Source of the DNA: a bacterium
GTDB lineage: Bacteria > Eisenbacteria > RBG-16-71-46 > CAIMUX01
DNA: 49,448 nucleotides
Reading direction: 5' to 3'
Assembly: GCA_030431975.1 (NCBI GenBank)
Contig: JAUIHP010000033.1
Location: forward strand, 1-49,448
Every line of letters starts with the position of its first letter. Position 1 is the stretch's first letter. The translations under genes and the position numbers were made by a program. The notes below the pieces were generated by a model. The model worked only from the letters and a program-made list of their open reading frames with translations, made no database searches and was not told where the DNA came from. Positions 1 through 49,448 of this stretch are shown here, piece after piece.

Positions 1-259
1 TCTGGGCGACCCTCGCTAGCAGGTTTCTCCGCCGTAGCCAGTAGGTGGCGGAAAACGTTCGCGTAGAAAACCGTCGACCGCAGTGACGGCAAAGGAAGCG
101 CTGAAACTGGCGCTGGTCCGACGGGCGGGTGAAGAAGCCGTCGCGAACGTAGTGCCACTGCCGTCTGTTCCCTAAGTGGAAGGAACAGTCACGGTTCGGG
201 CAGAAGGGGGGACTGTAGGTCGAGTAGATCGCCCCGGGTGACGGAGTTCGGTCGGTCAT
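1..259 (-). CDS. Transposase-like zinc-ribbon protein, 5' part only (cut by left edge)
   Basis: The minus strand is open from an ATG at 257-259 to the window edge, 86 codons with no stop. It encodes two zinc-ribbon-like cysteine pairs: CPNRDC near residue 21 and CRHCGRRFS near residue 57. Between them lies an aromatic stretch containing RDGFFTRPSDQR, and after them FSATYWLRRR. This pairing of a CPNxxC ribbon with a CxxCGRxFS ribbon is typical of IS1-like and related DDE transposases. The catalytic part would lie beyond the edge. It sits 60 nt beyond the stop of the AcoR-like gene on the same strand. Whether it is an intact insertion sequence cannot be judged, and no terminal inverted repeat is visible. 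A non-transposase zinc-ribbon regulator is the alternative. Confidence 0.6.
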   Translation of the reverse strand, partial: MTDRTPSPGAIYSTYSPPFCPNRDCSFHLGNRRQWHYVRDGFFTRPSDQRQFQRFLCRHCGRRFSTRTFSATYWLRRRNLLARVAQ

Positions 260-319
260 GCTCGGGGAACTGCGAATCCCGTTCCCGAACGTCACCAATC
301 CTCAGGCCACAACCGAAAG

Positions 320-2254
320 CTAAAGGGCGACTCTTGAGATCCGTCGCAGCTTGCGATAGAGAGTGTTGCGGCTGATCCCGAGCCGCCTCGCCGCTTCGGC
401 TTTGTTGCCGTCACACGCGGCGAGGACACGCCGGATCGCGGTCTCGGACATCGTTTGCAGATCGTCGGCGGGATCCACGGAATCGATCGTCCCCGAACTC
501 CGCAACGGTAGATCCTCGACGAGGTCATCTCCGAGGTGCTGCCACGTGATCTTTCGCTCGCTCGGCCCCAGAAGGGCGCAGGCCGTGGTCAGAACGTTCG
601 AGAGCTGCCGCAGGTTGCCCGGCCAGTCGTAACGGGAAAAGGCGTTCGTGATCTGCTCATCGAGAAAGATTCCTTCACCGGGAGCGAGGTCCTCGAGGAT
701 GCTGTCGATGAGGGCAGCGAGGTCCGTCCGCTCTTTTAGGCTGGGCAGGTTGAGCGTAAGTCCGTTGACGCGGTAGTAGAGGTCAGCGCGAAACCGTCCG
801 GCGGCGACCTCGGCTTTGAGATTGCGGTGGGTGGCGCAGGTGAGTTCGAAGTCGGTCTCGACGGTGCTTCCGCCACCGAGCGGTGTGACTTTCCGGTCCT
901 GCAGGACGCGCAGAAGTCGACTTTGGAGCAGGATCGGCATCTCGCCGATTTCATCGAGGAAGAGTGTTCCCCCGTGTGCTTCTCGGATTCTTCCCGGGTA
1001 ACCTTCCTTGCGGGCTCCGGTGAAAGCGCCGGGCGCATAGCCGAACAGCTCGGACTCGATCAGACCTTCCGGCAGTGCGGAGCAATCGACGGCGACGAAG
1101 GCCCTTCCACTGCGTGGACTCGAGTCGTGGACGGCTCGCGCGAAGACTTCCTTTCCGACTCCGGTTTCTCCCTGAAGAAGAAGGGGAACGCTTCGGTTCC
1201 GGACGCGTGAGGCCCGGAGGATCGCTTGGCGAAGCTGCGTGTCTCCAGTATCGAGCCGCTCCAGTGCCTCTTCCGAGGAAGTGGAAACGGGCCGTGGCCG
1301 AAAGCGTTTCGCCGCCGACTCGACGCGCATGAAGACGCGGCCACCGTCCCGGCCCCGAACGGGGAGGACCTGGTCGGGTCGTCGTGCCCCGGACCGGAGA
1401 ATGTCGTCGAGGCGTAGGTCGAGAAGGTGACTGAGGCTCTTGCCCACCAGGGTCTCGTAGTCGAATCCGAGGATGGCCAGAGCGATCCGATTCGCACCGA
1501 GCACCGCGCCGTCGGCGTCCAGAGCAAGGAGTCCCTCGCCGACGGTGCCCAAGCCTTCGGGCCCCGTGTGCAGTCGCAGACGAACATCTCCTGCATGTCG
1601 AAGATGAAAGATGCGACTCTCGACGAGATTGGCCACCGTCCGTACCAGTCCGAAGGTGTGGGGGTGGTGTCCACCGACGTCGCCGGAGATGTCGAGGATT
1701 CCGAGCAGTCGACCGCTCGGATCGTGGACAGGGGCCGCAGCGCAGGTCAGGCCGGTGTTCCGTTCCAGAAAGTGTTCCGCGCCGTTGACGACCAACGGTG
1801 AGCTTTCCGCCAATGCGGTTCCGATGGCGTTGGTTCCGCGGTCTTCTTCGAGCCAAGAGGCACCTGGAGTCAATGCCACCTTCTGGGCTTGGCTACGGAA
1901 CTGGGAACCACCGATCGTCCGGAGAAGAAGCCCTCGATCATCGGAGAGGATGATCATGCTGCTGGCGTCATTGATCTGTCGGTGAACGTGTTCCATCGCG
2001 GGGCCGGCGTGGAGGAGCAGTTCCTCCCGGCGGGCAGCAGCGCGCTTGAGTTCGCCGTCGGTTACGTGTGGATCGTCACGAGGCGGGTCATTCGGGCGGT
2101 GTCCGGACGTGAGGCACCTTTGCCATGAGCGTGCGATCGGGGCGTGAAGAAGGTCGACGCTGATTTCGCCCCGCTCGAGGAGGCTGCGCCGCGCTTCCTG
2201 AAGTCCGTCTGTACAAGGGCGGAGAGGCACGATGTCGTCCGGATCCCTGGTCAC
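320..2254 (-). CDS. Sigma-54-dependent activator, AcoR/DhaR type (GAF-PAS-AAA+-Fis)
   Basis: A 644-aa activator that works with RNA polymerase carrying sigma-54. An N-terminal GAF region carries the AcoR-type signature EEDRGTNAIGTAL. A PAS-like region follows (ALDADGAVLGANRIALAI), then an AAA+ domain with Walker A GETGVGKE, the sigma-54 contact loop GAFTGA and Walker B GGTLFLDEIGEMP. A Fis-type helix-turn-helix closes the protein (NKAEAARRLGISRNTLYRKL). The GTG start at 2252-2254 is chosen because GGAGG lies 5 nt upstream (plus-strand 2260-2264). A TTG at 2303-2305 would add 17 residues but has no ribosome site. It diverges from the aldehyde dehydrogenase/DUF779 pair, the arrangement seen for AcoR-like regulators of acetoin, alcohol or acetaldehyde catabolism, so that pair is the likely target. 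The effector is unknown. Confidence 0.9.
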   Translation of the reverse strand: MTRDPDDIVPLRPCTDGLQEARRSLLERGEISVDLLHAPIARSWQRCLTSGHRPNDPPRDDPHVTDGELKRAAARREELLLHAGPAMEHVHRQINDASSMIILSDDRGLLLRTIGGSQFRSQAQKVALTPGASWLEEDRGTNAIGTALAESSPLVVNGAEHFLERNTGLTCAAAPVHDPSGRLLGILDISGDVGGHHPHTFGLVRTVANLVESRIFHLRHAGDVRLRLHTGPEGLGTVGEGLLALDADGAVLGANRIALAILGFDYETLVGKSLSHLLDLRLDDILRSGARRPDQVLPVRGRDGGRVFMRVESAAKRFRPRPVSTSSEEALERLDTGDTQLRQAILRASRVRNRSVPLLLQGETGVGKEVFARAVHDSSPRSGRAFVAVDCSALPEGLIESELFGYAPGAFTGARKEGYPGRIREAHGGTLFLDEIGEMPILLQSRLLRVLQDRKVTPLGGGSTVETDFELTCATHRNLKAEVAAGRFRADLYYRVNGLTLNLPSLKERTDLAALIDSILEDLAPGEGIFLDEQITNAFSRYDWPGNLRQLSNVLTTACALLGPSERKITWQHLGDDLVEDLPLRSSGTIDSVDPADDLQTMSETAIRRVLAACDGNKAEAARRLGISRNTLYRKLRRISRVAL

Positions 2255-2339
2255 CGCGTCCTCCGCCGTGGATCTCGGTGAGAGACCTGGAGAACGGATG
2301 TCCAATGTGTGCCAAAACGTGACACTGTCTCGAAACGCT

Positions 2340-2364
2340 GCGTCCCATGTGTTTCATGTGACGC
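2340..2364. promoter_or_regulatory. Dyad, candidate upstream activator site
   Basis: A 25-bp inverted repeat: arms GCGTCCCATG and CATGTGACGC around a 5-nt centre, with one mismatch in ten pairs. It lies about 70 bp upstream of the sigma-54 promoter candidate and between the divergent activator and dehydrogenase genes, where an enhancer for a Fis-type activator is expected. A weaker dyad (GTGT-N11-ACAC) lies just to its left, around 2306-2325. Binding is inferred. Confidence 0.45.
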
Positions 2365-2420
2365 TCCCCTCATCCATCGCAGTATAGCGAAACCATGAGG
2401 TTACGGTCGAATTCCTCGGT

Positions 2421-2435
2421 TGGCACGGCGCGTGT
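2421..2435 (+). promoter_or_regulatory. Candidate sigma-54 (-24/-12) promoter for aldehyde dehydrogenase
   Basis: TGGCACG at 2421-2427 matches all seven bases of the -24 consensus. At the correct 4-nt spacing comes GTGT (2432-2435), which matches TTGC at two of four positions. The element is about 95 nt upstream of the ATG and faces away from an activator that has an intact GAFTGA loop, which supports the call. Confidence 0.55.
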
Positions 2436-2529
2436 ATCTCCTGGACCTGGACGATTCCGAAGGTCGGATCTTGATGGGTCCGGCGTCGACGCAGGATGCC
2501 CCTAGTTCTCTCGGAAGGAGATCATGTAG

Positions 2530-4050
2530 ATGATTTATTCGAACCCCGGTGCGGACGGCGCCAAGGTTGAGTTTCAGAAGAAGTACGACAACTTCATCGG
2601 CGGAAAGTGGACGCCTCCGGTGAAAGGGCAGTACTTCGACAACGTCACGCCCGTCACCGGCAAAGCTTTCTGCCAAGTGCCCCGTTCCAGCGCCGAGGAC
2701 ATCGAACTCGCGCTGGACGCTGCGCATGCTGCGGCTGACAGCTGGGGGCGTACGGCTGCGGCTGAGCGGGCCAACATCCTGAACAAGATCGCAGACCGCC
2801 TGGAAGCCAATCTCGAAAAACTCGCGGTGGCCGAAACCTGGGACAACGGCAAGGCGGTTCGGGAAACGTTGGCGGCTGATCTTCCTTTGGCCATCGATCA
2901 CTTCCGCTATTTCGCCGGTTGTATCCGCGGGCAGGAAGGCACTCTTTCCGAGCTGGACGACGATACCGTGGCCTATCACTTCCATGAGCCACTCGGCGTG
3001 GTCGGCCAGATCATTCCCTGGAACTTCCCGATCCTGATGGCGACATGGAAGCTCGCTCCTGCGCTGGCGGCTGGGAACTGCGTCGTCCTCAAACCGGCCG
3101 AGCAGACTCCGGCCTCGATTCTGCTGGTCATGGAACTGATCGCGGACCTGCTGCCGGACGGCGTGATCAACATCGTCAACGGGTTCGGTCTCGAGGCCGG
3201 CAAGCCTCTCGCCTCCTCGAGCCGGGTGGCCAAGGTCGCCTTCACCGGAGAGACGACCACGGGTCGGCTCATCATGCAGTACGCGAGCCAGAACATCATT
3301 CCGGTCACTCTCGAGTTGGGCGGCAAGTCTCCCAACATCTTCTTCGACGATGTCCTTGCCGCGGACGACGACTTCTTCGACAAGTCTCTCGAAGGGCTCG
3401 TCATGTTTGCATTGAACCAGGGTGAAGTTTGCACCTGTCCGTCGCGAGCTCTCGTTCAGGAATCGATCTACGATAAGTTCATGGACCGGGCGCTGGCCCG
3501 TGTCGCCGCGGTCAAGCAAGGGAACCCGCTCGACTCGGAAACGATGATGGGAGCGCAGGTATCCACGGAACAGATGGAGAAGATCCTCTCCTATATCGAC
3601 ATCGGGAAGCAGGAAGGGGCGGAGTGTCTCACCGGGGGTTTCAAGGCTGATTTGGGCGGGGACTTCACGGACGGCTTCTTCGTCGAACCGACGGTCTTTC
3701 GCGGTAAGAACTCGATGCGCATCTTCCAGGAGGAGATCTTCGGCCCGGTTGTCTCCGTGACGACGTTCAAGGACGAGGCAGAGGCTTTGTCCATCGCCAA
3801 CGACACCCTGTATGGACTGGGAGCCGGAGTTTGGACCCGCGACGCAAACCGGGCCTATCGCTTCGGGCGTGAGATCAAAGCCGGGCGCGTTTGGACGAAC
3901 TGCTATCACCTTTATCCGGCTCACGCCGCGTTTGGGGGCTACAAGCAGTCCGGAATTGGACGTGAGAACCACCGGATGATGCTGGATCACTACCAGCAAA
4001 CGAAGAACCTGCTTGTCAGCTACAACCCGAAGGCGATGGGGTTCTTCTAG
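2530..4050 (+). CDS. NAD-dependent aldehyde dehydrogenase, acetaldehyde/ExaC-AcoD type
   Basis: A 506-aa class I aldehyde dehydrogenase that oxidises an aldehyde, most likely acetaldehyde, to the carboxylate using NAD(P)+. Visible signatures are [20 protein letters not shown] (cofactor-binding region), [10 protein letters not shown] with general-base Glu about residue 262, and [11 protein letters not shown] with catalytic Cys 301. The [11 protein letters not shown] form is typical of the acetaldehyde dehydrogenase group. GGAAGGAG at 2513-2520 precedes the ATG by 9 nt. An earlier ATG at 2524 is followed at once by TAG and is not used. DUF779 downstream and the divergent AcoR-like activator support induction during alcohol, acetaldehyde or acetoin use. 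The last codons and the stop lie inside the first copy of a 17-bp tandem repeat. Confidence 0.95.
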
Positions 4051-4141
4051 CCTCGAGGTTCTTCAAGCCTCGGGGTTCTTCAAGCCTCGGGGTTCTTCAA
4101 GCCTCGAGGTTCTTCAAGCCTCGAGGTTCTTCAAGCCTCGA
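4040..4141. repeat. 17-bp tandem repeat, six copies, starting in a stop codon
   Basis: Six head-to-tail 17-mers, consensus GGTTCTTCAAGCCTCGA with A/G at the last base, at 4040, 4057, 4074, 4091, 4108 and 4125. The first copy has CTAG where the others have CAAG; this T creates the TAG stop of the dehydrogenase. Each unit can fold as a small hairpin (GAGG...CCTC). Copies are nearly identical, suggesting recent slippage. There are no unique spacers, so it is not a CRISPR. Confidence 0.95.
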
Positions 4142-4409
4142 ATCGACACTTCCGATGGATTCGAAGATGGTCGCATCCGCCGGAGAGCGTTAGATCCAGA
4201 TCAGCCGATTCGAAGTTCGGGGCGCTGAGGCCGGGTCGTCGGCGACCCCTTGGCGTCGCGGCCGAGGCCGCCCCGAGTTGCGGGAGCGCAGGGAGAATGG
4301 ACTCACTACTACTGCTCACCACCAGAACGGGTCGGCGCCTTTGGCTCCGGCCCCCGGGTCGAGCCCTTCTCTCTGCCTCCCGCAACCTCTTCCGTGAATG
4401 GAGTACGCA
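4142..4409. other. Gene-free gap between dehydrogenase and DUF779
   Basis: About 270 nt after the 17-bp repeat. I see no convincing coding frame, hairpin or promoter. DUF779 is probably read through from the dehydrogenase transcript, with the repeat array inside the message. Confidence 0.5.
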
Positions 4410-4781
4410 GTGATTCAACGTGTGACCGCGACCGAAGACGCTTTGGCCCTGATCGGGACGCTTCGTTCGAAACACGGACATCTGATGTTCCACCAGTCGG
4501 GCGGATGCTGCGACGGAAGTTCGCCGATGTGCTACCCGCTTGGCGAATTCATGGTCGGGGACTCGGATGTTCAGCTCGGTGTCATCGGCGAGTCCCCTTT
4601 CTATATGAGTCGAGCCCAGTTCGAGTACTGGAAACACACTCAACTCATCATCGATGTCGTACCAGGGCGAGGCGGAATGTTCTCGCTCGAAGGCCCGGAA
4701 GGCCTTCGGTTCCTGACGCGCTCCCGCCTCTTTACCGAGGACGAACTCGAGAATCTGGTGCCTCTCGGCCCAATACGATGA
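4410..4781 (+). CDS. DUF779 protein, aldehyde dehydrogenase partner
   Basis: A 123-aa protein of the DUF779 family, which is regularly encoded next to acetaldehyde-type aldehyde dehydrogenases; its biochemical role is not established. Family signatures are MFHQSGGCCDGSSPMCYP, FYMSRAQFEYWKHTQL and DVVPGRGGMFSLE. The adjacent cysteines in GGCCDGSSPMC suggest metal or thiol chemistry, which is inference. The GTG at 4410 is preferred because GGAG lies 6 nt upstream and this gives the usual family length. ATG 4398 would add four residues but lacks a ribosome site. It follows the dehydrogenase on the same strand, separated by the repeat array. Confidence 0.9.
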   Translation: MIQRVTATEDALALIGTLRSKHGHLMFHQSGGCCDGSSPMCYPLGEFMVGDSDVQLGVIGESPFYMSRAQFEYWKHTQLIIDVVPGRGGMFSLEGPEGLRFLTRSRLFTEDELENLVPLGPIR

Positions 4782-4815
4782 GTGATCGACGAGGGGGCGA
4801 TGAGGAGGCGCTGCC

Positions 4816-4862
4816 GGCCCCGTCGCAACGACTTCCGACCGGAAAGTCGTGGAGGCGGGGCC
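4816..4862 (+). terminator. Structured hairpin after DUF779
   Basis: Outer arms GGCCCCG (4816-4822) and CGGGGCC (4856-4862) pair perfectly. Inside, CGACTT (4829-4834) pairs with AAGTCG (4844-4849), with a further CC/GG pair above. The following bases are only mildly T-rich, so a terminator or 3'-end stabiliser is likely but not certain. Confidence 0.45.
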
Positions 4863-5363
4863 AGCTTTGCCTTTGCTTGGTCGACTGAATTCGAAGACCG
4901 CAATTGAGAGGAAGATCGACGAAGTATCCGGCGGCAACCGCTTACCGCCCTGCCCCGCCAATCCTCCTTCAACGAGGAGTTCGGGAGGCCTTCGACTTCG
5001 TACACCGAAAGTCGGAATTCGGTGGGTGAGAGGCATCTTGGATCCGCAGCTGGATCGGCAACGGGATTCGGAGCCGGATAGAAGTCGGACTCCCCGTTAG
5101 GTTTCGCTTTCTCGTAGAGATATTTCTCGCCACGGCACCTGGCTTCTGCCACTATGGCTTTCGGGTATCTTTCCCGCCCGAGGTGCATCCGCAGCCCTCG
5201 TTCGGGTCCAACCGCTAGATGCTCTTGCCCCATTCCGGGGCGCTGCCGCCGCAACAATCGCTGTTCGTCCTACCGACGGGTGGAGCGGATGGTTGCGCAC
5301 AGAAAACGCACGGGTCCGGCCGGGGCTCGACCGCGCTTTCACCAAACATACAAGGGAGCTTCT
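4863..5363. other. Gene-free stretch upstream of the beta-helix gene
   Basis: About 500 nt without a convincing coding frame. The beta-helix reading frame extends back to 5154, but those codons are Arg/Cys-rich, unlike the gene, and precede the signal peptide. No RNA gene or strong promoter was recognised. Confidence 0.5.
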
Positions 5364-8300
5364 ATGCCTAGGAGTAGTCTGCTCATCCTTCCTGCAATCT
5401 CGTTGCTCGGCGCGGGATCGGCCTTTGCGGCCACGATCACCGTCGATGACAGCGGGGACATCGTCGCCGCCGACGGTCGTTGCACGTTGCGGGAAGCTAT
5501 CGGAAACGCCAATGCCAATGCGGACCTGACGTCGGGCGATTGCGTAGCCGGTGACAATATGAACGACACGATCGTCTTTGACTCGGCTCTTTCCGGATCG
5601 ACGATCTTGTTGCAAAACGGAGAACTGATCATCGCTGACGCGATGCCCGGCCCTGACGAAGGAGTCATGATTGATGGGTCCTCGGCCAGCGTCACCGTCG
5701 ACGCCAACGGAATGAGCCGGGTCTTCAATGTTCAAACCGACGCGAGCTTCGGTTGGTTCACGATCACGAACGGGAGTGTGACCGACGACAACGGCGGGGC
5801 GATCTACAACACAGCCTCGCTCGATCTGACCGATTGTTCGATCACGAACTCCCAGGCGACCGGTACCGGGGGCGCAGCCCAGGGTTCGGGCGGAGGGATC
5901 TTCAACGGTCCGGGAGGAACGGTCACAATCGATGGCGGAGTTCTCTCCGGCAATCTTGCAGATCGGGCCGGCGGAGCCATCGAGGATGCATCGGGTGAGG
6001 CCATGGCTCTCAGCATTGCGGGCGCCATCTTCACCGGCAACGGCGCGGGCATCGGCTCGGGTACGACGGCTGCGCCCGGAAACGGTGGAGCCATCCACAT
6101 CACCGGCGCCGGTGGAACGATGATCGACGGTGGGCTCTTCTCCGCAAACAGCGCGGCCGCCGAAGGTGGAGCGTTGTGGAATGGAAGTGGAACCATGTGG
6201 GTCGGCGGTGGCGTCTCCATCGATGGAAACACCGCGGCCGGTGATGATGCCAGCCAGGGTGGCGGCGGCCTTTTCCAGAACAACGGCGGACTGCTGCAGT
6301 TGGACGAAGCGAACGTCTCCAACAACACGGCGACGGGAACTTCCGGTTCCGGCGGCGGCATCCTCGTCGAAGAGGACTCGCAGCTCGAGATCACGGATTC
6401 TGCGATCTGGGGCAATATTGCGAATCGGGCCGGTGGAGCCATCGAGCTTCGGGCCAACACCACGACGACCATTCAATCGACGAATCTGGAAGGCAACAAC
6501 GCGGGTGTGATACCGGCGACGGCAGCCCCCGGAAACGGCGGCGCGCTTCATATCACCGGTCCGGGCTCTGTCTCGATCACCGGCGGAAGCGTGACCGGAA
6601 ACATGGCGGCCCGTGAGGGTGGTGGACTCTGGAACGACAGCGGAATCATGACGGTGAATGACGTCACGATCGACAGCAACGAAGCGAACGGCGATACGGC
6701 CGACGATGGGGGCGGCGGCGTCTTCAACAACGCCGGAACCGTCGAACTGATCGACTCCCGCGTCACCAACAACTCCGCTCTGGGCGCCGCGGGCTCCGGT
6801 GGTGGGGTACTCACCAACGACGGAACCACGCTCGATGTCAACGGCGGCACCATTGCGTTCAACATCTGCAACCGCGCCGGCGGCGGCGTCGAGGCCCGGC
6901 CCGAGTCGCAGACCAACCTTATGAACACACGGTTCGAGGGGAACAACGCCGGGATGGCTCCGGCCGTAGCTGCGCCGGGTAACGGCGGTGGAGTCCACGT
7001 GACCGGCAGCGGGAACGTCCTCGTCAGCGGCGGTTCGTTCACGACGAACACGGCCGCAGCCGAGGGTGGCGGACTCTGGAACGGCAGTGGCCTCATGCTG
7101 ATTCAGGACGGGGCATCCGTCGACAACAACTGGGCGTCCGGAGACGATGCGACCCAGGGCGGTGGCGGCCTCTTTCAGAACAATGGCGGAGAGATTCGGG
7201 TTACGGACAGCTTCGTGACGAACAACGTTGCGGACGGGGCAGCAGGCTCCGGCGGCGGAATCTTCGTCGAGGACAACGGGACGGTCAGCGTGACCGGCGG
7301 TGAAATCTCCGGCAACCGCTCGAACCGCGCGGGTGGTGGAATCGAGGTTCGCAGCTTCACGACGACGACACTGTCGGGAGTCGAGATGCGCGGAAACAAC
7401 ACGGGTGTTTCTCCGGCCACGGCGGCTCCCGGAAACGGCGGAGCCCTGCACGTGACCGGTGCGGACGGACCTTCCACGGTAAACGTCGACAACTGTGAGA
7501 TCGCCGATAACCTCGCCGCGCGCGAAGGGGGCGGCCTCTGGAACAACGCGACCGGCGGCGGACGCAGCGTCATGACGGTCGACAACTCGGTCTTTACCGG
7601 GAACGAAGCCCGTGGCGACGCAGCGGACGACGGTGGCGGCGCGCTCTTCAACAACGGAGGCGACCTCTACGTTCGGAATCTCTGCGTCATCGACGGAAAT
7701 CACGCGACCGGTACGTCGGGAAGCGGTGGCGGAATCTTCAACAACGTCGGCGGACTCACCGAAGTCTATGACTCCATGGTGACGGGGAACTCCTCGAACC
7801 GGGCCGGCGGAGGAATCGAGAACGTTGCCGACCTGTTGGTCGTACGTACGACGCTTCGCGGAAACGACGCGGGAAGCAATCCGGGTAACGGTGGCGGTCT
7901 GCATAGCGCGGGCGCAGCGACGGCTGTTTTCGATCGTTCGACGGCGTCGGGAAACAACGCGCGGGAAGGCGGCGGTCTTTGGAACTCCGGAGCCTCCGTC
8001 CTCAACGTCTACAACTCGACCGTTTCCGGGAACACCGCGACACGGCCGGCTCCCAGCGGAGGCGGTGGAATCTTCCAGCAGGCCGGTAGCGCCGGCACGA
8101 TGACGATGCTCAACGTCACCGTCGCGGAGAACCAGGCGGCAGGTAACGGCGGTGGTTTCCAGAACAGCGCCGACAACCTCGTCGTGGCCGGCAACGTCAT
8201 CTTCGGTGACAACTCGGCCCCTTCGGGACCGGATGTGTTTGGATCTTTGAACGCGGACTACTGTGTGATCGAGATTCCGGCCGGTGCGGTCATCACGGGC

Positions 8301-9098
8301 GGCAACAACATCCACCAGGATCCGGTCTTGGCGCCGTTGGGCTTGAACGGCGGAACGACGGAAACCCATGATCTTCTGGATGGAAGCCCGGCCATCGATG
8401 CCGGTGATGATGCCATCTGCATGGGTCCGGAAGTCGACAACATGGATCAGCGCGAAGTTCCGCGGCCCGACGGCAACGGTTGCGACATCGGCGCTGTCGA
8501 GTCCGCCGCAGTCGTGCCGGTGGCGTTCGCCTACTTCAATGCCGAGGCCGGCGACGCCGTGGGAGAGGTCAACCTGAGATGGGCGACCGCCCTTGAAGTG
8601 GACCACGCTGGCTTCTTCGTCTATCGCAGTGAGAACAGTGGAGAGACGTGGGAGCAGTTGTCGGATGAACTCGTGACCGGAGACGGGGTCTACGGTTTCG
8701 CCGACCGGAGCGCCGCTCCGTCGACCCGCTACTTCTATCGTCTCGAGGCCATTTCGAACGACGGTGTTCCCCAGCTGTCACCAGCTCGGGAGATCACGAC
8801 GCCGGATTGGCGGACGCCGACCGGACTCCAATCCGTCAGTCCCAACCCGGTTGTCGGCTCGGCCACGGTCAGCTTCTCGCTGTCTGCGGAAAGCCGCGTC
8901 CGTCTGAGTGTCTACGACGCGACGGGGCGTGAGGTCCAGGTTTTGGGCCAGGGCAACTGGAGTGCGGGTACGCACGCGGTCGAGTGGGATGGACGGCTCT
9001 CCACCGGGCAGTCTGCAGCGGACGGCGTGTACTTCGTTCGCATGAGTCATGACACCGGAGCGGAGACCCGCAAGATCGTCCTTCGTTCCGGCAATTGA
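5364..9098 (+). CDS. Giant secreted beta-helix protein with CSLREX-type N-terminus and C-terminal sorting domain
   Basis: A 1244-aa exported protein. ATG 5364 has AAGGGAG 5 nt upstream and starts a clear signal peptide (LLILPAISLLGAGSAFAA). Near residue 35 is CTLREAIGNANAN, the CSLREX-type motif that precedes beta-helix repeats in secreted proteins. Residues about 90-1000 are right-handed beta-helix with Gly-rich turns (GGGLWN, GSGGGI). Five supra-repeats of about 150 residues begin at PGNGG motifs encoded at 6075, 6528, 6975, 7428 and 7881. Then come a fibronectin-III-like domain (VNLRWATALEVDHAGFFVYR) and a FlgD-like sorting domain (SPNPVVGSATVSFSL ... GVYFVRM). It is probably a surface adhesin or a polysaccharide-acting protein, but no catalytic residues are recognised. 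Confidence 0.9.
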   Translation: MPRSSLLILPAISLLGAGSAFAATITVDDSGDIVAADGRCTLREAIGNANANADLTSGDCVAGDNMNDTIVFDSALSGSTILLQNGELIIADAMPGPDEGVMIDGSSASVTVDANGMSRVFNVQTDASFGWFTITNGSVTDDNGGAIYNTASLDLTDCSITNSQATGTGGAAQGSGGGIFNGPGGTVTIDGGVLSGNLADRAGGAIEDASGEAMALSIAGAIFTGNGAGIGSGTTAAPGNGGAIHITGAGGTMIDGGLFSANSAAAEGGALWNGSGTMWVGGGVSIDGNTAAGDDASQGGGGLFQNNGGLLQLDEANVSNNTATGTSGSGGGILVEEDSQLEITDSAIWGNIANRAGGAIELRANTTTTIQSTNLEGNNAGVIPATAAPGNGGALHITGPGSVSITGGSVTGNMAAREGGGLWNDSGIMTVNDVTIDSNEANGDTADDGGGGVFNNAGTVELIDSRVTNNSALGAAGSGGGVLTNDGTTLDVNGGTIAFNICNRAGGGVEARPESQTNLMNTRFEGNNAGMAPAVAAPGNGGGVHVTGSGNVLVSGGSFTTNTAAAEGGGLWNGSGLMLIQDGASVDNNWASGDDATQGGGGLFQNNGGEIRVTDSFVTNNVADGAAGSGGGIFVEDNGTVSVTGGEISGNRSNRAGGGIEVRSFTTTTLSGVEMRGNNTGVSPATAAPGNGGALHVTGADGPSTVNVDNCEIADNLAAREGGGLWNNATGGGRSVMTVDNSVFTGNEARGDAADDGGGALFNNGGDLYVRNLCVIDGNHATGTSGSGGGIFNNVGGLTEVYDSMVTGNSSNRAGGGIENVADLLVVRTTLRGNDAGSNPGNGGGLHSAGAATAVFDRSTASGNNAREGGGLWNSGASVLNVYNSTVSGNTATRPAPSGGGGIFQQAGSAGTMTMLNVTVAENQAAGNGGGFQNSADNLVVAGNVIFGDNSAPSGPDVFGSLNADYCVIEIPAGAVITGGNNIHQDPVLAPLGLNGGTTETHDLLDGSPAIDAGDDAICMGPEVDNMDQREVPRPDGNGCDIGAVESAAVVPVAFAYFNAEAGDAVGEVNLRWATALEVDHAGFFVYRSENSGETWEQLSDELVTGDGVYGFADRSAAPSTRYFYRLEAISNDGVPQLSPAREITTPDWRTPTGLQSVSPNPVVGSATVSFSLSAESRVRLSVYDATGREVQVLGQGNWSAGTHAVEWDGRLSTGQSAADGVYFVRMSHDTGAETRKIVLRSGN
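6075..7881 (+). repeat. About 450-bp repeats arranged as a 900-bp A/B higher-order repeat
   Basis: PGNGG-coding anchors are spaced 453, 447, 453 and 453 bp. Copies 1 and 3 share an A form (AAAEGG, GDDA[ST]QGGGGLFQNNGG). Copies 2 and 4 share a B form (AAREGGGLWN, ADDGGG[GA][VL]FNN). The A-to-A and B-to-B distances are both exactly 900 bp, implying duplication of an A-B pair after A and B had diverged. Confidence 0.85.
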
Positions 9099-9170
9099 GC
9101 CGGGTAGCGAAGGCAACGCAATAGGGAAGACACCAGGGACAAGAACCCGGAAACGGAAGACACCCGGGTA

Positions 9171-9204
9171 GGAAAGACCGGCCTCAACGAGAGGCCGGTC
9201 TTCC
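9171..9204 (+). terminator. Intrinsic terminator after beta-helix gene
   Basis: A 14-bp stem (AGACCGGCCTC / GAGGCCGGTCT plus flanking GGAA/TTCC with one bulged A) around an AACGA loop, followed by TTT. It lies about 70 nt past the stop of the beta-helix gene. Confidence 0.85.
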
Positions 9205-9278
9205 TTTGGACGTGGCGGGGGCCGGGTCCCCTTCAGCACCACCTGGAGGGATTCGCGCCCCTTGCCCGAAGAGGCATG

Positions 9279-9476
9279 TCAATGGCTCGGCAGCAGGCGA
9301 ACTGCGCGAGTCTCCGACTGGCCACGATGCTCGATCCTCAGAAGGTAGGCCCCGGCCGCAAGACGTTCACCGGTCGGGCCGACGCCCGTCCAACGAACTG
9401 ACTGCCATCCGGAACCCAGCGGACCATCCAGGAGCACGGCGACCCGCCGACCGCGGCCTGCCGTCGTACGCCGTTT
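9279..9476 (-). pseudogene. Orphan half of a FlgD-like C-terminal sorting domain
   Basis: Directly after the TAG stop of the 589-aa surface protein, the same frame continues for 65 codons to a TGA at 9279-9281. It encodes the second half of a sorting domain: GRRVAVLLDGPLGSGWQSV, then GERLAAGAYLLRI and RAVRLLPSH. It has no start codon or ribosome site, and its first half is missing. The upstream protein already ends in a complete sorting domain, so this looks like the remnant of a deleted paralogue, or a tail cut off by a new stop. Confidence 0.7.
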
Positions 9477-11246
9477 CTATCGAACGACATGGACCGTGGC
9501 GCGTACGTCGAGCGTCGGTACTCGCACGAAATAGACTCCGGGCGCGACGAGACGCCCGGAGTCGTCCTTTCCATTCCATTCACACCGGCCGTTCTCGCCG
9601 ACGAGTAATCCACCGATCACCTTGCGCCCGCGAGTGTCGAAGACCTCGGCCGTGAGTGGGGAGAAGGTGGAGACGCCTTCTCCGACCGACCGCGCGTCGA
9701 ATCGGAAGTAAATCGTCATTCCGGCGCTGGACGGGTTCGGATGTGCTGTGACCATCGACGTGGCGCCGGCTGGCAGGTTCGGGTCGCCGGTTCCAGGGAC
9801 GGAGGCCGGGTCCTGCCCGAGTGTTCCATCCGGCCAGACGTTCTGCGCATAGATTCCGCCCGAGTCGAACCGTCCATCCTGCCAGGCCAGGACCGCGTAG
9901 CCCGTTCCGGACTCGTCGACCTGAAGGCGTGACTTGCCGCTAGGGGTCGAAGCGATATCGAACGGTCCAACGTCGATCACACCGTCGGAAGTGAGGCGGG
10001 CGCCGTACATGCGGTCCTGTCCGAACGAGGGGGCCCGATCCCAGAACACCATCGCACCGGAATCAAGAACCCAGGTCACGATCGAGCCGACGTCATCGGA
10101 AGAGATGGATTCGACCTGCACTCCGTTGTCGGTCCAAAGGCGATTGCCGCCGGAGTCGATACGTTGACCAAAGACTCCGGACTGGGCCTGCGAGGAGGTT
10201 TGCTCTTTCCAAAACGCGTAGATGTCGCCGGTTGTCGGATCAAAGGCTGCGTTCGGACTTACCCGAACGCGAGAGGCCACCGTGGAGACGACGACGCCGT
10301 TGTGCGCAAACGCTTCGCTTCCATCGGCAAGGATCCGCTGCACGGAGCACTGCAGCTGCGTCGACGCCGCGTCGTACCAGGAGAAGACGCCGCCGCCCAA
10401 TCCGTCCGGTTGGAAGGTGGGGAAGTTTCCAAACTGAATCGAACCTCCGTCGAACACGGCCACATGGTCACTGTTCCAGACCAGGTTGCCGTCCGCGTCG
10501 ATCTTCTGCGCGAGGATGTGACGAGGACTTCCGAATCCGCCCGTTTGGTGAATGAACGAGAGGATGGCGTCAGTGCCGGCGTCATGGAGATCACTGGCCG
10601 AGTAGCTGCCTATGTCCGGGGTAAGAACGACGTCTGATGCCCATTCCACGCTTCCCGTCACTCCCAGCTTCTGCACTCGTGTGTCTACATCCTGCGTCCA
10701 AGCGACGACGGCGCCGCCGTCCGAGGTTCCGGCGATCTTTGGCGCGGCGACGAAGTCGGTCGTGTTCGTTAGTTGGATACCGTTCGGTCCCCAGTTCGTG
10801 CCTCCGTTCGGGGCGATCGAAGCGGCGGTGATCTGAGTTCCTCCGAAACGGTCATCACGAAACACGAGCAGCGCGTTGCCTGCGGTGTCCACGTCAAGGG
10901 CGTAATCCTGAACCGAGCTGAAGCTTCGGTCGGCCACAAGAACCCCGTCGGTTCCGAAGAGCGAATCCCCCGAGGGGGTCAGTTTCTGAAGCCGGACGTC
11001 GTACCCGCTTCCGCCGTCGTACCAGCTGATGAAGCAGCCGCCGTCCGGTGACGCCGCTACCTTGGGCAGAATCTGCTCGCCCGTGCCGTCGGCCACGGTG
11101 AGGTTCTGGGAAGGATCAGAGGACCACGCTGCGTTCGCCGGAGCGGTACCCAGACCGGCACTCAAGCCGAGGAAGGAGAGAAGGAACGAACCGACCCAGA
11201 CAAGCCGGGGTCCGGACAGGGTTTCAGGATGATGAGGGTTGTGCAC
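9477..11246 (-). CDS. Secreted surface protein with C-terminal sorting domain
   Basis: A 589-aa exported protein of unknown function. The GTG at 11244-11246 is chosen because AAGGA lies 6 nt upstream and the hydrophobic export signal follows (LVWVGSFLLSFLGLSAGL ... PANA). An ATG at 11288 would add 14 residues. The body has irregular repeats of the type ISWYDGG...VRLQKLTPSGDSLF and AQKIDADGNLVWNSD, consistent with beta-propeller blades. The C-terminus is FlgD-like (AHPNPSSAGMTIYFRF, DTRGRKVIGGLL, PGVYFVRV), a signal for surface export in T9SS-type systems. No enzymatic motif is seen. It faces the Asp-box protein gene across a 275-nt gap. Confidence 0.8.
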   Translation of the reverse strand: MHNPHHPETLSGPRLVWVGSFLLSFLGLSAGLGTAPANAAWSSDPSQNLTVADGTGEQILPKVAASPDGGCFISWYDGGSGYDVRLQKLTPSGDSLFGTDGVLVADRSFSSVQDYALDVDTAGNALLVFRDDRFGGTQITAASIAPNGGTNWGPNGIQLTNTTDFVAAPKIAGTSDGGAVVAWTQDVDTRVQKLGVTGSVEWASDVVLTPDIGSYSASDLHDAGTDAILSFIHQTGGFGSPRHILAQKIDADGNLVWNSDHVAVFDGGSIQFGNFPTFQPDGLGGGVFSWYDAASTQLQCSVQRILADGSEAFAHNGVVVSTVASRVRVSPNAAFDPTTGDIYAFWKEQTSSQAQSGVFGQRIDSGGNRLWTDNGVQVESISSDDVGSIVTWVLDSGAMVFWDRAPSFGQDRMYGARLTSDGVIDVGPFDIASTPSGKSRLQVDESGTGYAVLAWQDGRFDSGGIYAQNVWPDGTLGQDPASVPGTGDPNLPAGATSMVTAHPNPSSAGMTIYFRFDARSVGEGVSTFSPLTAEVFDTRGRKVIGGLLVGENGRCEWNGKDDSGRLVAPGVYFVRVPTLDVRATVHVVR

Positions 11247-11521
11247 GATGAGTCCTTCGTCGATTCGAGGGGCCGGGTGGGTTCGCATACCCAGGGCGCT
11301 GCGAACATTCCGGACCTTCCGGTTCGTCTCTAGTCACGGAAACTGGGGTGATTCCGCAAAGCCTATCTAGGATAGCACGCGAGACAGCACGTGAAGGACT
11401 TCTCGCCGGGGCACTCGGTGCCGGGGTGCTCATTCATTTGTTTGGCTGGCGCATCGTCGACTAGACTTTCTCCCGGCCACTGTGTGAGGCCCACGACATT
11501 CCCACTCTTCGGAGGCAACAC

Positions 11522-13942
11522 ATGCGAAGAACCCTGCTCCCTGCGCTCGCTCTTGCGGGCGGCGCTGCGCTTGCGCTCACCCTTTTCTACTCCCAGGACT
11601 CCGGCAACGGCGGTCAGGTCGATCGTGCCGGGGCCGGCGCGGATGCCGGCTCGGGTGCTGGCTCGGATGTCGCCGCTCTCGAGTCCAGCAACCGTACCGC
11701 CGGCAACGCGTCCGGGGTCCTGGAAGAGCTCGATCTTCCCGAGGGACCGTTTGACCCGGTCCTTTCCGTTCCGGCAGGGGGGGCGGAGCGTCTGATGCCA
11801 CCACCGGAGAACGTTGTCGTCAGCGATCCCAACGCAGATGGGAACGGCATCACGCAGTCCGAGGTCAGCATCGCAGTCAATGGTGACTTCATCGTTGTCG
11901 GATGGAACGACGGCCAGGGCTTCGTCGATGGAAGCACGTTATCCGGATACGGCTACTCCACGGACCGGGGGGTGAGCTTCACCGACGGCGGGGACATGCC
12001 GAGCGGTGGCGGAACTTCCGTCTTTGGAGATCCGGCCATCGTGTCACTTCCCAACGACGAATGGGTCTACGCGTCCTTGAACCGCGGAAGCAGTAGTGGT
12101 CTCACCATCAACCGCGGCACCTTCAACGGAGCCGCGCCGGTGTGGCAGAACGCAGTGGCTTACAACGACAACGGATGGACGCTGGACAAGGAATACCTCG
12201 AGTACGACGAAACGATGGATCGGATCTACATGTCGTACGTCGGATTCCCCGGGAACAGCGAAGGGCGTCTGACCTATTCGGACGACCGGGGTCAGTCCTG
12301 GAGCAATCCGCTTACCGTGAACACTGGTAGCTCGACGAACGGTTACTACCCCGCCGTCGGAGTCGACGGTGGAATCTACGTTTCGTGGGTCCAGCCTCTC
12401 TTCTCCGGGAACGCGGACCTTTACGTTCGTTATTCCTCGGACGGTGGCAGCAGCTGGGTCGGGCCTCGGGTTCTTATTCACACGAACGCGCCGACGGCGG
12501 GGCAGTCACCGCAGTGCTTCAACCGTGGGGTCAACATTACGTGGCCGTCTCTGGCCGTCGATCGAACGGATGGCCCCTACCGCGGACGGGTCTACGCTGT
12601 CTATTCAGACGGCGGAGCGAACAACTACGACAGCTACCTTCGTTACTCCGATGACAACGGTCAGTCCTGGACCGATCAGATCAAGCTCAACGACAACGAC
12701 AATACGAGTGAGCAGTTCTGGCCGCAGGTTTCGGTCGGCCCAGACGGCCGCGTAACCGTCGGGTGGTACGACCGTCGAAAGGCCTCCGGCAACAACAGTC
12801 TTTGCGACTTCTATGTGACGCAGTCGGTGGACGGCGGAGAGACCTGGGGGCCGAACCGTCGAATGAGCGACACTTCCGTGGCCTGGTGCGGCGTTCCTTC
12901 CAACATCGCTCCGAACTTTGGCGACTACATCGAGTGCATCTCTGATGATCGCTCGGTGTTTGCCGTGTGGTCGGATGCACGGAATGGAGATCCCGACGTC
13001 GTTTTCGGTCGGATGGACGACTACCAAACTCTCGCAACGAGCGGAGACTTCGGCGATTCCGAGGCCGCGCCCTTCAACGCCGACGGTGTGGGCTGGCTCA
13101 TTCCGAACGAAGCGGAGATTGCAATCGAATCCTCGCCGGCCACCAATGATGCGGACGCCGCGTTCGTTTCGACGCTCTTCGGGCTTCTGGCGACGCCGCC
13201 CGAGACCCAGGGTATCTACGCTATCGGCGGTGAGGCTCTGAGCGGCAACCTCCAGTTGGTATCCCCGGACGGCAACATCACCGGAACCTTCTCGCTCGTC
13301 CAGAACGGGGACAACGATATCGATTTCGATTTCGAGTCGACGAACACCGTAGCCAATGCGAGCGGGCTGTTTTCCCAGTACAGCATGACGGCGAATCTGC
13401 TCGATTCGGCCCCGGGGCAGGTCACGATTGCCGGATCTCTCCGGATGAACCGCGGTCTGGGTCAGCCGCCGATCGATTTCGCCATCTCCGGTTCGATCTC
13501 TCTCGACGGTGCGCCGTCCGAGCAACTCGGGAGCGTTCACCAACTGACGCAGGAGGCTCGGTTCGAGAACGCGTCCCGCTTCTTCGTCCATACGCGCACG
13601 ATGGTCGAGGATGGCGTGGTCGTTGCGATTCCGGACGTGGTCCTCGGTGACAATCCTCCGCCGTTGGCGTTGGTCAAGCAGTCTCCGAATCCGTGGGCTC
13701 CGGGAGCCAAGATCCGGTTCTCTCTTTCCGACGACACCGAGAACCTGAAGGTGCAGATTTTCACCCCGGATGGTCGCATGGTGCGCGAAGTGACGTCCGG
13801 CGCGTCGTTCCGGGCCGGAGAGTACGAGGTCGACTTCGACGGCAAGGATGCCAACGGTCGCAACCTTCCCAATGGTGGGTACTACCTGAAGCTGCAGGCG
13901 AGCACCGTGACGGCGGCGGGCAAGCTCTTCATGGTTCGCTGA
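11522..13942 (+). CDS. Secreted Asp-box (sialidase-fold) protein with sorting domain
   Basis: An 806-aa exported protein. GGAGG lies 6 nt before the ATG at 11522, and a hydrophobic leader follows (LLPALALAGGAALALTLFY). The N-terminal 500 residues contain at least five Asp-box motifs: STDRGVSF, SDDRGQSW, SSDGGSSW, SDDNGQSW and SVDGGETW. This marks a six-bladed beta-propeller of the sialidase/BNR type. The conserved Arg triad and Tyr/Glu of true sialidases cannot be assigned by eye, so glycosidase activity is uncertain. A beta-rich region of unknown type (about 530-720) precedes a FlgD-like sorting domain (SPNPWAPGAKIRFSL, DGRMVREV, NGGYYLKL). A terminator follows. Confidence 0.85.
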   Translation: MRRTLLPALALAGGAALALTLFYSQDSGNGGQVDRAGAGADAGSGAGSDVAALESSNRTAGNASGVLEELDLPEGPFDPVLSVPAGGAERLMPPPENVVVSDPNADGNGITQSEVSIAVNGDFIVVGWNDGQGFVDGSTLSGYGYSTDRGVSFTDGGDMPSGGGTSVFGDPAIVSLPNDEWVYASLNRGSSSGLTINRGTFNGAAPVWQNAVAYNDNGWTLDKEYLEYDETMDRIYMSYVGFPGNSEGRLTYSDDRGQSWSNPLTVNTGSSTNGYYPAVGVDGGIYVSWVQPLFSGNADLYVRYSSDGGSSWVGPRVLIHTNAPTAGQSPQCFNRGVNITWPSLAVDRTDGPYRGRVYAVYSDGGANNYDSYLRYSDDNGQSWTDQIKLNDNDNTSEQFWPQVSVGPDGRVTVGWYDRRKASGNNSLCDFYVTQSVDGGETWGPNRRMSDTSVAWCGVPSNIAPNFGDYIECISDDRSVFAVWSDARNGDPDVVFGRMDDYQTLATSGDFGDSEAAPFNADGVGWLIPNEAEIAIESSPATNDADAAFVSTLFGLLATPPETQGIYAIGGEALSGNLQLVSPDGNITGTFSLVQNGDNDIDFDFESTNTVANASGLFSQYSMTANLLDSAPGQVTIAGSLRMNRGLGQPPIDFAISGSISLDGAPSEQLGSVHQLTQEARFENASRFFVHTRTMVEDGVVVAIPDVVLGDNPPPLALVKQSPNPWAPGAKIRFSLSDDTENLKVQIFTPDGRMVREVTSGASFRAGEYEVDFDGKDANGRNLPNGGYYLKLQASTVTAAGKLFMVR

Positions 13943-13994
13943 TCGCACTGGGAGGCGCGAGAACCAACGCGCATCATCCCTAAAGACACGCAAT

Positions 13995-14016
13995 GGGCCG
14001 GTCTCAGGACCGGCCC
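13995..14016 (+). terminator. Intrinsic terminator after Asp-box gene
   Basis: Perfect 9-bp stem GGGCCGGTC / GACCGGCCC with a 4-nt loop, followed by TTC. It sits 52 nt past the stop. Confidence 0.75.
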
Positions 14017-14051
14017 TTCGCATTCCAGACCCAACTCGGCGAGGCGAAGCA

Positions 14052-15164
14052 TTGAAGGACGTCTATCTCAATCAGGCAGGTACCAGCTGGCCGAAACCGG
14101 AGCCTGTCCGTGACGCTGTTCGCGAGGCGCTGATTGCCCCGGTCGATTCCTGGACCCGAAGACTCGCGGAGCAACATGAAGCGGTCTGTCGCGCGTTTGG
14201 AATCGTACAACCCGAGCGGTTGCTTCTGACCCCCGGAGCCACGTCGGCGTTGTCTGCGGCCATCCTCGATCACGACTGGCAGCCGGGCGATCAGCTGATC
14301 ATGAGCTCTCTTGAGCACCACGCTGCCGTGCGGCCGGCAGAACTCGTGGCGACCCGTGGGGTGACCGTTACAACGATCCCACCGGGGGATGGTGCGGCGT
14401 TGTCCGTGGATGTCTTGAAGGCGGAACTATCCAAGGGTAAGACGCGTCTTGTCGCCATCACGGCCGCCAGCAATGTGACCGGGGACATCCTTCCGTATGA
14501 GGAGGTCGTCCAGATGGCACATGAGTTCGGCGCACTCTGCCTGATCGATGCGTCCCAGATTGCGGGTTGGATGCCCATCGATGTGCAGGCCCTGGGTGTC
14601 GACCTGCTCGCATTCACCGCGCACAAGGCCATGCAGGGAGTGTGGGGAGTGGGAGGGCTCTACGTCGCCCCGACGGTGGCGATGGTTTCGCCGAACGCCG
14701 TTTGCGAGTTGCCGAAGAATGGGGAGACCCGTAGTTGTGCGCCGATGCCGGGCTACTGCGATGTCGGGTCGATCGACCGGGCCGCGCTGGCCGGACTTGT
14801 TGCCGGGATCGCGTGGCTTTCCGAGCCCGAGAACGAAGATCGGCTCGAGAGGGCACGCCATCAGGTCCGCCTGTTTGAATCCAGACTTCGTGCGTTCGAC
14901 TCCGTTGTCATTCATGCCCACACGGACGCGATGAAACGGCTCCCAACCATCGCCCTGACCGTCGAAGGTCGCGACCTGTCCGCACTCGCCGAAGAACTTG
15001 CAACCGCCGGGGTGATCGCCTCGGCCGGGTTCCAATGTGCGGCCCAGGCGCATGAGACTTTGGGCACCCACGCGAGCGGAGTTCTCCGCTTCAGTTTCGG
15101 CCCGGGCAATGGACCCGGGGACGCCGAGTGGGCCGTCGAAAGGTTGGCGCGAGTCCTGGCGTAG
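14052..15164 (+). CDS. Cysteine-desulfurase-like class V aminotransferase
   Basis: A 370-aa PLP enzyme related to NifS/SufS. Start is TTG 14052 with GAGG 7 nt upstream; no better start exists. The fold-type I signature is complete: SSLEHHA near residue 90, LCLIDASQIAGWMPID, and the PLP lysine in FTAHKAMQG (Lys 192). The C-terminal GFQCAAQAHETLG places Cys 329 where cysteine desulfurases of the 'AGLHCAPLAH' subfamily carry the persulfide cysteine, so sulfur transfer from cysteine is plausible. No Fe-S assembly genes are adjacent, so the sulfur acceptor is unknown. A hairpin overlaps the stop codon. Confidence 0.85.
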   Translation: MKDVYLNQAGTSWPKPEPVRDAVREALIAPVDSWTRRLAEQHEAVCRAFGIVQPERLLLTPGATSALSAAILDHDWQPGDQLIMSSLEHHAAVRPAELVATRGVTVTTIPPGDGAALSVDVLKAELSKGKTRLVAITAASNVTGDILPYEEVVQMAHEFGALCLIDASQIAGWMPIDVQALGVDLLAFTAHKAMQGVWGVGGLYVAPTVAMVSPNAVCELPKNGETRSCAPMPGYCDVGSIDRAALAGLVAGIAWLSEPENEDRLERARHQVRLFESRLRAFDSVVIHAHTDAMKRLPTIALTVEGRDLSALAEELATAGVIASAGFQCAAQAHETLGTHASGVLRFSFGPGNGPGDAEWAVERLARVLA

Positions 15165-15184
15165 GCTTTGCTTTGCCAGGACTC
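15151..15184. terminator. Hairpin spanning the desulfurase stop codon
   Basis: Perfect 10-bp stem GAGTCCTGGC (15151-15160) and GCCAGGACTC (15175-15184) with a 14-nt loop containing the TAG stop. It lies between two convergent genes and could terminate both. No long T-tract follows. Confidence 0.5.
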
Positions 15185-15252
15185 CTCACGAACGCTGTTT
15201 CCTCGTGGGCCTAAGCGAATTTCAGGTCCACCGCGCCGTGACTTCCCAATGT

Positions 15253-16626
15253 CTAGTGCACCGAGCGAAGGACCGCGATCTTTGTCCGAGCCCAACCCTC
15301 AGTTCGACCGCTCTCACCCTTCACACTCAGGCTCAGGAAGTAGGTGGCCGACGGAAGGTCCACGTTCTCCGTTTGCAGCTGAAGACGATGGCTTCCCGCC
15401 CCGAGATACCCGAAGGAGTCTGTCATGACCGTCCTGCCGTTCACGTCGTGCAGCTCAGCGACGACGTCCCCGGCATGAGACAAAGACAGGAAGATCTCTG
15501 CCGTCCCGGCGACCGGGTTCGGTCCAACACGAAGTCCATCGATCCCGACGCCTGAGGTTGTCGGGTCGCTGTCGATCATCGGTCCTTCGGTGTGGGCGGG
15601 AGTGCAGTCTTCGTTCTCCTCGGGCAACGCGTTGCCGCCGAGAAAGGCGAGGAGCTCGCTGTCCGGAACCGTCCCCGGGTTGGTCAGGTCCAGACCTTCC
15701 AGATGAGTCGGCAACTCGACCCGCTGAAAGCGCACGTAGTCGAAACGCGCCAATGCATCGGGCTCGAAAGGCGTTCCGGGGCTGGGGTCTCCGTCCATGC
15801 CCGGCTCGATGGTTACGGAGTTGTGATGAAACGGGTCGAAGGTCGAGCACTTCGGCCAGTCGGTGTAACAGACCAGTCCGACCTGAAGAGTTGAGCCGAA
15901 GTCCGGTCGATGGTATCGCCGGTGAACGCGCCAGTCACCCGGCGCTTCGCGAAGCAGCGTGATGACGTACTCGCCAACACGAGCGGTTTGAATCTGGGCG
16001 GAAGAGCCGGCAGCCGGACTCAGTTCCAGGTTGGAGTTGCTGTCGACGGTCGTCTTGACTTCGAACTGAAAGGACGGGGGATTGACCTGTCCGTATCCCA
16101 AAGACAGGAAGATGTAGTTCTCACCTCCGGGGGTCCAGGTTGCCGGCGTCACGCTTCGTGGCTCTCGAACGAGCAGGCCTCCGAGCGAATAGTCGGAGCC
16201 CGGAACCGAAACACCGTCGCGGCCGGTCACGGTCAACGATGTCGTGATAGCCGCATCGCCGGTCACCTCTTTGAAGACGAGGGGTCCGCGCCAGTCCTGA
16301 TACCAGGAAACGGTGTACGGCATGATCGTCATCCGTCCCGGCTCGACACTGTCGATGTCGAGGACCTCGAGTTGGTCGGCGAACCATTCTTCGTGCTCGT
16401 GGATTCGGTTCCAGGCCGCGAGAGTGGATGGGTCGTCGAACTCGTCGCTGAGGTCGCAGAGGTCATTGGCCAGAACGGGTGCGCTTGCACCGATCAGTCC
16501 GAGCAGGAAGAACACCGAAGGGAACCTGTGCGAGACGGTCGGTCTGCCGAGGGAACCGTCAGATCCATTGGGGGAGTCGGCAGAACTGCTGAAGGAAACG
16601 CCCGGTGCGCCTGGAAAACCTCTCAC
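15253..16626 (-). CDS. Secreted lamin-G/DUF1349-like protein with sorting domain
   Basis: A 457-aa exported protein. The GTG at 16624-16626 is preferred because AGGAG lies 7 nt upstream; a TTG at 16665 would extend it. The export segment is VFFLLGLIGASAPVLA, about 30 residues in. The mature start DLCDLSDEFDDPSTLAAWN and later SLGGLLVREPRS, YIFLSLGYGQ and FDYVRFQRVELP resemble concanavalin-A-like (DUF1349/laminin-G) modules that often bind or cleave polysaccharides. No catalytic pair is identified. The C-terminus is FlgD-like (GPNPVAGTAEIFLSL, DVNGRTVMTD, SATYFLSL). The protein is probably surface displayed. Confidence 0.75.
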   Translation of the reverse strand: MRGFPGAPGVSFSSSADSPNGSDGSLGRPTVSHRFPSVFFLLGLIGASAPVLANDLCDLSDEFDDPSTLAAWNRIHEHEEWFADQLEVLDIDSVEPGRMTIMPYTVSWYQDWRGPLVFKEVTGDAAITTSLTVTGRDGVSVPGSDYSLGGLLVREPRSVTPATWTPGGENYIFLSLGYGQVNPPSFQFEVKTTVDSNSNLELSPAAGSSAQIQTARVGEYVITLLREAPGDWRVHRRYHRPDFGSTLQVGLVCYTDWPKCSTFDPFHHNSVTIEPGMDGDPSPGTPFEPDALARFDYVRFQRVELPTHLEGLDLTNPGTVPDSELLAFLGGNALPEENEDCTPAHTEGPMIDSDPTTSGVGIDGLRVGPNPVAGTAEIFLSLSHAGDVVAELHDVNGRTVMTDSFGYLGAGSHRLQLQTENVDLPSATYFLSLSVKGESGRTEGWARTKIAVLRSVH

Positions 16627-16716
16627 GTGTGGACTCCTTTGGCCCCTGGTTTGATGTCGCCCCAAAATGACTCTTTCCGACGTGCTTCAGCTCGCGAAAG
16701 AATGTCGAAGTCGAGC

Positions 16717-17697
16717 TTAGTTGGCTCGGTCGCTGCGGCTTTGCCACCAGTCCGGACCATCCGGATGTCGGCACTCCAACGATTCCCGATCCCAACCGGC
16801 AAGGTCCGCCGCCGCCGCGTGCGTGCTCTCCAGAAACTCCATCAGGTAGGAGTCCGGATCCGAGGCCTTTCGCACCGCATCATACGGTAAGGCAAACTCC
16901 CCGAGAGCCTCCAGCCAAAACGCCTCGGCGGGGTGCACCTTCGCCGTCGCAAACCCATCCGGAGTCGGGTAGGCATATGCGTAGAAGATGGGGTCCGGCG
17001 CTTCTCTGTTCCCCGGCCAGAACCCGCAACTCGTGACCTCGTGGGAGTACGCCTCCTGTGCGACATCATCTGGGAAGTTCGGAATTCCGCCGGGGTGGGG
17101 TGGAGCCGGCCGGCCCGAAAAGCGTGTCACCGCGAGATCAAAGCTTCCCCAGAAGAAGTGAACGGGGCTGACCTTCCCCCGAAAACCGGCCCGAAAGCGG
17201 GTAAAGACTCGCGACGAGTGAATGAGAGCCTGCCACAATGCTCGCGCGTGATCCGGGTCGTAGGACTGATGCTTGTCGTCTTCGGGAAATGGGATCGCAT
17301 CGGCGATTTCACTCGGGACCGGATGGATACGGACCGGCATTCCGACCGACCGCATGGAGTCGAGCACTTCCGAGTAGAAGCTCGCGACGGTGCGCGATTC
17401 CAGAGGAACGGATCGTTGCTCCCCCGTCGTGGTGGAGAGTCGAAGTGAGTGCCCCAGCAAGTCGAATTCCAACTCAAATCCGTGGCCGCCGTAAGGGACG
17501 AGCGAGGTTCCCATTCCCCGTGACGTCAGGTAGAGCGGCACGCTCCAGGAGTGATTGATCCACGGCATTTGCACCATGCGAATCTTGCCGACGATCTGTG
17601 TCCAGAGATGGAGCGACTCCAGCGTGTCGGTCCAGTCACCGCTGGGAAGGGTCGGCCAGTCCGTGGTGCGTTCCGTGGTGACTGGTTTGGATTCCAA
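16717..17697 (-). CDS. DUF5996 family protein
   Basis: A 326-aa soluble protein matching the DUF5996 family. The opening W-x-x-LHLWTQIVGKIRM, then MPWINHSWSVPLYLTSRGM and VHFFWGSFDLAVTRFSGR, are the family's conserved blocks. The C-terminal half is rich in aromatics and includes HEVTSCGFWPG and FYAYAYPTPDGF. The function of the family is not known. There is no signal peptide. It lies on the minus strand upstream of the secreted lamin-G-like gene and downstream of the SGNH hydrolase, each separated by about 90 nt. Confidence 0.85.
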   Translation of the reverse strand: MESKPVTTERTTDWPTLPSGDWTDTLESLHLWTQIVGKIRMVQMPWINHSWSVPLYLTSRGMGTSLVPYGGHGFELEFDLLGHSLRLSTTTGEQRSVPLESRTVASFYSEVLDSMRSVGMPVRIHPVPSEIADAIPFPEDDKHQSYDPDHARALWQALIHSSRVFTRFRAGFRGKVSPVHFFWGSFDLAVTRFSGRPAPPHPGGIPNFPDDVAQEAYSHEVTSCGFWPGNREAPDPIFYAYAYPTPDGFATAKVHPAEAFWLEALGEFALPYDAVRKASDPDSYLMEFLESTHAAAADLAGWDRESLECRHPDGPDWWQSRSDRAN

Positions 17698-17787
17698 TCG
17701 TTCCTCCCTTTGACTTGCGGACAGATCAGCCGGCCCGAACGATTCGTAAGGGCGTTACCGCAGCCGGCCTTCGTGAATAAAGCTGGG

Positions 17788-19107
17788 CTAGAGTTCGTTG
17801 CTGCGGACTCCACCGACGGCGCGGGCAATTGCCTTGCAGAGCAGTTCGTTTCCGAGCGCGTTGTAGTGGCAGCAATTGTCCGCGTAGACCGTTCGCCTCT
17901 CTGACTCGAAGAGAAGAGAAAGGTCGACGAACTCGATCCCGCGCGCGGCCAACTCATCTCCTGCTGCCTGCATCAAAGGGTACCCTTCTTCGATCACCGG
18001 GCGATAGGGGCCCTCTGCGTCGAAGGCTTTCTCCAGTTCATCGTTCGAGAGCGGCTTGGAATTGGGCAGGTACTGATTCGGCTGAAGCAGGTGCAGATAG
18101 CGAATCTCGTGAGCCTCACACAGTGCCTGCAGTTGAATGGAACACCGTTTCCAGACATCGACACAGGCAGGGACGAGCCCGCCGTCCGGGTCATGCCAAC
18201 GCTCCGGTCCTCGAATGAAGTAGGGCACCTCGTCGACCTGGAACTGATTGAGTTCCCATTCGTAGCCCGCGATGTCGCGCGCCATCCGAAGGTCGTCTAC
18301 CTTCCAGATCAGCTTGGCCAGGACCGATCGGGACAAGATGGACTGACGGAACGATTCGGCACGGGAGCGTCGGCGCTCCTGAAGGTAGGTCACGGCTCCG
18401 ATGTTTCGGCGTAGTTCAAGATCGGGTACATCGAGGGAGACCATGCTCCAGTTCATGGGGAAGAGAGGATTGGCTCCCTGGGGTGCGTTGAGGGCGGCAG
18501 GGACGGCGACTTCGTTGAAACCGTCGATGTTGAGCAGGATGTCCAGTTCGCCGCCCTGGGCGAGAATCCATGTCAGCTGCTGAACCTGCTGGGGCTGGTG
18601 GTAACCGGGCATGCCGAGGCGCAGGAATTCAATGTCCCGGCCGTCGAATTCCGGAAGTCTGCGGAGTTCCTCCTCCAATCGGCCGGAGAAGAAAGTCCCG
18701 AGCTGGCCGGAAACAGAACCGCCGAAGATCCCGACGAGAACTTTCCCCGCCTCCTTCTTACGAATGGCGGGTAGCTCGTCAAGGAACCCATCCTCGGAGA
18801 TGGGGATGCGGCCCGGTTCGTCCTCGGGACTGCGCGGCGTGTAGACATACCCGAAGTAGGGATGGATCGACATGGCGGCGTCGCGCATTCCGAGTCCGGC
18901 CTGCTCGCGGCCCGGACGCACGTCCGGCTCTTCCGGGGCCACCATTTCCCCGATGCCGGGGTCACCGAAGGACTCACCGGTGATCGGTTTGTAGAAAAGG
19001 AAGGCCAAGCCCTCGACGGTGAGGTAGAGAAAGGCAACGAGAAGTAGGGAAAAACCGAGCTTTTTTCCTGCGGATAGTCGTGGAGACTGGGGGGCGGCAG
19101 TGTTCAT
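17788..19107 (-). CDS. Membrane-anchored SGNH/GDSL-type hydrolase
   Basis: A 439-aa protein. ATG 19105-19107 has AAGGAG 6 nt upstream. An N-terminal membrane segment (LGFSLLLVAFLYLTVEGLAF) anchors a periplasmic SGNH-fold domain. Block I is GIFGGSVSGQLG with the candidate nucleophile Ser. A block III-like NIDGFNEV follows, and the C-terminal block is DNCCHYNALGNELL with the candidate Asp/His. This outline fits acyl-ester hydrolases or acyltransferase-associated SGNH proteins acting on cell-surface polysaccharide or lipid; the substrate is unknown. Its promoter region carries two palindromes and faces a TetR gene, suggesting repression by that regulator. Confidence 0.75.
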   Translation of the reverse strand: MNTAAPQSPRLSAGKKLGFSLLLVAFLYLTVEGLAFLFYKPITGESFGDPGIGEMVAPEEPDVRPGREQAGLGMRDAAMSIHPYFGYVYTPRSPEDEPGRIPISEDGFLDELPAIRKKEAGKVLVGIFGGSVSGQLGTFFSGRLEEELRRLPEFDGRDIEFLRLGMPGYHQPQQVQQLTWILAQGGELDILLNIDGFNEVAVPAALNAPQGANPLFPMNWSMVSLDVPDLELRRNIGAVTYLQERRRSRAESFRQSILSRSVLAKLIWKVDDLRMARDIAGYEWELNQFQVDEVPYFIRGPERWHDPDGGLVPACVDVWKRCSIQLQALCEAHEIRYLHLLQPNQYLPNSKPLSNDELEKAFDAEGPYRPVIEEGYPLMQAAGDELAARGIEFVDLSLLFESERRTVYADNCCHYNALGNELLCKAIARAVGGVRSNEL

Positions 19108-19142
19108 CCGTGGCTCCTTGGTTGGAATGGGTGGCGCCAAAG

Positions 19143-19172
19143 TGACTGTAGTCATAAAATGACCGTGGTCAA
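19143..19172 (-). promoter_or_regulatory. Two TetR-type operators over a promoter for the SGNH gene
   Basis: Palindromes TGACTGTAGTCA (19143-19154) and TGACCGTGGTCA (19160-19171) have perfect 5-bp arms and centres 17 bp apart. Read on the minus strand, TTGACC (-35, 19167-19172) is followed after 16 nt by TACAGT (-10, 19145-19150). One palindrome therefore covers each promoter element, as expected for repression by the divergent TetR protein. Confidence 0.6.
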
Positions 19173-19342
19173 CAATATCATTTCTCAGGGCCACCGCCCG
19201 GCTGCCGCCACCCAGTCCTTGTCCGACCGTGCGTGCGGGCTCGCTCTGCAGGGCCCGGGCCTACTCGATAGGAAGCGGCGGAAGAAGTTTGGGTGGCAGC
19301 ACGCAGTGGGCCTTTAGCGGGAAGAGTGGGGGCAGGGTCGAA

Positions 19343-19987
19343 GTGAAGATCGAAAAGAGTAAGAGCGAACAAGGTAAGAGCGAGCAAGGGAAGAGGCGCC
19401 GGGCTCGACGACAGGCCGAACGGAAAGCGCACATCTATGGCGTCGCGCTCGAACTCTTTACGGAGAAGGGATTCGACCGGGTCACGGTGGATGAGATCGT
19501 GGCCCGCGCCGATGTGGCCAAGGGCACCTTCTTCAACTACTTCCCGACGAAGGACGCTCTCCTCGTCGAGTACCGCCGCTCACTCTTCGACTTCCTCCAC
19601 GAGTTCGGAGAGAAGCTGCAGGCGGACTCGGCTCGGGAGTGCTTCCGAAAGTACTTCCGCAAAGTCGCGCGAACGATCAAAGCGGAAGGGGCTACCTACG
19701 ACGTTCTGTTCCGGGAGGTCGTAGCGCGCCCCCATCTTCTGGCGCTCGATGATCAGACTCAGCAGGCGGCCCAGCGCCACTTCGTTCGTTACCTCGAGCT
19801 TGGTGTCGAAACGGGAGAGGTCGCTCCCGGGACCGATCTCGAGTTGCTCGCCCAGATCCTGAGAGACCTTTGGACCGGTACGAGCACGGCATGGCTGCTT
19901 CGCAACCGACAAGGCTCTCTGGAGGCCGAGATTCTCCGTCGCGCAGATTTCGTTTTCGACTTGGTCGCCAAGCGCGGAGCCGACTAG
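19343..19987 (+). CDS. TetR family transcriptional regulator
   Basis: A 214-aa repressor-type protein. After a charged N-terminus made of two KSEQG repeats comes the TetR helix-turn-helix: IYGVALELFTEKGFDRVTVD, then ARADVAKGTFFNYFPTKDAL. The remaining residues form the helical ligand-binding and dimerisation domain (DFLHEFGEKL, LLAQILRDLWTGTSTAWLL). GTG 19343 is the most likely start; the frame is open further back but loses coding character. It diverges from the SGNH hydrolase, with twin palindromes between, so it probably controls that gene. Its stop overlaps that of the convergent histidine phosphatase. The ligand is unknown. Confidence 0.85.
   Translation: MKIEKSKSEQGKSEQGKRRRARRQAERKAHIYGVALELFTEKGFDRVTVDEIVARADVAKGTFFNYFPTKDALLVEYRRSLFDFLHEFGEKLQADSARECFRKYFRKVARTIKAEGATYDVLFREVVARPHLLALDDQTQQAAQRHFVRYLELGVETGEVAPGTDLELLAQILRDLWTGTSTAWLLRNRQGSLEAEILRRADFVFDLVAKRGAD
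19355..19390 (+). repeat. 15-bp tandem duplication in TetR start region
   Basis: Two near-identical 15-mers, GTAAGAGCGAACAAG and GTAAGAGCGAGCAAG, encode the doubled Lys-Ser-Glu-Gln-Gly motif ahead of the DNA-binding domain. A partial copy precedes them. Confidence 0.65.
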
Positions 19988-20505
19988 CGGGACTCCGGGC
20001 CGTACTTCAGACGGAGGACACCAGCACCACCCTCCGCCGGAATCGACACGATGAAGAAGTCGTCGTACCGAATCGGCGGGGTCGGCAGGTCGGCCACTCC
20101 CAGGCCTTCCAGGATCGGAATCACGGTGTCGCTGTGCGCGGAAACGACGCTGACCTTGTGCCCCGCCGCGAGCACGGTCTCGGCCATTCCGTACGGATCG
20201 TCCGATTCGACTTCGGTGATGAGTAGCCCAAGCTCGTTTGCCAGCGGAACGAGCGTCAGCGAACTTCGTTGAAGTTCCGTGGCAAAGAGTCCGTAGACGT
20301 CAGCGTCGAGAAGCATCCGTCTGAGGAGGTCCGCTCGTGCACTCCCTGTTTCGGTGAGAGGCGGATCTTTCTTCGGCTCCGCCGCCTTCTCAGCGTGGCG
20401 GACGACGAAGACGGTGCGGATAGCTCCGGAGTCCGCGGACGCCGCCGAGATGGCGAGAACGGCGGCGAGGAGCCACGAAACGAGTACTCGTATTCCAGTG
20501 AGCAA
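19984..20505 (-). CDS. Exported histidine phosphatase (SixA-like)
   Basis: A 173-aa protein of the phosphoglycerate-mutase-like histidine phosphatase superfamily. A signal peptide (VLVSWLLAAVLAISAASA) precedes the catalytic VVRHAEKA, whose His is the phospho-acceptor. The second catalytic His is in VVSAHSDT. TETGSARADLL is the usual region after the first motif. The short form resembles SixA or Ais-type proteins, and the export signal suggests a periplasmic phosphoester substrate, not identified here. The start is TTG 20503-20505 with no clear ribosome site, so it is tentative. The stop shares the palindrome CTAG (19984-19987) with the convergent TetR gene. Confidence 0.8.
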   Translation of the reverse strand: MLTGIRVLVSWLLAAVLAISAASADSGAIRTVFVVRHAEKAAEPKKDPPLTETGSARADLLRRMLLDADVYGLFATELQRSSLTLVPLANELGLLITEVESDDPYGMAETVLAAGHKVSVVSAHSDTVIPILEGLGVADLPTPPIRYDDFFIVSIPAEGGAGVLRLKYGPESR

Positions 20506-20983
20506 AAATAGAGACCTGTACCCTGTCCGTCACGGCAGACGGAGCGCGACAGCCCAGGCCACCGAGTTCACGGTTCGTGTTTTGGGCTGCCAGCCAGCGG
20601 TTCCGGTGACACCAGAAGCAGAATACCGCCGTCGCCACTCGAAAACGATTCGATTTCGAGCTAAGCAAGAAGCCGAGACCGGTTTCCCGGCTCGGCTTCC
20701 TACCCGTGCGCGTCGTTTTTTCCGCGAGTGAGGGTCGCGGGAGCGGACAACAGCCGCTTGTACTTTGTATCTCGGCCGTCCGCGTCGCTCGCTTGAGCGA
20801 CTTTCGAAGGCCCCGCCCCTGTCTCCGAGCCAGTGAAATCACGTACTTTCCCGACAGCTGCCGAAATTCTACCCTTCGGCCGTTCGTATCCACAAGCACG
20901 GGCGCCCCCATGGATGGTGCGCTACGTCGAACCTTCGAGCGCCTCTTGGGAGAGGGGTGTTCCGCACGAAAGGATCGCACTCG
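20506..20983. other. Gene-free stretch
   Basis: About 480 nt between the histidine phosphatase and the Cys-rich lipoprotein. It contains one strong hairpin (listed separately). No convincing coding frame or RNA gene is seen. Confidence 0.5.
20669..20699 (-). terminator. Terminator-like hairpin, probably minus strand
   Basis: GAAGCCGAG and CCGG pair with CCGG and TCGGCTTC around TTTC, with one unpaired A/C position. On the minus strand the stem is followed by a T-richer tail (TTGCTT) than on the plus strand. It may stop transcription coming from argS. Confidence 0.5.
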
Positions 20984-21313
20984 ATGCGTCAAACATTTCT
21001 CTTTCTCTGTCTCGTTGCTGTCTTTGCCATGACTCTTCCGGCTTGTTCTTCGACCAAGGAGATGGCTCAGACTTCGGGCCACTCCTGCGAAGGTTGCGCT
21101 CAAGGGGCATCAGGTAAGGCCGACGTCTGGTGTGACGGTTGCAGCCACGGCTATGTTGCCGGCGCCCGGGTCGACTGCAAAGCCTGCTACACGGGAAAGA
21201 CGGGCACCGACACGTGGTGTGAGGACTGCGGAGTCGGCTATCTCTCGGCTCAGAAGGTTTCGTGCAATCACTGCTACCGGGCCGGCAGCGCCACCTGCAA
21301 CTGCGGGGGCTGA
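20984..21313 (+). CDS. Small Cys-rich lipoprotein with CxxC repeats
   Basis: A 109-aa protein. ATG 20984 has AAAGGA 9 nt upstream. The signal is RQTFLFLCLVAVFAMTLPAC, with the lipobox Cys at about residue 19. The mature part contains CxxC pairs at roughly 15-residue steps: CEGC, CDGC, CKAC, CEDC and CNHC, then CNC. A 28-residue unit is duplicated (DVWCDGCSHGYVAGARVD and DTWCEDCGVGYLSAQKVS). This suggests metal binding or redox chemistry at the cell envelope. I do not recognise a named family. It converges on argS with an 11-nt gap. Confidence 0.75.
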   Translation: MRQTFLFLCLVAVFAMTLPACSSTKEMAQTSGHSCEGCAQGASGKADVWCDGCSHGYVAGARVDCKACYTGKTGTDTWCEDCGVGYLSAQKVSCNHCYRAGSATCNCGG

Positions 21314-21324
21314 TCGCCGCTCAC

Positions 21325-23265
21325 TTACATCCGCTCGGGTGCTTCGATCGTGAGAACGGCCAGACCGTTCCGGAGCACCTGAGCGACACACAGCGCCAAC
21401 TGAACACGTGCCTTCATCAGTTCCGCCGAGGCCGCTCCCAGTACCGGATGCTCGTGATACATCCGCGCGTAGGCCTTGGTCAGGTCCAGAAGATAGTTGG
21501 CCACGGGAGCCACGGTCAGGTTTTCCGCGGAAGTTGCGATGACCTTTCCGAAGTCGGCCAGCCGGCGGATGACGTCCCGCTCCTCGTCTTCTTCCAACAG
21601 GTGAACGGGGGCGCTGTCGAGGGACAGGAAACCGCCATCGACGTCGGACTCGGTCAGTAGTCCCTGCTCGATCCCTTTGCGCACGATCCCGTGGATGCGC
21701 GCATGGCTGTACTGAACGGCCGGGCCGGTGTCACCGGTGAACGCGATCGTCTCCTTGGGATCGAACTGAATGTTCTTCTCGGGACTGACCTGCAGAATAT
21801 AAAGCTTGAGCGCTCCCTGCCCGATCATCTCCGCCGCTGCCTCGATGGCTTTGTCGCCTTCTGCGTAGCCGCCCTCGCGAATCTTGGCCGCTGCGATTTC
21901 GTGCAGTGTGTCCAGCAGATCGTCGGCGTCGACGGCCGTCCCTTCCCGCGACTTCAACCGGCCCATACCGCGCGGCAAAGTGACCAGGCCGTAGGACGCG
22001 TGATACGAACCGGAGGCCCAGGGGAACTGAAGAAGCTCGAGAATGGCGAAGAGAACCTTGAAGTGATGCTGCTGCTCACTGCCGACGACATAAATCGACC
22101 GCTCGGCGCCGAAGTCTTCGTGCTTCATCACCGAAGTGCCCAGGTCCTGGGTCATGTAGACACTCGTTCCGTCGGAACGTAGAACGATCTTGTCCTTCAA
22201 CTTCTTGGACTCGAGCTTGGCCCAGACCGATCCGTCGTCGTGCTTTTCGAACACACCGAGGCCTAGCCCCTTCTCGACCAGGTCCTTGCCCAGTTGGTAG
22301 GTCTGGCTTTCATAGTACCAGTGGTCGAACTCGGAACCCATGCGTTTGTAGGTCTGCTTGAACCCACCGAGAACCCAACCGTTCATCCGGTTCCACAACT
22401 CGAGAACGGTCTCGTCGCCGGCCTCCCATCGCCGCAGCATTTCGCGGGCCGCGCCCAGGAGCTCCGACTCTTTGTCGAACCGCTCGTCGAACTCGGTTTC
22501 TTCCTTGTTCCGTGCCTTGAGTTCGTCGCCCTCGAGTTCCTTCTTGGCGTCCTTGCTGAACCGCTCGAGGTCGACGCCGTGGCTCTTGGCGTAGCCTGCG
22601 CGTTCCTCCTTCATCTTTTGATCGAAGAGGACGTAGTAGCGTCCGACGAAGTGGTCTCCCTTTTCGCCGCAGCTTTCCGGAGTCTCGCCGTTTCCGAACC
22701 GTTCGTAGGCGAGCATCGACTTGCAGATATGAATGCCGCGGTCGTTGACCAGATTGACGCGCACGACTTCGTGTCCGGCAGCCGAGAGCAGGTTAGATAG
22801 AGACATCCCGATCAGGTTGTTGCGAACGTGTCCCAAATGAAGCGGCTTGTTCGTGTTCGGCGAGGAGTACTCGAGCATGATCTTCCGGCCGCTGTTCTCG
22901 GGTTGCCGTCCGTAGTCGGTCCGCTCTTCGACGATTTCCCGGACGACCCGTCGGGCAAGGGAGGCGGCGTCGAGACGGAGGTTGAGATAGGGGCCGGCCG
23001 TGCGTACCTCTGTCACCGGGACGTCCATCCAGTCAGGAAGTCCCGACTCGGCGGCCAGCGCGGCTTCGACCGCGGACTTCCATTCGCCGGCAACTTCCGC
23101 CGGGTTGCGCCGAGCCTTCTTGGCGAGATCGAAGGCCGCGACGGCCAAATCTCCCATTTCCGGCTTGGGCGGCTTGGTGAAGCTGAGCTCGATGTCGTCG
23201 GCCTCGACGGGCGCGAGTTCCGTCAGCCAAGTCGCCAGTTTCTCTTCGAATTCCAGGTAGGACAC
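21325..23265 (-). CDS. argS: Arginyl-tRNA synthetase
   Basis: A 646-aa class I aminoacyl-tRNA synthetase that charges tRNA-Arg. The N-terminal Arg-tRNA-synthetase-specific domain contains FTKPPKPEMGDLAVAAF. The signature SSPNTNKPLHLGHVRNN holds the HIGH motif (HLGH), and GRLKSREGTAV stands where the KMSKS loop is expected. The C-terminal DALR anticodon-binding domain runs from about residue 530 (AENLTVAPVANYLLDLTKAY). Start is GTG 23263-23265 with GAGGAG 6 nt upstream. The frame is open for another 1.1 kb upstream, but that part overlaps the phosphatase-fold gene and is not conserved-looking. It is last in a minus-strand run after the SLC13 permease and that gene. Confidence 0.97.
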   Translation of the reverse strand: MSYLEFEEKLATWLTELAPVEADDIELSFTKPPKPEMGDLAVAAFDLAKKARRNPAEVAGEWKSAVEAALAAESGLPDWMDVPVTEVRTAGPYLNLRLDAASLARRVVREIVEERTDYGRQPENSGRKIMLEYSSPNTNKPLHLGHVRNNLIGMSLSNLLSAAGHEVVRVNLVNDRGIHICKSMLAYERFGNGETPESCGEKGDHFVGRYYVLFDQKMKEERAGYAKSHGVDLERFSKDAKKELEGDELKARNKEETEFDERFDKESELLGAAREMLRRWEAGDETVLELWNRMNGWVLGGFKQTYKRMGSEFDHWYYESQTYQLGKDLVEKGLGLGVFEKHDDGSVWAKLESKKLKDKIVLRSDGTSVYMTQDLGTSVMKHEDFGAERSIYVVGSEQQHHFKVLFAILELLQFPWASGSYHASYGLVTLPRGMGRLKSREGTAVDADDLLDTLHEIAAAKIREGGYAEGDKAIEAAAEMIGQGALKLYILQVSPEKNIQFDPKETIAFTGDTGPAVQYSHARIHGIVRKGIEQGLLTESDVDGGFLSLDSAPVHLLEEDEERDVIRRLADFGKVIATSAENLTVAPVANYLLDLTKAYARMYHEHPVLGAASAELMKARVQLALCVAQVLRNGLAVLTIEAPERM

Positions 23266-23366
23266 GGACTGCTCCTCTTCAAGATGAAGCCACGAAACTA
23301 ACGCCGGAGAATGCGGACTGTCCACCGCGAAGCCCGGCCGCGCGTTCGTGGCCGCGCCGTGTCCGA

Positions 23367-25187
23367 TCAGTCGATGTAGCCGAGGCTGCGCAGGAGTTCC
23401 AGGCGGGCCGGGTCGGTCACCGACGATTCGAACGGCTCGTCCGGTGGTTTCAACCCCCCGTAGGACACGACCGATCTTGGCGGGCCGAGGGTGTCGGCGT
23501 CGGCGAAGTCCGTGCGTACGGAACCCGGCATGTCTTCCGAGAAGGGGAGTCCCAGTAACCAGAGGAAGGTCGGGGCCAAATCGGGGAGATGAACCTCGGG
23601 AAGCTCCGAGTTCGGCGCGGTTCGTTCGGGACTGGAAACGACGATCCGACCCTGACGTGCATCCTCGCCGGGAAGCGGGGTACCGGGCAGCGAAAGCCAG
23701 ACCGTGCGAACACCGAGTTCTGCGCCAAGAGGGGCGAGGATCGGAAAGATCGTGGACGCATAGGTGTCGAGTGCCACATCGAGGCGCCTCTTTCGTTCGA
23801 CAGGATCGTGAACGTCCCGCAGCAACAGACGCCGAACCACGTCCGGACCGGGGAGATGAAGCATCCAAAGGTGTGGTTCCACTGTGCCCAGCACGTGCAT
23901 GGCGGCGCGCGCGTAAAACACATCCGACTGGAGAACGTCCCCGGGAAGCCCCAACGTCTCGAAGGTCTCCACGGCCGACGCCACAGTTTCGTTTTCGGCG
24001 TCCGCAAATCCGGCCACCTCGGCGAGCAGGGACCCGGGATAGGTCTCTCCTTCGGAACGAAGTCCATTCCCGGCTTCGACCTGAAGTCGCAGGTACGTGT
24101 GGTCGCTGATGACGACGCCCAGAACCCGTTCCGCCGGCCAGGAAACCCACCAGTTCGTCACCGCCGTCGTCAACGCGGCGTCCGTCGCGATATTCCATAG
24201 ACCTTTGGAGCCGCGCATCGAACTGCGAAGGGGAACCGGACGGGTCAACCGGAAGAAGGGGAGGACGTCCTGAAAGAGTTGAAAGAGTCCCACCTGATTC
24301 GGTCCGACGGTGAAGCTTCGGGACAAGCCCCGGACGACCTGGGCTTGGTATCCGGAAATGCCGTGTCCCTCCAACGGTCGGCCCGTCGCGACCTCCGTCC
24401 AAATCGCTGGTGCGATGTCATGCCCCGGCCAGGCCACCTCGGCGGCGTTCCCACGCAGATACCCTTCCAACGGATCGAGCAAACCTCGCCCGGACAGACG
24501 TTGCAGATCGGTGGAACCCAGACCATCGATCGCGAGGACGCGCATCGGCGCCGTCTCGACGATGTCTTCCTGCTTCAGGGCGACCGCGGGCACGGAGTCG
24601 GGTCGCGTCAGCCGCAGGACCGTGAGGAAGATTGCAAAGGCCACGCTCATGTAGGCCAGGACGAGAAACGCTTTCGTCAGGTCCCCCGGTTGACGACGTT
24701 CCGGCTTCTTGAAGAAGACGATGAGAAGGTAGAAAGCGTAGGTCATGAGCCGAGCCAGGAGAGCGGCCACCGCCAGAATCGTCAGGACGATGGGAATCTG
24801 TTCCGTCCCCGCGTGCCCTTCCGGCCCGAGTCCACCGATACGATGCCATCGACACCAGCTGTAGCCGTAGACCGCGCAGATCGTGAAGAAGACGGCGCCG
24901 GTGACGAAGGCCGCGGTCTTCGTATCGGAAACATGCTGACCCGTGCGGGCGAAGATGGCGGTCTTTCCCAGAGCCCCGATCAGTCCGAGGGCCAGACAAA
25001 ACACGCCGTAGACGAGGACGAGCCCAAGGGTGAGCACGACGACATCCCGGCTCGAGCCGAGCAGGATTGGATTGAGGGCAAGCGTCGCCGCGGCGAAGAG
25101 AAGGCCGAGGATCACGCCACCGATCATCCCGGTGAGGGCGCCGATGCGCATGTTGCCGGCGAATTCCTGCCAGACGGGGCCGCTCAT
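23367..25187 (-). CDS. Membrane protein with alkaline-phosphatase-fold domain, probably degenerate
   Basis: A 606-aa protein with four or five N-terminal membrane segments (for example MIGGVILGLLFAAATLALNP, FVTGAVFFTICAVYGYSW, IPIVLTILAVAALLARLM) followed by a type I phosphodiesterase-like domain. VLAIDGLG gives the first metal Asp and PAIWTEVATGRP gives the candidate Thr nucleophile. Later ligands look lost: the usual GxDxxxH reads GPDVVRR, and no DHG is found before VHLPDLAPTFLWLLGLP. The C-terminus LLRSLGYID is common in this superfamily. It starts 20 nt after the SLC13 permease stop and precedes argS, so it is likely cotranscribed. It may bind rather than hydrolyse its ligand. Confidence 0.75.
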   Translation of the reverse strand: MSGPVWQEFAGNMRIGALTGMIGGVILGLLFAAATLALNPILLGSSRDVVVLTLGLVLVYGVFCLALGLIGALGKTAIFARTGQHVSDTKTAAFVTGAVFFTICAVYGYSWCRWHRIGGLGPEGHAGTEQIPIVLTILAVAALLARLMTYAFYLLIVFFKKPERRQPGDLTKAFLVLAYMSVAFAIFLTVLRLTRPDSVPAVALKQEDIVETAPMRVLAIDGLGSTDLQRLSGRGLLDPLEGYLRGNAAEVAWPGHDIAPAIWTEVATGRPLEGHGISGYQAQVVRGLSRSFTVGPNQVGLFQLFQDVLPFFRLTRPVPLRSSMRGSKGLWNIATDAALTTAVTNWWVSWPAERVLGVVISDHTYLRLQVEAGNGLRSEGETYPGSLLAEVAGFADAENETVASAVETFETLGLPGDVLQSDVFYARAAMHVLGTVEPHLWMLHLPGPDVVRRLLLRDVHDPVERKRRLDVALDTYASTIFPILAPLGAELGVRTVWLSLPGTPLPGEDARQGRIVVSSPERTAPNSELPEVHLPDLAPTFLWLLGLPFSEDMPGSVRTDFADADTLGPPRSVVSYGGLKPPDEPFESSVTDPARLELLRSLGYID

Positions 25188-25206
25188 GGTATGAGGAACC
25201 TTTGGC

Positions 25207-26685
25207 TCAGGGGAGCAGTCCGAGAGCGGGCCAGAGAAACTTGATGGTCGCCATGACGGCCAGCCAGGAAAGGATCGTCATCGGTATGCCGGTCACGAGC
25301 ATGTCCTTGATCTCCAAGCGTCCCGAGGTCATGACAAGGGCCACGGCGGGTGCACCCGTGGGAAAATTGTAGACCAGTCCGGCGGCCAAGCCCACGGTCA
25401 ACGCAATGGGAGTCCCGTCGATCGCGTTCGCCCCGGTCAATCCGACACCCAGCGGGAGAAGAAGCGCAACGACGGCGGCCGCGGTCATGCCTTCCGTCAG
25501 AAGAGCCGCGAGGAGAGCGAGGATCCCGAGTAGGACCAGCGGTTGGTCGACGGCCCACGATAGGAGGTGTTCCGCCAGCCAGCTTCCAGCCCCGGTGGCC
25601 GAGACGGCCTGACCCAGCGCGACTGCGCCCCCGAACATGAGCAGGATGCCCCAGTTGACGTACTCCTCGGTGTCGTTCCAAGAGACCAGGCGAAAGACGA
25701 AGAGCAACACCGCGGACAGTATCGAGACGGTGGCGATGTCGACGTAGCTGCCCAATGTCATCCACGCAACGACTGTCGCCAGGAAGACCCCCGCGATTCC
25801 CCATTCCTTCTGGCTCATCGGCCCCTGCGCTTCGATCTGCTCTTCCAGGGCATGACGAAGTTCCGCCACGGGCAGTTCGACCCGACCGTAGCGGGAGACG
25901 AGAAGCAGGATTCCAACCGGCAAGAGTCCCAAAGTGACCGGGAAGACAGCTTGGCTCCACTGGAAGAACGAGATGGTTTCGCCGGTCGAACTCTTGAGGA
26001 TTCCCAAGGCCAGGGGGCCCCTGGCGCCACCGAGGAGCGTTCCCGTTCCCCCGATGACGGTCCCGTAGGCCATGGCCAGAAGGAGACCCTTGCTGTAGCG
26101 GGACGCCTCGGCGTCGCCTGACTTTTCGGCCGCCGCGACCAGCTCCAGCACGACCGGAAGGAGCGCCGCCGCCACCGCGTGCTGTGCCATGAGCAAACTG
26201 AAGAACCAGGAAATCAAAAGGATTCCGAACATGAGGATGCGAGGCCCACCCCCGAAACGGGCCAGCAGCCAGAGAGCCGCCCGCTTGGAGAGCCCGGACT
26301 TCATGATGGCGGCCGCGAGAATGAACGCCCCGAGGATGAAGAAGACCGCGCTGTTGCCGAAAAGCGCGAACGCCTCGTTCGTCGGCAGGACTTCATAGAG
26401 CGAAAGCAGCGAAAGAGCGAGCAGTCCCGTAATGGCGAAAGGAAGCGTCGCCGAGACCCAAAGTCCGAAACAGACCGCGAAGATCCCCAGAGCCCGAACG
26501 CCCGCGACGGTCAGTCCCGGCGGCGCCGGCAGAATCGCCAGGATGAGAAGCGAGAGCAACGCCAACTGCAGAACCAGGGCGTTCCAGGAACTCTCCCAGA
26601 AGATCCGATTCGGATTCCCCAGCCGCGTGATCTTGGCCAGTGCTGCTGCTCGACGAAGCGATCTGTCTTTCGGCGCTTTCACCAC
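25207..26685 (-). CDS. SLC13/DASS family anion permease
   Basis: A 492-aa inner-membrane carrier with about 11-12 hydrophobic segments. Family features are the duplicated half-domains with GILLMFGGAVALGQAVSATG and, near the C-terminus, GLVYNFPTGAPAVALVMTSG. ALFGNSAVFFILGAFILAAA and GGTGTLLGGARGPLALGILK lie in the first half. Relatives import dicarboxylates, citrate or sulfate, usually with Na+; the substrate cannot be told from sequence. Start is GTG 26683-26685 with only a weak purine stretch upstream. It is the first gene of the minus-strand run with the phosphatase-fold protein and argS. Confidence 0.88.
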   Translation of the reverse strand: MVKAPKDRSLRRAAALAKITRLGNPNRIFWESSWNALVLQLALLSLLILAILPAPPGLTVAGVRALGIFAVCFGLWVSATLPFAITGLLALSLLSLYEVLPTNEAFALFGNSAVFFILGAFILAAAIMKSGLSKRAALWLLARFGGGPRILMFGILLISWFFSLLMAQHAVAAALLPVVLELVAAAEKSGDAEASRYSKGLLLAMAYGTVIGGTGTLLGGARGPLALGILKSSTGETISFFQWSQAVFPVTLGLLPVGILLLVSRYGRVELPVAELRHALEEQIEAQGPMSQKEWGIAGVFLATVVAWMTLGSYVDIATVSILSAVLLFVFRLVSWNDTEEYVNWGILLMFGGAVALGQAVSATGAGSWLAEHLLSWAVDQPLVLLGILALLAALLTEGMTAAAVVALLLPLGVGLTGANAIDGTPIALTVGLAAGLVYNFPTGAPAVALVMTSGRLEIKDMLVTGIPMTILSWLAVMATIKFLWPALGLLP

Positions 26686-26890
26686 AGATTCTCTTCCCGC
26701 CTTGAGCCTTCGCAGTCGTCTATCTGCATGCGTTCGAGGCTATCACGCGTTTGGGGTCCCCTCCACCTGAGGGGTTATCGGCTTCTCCGATCCCGACCGC
26801 CATCGGTGTCGGTCCTACCGACTTGATGCGGGGTGCTTGGGTCGTTGCCGCTTCTACCGGACGGAGAGACCCGGAGGGCTTGCCTCGGGA

Positions 26891-27032
26891 TTCGTCGGGA
26901 GAGGGGGAGGCAACCGGTGCGGCTCACTGCACAATCGACCGCGGGTGGGGGTGTGCAGACAGTTGGGTGGGGGGGGCGCGGGTCTCATAGTTTCGTTCGT
27001 CCGCACCGGTTGCCTCCCCCTCTCCCGACGAA
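26891..27032. repeat. Perfect 32-bp inverted repeat with 78-nt G-rich loop
   Basis: The left arm 26891-26922 and right arm 27001-27032 are exact reverse complements; the outer ends read TTCGTCGGGAG and CTCCCGACGAA. The loop contains G-runs at 26943-26981 (GGG, GGGGG, GGG, GGGGGGGG, GGG), enough for a G-quadruplex. There is no gene inside and no flanking target duplication. It could be a MITE-like element or a large regulatory hairpin. Confidence 0.9.
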
Positions 27033-27208
27033 CATTGAGGATGGTCCTGGGGTTGGCGGAGCCGCCCGCGCCTGCGGCCGCGCCCCTCGCCAAGGGCACT
27101 GCCGAAGCCGCAGACCGACCGCGCCGACTCCGCCGGACCGCAACGGACGGTGGCGCCCCCGCCGACCCCGCGATGAGGGGGGAAACGGCGTGGAGGCGAG
27201 AGAAGCTC

Positions 27209-27238
27209 GTGACGACACTTGGATGAGGTCCGTATACT
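27209..27238 (+). promoter_or_regulatory. Candidate housekeeping promoter for rocD
   Basis: GTGACG (27209-27214, 4/6 to TTGACA) and TATACT (27233-27238, 5/6 to TATAAT), 18 nt apart, about 50 nt upstream of the rocD start. Confidence 0.4.
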
Positions 27239-27288
27239 GGGCCGGATATCTCGGCTCCGAACCCTAACCTAGCGGGAGTGACAGACTC

Positions 27289-28509
27289 ATGGCGGATACG
27301 AACACGCTCTCTTCGAGCGCGCGGATCATCGAGAAAGACGAAACGGTCGGTGCGCACAACTACCACCCGCTGCCTGTCGTCATTGCGAAGGCGGAGGGCG
27401 TTTGGGTCTGGGATCCGGAAGATCGGAAGTACATGGACTTCCTTTCCGCCTACTCGGCCGTGAACCAGGGGCATCGGCATCCGAAGATCATCCAGGCGCT
27501 GAAGGATCAGGCGGACCGGGTCACGTTGACGAGTCGGGCGTTCCACAATGATCAGATGGGTGAGTTTCTGGAGAAGCTCTGCCGCTACACCGGGTTCGAA
27601 ATGGCGCTGCCGATGAATACGGGCGCGGAAGCCTGCGAGACGGCGATCAAGATGTCGCGGATGTGGGGCAGCAAGGTCAAGGGCGTCCCGAATGGTCAGC
27701 AGGAGATCATCGCGGTCGAAGAGAACTTCCATGGCCGGACGACGACCATCATCTCGTTCTCGACGGATCCGGACGCGAAAGAGCACTACGGTCCCTACAC
27801 GCCGGGCTTCAAGGTCATCCCCTACAACGATGCGGACGCGCTCGAGAAGGCGATCACCAAGAACACCGTGGCTTTCCTTGTCGAACCGATTCAGGGAGAG
27901 GCGGGAGTTTGTGTTCCCGACGACGGCTACCTGACCAAGGTTCGGGAGATCTGTACGAAGCACAAGGTGCTCATGATCGCGGACGAAGTCCAGACCGGCT
28001 TCTGCCGGACGGGCAAGAAGTTCGCCGTCGACCACGAGGGTGTGCGGCCGGACGCAATGTGTCTTGGCAAGGCGCTCGGCGGGGGAGTCTTTCCCGTGTC
28101 CGCTGTCGTCGCTGACAAGGACGTCCTGGGTGTCTTCACGCCGGGAACGCACGGCTCGACTTTCGGAGGGAATCCTCTCGGAGCGGCCGTGGCTTCAGCC
28201 GCGCTCGACGTGCTCGAGGACGAGAAGCTGGCCGATCGCGCGGCGGAGCACGGCGAGTACCTGCGGGAGGAACTGCGCAAGATCGATCAGCCCAAGATCG
28301 TTCAGGTGCGGGGTCGCGGCCTGCTCAATGCCGTTGTCTTCGAAGATGGTTTCGAGGCTTGGGAAACCTGCGTGGCTCTCAAGGAGAAGGGGCTTCTGGC
28401 CAAGCAGACCCACGGGAACATCATCCGCTTCGCTCCTCCGCTCGTCATCACGAAGGAAGAGCTCGATCACGCGATCGCCATCATCCGGTCGGTGTTCGAA
28501 GCGATCTAG
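27289..28509 (+). CDS. rocD: Ornithine aminotransferase
   Basis: A 406-aa class III PLP aminotransferase that converts ornithine and 2-oxoglutarate to glutamate-5-semialdehyde and glutamate, linking arginine breakdown to proline and glutamate. Family signatures are GAHNYHPLPVVIAKAEGVWV, the PLP-phosphate region MNTGAEACETAIKMSR, FHGRTTTIISFS, IADEVQTGFCRTGK with the cofactor-binding Asp, and CLGKALGGGVFPVSA with the PLP lysine (Lys 261). GTHGSTFGGNPL is also typical. GGGAG lies 10 nt before the ATG. The gene appears monocistronic; a proline-type symporter lies elsewhere in the window. Confidence 0.95.
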   Translation: MADTNTLSSSARIIEKDETVGAHNYHPLPVVIAKAEGVWVWDPEDRKYMDFLSAYSAVNQGHRHPKIIQALKDQADRVTLTSRAFHNDQMGEFLEKLCRYTGFEMALPMNTGAEACETAIKMSRMWGSKVKGVPNGQQEIIAVEENFHGRTTTIISFSTDPDAKEHYGPYTPGFKVIPYNDADALEKAITKNTVAFLVEPIQGEAGVCVPDDGYLTKVREICTKHKVLMIADEVQTGFCRTGKKFAVDHEGVRPDAMCLGKALGGGVFPVSAVVADKDVLGVFTPGTHGSTFGGNPLGAAVASAALDVLEDEKLADRAAEHGEYLREELRKIDQPKIVQVRGRGLLNAVVFEDGFEAWETCVALKEKGLLAKQTHGNIIRFAPPLVITKEELDHAIAIIRSVFEAI

Positions 28510-28835
28510 GCGGAGCGGGCAGACCGATCGGGGCCGACCGCCTGAGGGATCCGGAGTGGATTCGCAACTCCGGGGTATTCGATGTGTGGATCCTCTCGCT
28601 GAAAAGATCGAGGAGCCGCGGTCGCATGTCCTTCAAGTTGGCCCCCCTCTCCAAAACGGCCAGCCTGATGGAGTCTCGGCGCACCGCGGCTCCCTTTCCT
28701 TTGGGTCAGCCCAAGAAAGCTGATGGCCCATGCTGGGGAGTCGACGTGATGGCCGGAGTTACGAACGTTTTTTGGAATTCTTTCTGCCAAACGTCCACGA
28801 AAACCGCTTGGGCACTTTAGTCCAGTTGTAAGACG
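28510..28835. other. Gene-free gap upstream of the CHAT lipoprotein gene
   Basis: About 325 nt. I checked for a riboswitch and an ECF-type promoter. GGAAT...CGTC occurs around 28774-28795, but its spacing is too short, so no promoter is claimed. Confidence 0.4.
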
Positions 28836-31781
28836 ATGGCTCTAGTGGATTCTTCTGCAATAAGTTCCGGATGTGTCCAGCGTGTCGCCCGCCGATCTCT
28901 GCGAGATCTCGCCCGAGTCTTTCATTGGCTCGTCCCCGGCCTGACCTTCCTAGCCGTCGCCTGTGGCGCTGACCCGTCGGAGCGAAGGCTCGATGAGGTC
29001 CCAATGCTTCGGCGGGATGCTCGGGAGGCTCTAAAAACCCCCGAGGTCGAAAGCCGCCACCGGCAGTTCGAGCAACTCGGCACCAGCCGCCTCTACACGA
29101 CGTGGAAGAACCTGGACATCTATCTGACGGGATTGTCCCCGGAAGAGTTCGCGACGGCGCGCGAAGAACTCGGTCCCTACCTCGAACGGCTGGGGGACGG
29201 GATGGTCGGCATCTACGACTACGGCGCGGTCCGAACTTGGGCGGTCATGTTGGACACGCTGTCCGCCGAGCACATCGAAACCCGTCGCTGGCTGAAAGAC
29301 GCGAGGGTTCGGCTCAACTATGCGGCGGATCGCGAGGTCAGTGCCATCTACGACTCGCTGCTTGTGGTTCGAAAGGTTGCGCGCAGTCTTGGCGACCCCT
29401 TCTACGTTCCGTATCTCGAGACGGACCTGGCATACCGGGCCCTCGATTTCGATCCCGAGTTGGGTTGGCGGCATGCGCGGCAGGCTCTTCAGGTCGCCGA
29501 GTCTATGGAGGAGCGGGAGACGGAGTACCAGGTTCTCGGGCTCCTGGCCTTTCTGCATTCGACAGCAGGGGATCGGGATTCCTCACTCGTTTATCTGGAA
29601 GAGGGGCTCTCCCGAGCCGTCCGCACTCGCTACGGTCTGCACGCGACCCGACTCTCGCTGTTCCTGGCGAACTGGTACGAGAAGGAGGGGAGGTTCGCGG
29701 TTGCAGAGGATCTGCGCGAACAGGGGTTGCGCTATGCCGAGGAGCTCGTGGCCGGTCCTCATGCGACCCGGCTCTACTCGGAGATCATGCAGCTTTGGGG
29801 CGACCGCGAGTGTTGGGAGGCGGTCGAGAGGTATCTACCCCGCGCACGAATGGCCCTGCGGGAGGCGAGGTCGGTTGCAAGAAGATGGGGCCACAACCAA
29901 CTTCTCGTCGACGGAACTGAGCTTCGCCTCCGCGTTGCCCGCGGTGAGGTTGAGCGGGCGGAGGAACTCATCACCTCGATGGATCGGGTCCTCGTCGAGG
30001 CGGAACTCATGCAGCCGAGAATGCGTGACCTCATGCGGGCCAACGTTCATGACGCCCTTCTGGATCTCGGACGGCCGGAGCCCGTAAGGGCTCATCTCGA
30101 TACGGTCCTTCGGAATCCGGACGTGATCGGAAACATCGTTGCGGCCAGCCGGCTGGGAGCCCAGCACGCGCGTGCGCTCCTCCTGCTCGGGCGACCGGCA
30201 GAGGCATTGGAGGTGTTGAGCCGGCGGGAGGCGTGGCTGAAAGGCGCCGCGGACGACGAATTCGAGCAGGAGGCGCTCGTTGTCGATGCCTGGCTCGAAG
30301 TCGACCGCGAGAGAGCGCGGGACGAACTTGTGGCTGCACTCGGGCGGTTGGTCCCGATTCTCGAGACATCCGAACCGAGTCCCGCGAGCTACTTCCTTCT
30401 CAACAACTGCGAACGGATGCGCCGGCAGAGCCACCTGCTTTGGGGGCATGACGCACGGTCGTCGTACGAACTTGAACTCGCGTGGCGCTCCCTCCCCAGC
30501 CGAATCGGGCGCCGCCCGGGTCAAAGCTCCATTCCGGCAACCATGCCGACTTCCGGCCCGACTTCCATCCCGACTCCCGTCCCGACCCCCGTTCCCGATA
30601 CCGTCCCGGCTTCTTTCGTCCCGCCCCCGGGACTGCTTTCCACCGGCAGACAGGCGGTCTCAGCCATCGAGGCCTGGATCGAACAGACGGGGGGGACCCA
30701 CTACCTCTTCGCGTTGGGACACGATTCTGTTTGTCGATGGACGCATGGACCCGGGGGAGTGATCCGGGACACGCTCGAGGTGACGCCGACGGAACTCCGG
30801 AACGGTGTCGCGAACCTTCTCGACACGCTGGATCCGTCGGGCCCCTCCTCTGAAATCGAATGGGCGGCGGGGCTTCGTTTGCTGCACCGGCAGCTTGTCG
30901 GTGGTCCGACCGAGGAAGGGCCACCTGCAGCGGCGACGGACGCGAGGCCGGTCCTGTGGACGGTGCCGGATTTTCTGAGACAACTGCCCCCTGGGCTGCT
31001 GAACGTCGGAGTTGACGGGACCTACGAGCCTTGGGCTTCCCGAACCGAGCTCGCCATCTTTCGACCCTCCTCCCAGGAGTCGCGGACCTTCCCTCACACC
31101 ACTCGGGATGATGGGCTCATGCTCGTCAATCCAACCGTGTCGCCTGGTCTTACCCGCCGCTTCCCGGAGGTTTCGGACCTGGCTTTTGCGGAACTGGAAG
31201 GGAAGGCGGCTGCGGCCCACGATCCGCGCCTACGCGTCCTGCGACGCGAGTCTGCAACCAAGGATGCGCTGCTCGGTGCGTGGGAAAGTGTCGGGTTCCT
31301 GCATCTTGCGACTCATTTGGTGCGTCGTCCGGAGAACCCGTACCTAACCTTCGTTCCACTGGCGGGAGCGGACGATCCCGACCGAAGCAGTGACGTGCTG
31401 GAGATCATCGATGTGCGTCGGGCCGACCTTTCCGGCTGTGACACCGTCGTTCTTTCCGGCTGCGATACAGGGGCGCCGGTCTCGGTGCGGGATGGAGCGG
31501 CAGCTCCGACCTTGGCCGAGGCGTTCCTGGACGCGGGTGCGGGCGCGGTCGTGCAAACCTTCTGGCCGGTCCGTGACGATGCGGCAGCGCGCCTGGTCGC
31601 AGGTTTCCTCGAACGACGAGGCGGCGGCGAACGCTCCGATGTTCGAGCGCTGCGGGACGTGCAGGTCGAGGAATGGAAACAAGGTCACCATCCCTACGAG
31701 TGGGGGGCCTTCGGAACGCAACTCGGGATCAGTGGATTATCGGCTTGGACGAGGAAAGACGAGGCCTGGGCGAAACGATAG
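28836..31781 (+). CDS. Lipoprotein with TPR-like region and C-terminal CHAT protease domain
   Basis: A 981-aa protein. An Arg-rich N-terminus, the hydrophobic WLVPGLTFLAVAC and lipobox Cys 43 indicate an envelope lipoprotein. Residues about 60-560 are helical TPR-like pairs (LLAFLHSTAGDRDSSLVYLE, ARALLLLGRPAEALEVL). A Pro/Thr/Ser linker (about 565-595) leads to a CHAT caspase-like domain. The catalytic His 827 is in LHLATHLV and Cys 876 in VVLSGCDTG, the usual motifs and spacing. VVQTFWPVRDD and HPYEWGAFG close the fold, so the protease looks intact. No ribosome site is obvious at the ATG. The stop lies 10 nt from that of the convergent anti-sigma gene, suggesting a shared pathway. Confidence 0.88.
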   Translation: MALVDSSAISSGCVQRVARRSLRDLARVFHWLVPGLTFLAVACGADPSERRLDEVPMLRRDAREALKTPEVESRHRQFEQLGTSRLYTTWKNLDIYLTGLSPEEFATAREELGPYLERLGDGMVGIYDYGAVRTWAVMLDTLSAEHIETRRWLKDARVRLNYAADREVSAIYDSLLVVRKVARSLGDPFYVPYLETDLAYRALDFDPELGWRHARQALQVAESMEERETEYQVLGLLAFLHSTAGDRDSSLVYLEEGLSRAVRTRYGLHATRLSLFLANWYEKEGRFAVAEDLREQGLRYAEELVAGPHATRLYSEIMQLWGDRECWEAVERYLPRARMALREARSVARRWGHNQLLVDGTELRLRVARGEVERAEELITSMDRVLVEAELMQPRMRDLMRANVHDALLDLGRPEPVRAHLDTVLRNPDVIGNIVAASRLGAQHARALLLLGRPAEALEVLSRREAWLKGAADDEFEQEALVVDAWLEVDRERARDELVAALGRLVPILETSEPSPASYFLLNNCERMRRQSHLLWGHDARSSYELELAWRSLPSRIGRRPGQSSIPATMPTSGPTSIPTPVPTPVPDTVPASFVPPPGLLSTGRQAVSAIEAWIEQTGGTHYLFALGHDSVCRWTHGPGGVIRDTLEVTPTELRNGVANLLDTLDPSGPSSEIEWAAGLRLLHRQLVGGPTEEGPPAAATDARPVLWTVPDFLRQLPPGLLNVGVDGTYEPWASRTELAIFRPSSQESRTFPHTTRDDGLMLVNPTVSPGLTRRFPEVSDLAFAELEGKAAAAHDPRLRVLRRESATKDALLGAWESVGFLHLATHLVRRPENPYLTFVPLAGADDPDRSSDVLEIIDVRRADLSGCDTVVLSGCDTGAPVSVRDGAAAPTLAEAFLDAGAGAVVQTFWPVRDDAAARLVAGFLERRGGGERSDVRALRDVQVEEWKQGHHPYEWGAFGTQLGISGLSAWTRKDEAWAKR

Positions 31782-31791
31782 TCGGGGCGGG

Positions 31792-32712
31792 TTAGTCCAG
31801 CCGATCGAGTTCGCGGCGAGCCCTGGACCGAATGTCCGGACTCTCGGCTTTGCGCGACAAGTCCTGAAGAATCTGATGCGCGCGGTCGAGCTTGTCGTTT
31901 TCGATCAGGACGAGAGCGAGATCCATTCGGGCCAGCTCACCCCATGGCTGACTGCCTTCCACAAGTCGGAAGTACTCCTCGGCCCGCTCCAGATTGTTTT
32001 CACGGTACGCCAGGATTCCCGCCAGTACGTGGAGCTGGGCGTGCTCTCCGTGTTCCTCGGAAAGCAGTTCGAGCCAGGACCGTGCCTGATCCAGCCGGTC
32101 CGCAGCCAGGTAGCCCGAGACGAGCCACGTTCCGTCATCCAGTCGAGGTGAATCCGAGTGGTCGAAATTGGATTCCATCTGGGCGAGTACAGCCATCAGA
32201 GAGGTATCGGCGGAGCCCGATCTGTAAACCGGTTCCTCAGGGGCCACGGCCAAACCGCCGGGGAGGACGAGGCCGGACGATGAGCTGCGGGAAAGAGCTG
32301 CCTGGAGAGCCTCGGGCGCTTGGGGAAGCGGAGTCGAGTCCCGATTCACCAGCACGAACACGAAAACGGCTGCGGCCGCCGCGACCGCTACGGAGACCCG
32401 TGCGGGAAACCTGCGCGGGGGAGGCGAACCTCCCGTCGCGGGCGAGTGTTCTTTGCCGGCGGAACCCCCCGATCCGGAAGTCGCCCCAACTTCGGTTGAA
32501 CCTCCCGATCGGATGGAATCTACCGTTCCGGCCAGGTACGACTCCGGAATGGGAGTTGCCGGGTCGAGGTCCTGCAATGAGTCGATGACCGAGCGGTAAA
32601 GCGCCTGGCAGGCGGGGCAGCGATCCAGGTGCCTCCTGACCTCACGTAGTTCGGACGAGTCGGGGTCCTCTAGAAGCTCCGCGAGCTGATCCGTCGAAAT
32701 GTGTGTATTCAT
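31792..32712 (-). CDS. Anti-sigma factor with zinc motif, membrane segment and TPR-like domain
   Basis: A 306-aa single-pass membrane protein. The cytoplasmic N-terminus has the zinc anti-sigma motif HLDRCPAC (H-x3-C-x2-C) near residue 28. A Gly/Ser-rich spacer leads to a membrane segment (VSVAVAAAAAVFVFVLV, about 110-127). The extracytoplasmic part has TPR-like helices (SGYLAADRLDQARSWLELL, LAYRENNLERAEEYFRLV). It should sequester the sigma factor encoded just upstream until its outer part is processed or bound. Start ATG 32710-32712 is chosen by domain content. The frame runs further back but overlaps the sigma gene as a shadow. The gene converges on the CHAT lipoprotein gene. Confidence 0.88.
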   Translation of the reverse strand: MNTHISTDQLAELLEDPDSSELREVRRHLDRCPACQALYRSVIDSLQDLDPATPIPESYLAGTVDSIRSGGSTEVGATSGSGGSAGKEHSPATGGSPPPRRFPARVSVAVAAAAAVFVFVLVNRDSTPLPQAPEALQAALSRSSSSGLVLPGGLAVAPEEPVYRSGSADTSLMAVLAQMESNFDHSDSPRLDDGTWLVSGYLAADRLDQARSWLELLSEEHGEHAQLHVLAGILAYRENNLERAEEYFRLVEGSQPWGELARMDLALVLIENDKLDRAHQILQDLSRKAESPDIRSRARRELDRLD

Positions 32713-32717
32713 GATGG

Positions 32718-32900
32718 TTAGGCCCCCGCGTTCTCGACGTGGCAAGAATACGCGAGCGCGGCACTCGCGCGAGGTTTCTCCTTCAGGAGATGGGGTCGGC
32801 GGGACTCGGCGAATTCCGAATGGAAACCCGAGCCACATCCGGAGCGGCATTCCGAGTTCGAAGGTTTCCGGTCGGCGCCCTCGCCGTCTTGCGGCTTCAC
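32718..32900 (-). CDS. Possible 60-aa protein between sigma and anti-sigma genes
   Basis: A 60-codon ORF that exactly fills the gap. Its GTG start overlaps the sigma stop as GTGA, a GGAGGAGG ribosome site lies 3 nt upstream, and it ends 5 nt before the anti-sigma ATG. The product is hydrophilic with three cysteines (ECRSGCG, YSCHVE). There is no membrane segment and no recognised family. The strong start signal and tight packing argue for translation. The alternative is that the ribosome site only serves coupling to the anti-sigma gene. Confidence 0.4.
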   Translation of the reverse strand: MKPQDGEGADRKPSNSECRSGCGSGFHSEFAESRRPHLLKEKPRASAALAYSCHVENAGA

Positions 32901-33703
32901 TGGCCTCCTCCCAACTTGCGGCGAAGGTGACGAATGGCCCGTTCAGCAATCGTATAGACCTTCCGCGTGTCCCCCAAAGAGAGTTCCTGCGCGACGGCGT
33001 CGGCGGGTTGCTGTTCCTGGTAGCGAAGGCGCAGCACGGACTGTTCCTCCTCGGAGAGCTCGCCGACCGCCCGGCGTAACTCCTCGAGTTTGGCCTTGGC
33101 GGCCTGTTCGTCGATCCAGGCATCCGGCGGCGACGTGGACGGGCCGCCGAGAGACTCGATCTCGGTCTCGATCTCTTCCATGGGGACATGGCGTATCCCC
33201 GCGAGGTCCTGGGCGAGACGCCGCACGCTACGCGGGTCCAGCTCCGACTCGATTCGATCGAGGCTCTCGGTAAGCTCGAGCGCATTCAGCGAGTGTCCCT
33301 TGGCCAGCAGTGCCTCCCGTGTGCCGACGAGTCCGCGGCCGCTCCAGAAGAACTGCCGGAAGACCTCCTGATCGACTTCGCTCAATCGTTGAATCGTCTC
33401 GGGCAACTCTCTGCGTCCAAGTTTCTTACGAAGGTGATCAAGAGTCCGGCGCTCGGCGATGACGACGAGCCAGGTCGACAGCGCGGAACGTCCTTCGTAC
33501 TTGCCGAGTGCGCCCCGTCGTAGCTCGACCAAGAGATCGGCAAACACGTCCCGGACGAAGTCTTCGTCCCGTGAATGGCGTCTTCGGATGACAGATAGTA
33601 GAAGCGGTGCGTAACGAGCGACGAACTGATTCCAGGCCACGTCGGAACCCGTGTCGACAGCTCGGGCGAGCTCGATGTCGGCCTCAAAGGTTTTCGGATC
33701 CAT
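32897..33703 (-). CDS. ECF-type sigma-70 family sigma factor
   Basis: A 268-aa sigma factor. Region 2 spans about residues 20-100 (WNQFVARYAPLLLSVI, FVRDVFADLLVEL, ALSTWLVVIAERRTLDHLRK). Region 4 spans about 200-265 (LEELRRAVGELSEEEQSVLR, IAERAIRHLRRKL). The linker is about 100 residues (RRLAQDLAGIRHVPMEEIE), longer than in most ECF sigmas of around 190 aa. It directs RNA polymerase to its own promoters when released from the anti-sigma factor encoded next. ATG 33701-33703 has no clear ribosome site. The stop overlaps the 60-codon ORF. Confidence 0.9.
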   Translation of the reverse strand: MDPKTFEADIELARAVDTGSDVAWNQFVARYAPLLLSVIRRRHSRDEDFVRDVFADLLVELRRGALGKYEGRSALSTWLVVIAERRTLDHLRKKLGRRELPETIQRLSEVDQEVFRQFFWSGRGLVGTREALLAKGHSLNALELTESLDRIESELDPRSVRRLAQDLAGIRHVPMEEIETEIESLGGPSTSPPDAWIDEQAAKAKLEELRRAVGELSEEEQSVLRLRYQEQQPADAVAQELSLGDTRKVYTIAERAIRHLRRKLGGGQ

Positions 33704-33843
33704 GTGCCGCGCTTGGGGGACCGTTGCGGTTCAGAAGTCGTCGAGCCAATTGATGACACTCAGATCAGTCGGTGCGAGCGTAGCACGGAGGGCGGGGAAT
33801 GACGAACCCCGGATCCTTCGGCCGTCACCGTACCCTCTCCCGG

Positions 33844-35358
33844 CTACGCCTTCGTCTTCTTCCTGGACTTGGCCGATCGCGTGCTCTGCTTGGTAGAAGG
33901 ACGTCGTTGGCGGTCGATCTCATAGATGAGGAGGGCAGCGGCAACCGAGGCGTTCAAAGAGTTGACCTTGCCGTGCATCGGGATGCGGACGGTCCAGTCG
34001 CAACGCTTGGCCAGCGCTCTACCCAGGCCGCTTCCTTCGCCGCCGACCGCCAGAAGGAGCGGAACGGAGTAGTCGACCTCACGAAAGTCGGTGTCTCCCT
34101 CAGAGTCCGTTCCCACCAGCCAGAAGCCGTCGTCCTGAAGCCGGGCCGCGGTGGTGGCGAGGTTGCCGACCCTGGCGATGGGAAGGTGCTCGATCGCCCC
34201 TGCCGAACTTCGGGCGACGGAGGCCGTCAGTCCGGTACTGCGGTGCTTCGGTAGGAGGATCCCGTCGACGCCGGCGGCCTCTGCGGTTCGCAGGATCGAA
34301 CCCAGGTTGCCCGGATCCTGGACGCCGTCGAGAAGCAGCAGAAGGGGCGTCTTGGTCCGTCCCCGGGCCGTTTCCAACAACTCTTCGAGGCTCACGTAGT
34401 CATAGGCCGCGACCATGGCCGCGACGCCCTGGTGCTTGACCGTCCCGGCCAATCGATCGAGGTGGATCCGCGGAACGTGCTGCACCGGCACTCCCTGTTC
34501 GCCGGCGTCCTGGATGAGTTGGGTCAGCCCGCCGGCTCCGTCGGCAACCAGAAGACGAAGCACGGACCGGTTTCCCGCCAACGCTTCGGCGACTGCATGC
34601 CGACCAAAGAGATGTCCCTCGTCTTCGTCCTCCACTGCAGCATGACCCAGGCTCATGCCTTCCGGGTCCCCGTGGTCAGAATCCGTGAAGGCGCTCAGGT
34701 CCGAGAAGACGACTTCGTCGTCGAAGGAGTCCTCGCCCGCTTCGAAACGAGGTCTATCGAGGACCTCGCGTTTCGGACGTCGCTCGGACTGGCGTCGCCG
34801 TGGGGTTTCGCGCCGAGTCGGGGAGCTTCCGGCTCCCGGACGCCGGCGGGCTCCACCACGACTCGTGGTGTCGTGTGCGGTCCCGCTACGGCTCCCGACG
34901 GTCCGCCGGGCACCGTCACGTCCAGTGCCGGATCGACCGCCACTACGGCTGGGGCCGCCACTACGGCTGGGGCCGCCACTACGGCTGGGGCCGCCACTGC
35001 GACTCGGACCTCCACTACGACTCGGACCTCCACTACGGCTGGGGCCTCCACTACGGCTGGGGCCTCCACTGCGGCTCGGTCCGCCACTGCGGCTAGGTCC
35101 GCCACTGCGACTCGGGCCTCCACTTCGGCTCGGGCCGCCACTGCGGCTTGGGCCGCCACTGCGGCTTGGGCCTCCACTGCGACTGGAACCACCGCTTCGT
35201 CCGGTGCCGCCACTGCGACTCGAGCCGCCTCGGCCGTTCCCGGAGTTCCGTCCACCTGTGGTCCGGCTGCCGGTCCCGGACCCGGTGTTCCTGCCCGCGC
35301 GCCCGGCGCCTCCCGAACTCTTCCGACGGGGTGCTGCCTTCTTCTTTCTGGGAGTCAT
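33844..35358 (-). CDS. rlmB: RlmB-type 23S rRNA 2'-O-methyltransferase with long Ser/Gly/Arg repeat tail
   Basis: A 504-aa protein. The C-terminal 280 residues are a SpoU/TrmH methyltransferase: a substrate-binding domain (HLFGRHAVAEALAGN) and knot motifs DGVQDPGNLGSILRTAEAAG, LAVGGEGSGL and IPMHGKVNSLNASVAAALL. Bacterial RlmB methylates the ribose of a 23S rRNA guanosine (G2251 in E. coli). Unusually, about 200 residues precede it. They are low-complexity and basic, made largely of SRSGGP hexapeptides from an 18-bp repeat, then acidic just before the enzyme. The tail should be disordered and may bind RNA. The ATG overlaps the PqiA-like gene stop as ATGA. Confidence 0.92.
   Translation of the reverse strand: MTPRKKKAAPRRKSSGGAGRAGRNTGSGTGSRTTGGRNSGNGRGGSSRSGGTGRSGGSSRSGGPSRSGGPSRSGGPSRSGGPSRSGGPSRSGGPSRSGGPSRSGGPSRSGGPSRSGGPSRSGGPSRSGGPSRSGGPSRSGGRSGTGRDGARRTVGSRSGTAHDTTSRGGARRRPGAGSSPTRRETPRRRQSERRPKREVLDRPRFEAGEDSFDDEVVFSDLSAFTDSDHGDPEGMSLGHAAVEDEDEGHLFGRHAVAEALAGNRSVLRLLVADGAGGLTQLIQDAGEQGVPVQHVPRIHLDRLAGTVKHQGVAAMVAAYDYVSLEELLETARGRTKTPLLLLLDGVQDPGNLGSILRTAEAAGVDGILLPKHRSTGLTASVARSSAGAIEHLPIARVGNLATTAARLQDDGFWLVGTDSEGDTDFREVDYSVPLLLAVGGEGSGLGRALAKRCDWTVRIPMHGKVNSLNASVAAALLIYEIDRQRRPSTKQSTRSAKSRKKTKA
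34935..35222 (-). repeat. 18-bp coding tandem repeat, about 16 units
   Basis: Sixteen in-phase 18-mers (plus-strand form GGCCGCCACTACGGCTGG and variants) encode SRSGGP hexapeptides in the RlmB N-terminal tail. Third-position changes are scattered, while Ser, Gly and Arg codons are kept, suggesting selection on the peptide. Confidence 0.92.
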
Positions 35359-35858
35359 GCCGTTTCCTTACTGCGGTAGGCGAGGATGGTCGAAACGACC
35401 ATCGAAGTGAGAACGGAAGCCGCGAACACGTAGAGTCCTGGCTGGACGCTGACTCCGACCTGGGCGACCGAGGAGTTGATCCGAACGATGACCACGACCA
35501 GGGCGACGACGAAGACGTCACCCATCGACCACTGTCCGAAGTTCTTAACGAAGGAGAGCCAGCGGGAGCGGGCCGTCCGGGAACCCATGACGATGGCCAG
35601 GGCGATGTACTTACTGATCGGAAAGAGAATGGTGAAGGCCGTGATCATGACGACCAGAAACCAGTCTCCTCTTTCGTAGAGAGTCTTGATCGTCGAGAGC
35701 AGTTTGATCGCTTCCGTGGTCGTCTTCTGCATCGGACCGAAACCGATCGTGGTTTCGATGAGCGCAACGTCCATGGTCAGACTGACCACATAGAGGACGA
35801 GGGAGACGGGAAGGAGGATCGCGCAGATCCAAAAGCCTGTGCCGCGGGTTTGACTCAT
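35355..35858 (-). CDS. PqiA family inner-membrane protein
   Basis: A 167-aa membrane protein. Four hydrophobic segments are seen: FWICAILLPVSLVLYVVSL, DWFLVVMITAFTILFPISKY, MGDVFVVALVVVIVRI and LYVFAASVLTSMVVSTILAY. The block FGQWSMGDVFVVALVV matches the PqiA/YebS family signature. Family members work with MCE-type lipid transport at the envelope in proteobacteria, but no MCE partner is nearby, so the role is open. ATG 35856-35858 overlaps the symporter stop as ATGA, and its own stop overlaps rlmB as ATGA, so translation should be coupled on both sides. Confidence 0.82.
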   Translation of the reverse strand: MSQTRGTGFWICAILLPVSLVLYVVSLTMDVALIETTIGFGPMQKTTTEAIKLLSTIKTLYERGDWFLVVMITAFTILFPISKYIALAIVMGSRTARSRWLSFVKNFGQWSMGDVFVVALVVVIVRINSSVAQVGVSVQPGLYVFAASVLTSMVVSTILAYRSKETA

Positions 35859-37354
35859 GCGTTGTTGCGCCGTCCTTTGTCGAGAACCGTACTGCCGATG
35901 CCGGCTATGGATACCAGGATTGCGGCCGCGAAAGCGATCAGAAACGACGCGACCTTTAGATCGAGCACGGCACCGAGGGCCTCGCTGTTCTTCCAGATGA
36001 TGGCCGAGGCCGCCCCGGCCACCATTCCGGCGATGGCGCCGCCCCGAGTCAGCCGCTTCCACCAGATGGCCAAGAGCATGACGGGACCGAAGGCGGCCCC
36101 GAGGCCGGCCCAAGCGTAGCTGACCATCTCATAGATGAGGTCCTGGTTGGTGAACGCCAGAATCAAAGCGGCGCCGGTGATGATGGCTGCCGAGAGACGC
36201 GCCAAAAGGACCAGGCGGGCGGGAGAGTCTCCGCCGCGATTGCCTCGAACGATCTTGACGTAGACGTCCTCGACCAAACTCGAGCTGGCGACCATGATTT
36301 GACTGTCGGCGGTCGACATCATAGCCGCGACCGCGCCCGAGATGATGATGCCCGCCAACCATGCCGGAACGAGAGCCTTGGCCAGAAGCGGCATGACCTG
36401 CTCCGGTTCGGCCAGGTCCGGTCCCAGGACTCCGACTCCGACCAATCCGATGAAGACCGCGCCCCAGTAGGCAATCAGAACCCAGGACATGGCGATCAGC
36501 GTTCCCAGTCGAAGGTCCGAGACTTTTCGGATCGCCATGAAGCGGGTGAGCAGGTGAGGTTGCCCAAAGTAGCCCAGGCCCCACGAAAGGTTGGCGACCA
36601 TGACCCCGAAGAAGAAGGCGCGGCCGGTCTTCCCCGCATCCATCGTCAGCATGGGAGAAAAACCGCCCGCCGTCTCGGCCGGAGCTTTGGCGGCCAGGGC
36701 CGAAGTCAAACCGTCGATCCCACCCAACTCGATGATTCCCAGAATGGGCAGGAAGAGAGCAACCGCTGCCATGAGCAGGCCCTGCACGAGGTCCGTCCAG
36801 GCGACGGCGAGGAAGCCGCCGAGAACCGTGTAGGCGAGAACGACGACGGCCCCGATCAGCATGCCTTGTGTCCGATCGAGACCGAACGTGGCCTCGAGGA
36901 TTTGTCCCGCCCCGACCAGTTGAGCGCCGATGTAGCTCGTGTAGAAGACGAGGATGATGAGGGTCGCGAGTCCGCGAAGAGCGGCGTCGTCCTTGCCGAA
37001 GCGGGAGCAGAGAAAGTCCGGGATGGTCAGGGCGCCGCTCTCTTCAGACATTCGGCGGAGCCCTTTGGCGATCAGGGTCCAACTGGCGAGGATGCCGAAG
37101 GCGATTCCGATGACCGACCAGAACTCGCGGAAGCCCGCCGCGTAGGCGGCGCCGGGCAAGCCAAGGAGGAACCAGGCGCTCTCTCCACTTGCGCGCTCGC
37201 TGACCGCGGTGACCCACGGACCGAGGCGCCGTCCGCCCAAAACAAAGTCATCGAGGCCGCGCATGTAACGAACCGTGATGAGTCCGACCACGACCATGAC
37301 GGCCAGATAGAGACCGAAACCAATGTAGAGAGCGGGGTCGACGGACTCGTTCAT
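35855..37354 (-). CDS. Sodium:solute symporter, PutP-like
   Basis: A 499-aa carrier of the SSS family with about 13 membrane segments. PutP-type features are LGGRRLGPWVTAVSERASGE and SAWFLLGLPGAAYAAGF in the early helices, then AVVVLAYTVLGGFLAVAWTD. Also present are WGLGYFGQPHLLTRFMAI and ISGAVAAMMSTADSQIMVAS. These are typical of Na+/proline permeases; proline or a related amino acid is the likely substrate. The ATG at 37352-37354 overlaps the stop of a 33-aa membrane peptide, and AGGAG lies about 12 nt upstream. The downstream PqiA-like gene overlaps by 4 nt. Confidence 0.92.
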   Translation of the reverse strand: MNESVDPALYIGFGLYLAVMVVVGLITVRYMRGLDDFVLGGRRLGPWVTAVSERASGESAWFLLGLPGAAYAAGFREFWSVIGIAFGILASWTLIAKGLRRMSEESGALTIPDFLCSRFGKDDAALRGLATLIILVFYTSYIGAQLVGAGQILEATFGLDRTQGMLIGAVVVLAYTVLGGFLAVAWTDLVQGLLMAAVALFLPILGIIELGGIDGLTSALAAKAPAETAGGFSPMLTMDAGKTGRAFFFGVMVANLSWGLGYFGQPHLLTRFMAIRKVSDLRLGTLIAMSWVLIAYWGAVFIGLVGVGVLGPDLAEPEQVMPLLAKALVPAWLAGIIISGAVAAMMSTADSQIMVASSSLVEDVYVKIVRGNRGGDSPARLVLLARLSAAIITGAALILAFTNQDLIYEMVSYAWAGLGAAFGPVMLLAIWWKRLTRGGAIAGMVAGAASAIIWKNSEALGAVLDLKVASFLIAFAAAILVSIAGIGSTVLDKGRRNNA

Positions 37355-37452
37355 GATGACCGGTGGCTCCTGTTCCGAAAGAAGTAGATCAGGACCAACG
37401 TCAGGATGAGAAGCCAGGATCCGAAGACAATGAGGATGGTCGATATCGGCAT
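37351..37452 (-). CDS. 33-aa single-membrane-segment peptide ahead of the symporter
   Basis: ATG 37450-37452 opens a 33-codon frame whose TGA overlaps the symporter ATG (ATGA). The product is MPISTILIVFGSWLLILTLV followed by LIYFFRNRSHRSS: one membrane helix with a basic cytoplasmic tail. Small accessory peptides of this kind are encoded just upstream of some sodium:solute symporters, where they are thought to be subunits. The coupling, composition and position support a real gene. The ribosome site is weak, and no sequence family is assigned by eye. Confidence 0.65.
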   Translation of the reverse strand: MPISTILIVFGSWLLILTLVLIYFFRNRSHRSS

Positions 37453-37542
37453 CTAAGAACTCGCTTTCCGCAGCCTTCATCCGGCGTTAGAAGTGTTTCT
37501 CTCACGATCACACTTCAGCAGGGGAGGGCTGTGGAGGCGAGT

Positions 37543-40500
37543 CTATCCGAGGACGGTGAGTCCGCAAGCCCAGCGAAGCCGGGCCCGTGCGCTCTGTAGC
37601 GCCGATCGCGCCGCGACCTGCCGATTTGCGGCCGCTGTGCGGGACCGCTCTGCTTCAAGGTAGCGGGCCAGTGTGTCCCGTCCTTCCCGGAACCGGAGCT
37701 CGACGATGCGAAACGCTTCGTTCGCCGCGGCTTCCCCCGCCTCGGCGGCGGCGAGCTGTGCTTCTGCCGTTTCCACGCGATGCCATGCGTCGCTGACTTC
37801 GCGGGCGATGTCCCCGCGTCTACCCAGGTGTTCGCTCTCTCGACGGCCGAGCACAGCCTCCGCTTCGTCGACCTCCGCCCCGATGCCTCCGCCGCGGAAC
37901 GGATTCCATTCCATGGTGATGGAAGCGGCGTAGCTTCGGCTTTCCGAGTCCCAGTCTCTTTCCGGAGCCAAGCCGCTGTATCGTGCGGACCCGACCAGCT
38001 TCGGCCATCGTTGGGAGGCGCGAGCCTTGCGGTCGAGTGTTGCGGCCCGGACTCCGGAAGCGGACGCGCCGAGTTCCGGACGGTTCTGGATCGCAGCGGC
38101 AACCGCGGAGTTCAGGTCGTCGAACGGGGCCCCAGGGACCGCTTCGTTGAGATTCGGTTGAAAGGAAACGACCTCCTGGTTTCCAAAGAGTCGCAGCAGT
38201 TGCGCGTTGAAATGCGCAACGGACTCTTCGGCGCTACTTCGGGCCGAGAGGACTTCCGCGGCCCGAGCCCGGAGACCCAGAACATCTGCTTCGGTCGTTC
38301 GTCCCACGTCCAAGCGTGCGGCGGCGTCTTCCGCTTCCCGTAGCAACTGCTCGTACGCCGCGTCCTGGACCGCAACCGCATCACGCGCTTGCACGAGTCC
38401 GAAGAAGAGTTCCGCCGCCGCCAGTTCCAACGCCGCCTGGTTGGATTCCCACACGGCGCCGGCAGCGTCGGCTCCCGCACGCGCCGACCCGATGAGAGAG
38501 TTCCGGCCCCGATCCCAAAGCACCCATCGGGCTCCAATCTCTCCGCGAACGACGTCGACCGATTGATCGAGATCGGTGGTCAGAGGATTGGCGCCCTGCA
38601 ACAGGCTGAGTCCGAAAGTCTCTGAAGGATCATTGGTCACTTCCCACGCGCCCGTAACCTGAAGAGCCGGCCACCGCGTACTCGCGGCCGCGCGGGCACG
38701 GGCTTCCGCGGCGAGTTGGTCGAACTGGGCTGCCGCCAGTTCCGGATTGCCGGACTCGATGAGGTGAGACAGGTCGGACAAGGACAGCGGCTTTTCGGTT
38801 GGGCTCGCTGATGCGGATGCGGATGCGGATGCGGATGCGGATGCGGATGCGGATGCGGACGCGTGCGAGGCGCAGAAGCTGAAGATCATCGCGAGGACCG
38901 TAAGTCCTTTCGCCAATCCCGAAGGATGAACTGACGTCTGTCGCCCCGACTTGCGACGGGAGGGGACTTCCTCCGTCGACGAATCGCGTCGCGACGCGAG
39001 AGCGTTTTCATGAAGGGACCGACGCTCCTGTCCAGCGAGGTGCGAGTCTTGGTCCTGGGCCGGTTTCCCGCTTCGACCGGTGTGATCCTTTGCCTCATTC
39101 CGCCGCTCGACGAGGAAGTAGAGCGTGGGGACGAGCAGGAGGGTAACGACGGTCGACGAGACCAGTCCCCCGATAACGACGAAACCCAATGGACCCCACA
39201 TACTGCTTCCGGTCAGCGTCAGCGGAATGAGTCCGGCGATCGTCGTGATCGTCGTCAGCAGGATGGGTTGGAAGCGGCTCGTCGTTCCCTCGATGAGGGC
39301 CACGTCGAGCGGCTCTCCTTCCCGTCTCAGTTGGTTGATTCGGTCGACGAGGACGATCGCGTTGTTGACGACGATTCCGGTCAACGCGAGAAGTCCGATG
39401 AACGCCGTGAAGCCGAAAGACCAGCCACTGAGGAACAGTCCCGCGACCGAGCCTCCGAAGGCGATGGGGATACTCGTGAAGATGAGAAGTGGATGGAGAA
39501 ACGATCCGAACTGAAGGACGAGGATTCCGTAGATCAGTCCGACCGCGACGATGACGTTGGTCAGCATGGAAAGGAACGCCCGATCGCGTTCTTCGTCCTC
39601 ACCGATGATCTCGAAGGCTTCCTGCGGATCCTGCTCGAGGCTATTCACAAATGGCATGAGATCGGTCATGACCTCGGTGGCGAGGCGCCCGTCGACGTCC
39701 GCGCCGACGATGACGGAACGCTCGAGGTTGGTATGGGAGATCTCCGCGTAGGTCGGCGCGAGCACGGGCCGGGTCAGTTGGGCGAGCGGAAGGGAGCCGC
39801 CGTTCGGCAACGGAACGCGAATGCGTTCGAGGTCATCGATGCGTTCGTCCCCCTCATGCGTGGTCCGGACGATGACGGCGATGTCGTCGCCGTCCCGTCG
39901 CAACTCCGCGGCTTGTCCTCCGGCCAAAGCCAGGCGGACCTCCCGAGCCACGAAGCCGCCGTTCAACCCGAGCCGATCGACAAGGACGGGATCGACTTCC
40001 AAGTCGAGTCGAGCGGGGCCGGGACGAAGTCCATTGAAGATGTTGATGGCGCCGGGAATCTCCCGCAGCTCCGAGGCAAGTTCGTCGGCTTGCCGGGACA
40101 ATCGTCCGAGATCGTCTCCATAGAGCCGCACCGAAACGGGAAGCCCGATGGGTGGACCTTGGACGAACGTCTTGGTTTCGACGACGAAGTCGGGACTGTC
40201 GGCGAACGCGGTTCGGGCGCGACGCGCGACGTCGGGAAGTGCCTGCATTCGGTCCCGATCGATCTCAACCAGGATCTCAGAGAAGTTGGTCGCGGCCGCG
40301 GCCCGCAGTTGGTTGTAGTAAACAGTCGGATTCCCTTCACCGAGATTGGCCGTCACTCCGACGACTTCTGGTTGTTCGAGCAACCAGTCCTCGACCTGGA
40401 GAGATCGTTCCGCCGTCTCTGTCAGGGCCGTCCCTTCCGGTGCTTTGACCCGAACCAGAAAAATCGACTTCTCCGCCCTGGGGAAGAAGTTCATTCCAAG

Positions 40501-42120
40501 GAAAGGAGCACAGAGAAAGGGGATGAGACCGAGACCGAAGGCGATGAGAACCGCGCGGCGCGGGCGATGCAAAGCGCGTTCCATGATTCCGCGGTACGCA
40601 CCTTCGACGATGGTGCGGCGGAACCAGGGGCTCAGCGAGCGGCCTTCGTTTCCGTCTCCCATCGACCGGGCCGCTACCAGTGGGGTGATGAGCAGCGCCA
40701 TAAAGAGACTGACGACCAGAACGAGGCAGACGACGATGGGGATGTCGCGTGTGAACTCGCCGACCGAGCCGGCCATGAGCAGCATCGGCATGAAGGCCGC
40801 GACGGTTGTTGCCGTGGAACTGGCCACGGCCCCCGCGACGCGGTCCGTACCCTCGATGGCGCTCGTTCGCGGGTCTGCTCCCTCTCTTCGCCGTTGCAGA
40901 ATCGACTCGACGACAACGATTGCGTTGTCGACCAAAAGACCGAGCACGACGACAAGACCGGCGATCGACATTTGCTGTAGCGCGATCCCAAACCAGGAGA
41001 GCAGGGAGAAACTGATCCCCACCGAAAGAACGAGAGCCGTAACGACGGCAAGTGCAGGACGCCATCCCGCGAGAACGGCGACGAAGAACGAGATGATGAG
41101 CCCGCCTTGCAAAAGGCTGCCCCCGAAGGTGTGCAGACGTCGTCTCACGTCTTCGGACTGATTGGCGACGACGCTGATCTCGATCTCGGACGGAAGGTCC
41201 CCGCGAAACTTCTCGAGAACTTCTTCCACATCCGACGCGAGATGGAAGACGTTGTGTCCTTCTTTCAACGTTACGGTCAGGCTGATTGCGGGTTCGCCGT
41301 TGCGCCGGACCAGATAGTTCGGATCGGCGAGTCCCCGCTCGACCACGGCGACGTCTGCCAGTCGAACCGGGCGACCTTCCACTGTGCGCAGAACCGTGGC
41401 TTCGATGTCCGAGACCGACTCGTAGCGGGGGATGGTCCGGACGGACAGCCGACGACTTCCTGCGGTGACAGCGCCTCCCGGGATGCGTGATTCTCCGGCG
41501 CGCAGTGCATCGTGGACCTGTCCCAGAGTGAGCCCGGCCTCGGAGAGACGGCCCGGATCTACGGTGACGTGAATCTCCTCTTCGAGGTCACCGCGCAGTG
41601 CGACTTCCTTGGCGTCAGGAAGCGGCCGAAGTCTTCCTTCGAGTTCCTCGGCCCACCGCAGAAGGTCGGCACGGGTCTCACCGGGTCCGTGAAGCACGAG
41701 CTGAAGGACGGCAACATTGCTCGGTTTTCCCGCGAAGGTTCGGACGTCGATGACGCCGTCCGGAAACTCGGGCTCGACGGACGAGAGTTCCTGCAGCAGC
41801 AGGTCGTAGGCGCGCTCTTTGTCGGAGTCCTCTCGGAACTCCGCGTTGACGATGCCGACACCGGGACGGGCCGTCGCTTCGACGAGTTCGACTTCTTCGA
41901 GAGCGAAGACGACTTCTTCCAGGGGCTCGATGATTTGTTCTTCGATCTCGTCAACGGAAGCGCCCGGGTAGATGACTGTGATGATCCCACTGAACGCAGA
42001 CAGAGTCGGGTCTTCCTGTCGGGGCATCTTCATGTAGCCGACGCTGCCCAAGGCGAGTGCGGCCAGGGTCAGGACGATGACGAAGCGATAGTTGCGAAAG
42101 GAAAAGCGCGTGATCGACAT
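37543..42120 (-). CDS. Fused RND efflux pump and TolC-like outer-membrane factor
   Basis: A single 1525-codon ORF. Residues 1-1010 are an RND permease: an N-terminal membrane helix, two periplasmic loops and the two helix bundles, with the proton-relay motif GLLVDNAIVVVE (one Asp, the second replaced by Asn) and GIVVNNAIVLVDRIN. Residues about 1110-1525 are an outer-membrane factor of the TolC family with its internal duplication (AAQFDQLAAEARARAAAS, LRFREGRDTLARYLEAER-type helices). Between them lie a charged linker, a signal-peptide-like GLAKGLTVLAMIFSFCASHA and a (Ser-Ala)n tract. It starts 3 nt after the adaptor gene, completing a tripartite pump. The second half needs export, so internal cleavage is likely. 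An internal TTG start for the outer-membrane part is the alternative. Confidence 0.9.
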   Translation of the reverse strand: MSITRFSFRNYRFVIVLTLAALALGSVGYMKMPRQEDPTLSAFSGIITVIYPGASVDEIEEQIIEPLEEVVFALEEVELVEATARPGVGIVNAEFREDSDKERAYDLLLQELSSVEPEFPDGVIDVRTFAGKPSNVAVLQLVLHGPGETRADLLRWAEELEGRLRPLPDAKEVALRGDLEEEIHVTVDPGRLSEAGLTLGQVHDALRAGESRIPGGAVTAGSRRLSVRTIPRYESVSDIEATVLRTVEGRPVRLADVAVVERGLADPNYLVRRNGEPAISLTVTLKEGHNVFHLASDVEEVLEKFRGDLPSEIEISVVANQSEDVRRRLHTFGGSLLQGGLIISFFVAVLAGWRPALAVVTALVLSVGISFSLLSWFGIALQQMSIAGLVVVLGLLVDNAIVVVESILQRRREGADPRTSAIEGTDRVAGAVASSTATTVAAFMPMLLMAGSVGEFTRDIPIVVCLVLVVSLFMALLITPLVAARSMGDGNEGRSLSPWFRRTIVEGAYRGIMERALHRPRRAVLIAFGLGLIPFLCAPFLGMNFFPRAEKSIFLVRVKAPEGTALTETAERSLQVEDWLLEQPEVVGVTANLGEGNPTVYYNQLRAAAATNFSEILVEIDRDRMQALPDVARRARTAFADSPDFVVETKTFVQGPPIGLPVSVRLYGDDLGRLSRQADELASELREIPGAINIFNGLRPGPARLDLEVDPVLVDRLGLNGGFVAREVRLALAGGQAAELRRDGDDIAVIVRTTHEGDERIDDLERIRVPLPNGGSLPLAQLTRPVLAPTYAEISHTNLERSVIVGADVDGRLATEVMTDLMPFVNSLEQDPQEAFEIIGEDEERDRAFLSMLTNVIVAVGLIYGILVLQFGSFLHPLLIFTSIPIAFGGSVAGLFLSGWSFGFTAFIGLLALTGIVVNNAIVLVDRINQLRREGEPLDVALIEGTTSRFQPILLTTITTIAGLIPLTLTGSSMWGPLGFVVIGGLVSSTVVTLLLVPTLYFLVERRNEAKDHTGRSGKPAQDQDSHLAGQERRSLHENALASRRDSSTEEVPSRRKSGRQTSVHPSGLAKGLTVLAMIFSFCASHASASASASASASASASASASPTEKPLSLSDLSHLIESGNPELAAAQFDQLAAEARARAAASTRWPALQVTGAWEVTNDPSETFGLSLLQGANPLTTDLDQSVDVVRGEIGARWVLWDRGRNSLIGSARAGADAAGAVWESNQAALELAAAELFFGLVQARDAVAVQDAAYEQLLREAEDAAARLDVGRTTEADVLGLRARAAEVLSARSSAEESVAHFNAQLLRLFGNQEVVSFQPNLNEAVPGAPFDDLNSAVAAAIQNRPELGASASGVRAATLDRKARASQRWPKLVGSARYSGLAPERDWDSESRSYAASITMEWNPFRGGGIGAEVDEAEAVLGRRESEHLGRRGDIAREVSDAWHRVETAEAQLAAAEAGEAAANEAFRIVELRFREGRDTLARYLEAERSRTAAANRQVAARSALQSARARLRWACGLTVLG
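38810..38863 (-). repeat. Hexanucleotide microsatellite, nine units, in the RND-OMF junction
   Basis: Eight perfect GATGCG units and one GACGCG on the plus strand encode alternating Ser and Ala on the minus strand. The 6-bp unit keeps frame, so copy-number change would alter only linker length. Confidence 0.95.
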
Positions 42121-42123
42121 GTG

Positions 42124-43194
42124 CTAGCCCTCCACGACCTGGACGGCATCGCCGTCGCGCAGGCGGTCGGGCGGCTCGATCACGTAGAGCTGTCCGTCAC
42201 GCAGCCCCGAGAGAATGGAGGCACGCTCCTCGCGGATGGACCCTGTCTTCACCGGTATCCGCGTGGCGTGGTTGTTTTCGATGACAAAGACGGACGCCCC
42301 ACCGTCGTCGACGCGAAGCGCAGAGAGAGGAACGTTGACCCTTTCGTCGCCTGCGGACCGGGGCAGTTCCGCCCAGACGACGGTTCCGGGGAGGAGGACC
42401 TGCGATGAGTTGTCTACGTACAGTCTCAACGGAATGGAGCCGGATCGGGGATCCCCGGAAACAGGCAGGTGAGCCAGCTCCGCGCGCACGGATTGTTCGC
42501 GTCGATCAGGAAGGTACACGGTGGCGGCAGCGTCGAGGTCGAGTTCAGCAAAGACCTCTGCCGGGACCGCAACCCGGAGTTCCAGGTTCTCGGTGTCGAT
42601 CAGTTCGAAGACAGGCACTCCGGGAGAAACGACCTGTCCGACTTCCAAAGACTCTTTCAGGATGCGGCCTCCAAAGGGAGCCGTGAGCCTGGACCGCTCA
42701 TGGTTCCATTTCAGCGCGCGCAGCTGGTTTTCCGCCGACTCCAGGTCGGCCTCGTCTGCATCCAGTTCTTCTTTCGCGATCGCTCCTTCGCGCGCCAGGT
42801 TGCGACTTCGGTCGAGGCGCGTTCGCAGGAAATCGACTCGGGCTGCCGCCTGCTCCTGGGCCGCGTGAAACGGAACCGGGTCCAGAGAGGCGAGGAGCGA
42901 ACCGGCTTCGACCGGATCGCCTTCCGAACTCGCCACTCGGGAAACGACTCCGGATACGGCAAAGGAGAGTGTGACCTGGTGTCGGGAAGTCAGAGTTCCC
43001 GTGGCGCGAAAGGGGCCGGTGTCTCCCGGCGAGGCGATCTGTGCCCGAACCGGGATCGCTCGTTCATGCGTGGCCGGCTGCGTCTCGACCTTTTGGGCGC
43101 GCAGCCGGTCTGTCGTGACAAAGGCCACCCCAAACACCAGCGCGAGTACGACCCACAGTCGGGGATCTCGGAGACGTTCACGATTGCGGCGCAT
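42124..43194 (-). CDS. RND efflux periplasmic adaptor (HlyD/MFP family)
   Basis: A 356-aa membrane-fusion protein bridging the RND pump and the outer-membrane channel. It has an N-terminal membrane anchor (LWVVLALVFGVAFVTTDRL), a barrel-sandwich half (LSFAVSGVVSRVASSEGDPV), a helical hairpin (about 110-160, AKEELDADEADLESAENQLR) and the second lipoyl half (LTAPFGGRILKESLEVGQVV). A beta-barrel follows (LRVAVPAEVFAELDLDAAAT), then the membrane-proximal domain. The order tetR-adaptor-pump is typical of drug-efflux operons. Its start overlaps the TetR stop region by 17 nt, and the pump ATG lies 3 nt after its stop. Confidence 0.93.
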   Translation of the reverse strand: MRRNRERLRDPRLWVVLALVFGVAFVTTDRLRAQKVETQPATHERAIPVRAQIASPGDTGPFRATGTLTSRHQVTLSFAVSGVVSRVASSEGDPVEAGSLLASLDPVPFHAAQEQAAARVDFLRTRLDRSRNLAREGAIAKEELDADEADLESAENQLRALKWNHERSRLTAPFGGRILKESLEVGQVVSPGVPVFELIDTENLELRVAVPAEVFAELDLDAAATVYLPDRREQSVRAELAHLPVSGDPRSGSIPLRLYVDNSSQVLLPGTVVWAELPRSAGDERVNVPLSALRVDDGGASVFVIENNHATRIPVKTGSIREERASILSGLRDGQLYVIEPPDRLRDGDAVQVVEG

Positions 43195-43927
43195 GATTCG
43201 GACCTCCCGAGCCGTTCCGAACGCGGCTCTTGTCAGTGGCGACGCCTCTCAGCACCAGTTCGACGATGTGCTCGAGTGCGTCTTGATGGAATCCTCGGAC
43301 CGACGATTCGTCGGCCGGATCGATGCCGGACTCGACGAGGTGACGCCCCGCGTTGATGTGCCAGTTCATGGAGAGTGAAAGAAACGAGTCGATGACGCGG
43401 AGGGGATCCAGGTCGGAACGAATCCATCCCTGTTCCTGTCCTTCCCGAATCCGTTTGCAACCGAGTTCATAGGGTAGGGAGCAGAGGTCGGACTTCTCCT
43501 TGGGCAGGAGTGGTCCGCTCTGCCAGCCTTGGTCGGCCTCCCACCAGGACATGAGCCGTGCGACGTGTGGGTTCGCACGCAGAAACTCGAAGTGCATGCG
43601 GATGGCCTTTTCCAACAGACCCAAGGGCGCGTCTTCCGGATGGGCTCCACCTTCGGCTTCACCGGCCTTTTCCAGAAGGTCGACCGTGGAGCGGAAGTAA
43701 GGTTCGAGGGCTTCCTCCAGGACCGCCTTGAAGAGTTCTTCTTTCCCCTCGAAGTAGTGGTAGATCAGTCCCTGGGGAACGTCGGCCTTCTTTGCAATCG
43801 CGCTCATCCGGGCTCCCTTGAGACCTTCGTCTTTGAAGATCTCGCGGGCGGCCAGGAGCAGGTTAGACCGGGTTCGGACCGGGTCGCGGGAGCGCCCTTT
43901 GGACTGGCGGGCGGATGTTTCGGCCAT
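43178..43927 (-). CDS. TetR family regulator of the efflux operon
   Basis: A 249-aa TetR/AcrR-type repressor. The DNA-binding domain holds NLLLAAREIFKDEGLKGARM, then AIAKKADVPQGLIYHYFEGKE. The C-terminal helical domain would bind the efflux substrate or another ligand (LMSWWEADQGWQSGPLL, IDSFLSLSMNWHINAG). CAGGA lies 6 nt before the ATG at 43925-43927. It is the first gene of the operon and overlaps the adaptor gene, so it probably controls its own transcription through the palindrome at 43992-44001. Confidence 0.92.
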   Translation of the reverse strand: MAETSARQSKGRSRDPVRTRSNLLLAAREIFKDEGLKGARMSAIAKKADVPQGLIYHYFEGKEELFKAVLEEALEPYFRSTVDLLEKAGEAEGGAHPEDAPLGLLEKAIRMHFEFLRANPHVARLMSWWEADQGWQSGPLLPKEKSDLCSLPYELGCKRIREGQEQGWIRSDLDPLRVIDSFLSLSMNWHINAGRHLVESGIDPADESSVRGFHQDALEHIVELVLRGVATDKSRVRNGSGGPNHAPQS

Positions 43928-43991
43928 GGATGTTCCTGTGTCCTCTTTAGCTGGGGCTGTCCCTCGGTTTCGTTCTTCGATCGCACTCTAC

Positions 43992-44001
43992 TGAACGTTC
44001 A
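43992..44001. promoter_or_regulatory. Candidate TetR operator TGAACGTTCA
   Basis: Perfect 10-bp palindrome TGAACGTTCA, extendable with one mismatch to ACTGAACGTTCACT, about 65 nt upstream of the TetR gene. The TGAACGTTCA core is common among AcrR-like operators. The surrounding 150 nt are unusually AT-rich for this window, as expected for a divergent promoter region. Confidence 0.55.
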
Positions 44002-44104
44002 CTCAATTAGTTGCAGGAAAACTGTTAGAACTTTCAAGCCGTTGCAAATATTGTTACTTAGAGATCAAAGACACTGGGCCCATCCAGATGGCGAATCGAA
44101 GAGA

Positions 44105-45700
44105 ATGACGAATCCATTTAGTCGAGGTGGTCGGGCGGCCACGAACCGGGGCCGAACCGATCAAGTCATCCGGACCGCAAGGGTCGAACGGGCGGGGCGG
44201 ACAAGGCGCAGGCCCGCATCTCGAATGGGTTACCGGGTCTGGCCCTTGCTGGTCTTCTTGCTGACACTCCTCGGGTGCGCATCAGAGGGCGATCGGCCGT
44301 CGAAGGACCAAAAGCCGAACATACTCTTTCTGACAGTCGACACGTTGCGCCCGGACAGAACCGACATGTACGCCTATGACCGTTCGACGATGCCACGGGT
44401 CGCCGCCTTCGCCGACTCTGCGACGACCTTTGATCACGCCGTCGTCCCACGCGGTTCGACGCGTCCCAGTTACGCATCGATGTTGACGGGGCAGTACCCG
44501 TTTCGTAACGGAGTGCGCTCGAACCGAATGGTCCTTCACGAAGACGCCCAGACACTTTCCGAAACTTTGCTCGATGAGGGCTACGAGACTGCCGGCTTCG
44601 TCAGCAACTTCGTTCTTCTTGGCGACTTTTCCGGCATCAATCAAGGCTTCCAGATCTATGACGACTTCCTCGACCAGCGGGAAGGTCGCAGAAACAACTA
44701 CGAGCGCAGAGCGTCGAGCACGCTTCGTTCGATCCTGGAGTGGCTTGATTCGGATCCACCAGAGCCTTTCTTCCTCTTTGTCAATCTCATCGATCCTCAC
44801 GGTCCGTACAAGCCGCCCCAGAAGTATTACGACATGTACAAGACCGACCGGGTCCGTAACATTCCCCGTGGGCGGATTCCGCCATATCAGGCGCACGGCG
44901 ATACCCTGAACTTCTTTGACTACGTCGATCGTTATGATGCGGAGATTCGTTACGTCGACGATGCCTTGGGTGTGCTCATGGATGCGCTTGTCGCGAAAGG
45001 GGTTTGGGACAACTCGATGGTTGTGTTTACGGCCGACCATGGGGAAGGCTTCGGGGAGCATGGAACCTACTTCGGACATCACGCGCTGCTCTGGGAGGAG
45101 ACGACGCGCGTTCCGATGACGATTCGAATGCCGCAGGGATGGTATGAGTCCCGCGGAGAGAACCCGCCTGCCAGGCTCGATCCCGTCGTTTCCCCGCTGG
45201 ATCTCACGCCGACGGTCATGGACTTGCTAGGTCTCGCCGTTCCCGACAATCTCGACGGTCGTTCGCTGCTGCCAGTCCTCAGGGGAGAGGCGGTTTCCGA
45301 TCGCAACATCCTGGTCGAGTTCCCCAACGTCGCCACGCCGGAGAACGAGCATCCGGACTTCTATGCTTTGCGCGGCCGGACGCAGAAGTTGATTCGAATG
45401 CTCGACCCGACGACCGGGGAGCAGATGGTGGAAAGCGTCTCTGACCTGGTCAACGACCCGCTCGAGATTCGACCTGCTGCCGTTGACCCCTCGAACCCGG
45501 ACCACGCGCGCCTCGTTGCCGAGATGGATGAGATGCTCGAACTCGTCTCAACCTATGAGACGCCGTACACGGTTACGGAGTACCTCCTTCCGGAGGAAGA
45601 CCGGGAGTCCTTCATCACGGGACACCGTGGCAAACGCGAGGTTCGGCACCTCAGTCCGGAGCAGGAAGAGCGGCTCCGTAGTTTGGGGTATATCCAGTGA
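44105..45700 (+). CDS. Sulfatase-fold lipoprotein with Thr in place of formylglycine Cys
   Basis: A 531-aa protein of the alkaline phosphatase/sulfatase superfamily. A basic N-terminus precedes the lipoprotein signal MGYRVWPLLVFLLTLLGC. The catalytic domain shows LFLTVDTLRPDRT (metal Asp), STRPSYASMLTG, LIDPHGPY, TADHGEGFGEHG (metal Asp-His) and SPLDLTPTVMDLLGL. In true sulfatases the active site reads C/S-x-P-S-R. Here Thr 119 and Tyr 123 replace Cys/Ser and Arg, pointing to a phospho-type hydrolase or transferase. The C-terminus is RLRSLGYIQ. ATG 44105 is chosen; ATG 44225, just before the signal, is an alternative. A second lipoprotein gene follows directly. Confidence 0.85.
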   Translation: MTNPFSRGGRAATNRGRTDQVIRTARVERAGRTRRRPASRMGYRVWPLLVFLLTLLGCASEGDRPSKDQKPNILFLTVDTLRPDRTDMYAYDRSTMPRVAAFADSATTFDHAVVPRGSTRPSYASMLTGQYPFRNGVRSNRMVLHEDAQTLSETLLDEGYETAGFVSNFVLLGDFSGINQGFQIYDDFLDQREGRRNNYERRASSTLRSILEWLDSDPPEPFFLFVNLIDPHGPYKPPQKYYDMYKTDRVRNIPRGRIPPYQAHGDTLNFFDYVDRYDAEIRYVDDALGVLMDALVAKGVWDNSMVVFTADHGEGFGEHGTYFGHHALLWEETTRVPMTIRMPQGWYESRGENPPARLDPVVSPLDLTPTVMDLLGLAVPDNLDGRSLLPVLRGEAVSDRNILVEFPNVATPENEHPDFYALRGRTQKLIRMLDPTTGEQMVESVSDLVNDPLEIRPAAVDPSNPDHARLVAEMDEMLELVSTYETPYTVTEYLLPEEDRESFITGHRGKREVRHLSPEQEERLRSLGYIQ

Positions 45701-45749
45701 GGCTCGGTGCACATCCAGTCAGGCTCGGCGCACATCCTGTCGGCGCAGA
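45691..45749 (+). repeat. 21-bp tandem repeat at a stop codon
   Basis: Two 21-mers (45691-45711 and 45712-45732, 18 of 21 or more identical) and a partial third begin in the last codons of the sulfatase-like gene. The first copy contains its TGA stop; the second has TCA at that position. Confidence 0.8.
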
Positions 45750-45819
45750 CTTGAGTGCCAGTCCCTCGACGGTGCCCGTAATCGCAGCGGCGTCGTTTCG
45801 ATCGCGCAGCCAGTGCCTC

Positions 45820-47421
45820 ATGGACACCGGAACCTTGTTCCTCTTCACAATCGCTCTCCTGGTACTGGCTGGTTGCTCTTCCGAACCTTCCGTCGAACCG
45901 GATCCGGCGGCCCGTCGTTGGGAACCGTATCCAGGGACCGTGCTACAAGTGGAAGAGGACCTCTACTGGATGCGTCGGGATCAACTCGCGCTCCTGGCCT
46001 GGGCGGAGTCTTTCGGGCCGACTCCGGTCGTGGATCCGATCACGGTGATTCACTTCGGCAGCTCACTTGGCCTTTCACCCGCACCGGCGCCGCCCACCGA
46101 CTTTCGTCCGCAGGACGCCGAAGACTGGATACCGTTTCTGTACTCGCTGAGTCCGGAGCATTATCTGGCCGTGGCCTGCTTCCTGGGATGGGTGGACGAG
46201 ATCTATTGGGTGCAACCGGAGATCTCGATGTTCTCCGGGCCGTCTCAGGACGCCTCGTTTGAGATCCGGTCAGACGGCGGCCAACTTACCTTCGTTCGAA
46301 AGGACTCGAGCAGTCAGAAGGACTCGAGCGACCGCGATGACGGTCGGGAGCTAACCGAACGTCGGGCCGCCGTGGCAGCGGGACAACCGGATCGGCTTCT
46401 GCCCATTGCTGTGGCCCACGCCGCCCCCGAAACGGTTTGGAAACCCGGTGCTGTTCGACTTCATGCATTGAGCCTCGACCAACTGGATGCATTCGTCGAG
46501 CAGGAGCAGTTCGAAGAACAGCCGGTTTGGGTCGACGTCGACCTCGACTACTTCGGGGCAAGGACTCCGCTTCGTCTGCACGGCCCGCTTCTCCTTCACG
46601 AGGGAGCGGATGTCGCGACCGGAATTGATGGAGACGTTCTGCCTGTCTTCAAAGTGTCCGACGAGTCGCGCCGCGATCTGGTCCGGCGCGTTGGTTCTGT
46701 GGTGACCGCGCTACGGCCGTGGAGAACCGCGATGATCGAATCTCCGGACCACGTCTTTCGAAGCGACCTTCCTGAATTGGCAACCGAAGTGCGCCGTGTC
46801 TTGCGAGGTCGCTCCAGCGCGGCGGAATCCGAAGTACGAGTTTCGCGGGTGGATGCCGAAATCGGCGGTAGACGAATCGAGTTGGATCCCGGTAGAACTC
46901 GCTCTCTGGTCGCCCCTTCGGAGGGGGATTCCCTCCGGTTGGATCTGTTCCTTGCCGAGCCCCTCGAAGAGTCCCTCCACATGTCTCTCTACTTCGATCC
47001 ACGCAATTCACGGGACCAGCGGCTCGCACTCTGGCGGTTCGATCCCGGAAGTCCGGAGTACGGAGTTACCGTCCCATTCCCGCGAGATGGTCGTGCCTTC
47101 CAACCCGGCTGGGATGTCGAGATTCGCACAGCTCGGACAGGTCGCCTCCTTTACTCCGCGGAGTTCGTCGTTCTTGGGGAGACGGAACCTTTCCGCCGAA
47201 GTGTCGACGCGTTCTTCTCGGAGTTGCCGCCGGATACTGAACTTGCGGCGCCGCAGACGCAGGCGGAGATCGATCTGAACGAGTGGGTACGTCTCGGGGC
47301 CGTTCATGGTGTCCCGATACGAGTCGTCGAAGACCTCATCTTTTCGCTTCCGCAGAGCTACCGGCTCCACGATGCTTCGTTGGATCGACATCTTATGAAG
47401 ACGGTGCCGGTACCGCGATGA
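45820..47421 (+). CDS. Lipoprotein of unknown function with DxDLDYF motif
   Basis: A 533-aa protein. ATG 45820 begins a lipoprotein signal (TGTLFLFTIALLVLAGC). The frame is open back to a GTG at 45697 that overlaps the preceding stop, but that part is largely a 21-bp repeat. The mature protein contains VIHFGSSLGLS, a YLAVACFLGWVDEIYWVQPE block and PVWVDVDLDYFG. A metal-site-like DxDLDYF together with an 'xxGxVDEIYWV' block recalls the UPF0489 family, which has an arginase-like fold; I regard this as a possibility only. Part of an apparent operon with the upstream sulfatase-like gene and the downstream TPR-like gene. Confidence 0.65.
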   Translation: MDTGTLFLFTIALLVLAGCSSEPSVEPDPAARRWEPYPGTVLQVEEDLYWMRRDQLALLAWAESFGPTPVVDPITVIHFGSSLGLSPAPAPPTDFRPQDAEDWIPFLYSLSPEHYLAVACFLGWVDEIYWVQPEISMFSGPSQDASFEIRSDGGQLTFVRKDSSSQKDSSDRDDGRELTERRAAVAAGQPDRLLPIAVAHAAPETVWKPGAVRLHALSLDQLDAFVEQEQFEEQPVWVDVDLDYFGARTPLRLHGPLLLHEGADVATGIDGDVLPVFKVSDESRRDLVRRVGSVVTALRPWRTAMIESPDHVFRSDLPELATEVRRVLRGRSSAAESEVRVSRVDAEIGGRRIELDPGRTRSLVAPSEGDSLRLDLFLAEPLEESLHMSLYFDPRNSRDQRLALWRFDPGSPEYGVTVPFPRDGRAFQPGWDVEIRTARTGRLLYSAEFVVLGETEPFRRSVDAFFSELPPDTELAAPQTQAEIDLNEWVRLGAVHGVPIRVVEDLIFSLPQSYRLHDASLDRHLMKTVPVPR

Positions 47422-47476
47422 CGAGGCGGATGTAGTCAGCTACGAAAACGGGAATCAGGAGCGGAGAACGAGACGA

Positions 47477-48682
47477 ATGGGACTCTTCGGCTTCAATGCC
47501 AAGAAGAAGATGAAGAAGGCACAGGAGCTGGTCGCCGGCAGCCGAGACTACGAGGCGCGAAAGGTGCTGCTCGAGCTGCAGAAGAACGCCGCGAAGCTGG
47601 ACGGAACCGACCAGGCCTGGGTCGTCGAGAATGAGCGTCTGGTCCGGGAGCGAATGGTCGCCGCCCGGATGGACGAAGCGCGCAACTACGAACAGGCGGG
47701 AGAGATTGCGGCGGCCCGGGACCGCGCGGAAACAGCGTTGGACCTGGCGGGTGATGACCTCGAAACGTCGAGCATCCAGGAGCTGCTGCATCGGCTCGGG
47801 TCGAGTCGGCGGGAGTCGGGCGGAAGCCCGGAGCGCCTTCCTTCGGATCTGCTTCCGGATCGGCCGGACCGGGAACAGCGCGCTCAGGATCCGGAAGAGC
47901 CGACTCCGGAAGAGTTGTGGGGCGACAATCTCGGCGAGGTCTTTGAGTTGTACATGGATGCACTTCCCGCCGAGCAGGCAAACTTGTACAGAGAGCAGAC
48001 AGAAGAGTTCAAGCGTGCCTACGTTGCGCTCGTTCAAGGTGCGCCGAAGCTGGCGCTGACCTACTTCGACGAACTCGTCTGGGATCCGCTCCCTCCGGAT
48101 TCGATCGGACTGGAACGGGCTCGGGCGTTGCTGTTGGCGAAGAGGGCCGAAGAGTCGGTCGAACTGCTGGATTCGATCGGGTCGGGAGAGGCCGCGTTCC
48201 GGTGGGCCAAGATCGAAGCGCTTCGCGAACTCGACCGGTTTGATGACGCGGTGGCCGAGGCGGCCGAGCTGGTCAATTCGCTGCCCGAACACAATGAGTC
48301 GACCGACGCCCTGTATGCGTGGACGCTGATCGATGCCGGACGGCCGGACGAAGCATGGACCCACCTCGAGGGTTGGGTCCAAAGCGGAACCATGTCCGAA
48401 GAAGTCCTGGTCGCAGCGGCTCAGGCCGCGTCCCAGACCGGCCGGTCCGACGAGGCTGCAGAGTTTCTGGAAGGACTGATTCAGTTTCGTTTCCACTCCA
48501 GCCTTCAAAGCGGCCGTCCGCCCTCCTTCCCGGTGGAGGCGGGTCGCCGACTTCTCTCCATCTACATAGACCGTGAAGAGGACCCGGCGAAGACCAAGGC
48601 TTTGGTCATGCATCTGCTCGATTACGACCCGTACGGTGGGGAGGCGTACCGGGACCTGCTTCTCCGTCTGGATTCGCGCTGA
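47477..48682 (+). CDS. Cytoplasmic TPR-like repeat protein
   Basis: A 401-aa protein with no signal peptide. It starts with a basic helix (GLFGFNAKKKMKKAQELVAG) and is almost wholly helical, with TPR-like pairs: MDEARNYEQAGEIAAARDRA, LERARALLLAKRAEESVELL, WTLIDAGRPDEAWTHLEGWV and AAQAASQTGRSDEAAEFLEG. A purine-rich AGGAGCGGAG stretch lies 8-18 nt before the ATG. Such proteins scaffold protein complexes; the partner is unknown. It follows the DxDLDYF lipoprotein by 55 nt on the same strand and is probably the last gene of that unit. Confidence 0.75.
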   Translation: MGLFGFNAKKKMKKAQELVAGSRDYEARKVLLELQKNAAKLDGTDQAWVVENERLVRERMVAARMDEARNYEQAGEIAAARDRAETALDLAGDDLETSSIQELLHRLGSSRRESGGSPERLPSDLLPDRPDREQRAQDPEEPTPEELWGDNLGEVFELYMDALPAEQANLYREQTEEFKRAYVALVQGAPKLALTYFDELVWDPLPPDSIGLERARALLLAKRAEESVELLDSIGSGEAAFRWAKIEALRELDRFDDAVAEAAELVNSLPEHNESTDALYAWTLIDAGRPDEAWTHLEGWVQSGTMSEEVLVAAAQAASQTGRSDEAAEFLEGLIQFRFHSSLQSGRPPSFPVEAGRRLLSIYIDREEDPAKTKALVMHLLDYDPYGGEAYRDLLLRLDSR

Positions 48683-49196
48683 CGGCGTGTCTGCCCGCAC
48701 GACGCCGCCTTGGTGCCACGGGTTGGGCTGTGGATGGGCCCGTCCAGGCCCGGTCCCATTCCGTTCCGGCTCTCAAGATGCTTTCCAGAGCCTCCTGCGA
48801 CGGGTGACCCCCGAACACCGCTCGGGCGACGTCCACGACTGCCTTACGACATATGGGACGACCTGTCCATTGCTGTGGACCGTTAGGAAAGCGAAAGGAA
48901 TCCGCTCTCCCGTCCTCATGGGACGCCAAATGGGTGCGTAGCATGCACTAAAGGCCTGCTTCTGTCCGAAATGGGCCACGCTTTTACCTATTGGTCGATC
49001 CGGCCCAATCAAATACAATCATTTCGCCTGGATGCTGGACAGTGGGAAGGGGTCCGCACGGCAAGTTCTGCCGAGCCGTTGTGTTTCTCGCCTTCCTGTA
49101 CCCATGGCAGTGTGCAACTGACAACTACGGGCTCAACAGCGCCGCCTTACGGGCGGGAGTTGTGTGCGCAACCAAACTCTGTGGAGGGTCAATCGG
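48683..49196. other. Gene-free stretch before the right-edge gene
   Basis: About 510 nt without a convincing coding frame. The right half is less GC-rich and contains a promoter candidate (48991-49019). No RNA gene is recognised. Confidence 0.5.
48991..49019 (+). promoter_or_regulatory. Candidate promoter for the right-edge secreted protein
   Basis: TTGGTC (48991-48996) and TACAAT (49014-49019, 5/6 to TATAAT), 17 nt apart, in an AT-richer patch. It would give a leader of roughly 170 nt before the ATG at 49197. The -35 match is weak. Confidence 0.4.
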
Positions 49197-49448
49197 ATGA
49201 AGAAACTCGTAGGGTTTCTCTCCGGCGTCATGTGTCTCGGCTTGACCGCTGGCATGGCCGCCGCTGGACCGAATGCAGGTGGAGCGCTCATCGTGGGAAG
49301 CGATGGGACCGCTTACACCAATGACATTCCAGACTACTGTGGAATGTATGACTTGGGTGGAGACTGCGAATCCGCCGGCACGAACCTGCCTGGCTACACG
49401 GCCGACGCTTCCGTGTGGTGGGTGAAGGCGGTCTTCCCGCCAAGTTCT
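49197..49448 (+). CDS. Secreted protein, N-terminal part (cut by right edge)
   Basis: ATG 49197 has GGAGG 10 nt upstream and is open for 84 codons to the window end. It begins with a clear signal peptide (KKLVGFLSGVMCLGLTAGMA, cleaved near AAAG). The mature start GPNAGGALIVGSDGTAYTND, then DYCGMYDLGGDCES, resembles the N-terminus of secreted proteins of Eisenbacteria-like genomes that end in FlgD-like sorting domains. The rest of the protein is outside the window, so function and C-terminus are unknown. Confidence 0.75.
   Translation, partial: MKKLVGFLSGVMCLGLTAGMAAAGPNAGGALIVGSDGTAYTNDIPDYCGMYDLGGDCESAGTNLPGYTADASVWWVKAVFPPSS

Follow-up and report, generated by a model that had tools for sequence, protein, structure and literature searches.

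The window, a 49,448-nucleotide stretch of a bacterial contig (JAUIHP010000033.1), holds a gene for a predicted TPR-CHAT lipoprotein that converges on the genes for an anti-sigma factor and an ECF-type sigma factor (Table 1). The CHAT protein scores 103.3 bits against PF12770 (cut-off 24), and its His827/Cys876 dyad is intact; neither the three-member nor the two-member CHAT alignment varies at these residues. Its N terminus has a hydrophobic stretch up to LAVAC-G, in which Cys43 fits a PROSITE-style lipobox, and the protein is predicted to lie outside the inner membrane. The preliminary description had also given it TPR-like helices. A clear TPR_12 match (8.5e-14) in the L118 orthologue favors this, although the window protein itself stays below the Pfam TPR cut-offs. 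Its AlphaFold model (pLDDT 41) was too poor for use in structure search; by sequence, the nearest solved CHAT structures are the Craspase TPR-CHAT chains, ahead of separase. A defense-system library gave weak BovA CHAT matches and nothing else.

The CHAT gene and the anti-sigma gene converge, with 10 nt between the CHAT stop codon and the end of the anti-sigma gene, whose start is the ATG at 32712, the listed 497-aa open reading frame being too long. The anti-sigma factor falls just under the cut-off for zf-HC2 (18.8 against 22.2 bits) and reaches 37.2 bits with the NCBIfam anti-sigma model (cut-off 100). All six members of its family have a transmembrane segment C-terminal to the H-x3-C-x2-C motif. 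The outer domain matches TPR_19 (5.4e-8) and is modeled as helical repeats, with pLDDT mostly 76–95. The stalk is predicted to be disordered, and the LPGG...YRSG stretch is its sole conserved part. The sigma factor scores 72.9 bits with TIGR02937 (cut-off 42.9) and 30.4 bits with the sigma2 model, over cut-off; region 4 matches are slightly under theirs, and no sigma3 domain was matched, which gives an ECF-type architecture with an unusually long sigma2–sigma4 linker. These results agree with the preliminary description of a CHAT lipoprotein with an intact dyad, a zinc-motif anti-sigma factor with one membrane segment and a TPR-like outer domain, and an ECF-type sigma gene following it; the 10-nt gap given there is confirmed.

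Table 1. Features of the CHAT/anti-sigma/sigma locus, in window coordinates
Feature	Coordinates	Strand	Basis
TPR-CHAT lipoprotein gene (predicted), 981 aa	28836..31781	+	ORF; Pfam CHAT, lipobox
h-region of the signal peptide plus lipobox LAVAC-G, residues 27-43	28914..28964	+	PROSITE-style pattern
CHAT caspase-like domain, residues 699-961	30930..31718	+	Pfam
Catalytic His827 (ATHLV)	31314..31316	+	Position checked; invariant in alignments
Catalytic Cys876 (LSGCDTG)	31461..31463	+	Position checked; invariant in alignments
Anti-sigma factor (306 aa) with zinc motif, a single TM segment and a TPR domain on the outer side	31792..32712	-	Pfam, alignment, hydropathy, structure model
Outer TPR domain, about residues 170-305	31798..32205	-	Pfam TPR_19; modeled helical repeats
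Juxtamembrane outer motif S-x-x-x-(I/L/V)-L-P-G ... YRSG, residues 144-166	32215..32283	-	Conserved; proposed cut/contact site
Single TM segment, about residues 104-122	32347..32403	-	Hydropathy 2.43
Zinc anti-sigma motif H28-x3-C32-x2-C35	32608..32631	-	Invariant in 6/6 family members
ECF-type sigma factor, 268 aa, long sigma2-sigma4 linker	32897..33703	-	TIGR02937, Pfam, family alignment

We found the window sigma and anti-sigma factors to form a distinct family, present at six loci in five genomes, and a CHAT gene adjoins them at every one. Across 47 genomes of the class, a sigma profile matched five loci above 375 bits; the next match (107 bits), a distant sigma relative in the window genome, has neither anti-sigma nor CHAT partner. 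An anti-sigma profile run on 385 genomes recovered the same five loci above 330 bits, with the next match at 53 bits and to TPR only. The sixth locus (L118), from a Ca. Krumholzibacteriota MAG, was reached through its CHAT gene, and the sigma and anti-sigma genes there are of the same families. A related-locus search with the single window CHAT protein as query gave no match, and a CHAT profile search gave one named relative only. The nearest named relative of the lineage is a Ca. Krumholzibacteriota MAG.

Five of the six CHAT proteins, one of them seen only as a fragment split at a contig end (L090/L077 in genome G009), appear to belong to a single exported family. Of these, the four with a full domain form a single clade (SH-aLRT 99, quick tree), though that of L076 is without the lipobox Cys and that of L118 fails the strict lipobox pattern. 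The CHAT of L149 (genome G014) falls in a different clade of the quick tree yet adjoins the same sigma/anti-sigma family, which makes the pairing less than strictly specific.

The window genome has ten CHAT genes and 40 sigma genes, and no CHAT gene is more than 3.8 kb from a sigma gene. Class-wide, a sigma gene lies within 3 kb of 45 of the 64 well-covered CHAT genes, where about 5% would be expected; binomial p-values for this linkage count paralogues as independent, and significance is thereby overstated. A single-TM zinc anti-sigma gene follows 32 of the 77 sigma genes in CHAT loci, against 4 of 40 control sigma genes. The linkage of CHAT and sigma genes is more than chance. A lack of co-occurrence in relatives had been set beforehand as refuting the idea of the preliminary description; the idea passed this test, since sigma, anti-sigma and CHAT genes were found together at all six loci. 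The three genes might still be neighbors by coincidence, or by hitch-hiking on a genomic island, without being functionally connected, and the patchy distribution of the family (4 of the 47 genomes of the class) would suit this; against the joint presence at six loci in varied orders and the genome-wide and class-wide counts, such an explanation is highly improbable, and the co-occurrence brings it close to refuted.

The gene order is divergent at L027, L076/L167 (with one inserted gene), L090 and L118, and convergent in the window and at L149. With both orders present, shared transcription alone is insufficient to account for the linkage. ECF sigma factors commonly control adjoining genes, and the CHAT gene could be an output, turned on by the sigma factor to supply an envelope protease for other targets, misfolded or foreign proteins for example. 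We consider this somewhat unlikely. The linkage itself fits a regulon target, CHAT and sigma genes have a common divergent promoter region at L027, L090 and L118, and an ECF-like GGAAT-N15-CGTC precedes the window CHAT gene by 62 nt. However, a single such match is expected there by chance, the regions upstream of sigma and CHAT genes have no motif in common beyond what shuffled sequence gives, and the two convergent loci cannot have a common promoter region.

The reading that we prefer, and to which we give a little under an even chance, is a three-gene envelope module in which the exported CHAT protein would cut the anti-sigma stalk and so free the sigma factor. The CHAT protein and the anti-sigma outer domain are predicted to be in the same compartment, because the one has a lipobox or N-terminal hydrophobic segment and the other a transmembrane segment and outer domain. 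The zinc-motif anti-sigma factor would, from its family, hold the sigma factor at the membrane, with the CHAT lipoprotein on the outer side of that membrane and its TPR array as a putative sensor. A signal at the array would make the His827/Cys876 protease active, and the protease would cut the flexible juxtamembrane stalk, most likely near LPGG...YRSG; a cut after the stalk Arg is guessed by comparison with other proteases of clan CD. By analogy with RseA/DegS/RseP, the stub would then be cleared by an M50 site-2 protease, for which the window genome has two PF02163 candidate genes, and by cytoplasmic proteases, leaving the sigma factor free. An R-[GS] motif occurs in the stalk in 16 of 32 cases of a discovery set, against 3.9 in shuffles and 3 of 16 control single-TM proteins; this enrichment carries little weight, since the motif was defined post hoc on mutually related loci, and only two zinc anti-sigma factors were usable in the hold-out.

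A juxtamembrane cut is a more specific proposal than pairing between the TPR helices of the two proteins, which is speculation. The CHAT protein might also bind and not cut, its TPR array sensing or shielding the anti-sigma outer domain while some other protease acts at site 1. RseB-type regulators are known, RseB shielding RseA, and set a precedent for this, and the outer TPR fold of the anti-sigma factor suits protein contacts; but selection for binding alone would not call for a His/Cys dyad that is invariant across the module CHAT proteins, and we hold this alternative to be quite improbable. Because the proposal specifies the active site, the substrate and a short stretch in which the cut would fall, a single in vitro assay would suffice to test cleavage by the CHAT protein.

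Regulated proteolysis of anti-sigma factors is known from RseA/DegS/RseP and from RsiW-type systems. The window module resembles these in its single-TM anti-sigma factor, where the first cut would fall in the outer part, and in the M50 protease encoded in the genome. It differs in the site-1 candidate, here a CHAT cysteine protease on a predicted lipoprotein and there a PDZ serine protease. Such CHAT proteins would be candidates for a new class of site-1 proteases in envelope signaling.

In Craspase, a type III-E CRISPR system, Csx29 cleaves Csx30, which inhibits an ECF sigma factor (PMC10028731), and the likeness to the window lies in a TPR-CHAT protein linked to an ECF sigma factor (CASP-sigma in Craspase) and its inhibitor. 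The window CHAT is predicted to be exported, whereas that of Craspase is cytoplasmic, and the window inhibitor is a transmembrane zinc anti-sigma factor. The Csx29 model NF041237 does not match the window CHAT and reaches 21.9 bits (cut-off 300) with the paralogue at L027; the CASP-sigma model NF041236 gives the window sigma factor 22.9 bits (cut-off 100). A PF03787 (Cas7-11/RAMP) search of the whole window genome gave no match, so the module is CRISPR-free, as the preliminary description had proposed. Its idea of a proteolytic switch is partly supported, in that the neighborhood is kept in relatives and lacks a CRISPR part. The CalpL/CalpT/CalpS system of type III CRISPR (PMC11417357) is alike in that a dedicated protease cuts an anti-sigma factor and frees an ECF sigma factor, but that protease is Lon-type with a SAVED sensor, cytoplasmic and activated by cA4.

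The genomic context of ECF54 includes carboxypeptidase, subtilase and CHAT-domain genes, and proteolytic control has been proposed there (PMC8999054), as it is here; the preliminary description missed this precedent for a CHAT gene near an ECF sigma gene with a proteolytic role. The window sigma factor, with its long linker, probably belongs to another family. The window also has a transmembrane anti-sigma factor, which ECF54 is described as lacking, and a CHAT protein predicted to be exported. No subtilase or carboxypeptidase-type gene adjoins the module, the flanking genes checked being for an aminotransferase, a SpoU methylase and a symporter. Six or seven other loci of the window genome are ECF54-like, with a sigma factor, a small (often beta-rich) protein and a cytoplasmic CHAT; in three of these an exported gene, subtilase-like or of another kind, lies downstream. 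EACC2-caspase systems likewise have ECF sigma and DUF1822 TPR genes as neighbors of caspase-family protease domains (PMC8195603), but show the EACC2-caspase architecture in place of TPR-CHAT, and no transmembrane zinc anti-sigma factor is described there.

More broadly, the TPR-CHAT proteases of this lineage may be dedicated to ECF sigma/anti-sigma pairs, some in the cytoplasm and others beyond the membrane. The exported ones would make the site-1 cut, after a conserved juxtamembrane Arg and irrespective of the outer fold of the anti-sigma factor, and Craspase would be one CRISPR-captured example of a general CHAT–anti-sigma switch; in this full form the proposal is unlikely. The widespread, CRISPR-free pairing of TPR-CHAT and ECF sigma genes suggests a candidate origin for the protease–anti-sigma arm of Craspase. 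Since ECF54–CHAT loci and Craspase are already published, the window module is a variant and not a new kind of system; what is new here is the combination of an exported CHAT protein with a transmembrane anti-sigma factor.

The CHAT, anti-sigma and sigma genes of the module are real and lie where the preliminary description had placed them, and His827 and Cys876 of the CHAT protein occupy the positions it had assigned. The CHAT N-terminus includes a hydrophobic stretch that ends in a lipobox-type LAVAC-G sequence, and 10 nt separate the stops of the CHAT and anti-sigma genes. The anti-sigma start was set at 32712 because a long ORF would overlap the sigma gene. In the structure model of the anti-sigma factor a disordered stalk (residues 60-167 of a 305-aa construct) precedes a helical C-terminal repeat domain.

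Features of the window and of two further loci
Feature	Sequence	Coordinates	Strand	Remarks
CHAT gene	window	28836-31781	+	103 bits to Pfam CHAT
Anti-sigma gene	window	31792-32712	-	preferred reading; H-x3-C-x2-C, one TM, TPR outer domain
Sigma gene	window	32897-33703	-	ECF-type; long sigma2-sigma4 linker
17-bp tandem repeat	window	4040-4141		6 copies, at end of gene 2530-4050
Two large proteins	window	5154-9098; 11522-13942		terminal FlgD_ig domains; probably exported
18-bp repeat	window	34937-35229		16 units in N-terminal part of SpoU-type rRNA methylase gene; encodes Gly/Pro/Ser/Arg-rich tail
Exported protein between CHAT and sigma	L167 (G030)	3006-7082		1358 aa; FlgD_ig, weak type IX secretion tail
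Lone distant relative of window sigma	L204 (own genome, C1)	7325-8134		107 bits; no anti-sigma, no CHAT

CHAT genes are strongly linked to sigma genes. In the window's genome, of 6.19 Mb, we counted 10 CHAT genes and 40 sigma70 region-2 matches. None of the 10 CHAT domains is farther than 3.8 kb from a sigma gene, and stretches within that distance make up about 5% of the genome (the chance expectation). Among loci fetched from the same class, a sigma gene was found within 3 kb of 69 of 106 CHAT genes; when only CHAT genes flanked on both sides by 3 kb or more of sequence are counted, the figure is 45 of 64, with about 5% expected. Because these counts take in related paralogues, formal linkage p-values are too small; the effect is very large despite that kinship. 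A zinc anti-sigma with a single TM comes after the sigma in 32 of 77 cases in CHAT loci, against 4 of 40 control sigmas.

Profiles built from the window sigma and anti-sigma were used to search for their family. Across 47 genomes of the class, the sigma profile scored five loci above 375 bits (next match 107 bits); across 385 genomes, the anti-sigma profile picked out the same five, all above 330 bits (next 53 bits, TPR only). The window's genome has two of them, the window itself and a further copy, L027; the others lie in G030 (L076/L167), G009 (L090) and G014 (L149). A CHAT gene adjoins the pair in each, with one large exported-protein gene intervening before sigma in L076/L167, and with the CHAT gene of G009 split over two contigs (N-terminal half in L090, C-terminal end in L077) and thus seen in part. 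The CHAT profile led to a sixth locus with the same sigma and anti-sigma, L118, which comes from a Ca. Krumholzibacteriota MAG. Gene order is divergent in L027, L090, L118 and L076/L167; the window and L149 are convergent. These two convergent loci speak mildly against the main rival reading, that the CHAT gene is a target of the sigma factor, as does the finding that the sigma and CHAT upstream regions have no promoter motif in common.

A quick maximum-likelihood tree built from 95 CHAT domains groups those of the window, L027, L167 and L118 in a single clade (SH-aLRT 99). The larger enclosing group (SH-aLRT 96) includes six other CHATs of the window's genome (L022-L026, L028), which belong to sigma operons and have no signal peptide, making it probable that the module's exported CHATs derive from cytoplasmic sigma-operon CHATs. 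The same tree places the L149 CHAT in a different clade, so that in one instance the window's sigma/anti-sigma family has a different CHAT as its partner, which suggests CHAT replacement at that locus (G014:C180). The evidence for export is a lipobox in the CHATs of the window, L027 and L090; for L076 and L118 the one indication is an N-terminal hydrophobic segment, and the L149 N-terminus is lost to a contig end.

All six anti-sigmas compared retain the zinc motif, TM and TPR domain. Their otherwise variable stalk has one conserved stretch, S..., (I/L/V)(L/I/F)P-G/A, then Y/T-R-S/A-G in most of the six, which could be the point where a protease reaches the anti-sigma. Just beyond the TM, 16 of 32 CHAT-locus zinc anti-sigmas have a hydrophobic-Arg-small motif (3.9 in shuffles), an enrichment noticed before it was tested, with few controls and too small a hold-out set. 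Regulated proteolysis of the anti-sigma is the mechanism we favor. The data show the anatomy of the module, the intact dyad, the co-occurrence and the conservation of the stalk; the cut itself, the sequence of events, the signal and the regulon are inferred. In this scheme the TPR of the CHAT lipoprotein would act as sensor, CHAT would cut the stalk, an M50 protease (one is encoded in the genome) and cytoplasmic proteases would complete the breakdown, and the sigma factor would be set free.

Seven operons of the window's genome (L021-L026 and L028, on C33, C3, C17, C11, C44, C28 and C18) combine a sigma gene with a cytoplasmic TPR-CHAT, usually with a small middle protein, which has a zinc motif in three; a subtilase gene lies downstream in L026 and a mycosin/subtilisin-like gene in L022. 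In L064, L082, L088, L112, L151 and L158 (4.4 kb from CHAT to sigma in the last), CHATs of other clades adjoin zinc/one-TM anti-sigmas whose outer domains are of the TPR or another type, the general layout being that of the window with different parts. In L059 the sigma gene is 2 kb from CHAT, and the gene after it codes for a 788-aa protein whose sequence resembles protein kinases.

Among solved CHAT structures, the TPR-CHAT chains of Craspase come closest in sequence, followed by separase. Craspase, whose TPR-CHAT protease cleaves the inhibitor of an ECF sigma, is a precedent (PMC10028731). The window locus is outside Craspase, since no RAMP protein was found in the window's genome, bearing out the CRISPR-free setting first proposed, and the window proteins do not match the Csx29 and CASP-sigma models. 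Our literature search, which was incomplete, found scarcely any published work joining a CHAT domain, a sigma factor and an anti-sigma, and we therefore regard the module with moderate certainty as a new variant of known CHAT-sigma systems. Caspase-ECF links of another kind have been reported (PMC8195603). According to a review, ECF54 sigma genes have CHAT, subtilase and carboxypeptidase genes around them, and proteolytic control without an anti-sigma has been proposed (PMC8999054). Several other loci of the window's genome match that description; the seven operons look like ECF54 neighborhoods and may be closer functional analogs of Craspase than the window is. The window differs from ECF54 in its sigma, its transmembrane anti-sigma and its exported CHAT, and CalpL/T/S offers a parallel protease/anti-sigma/sigma system.
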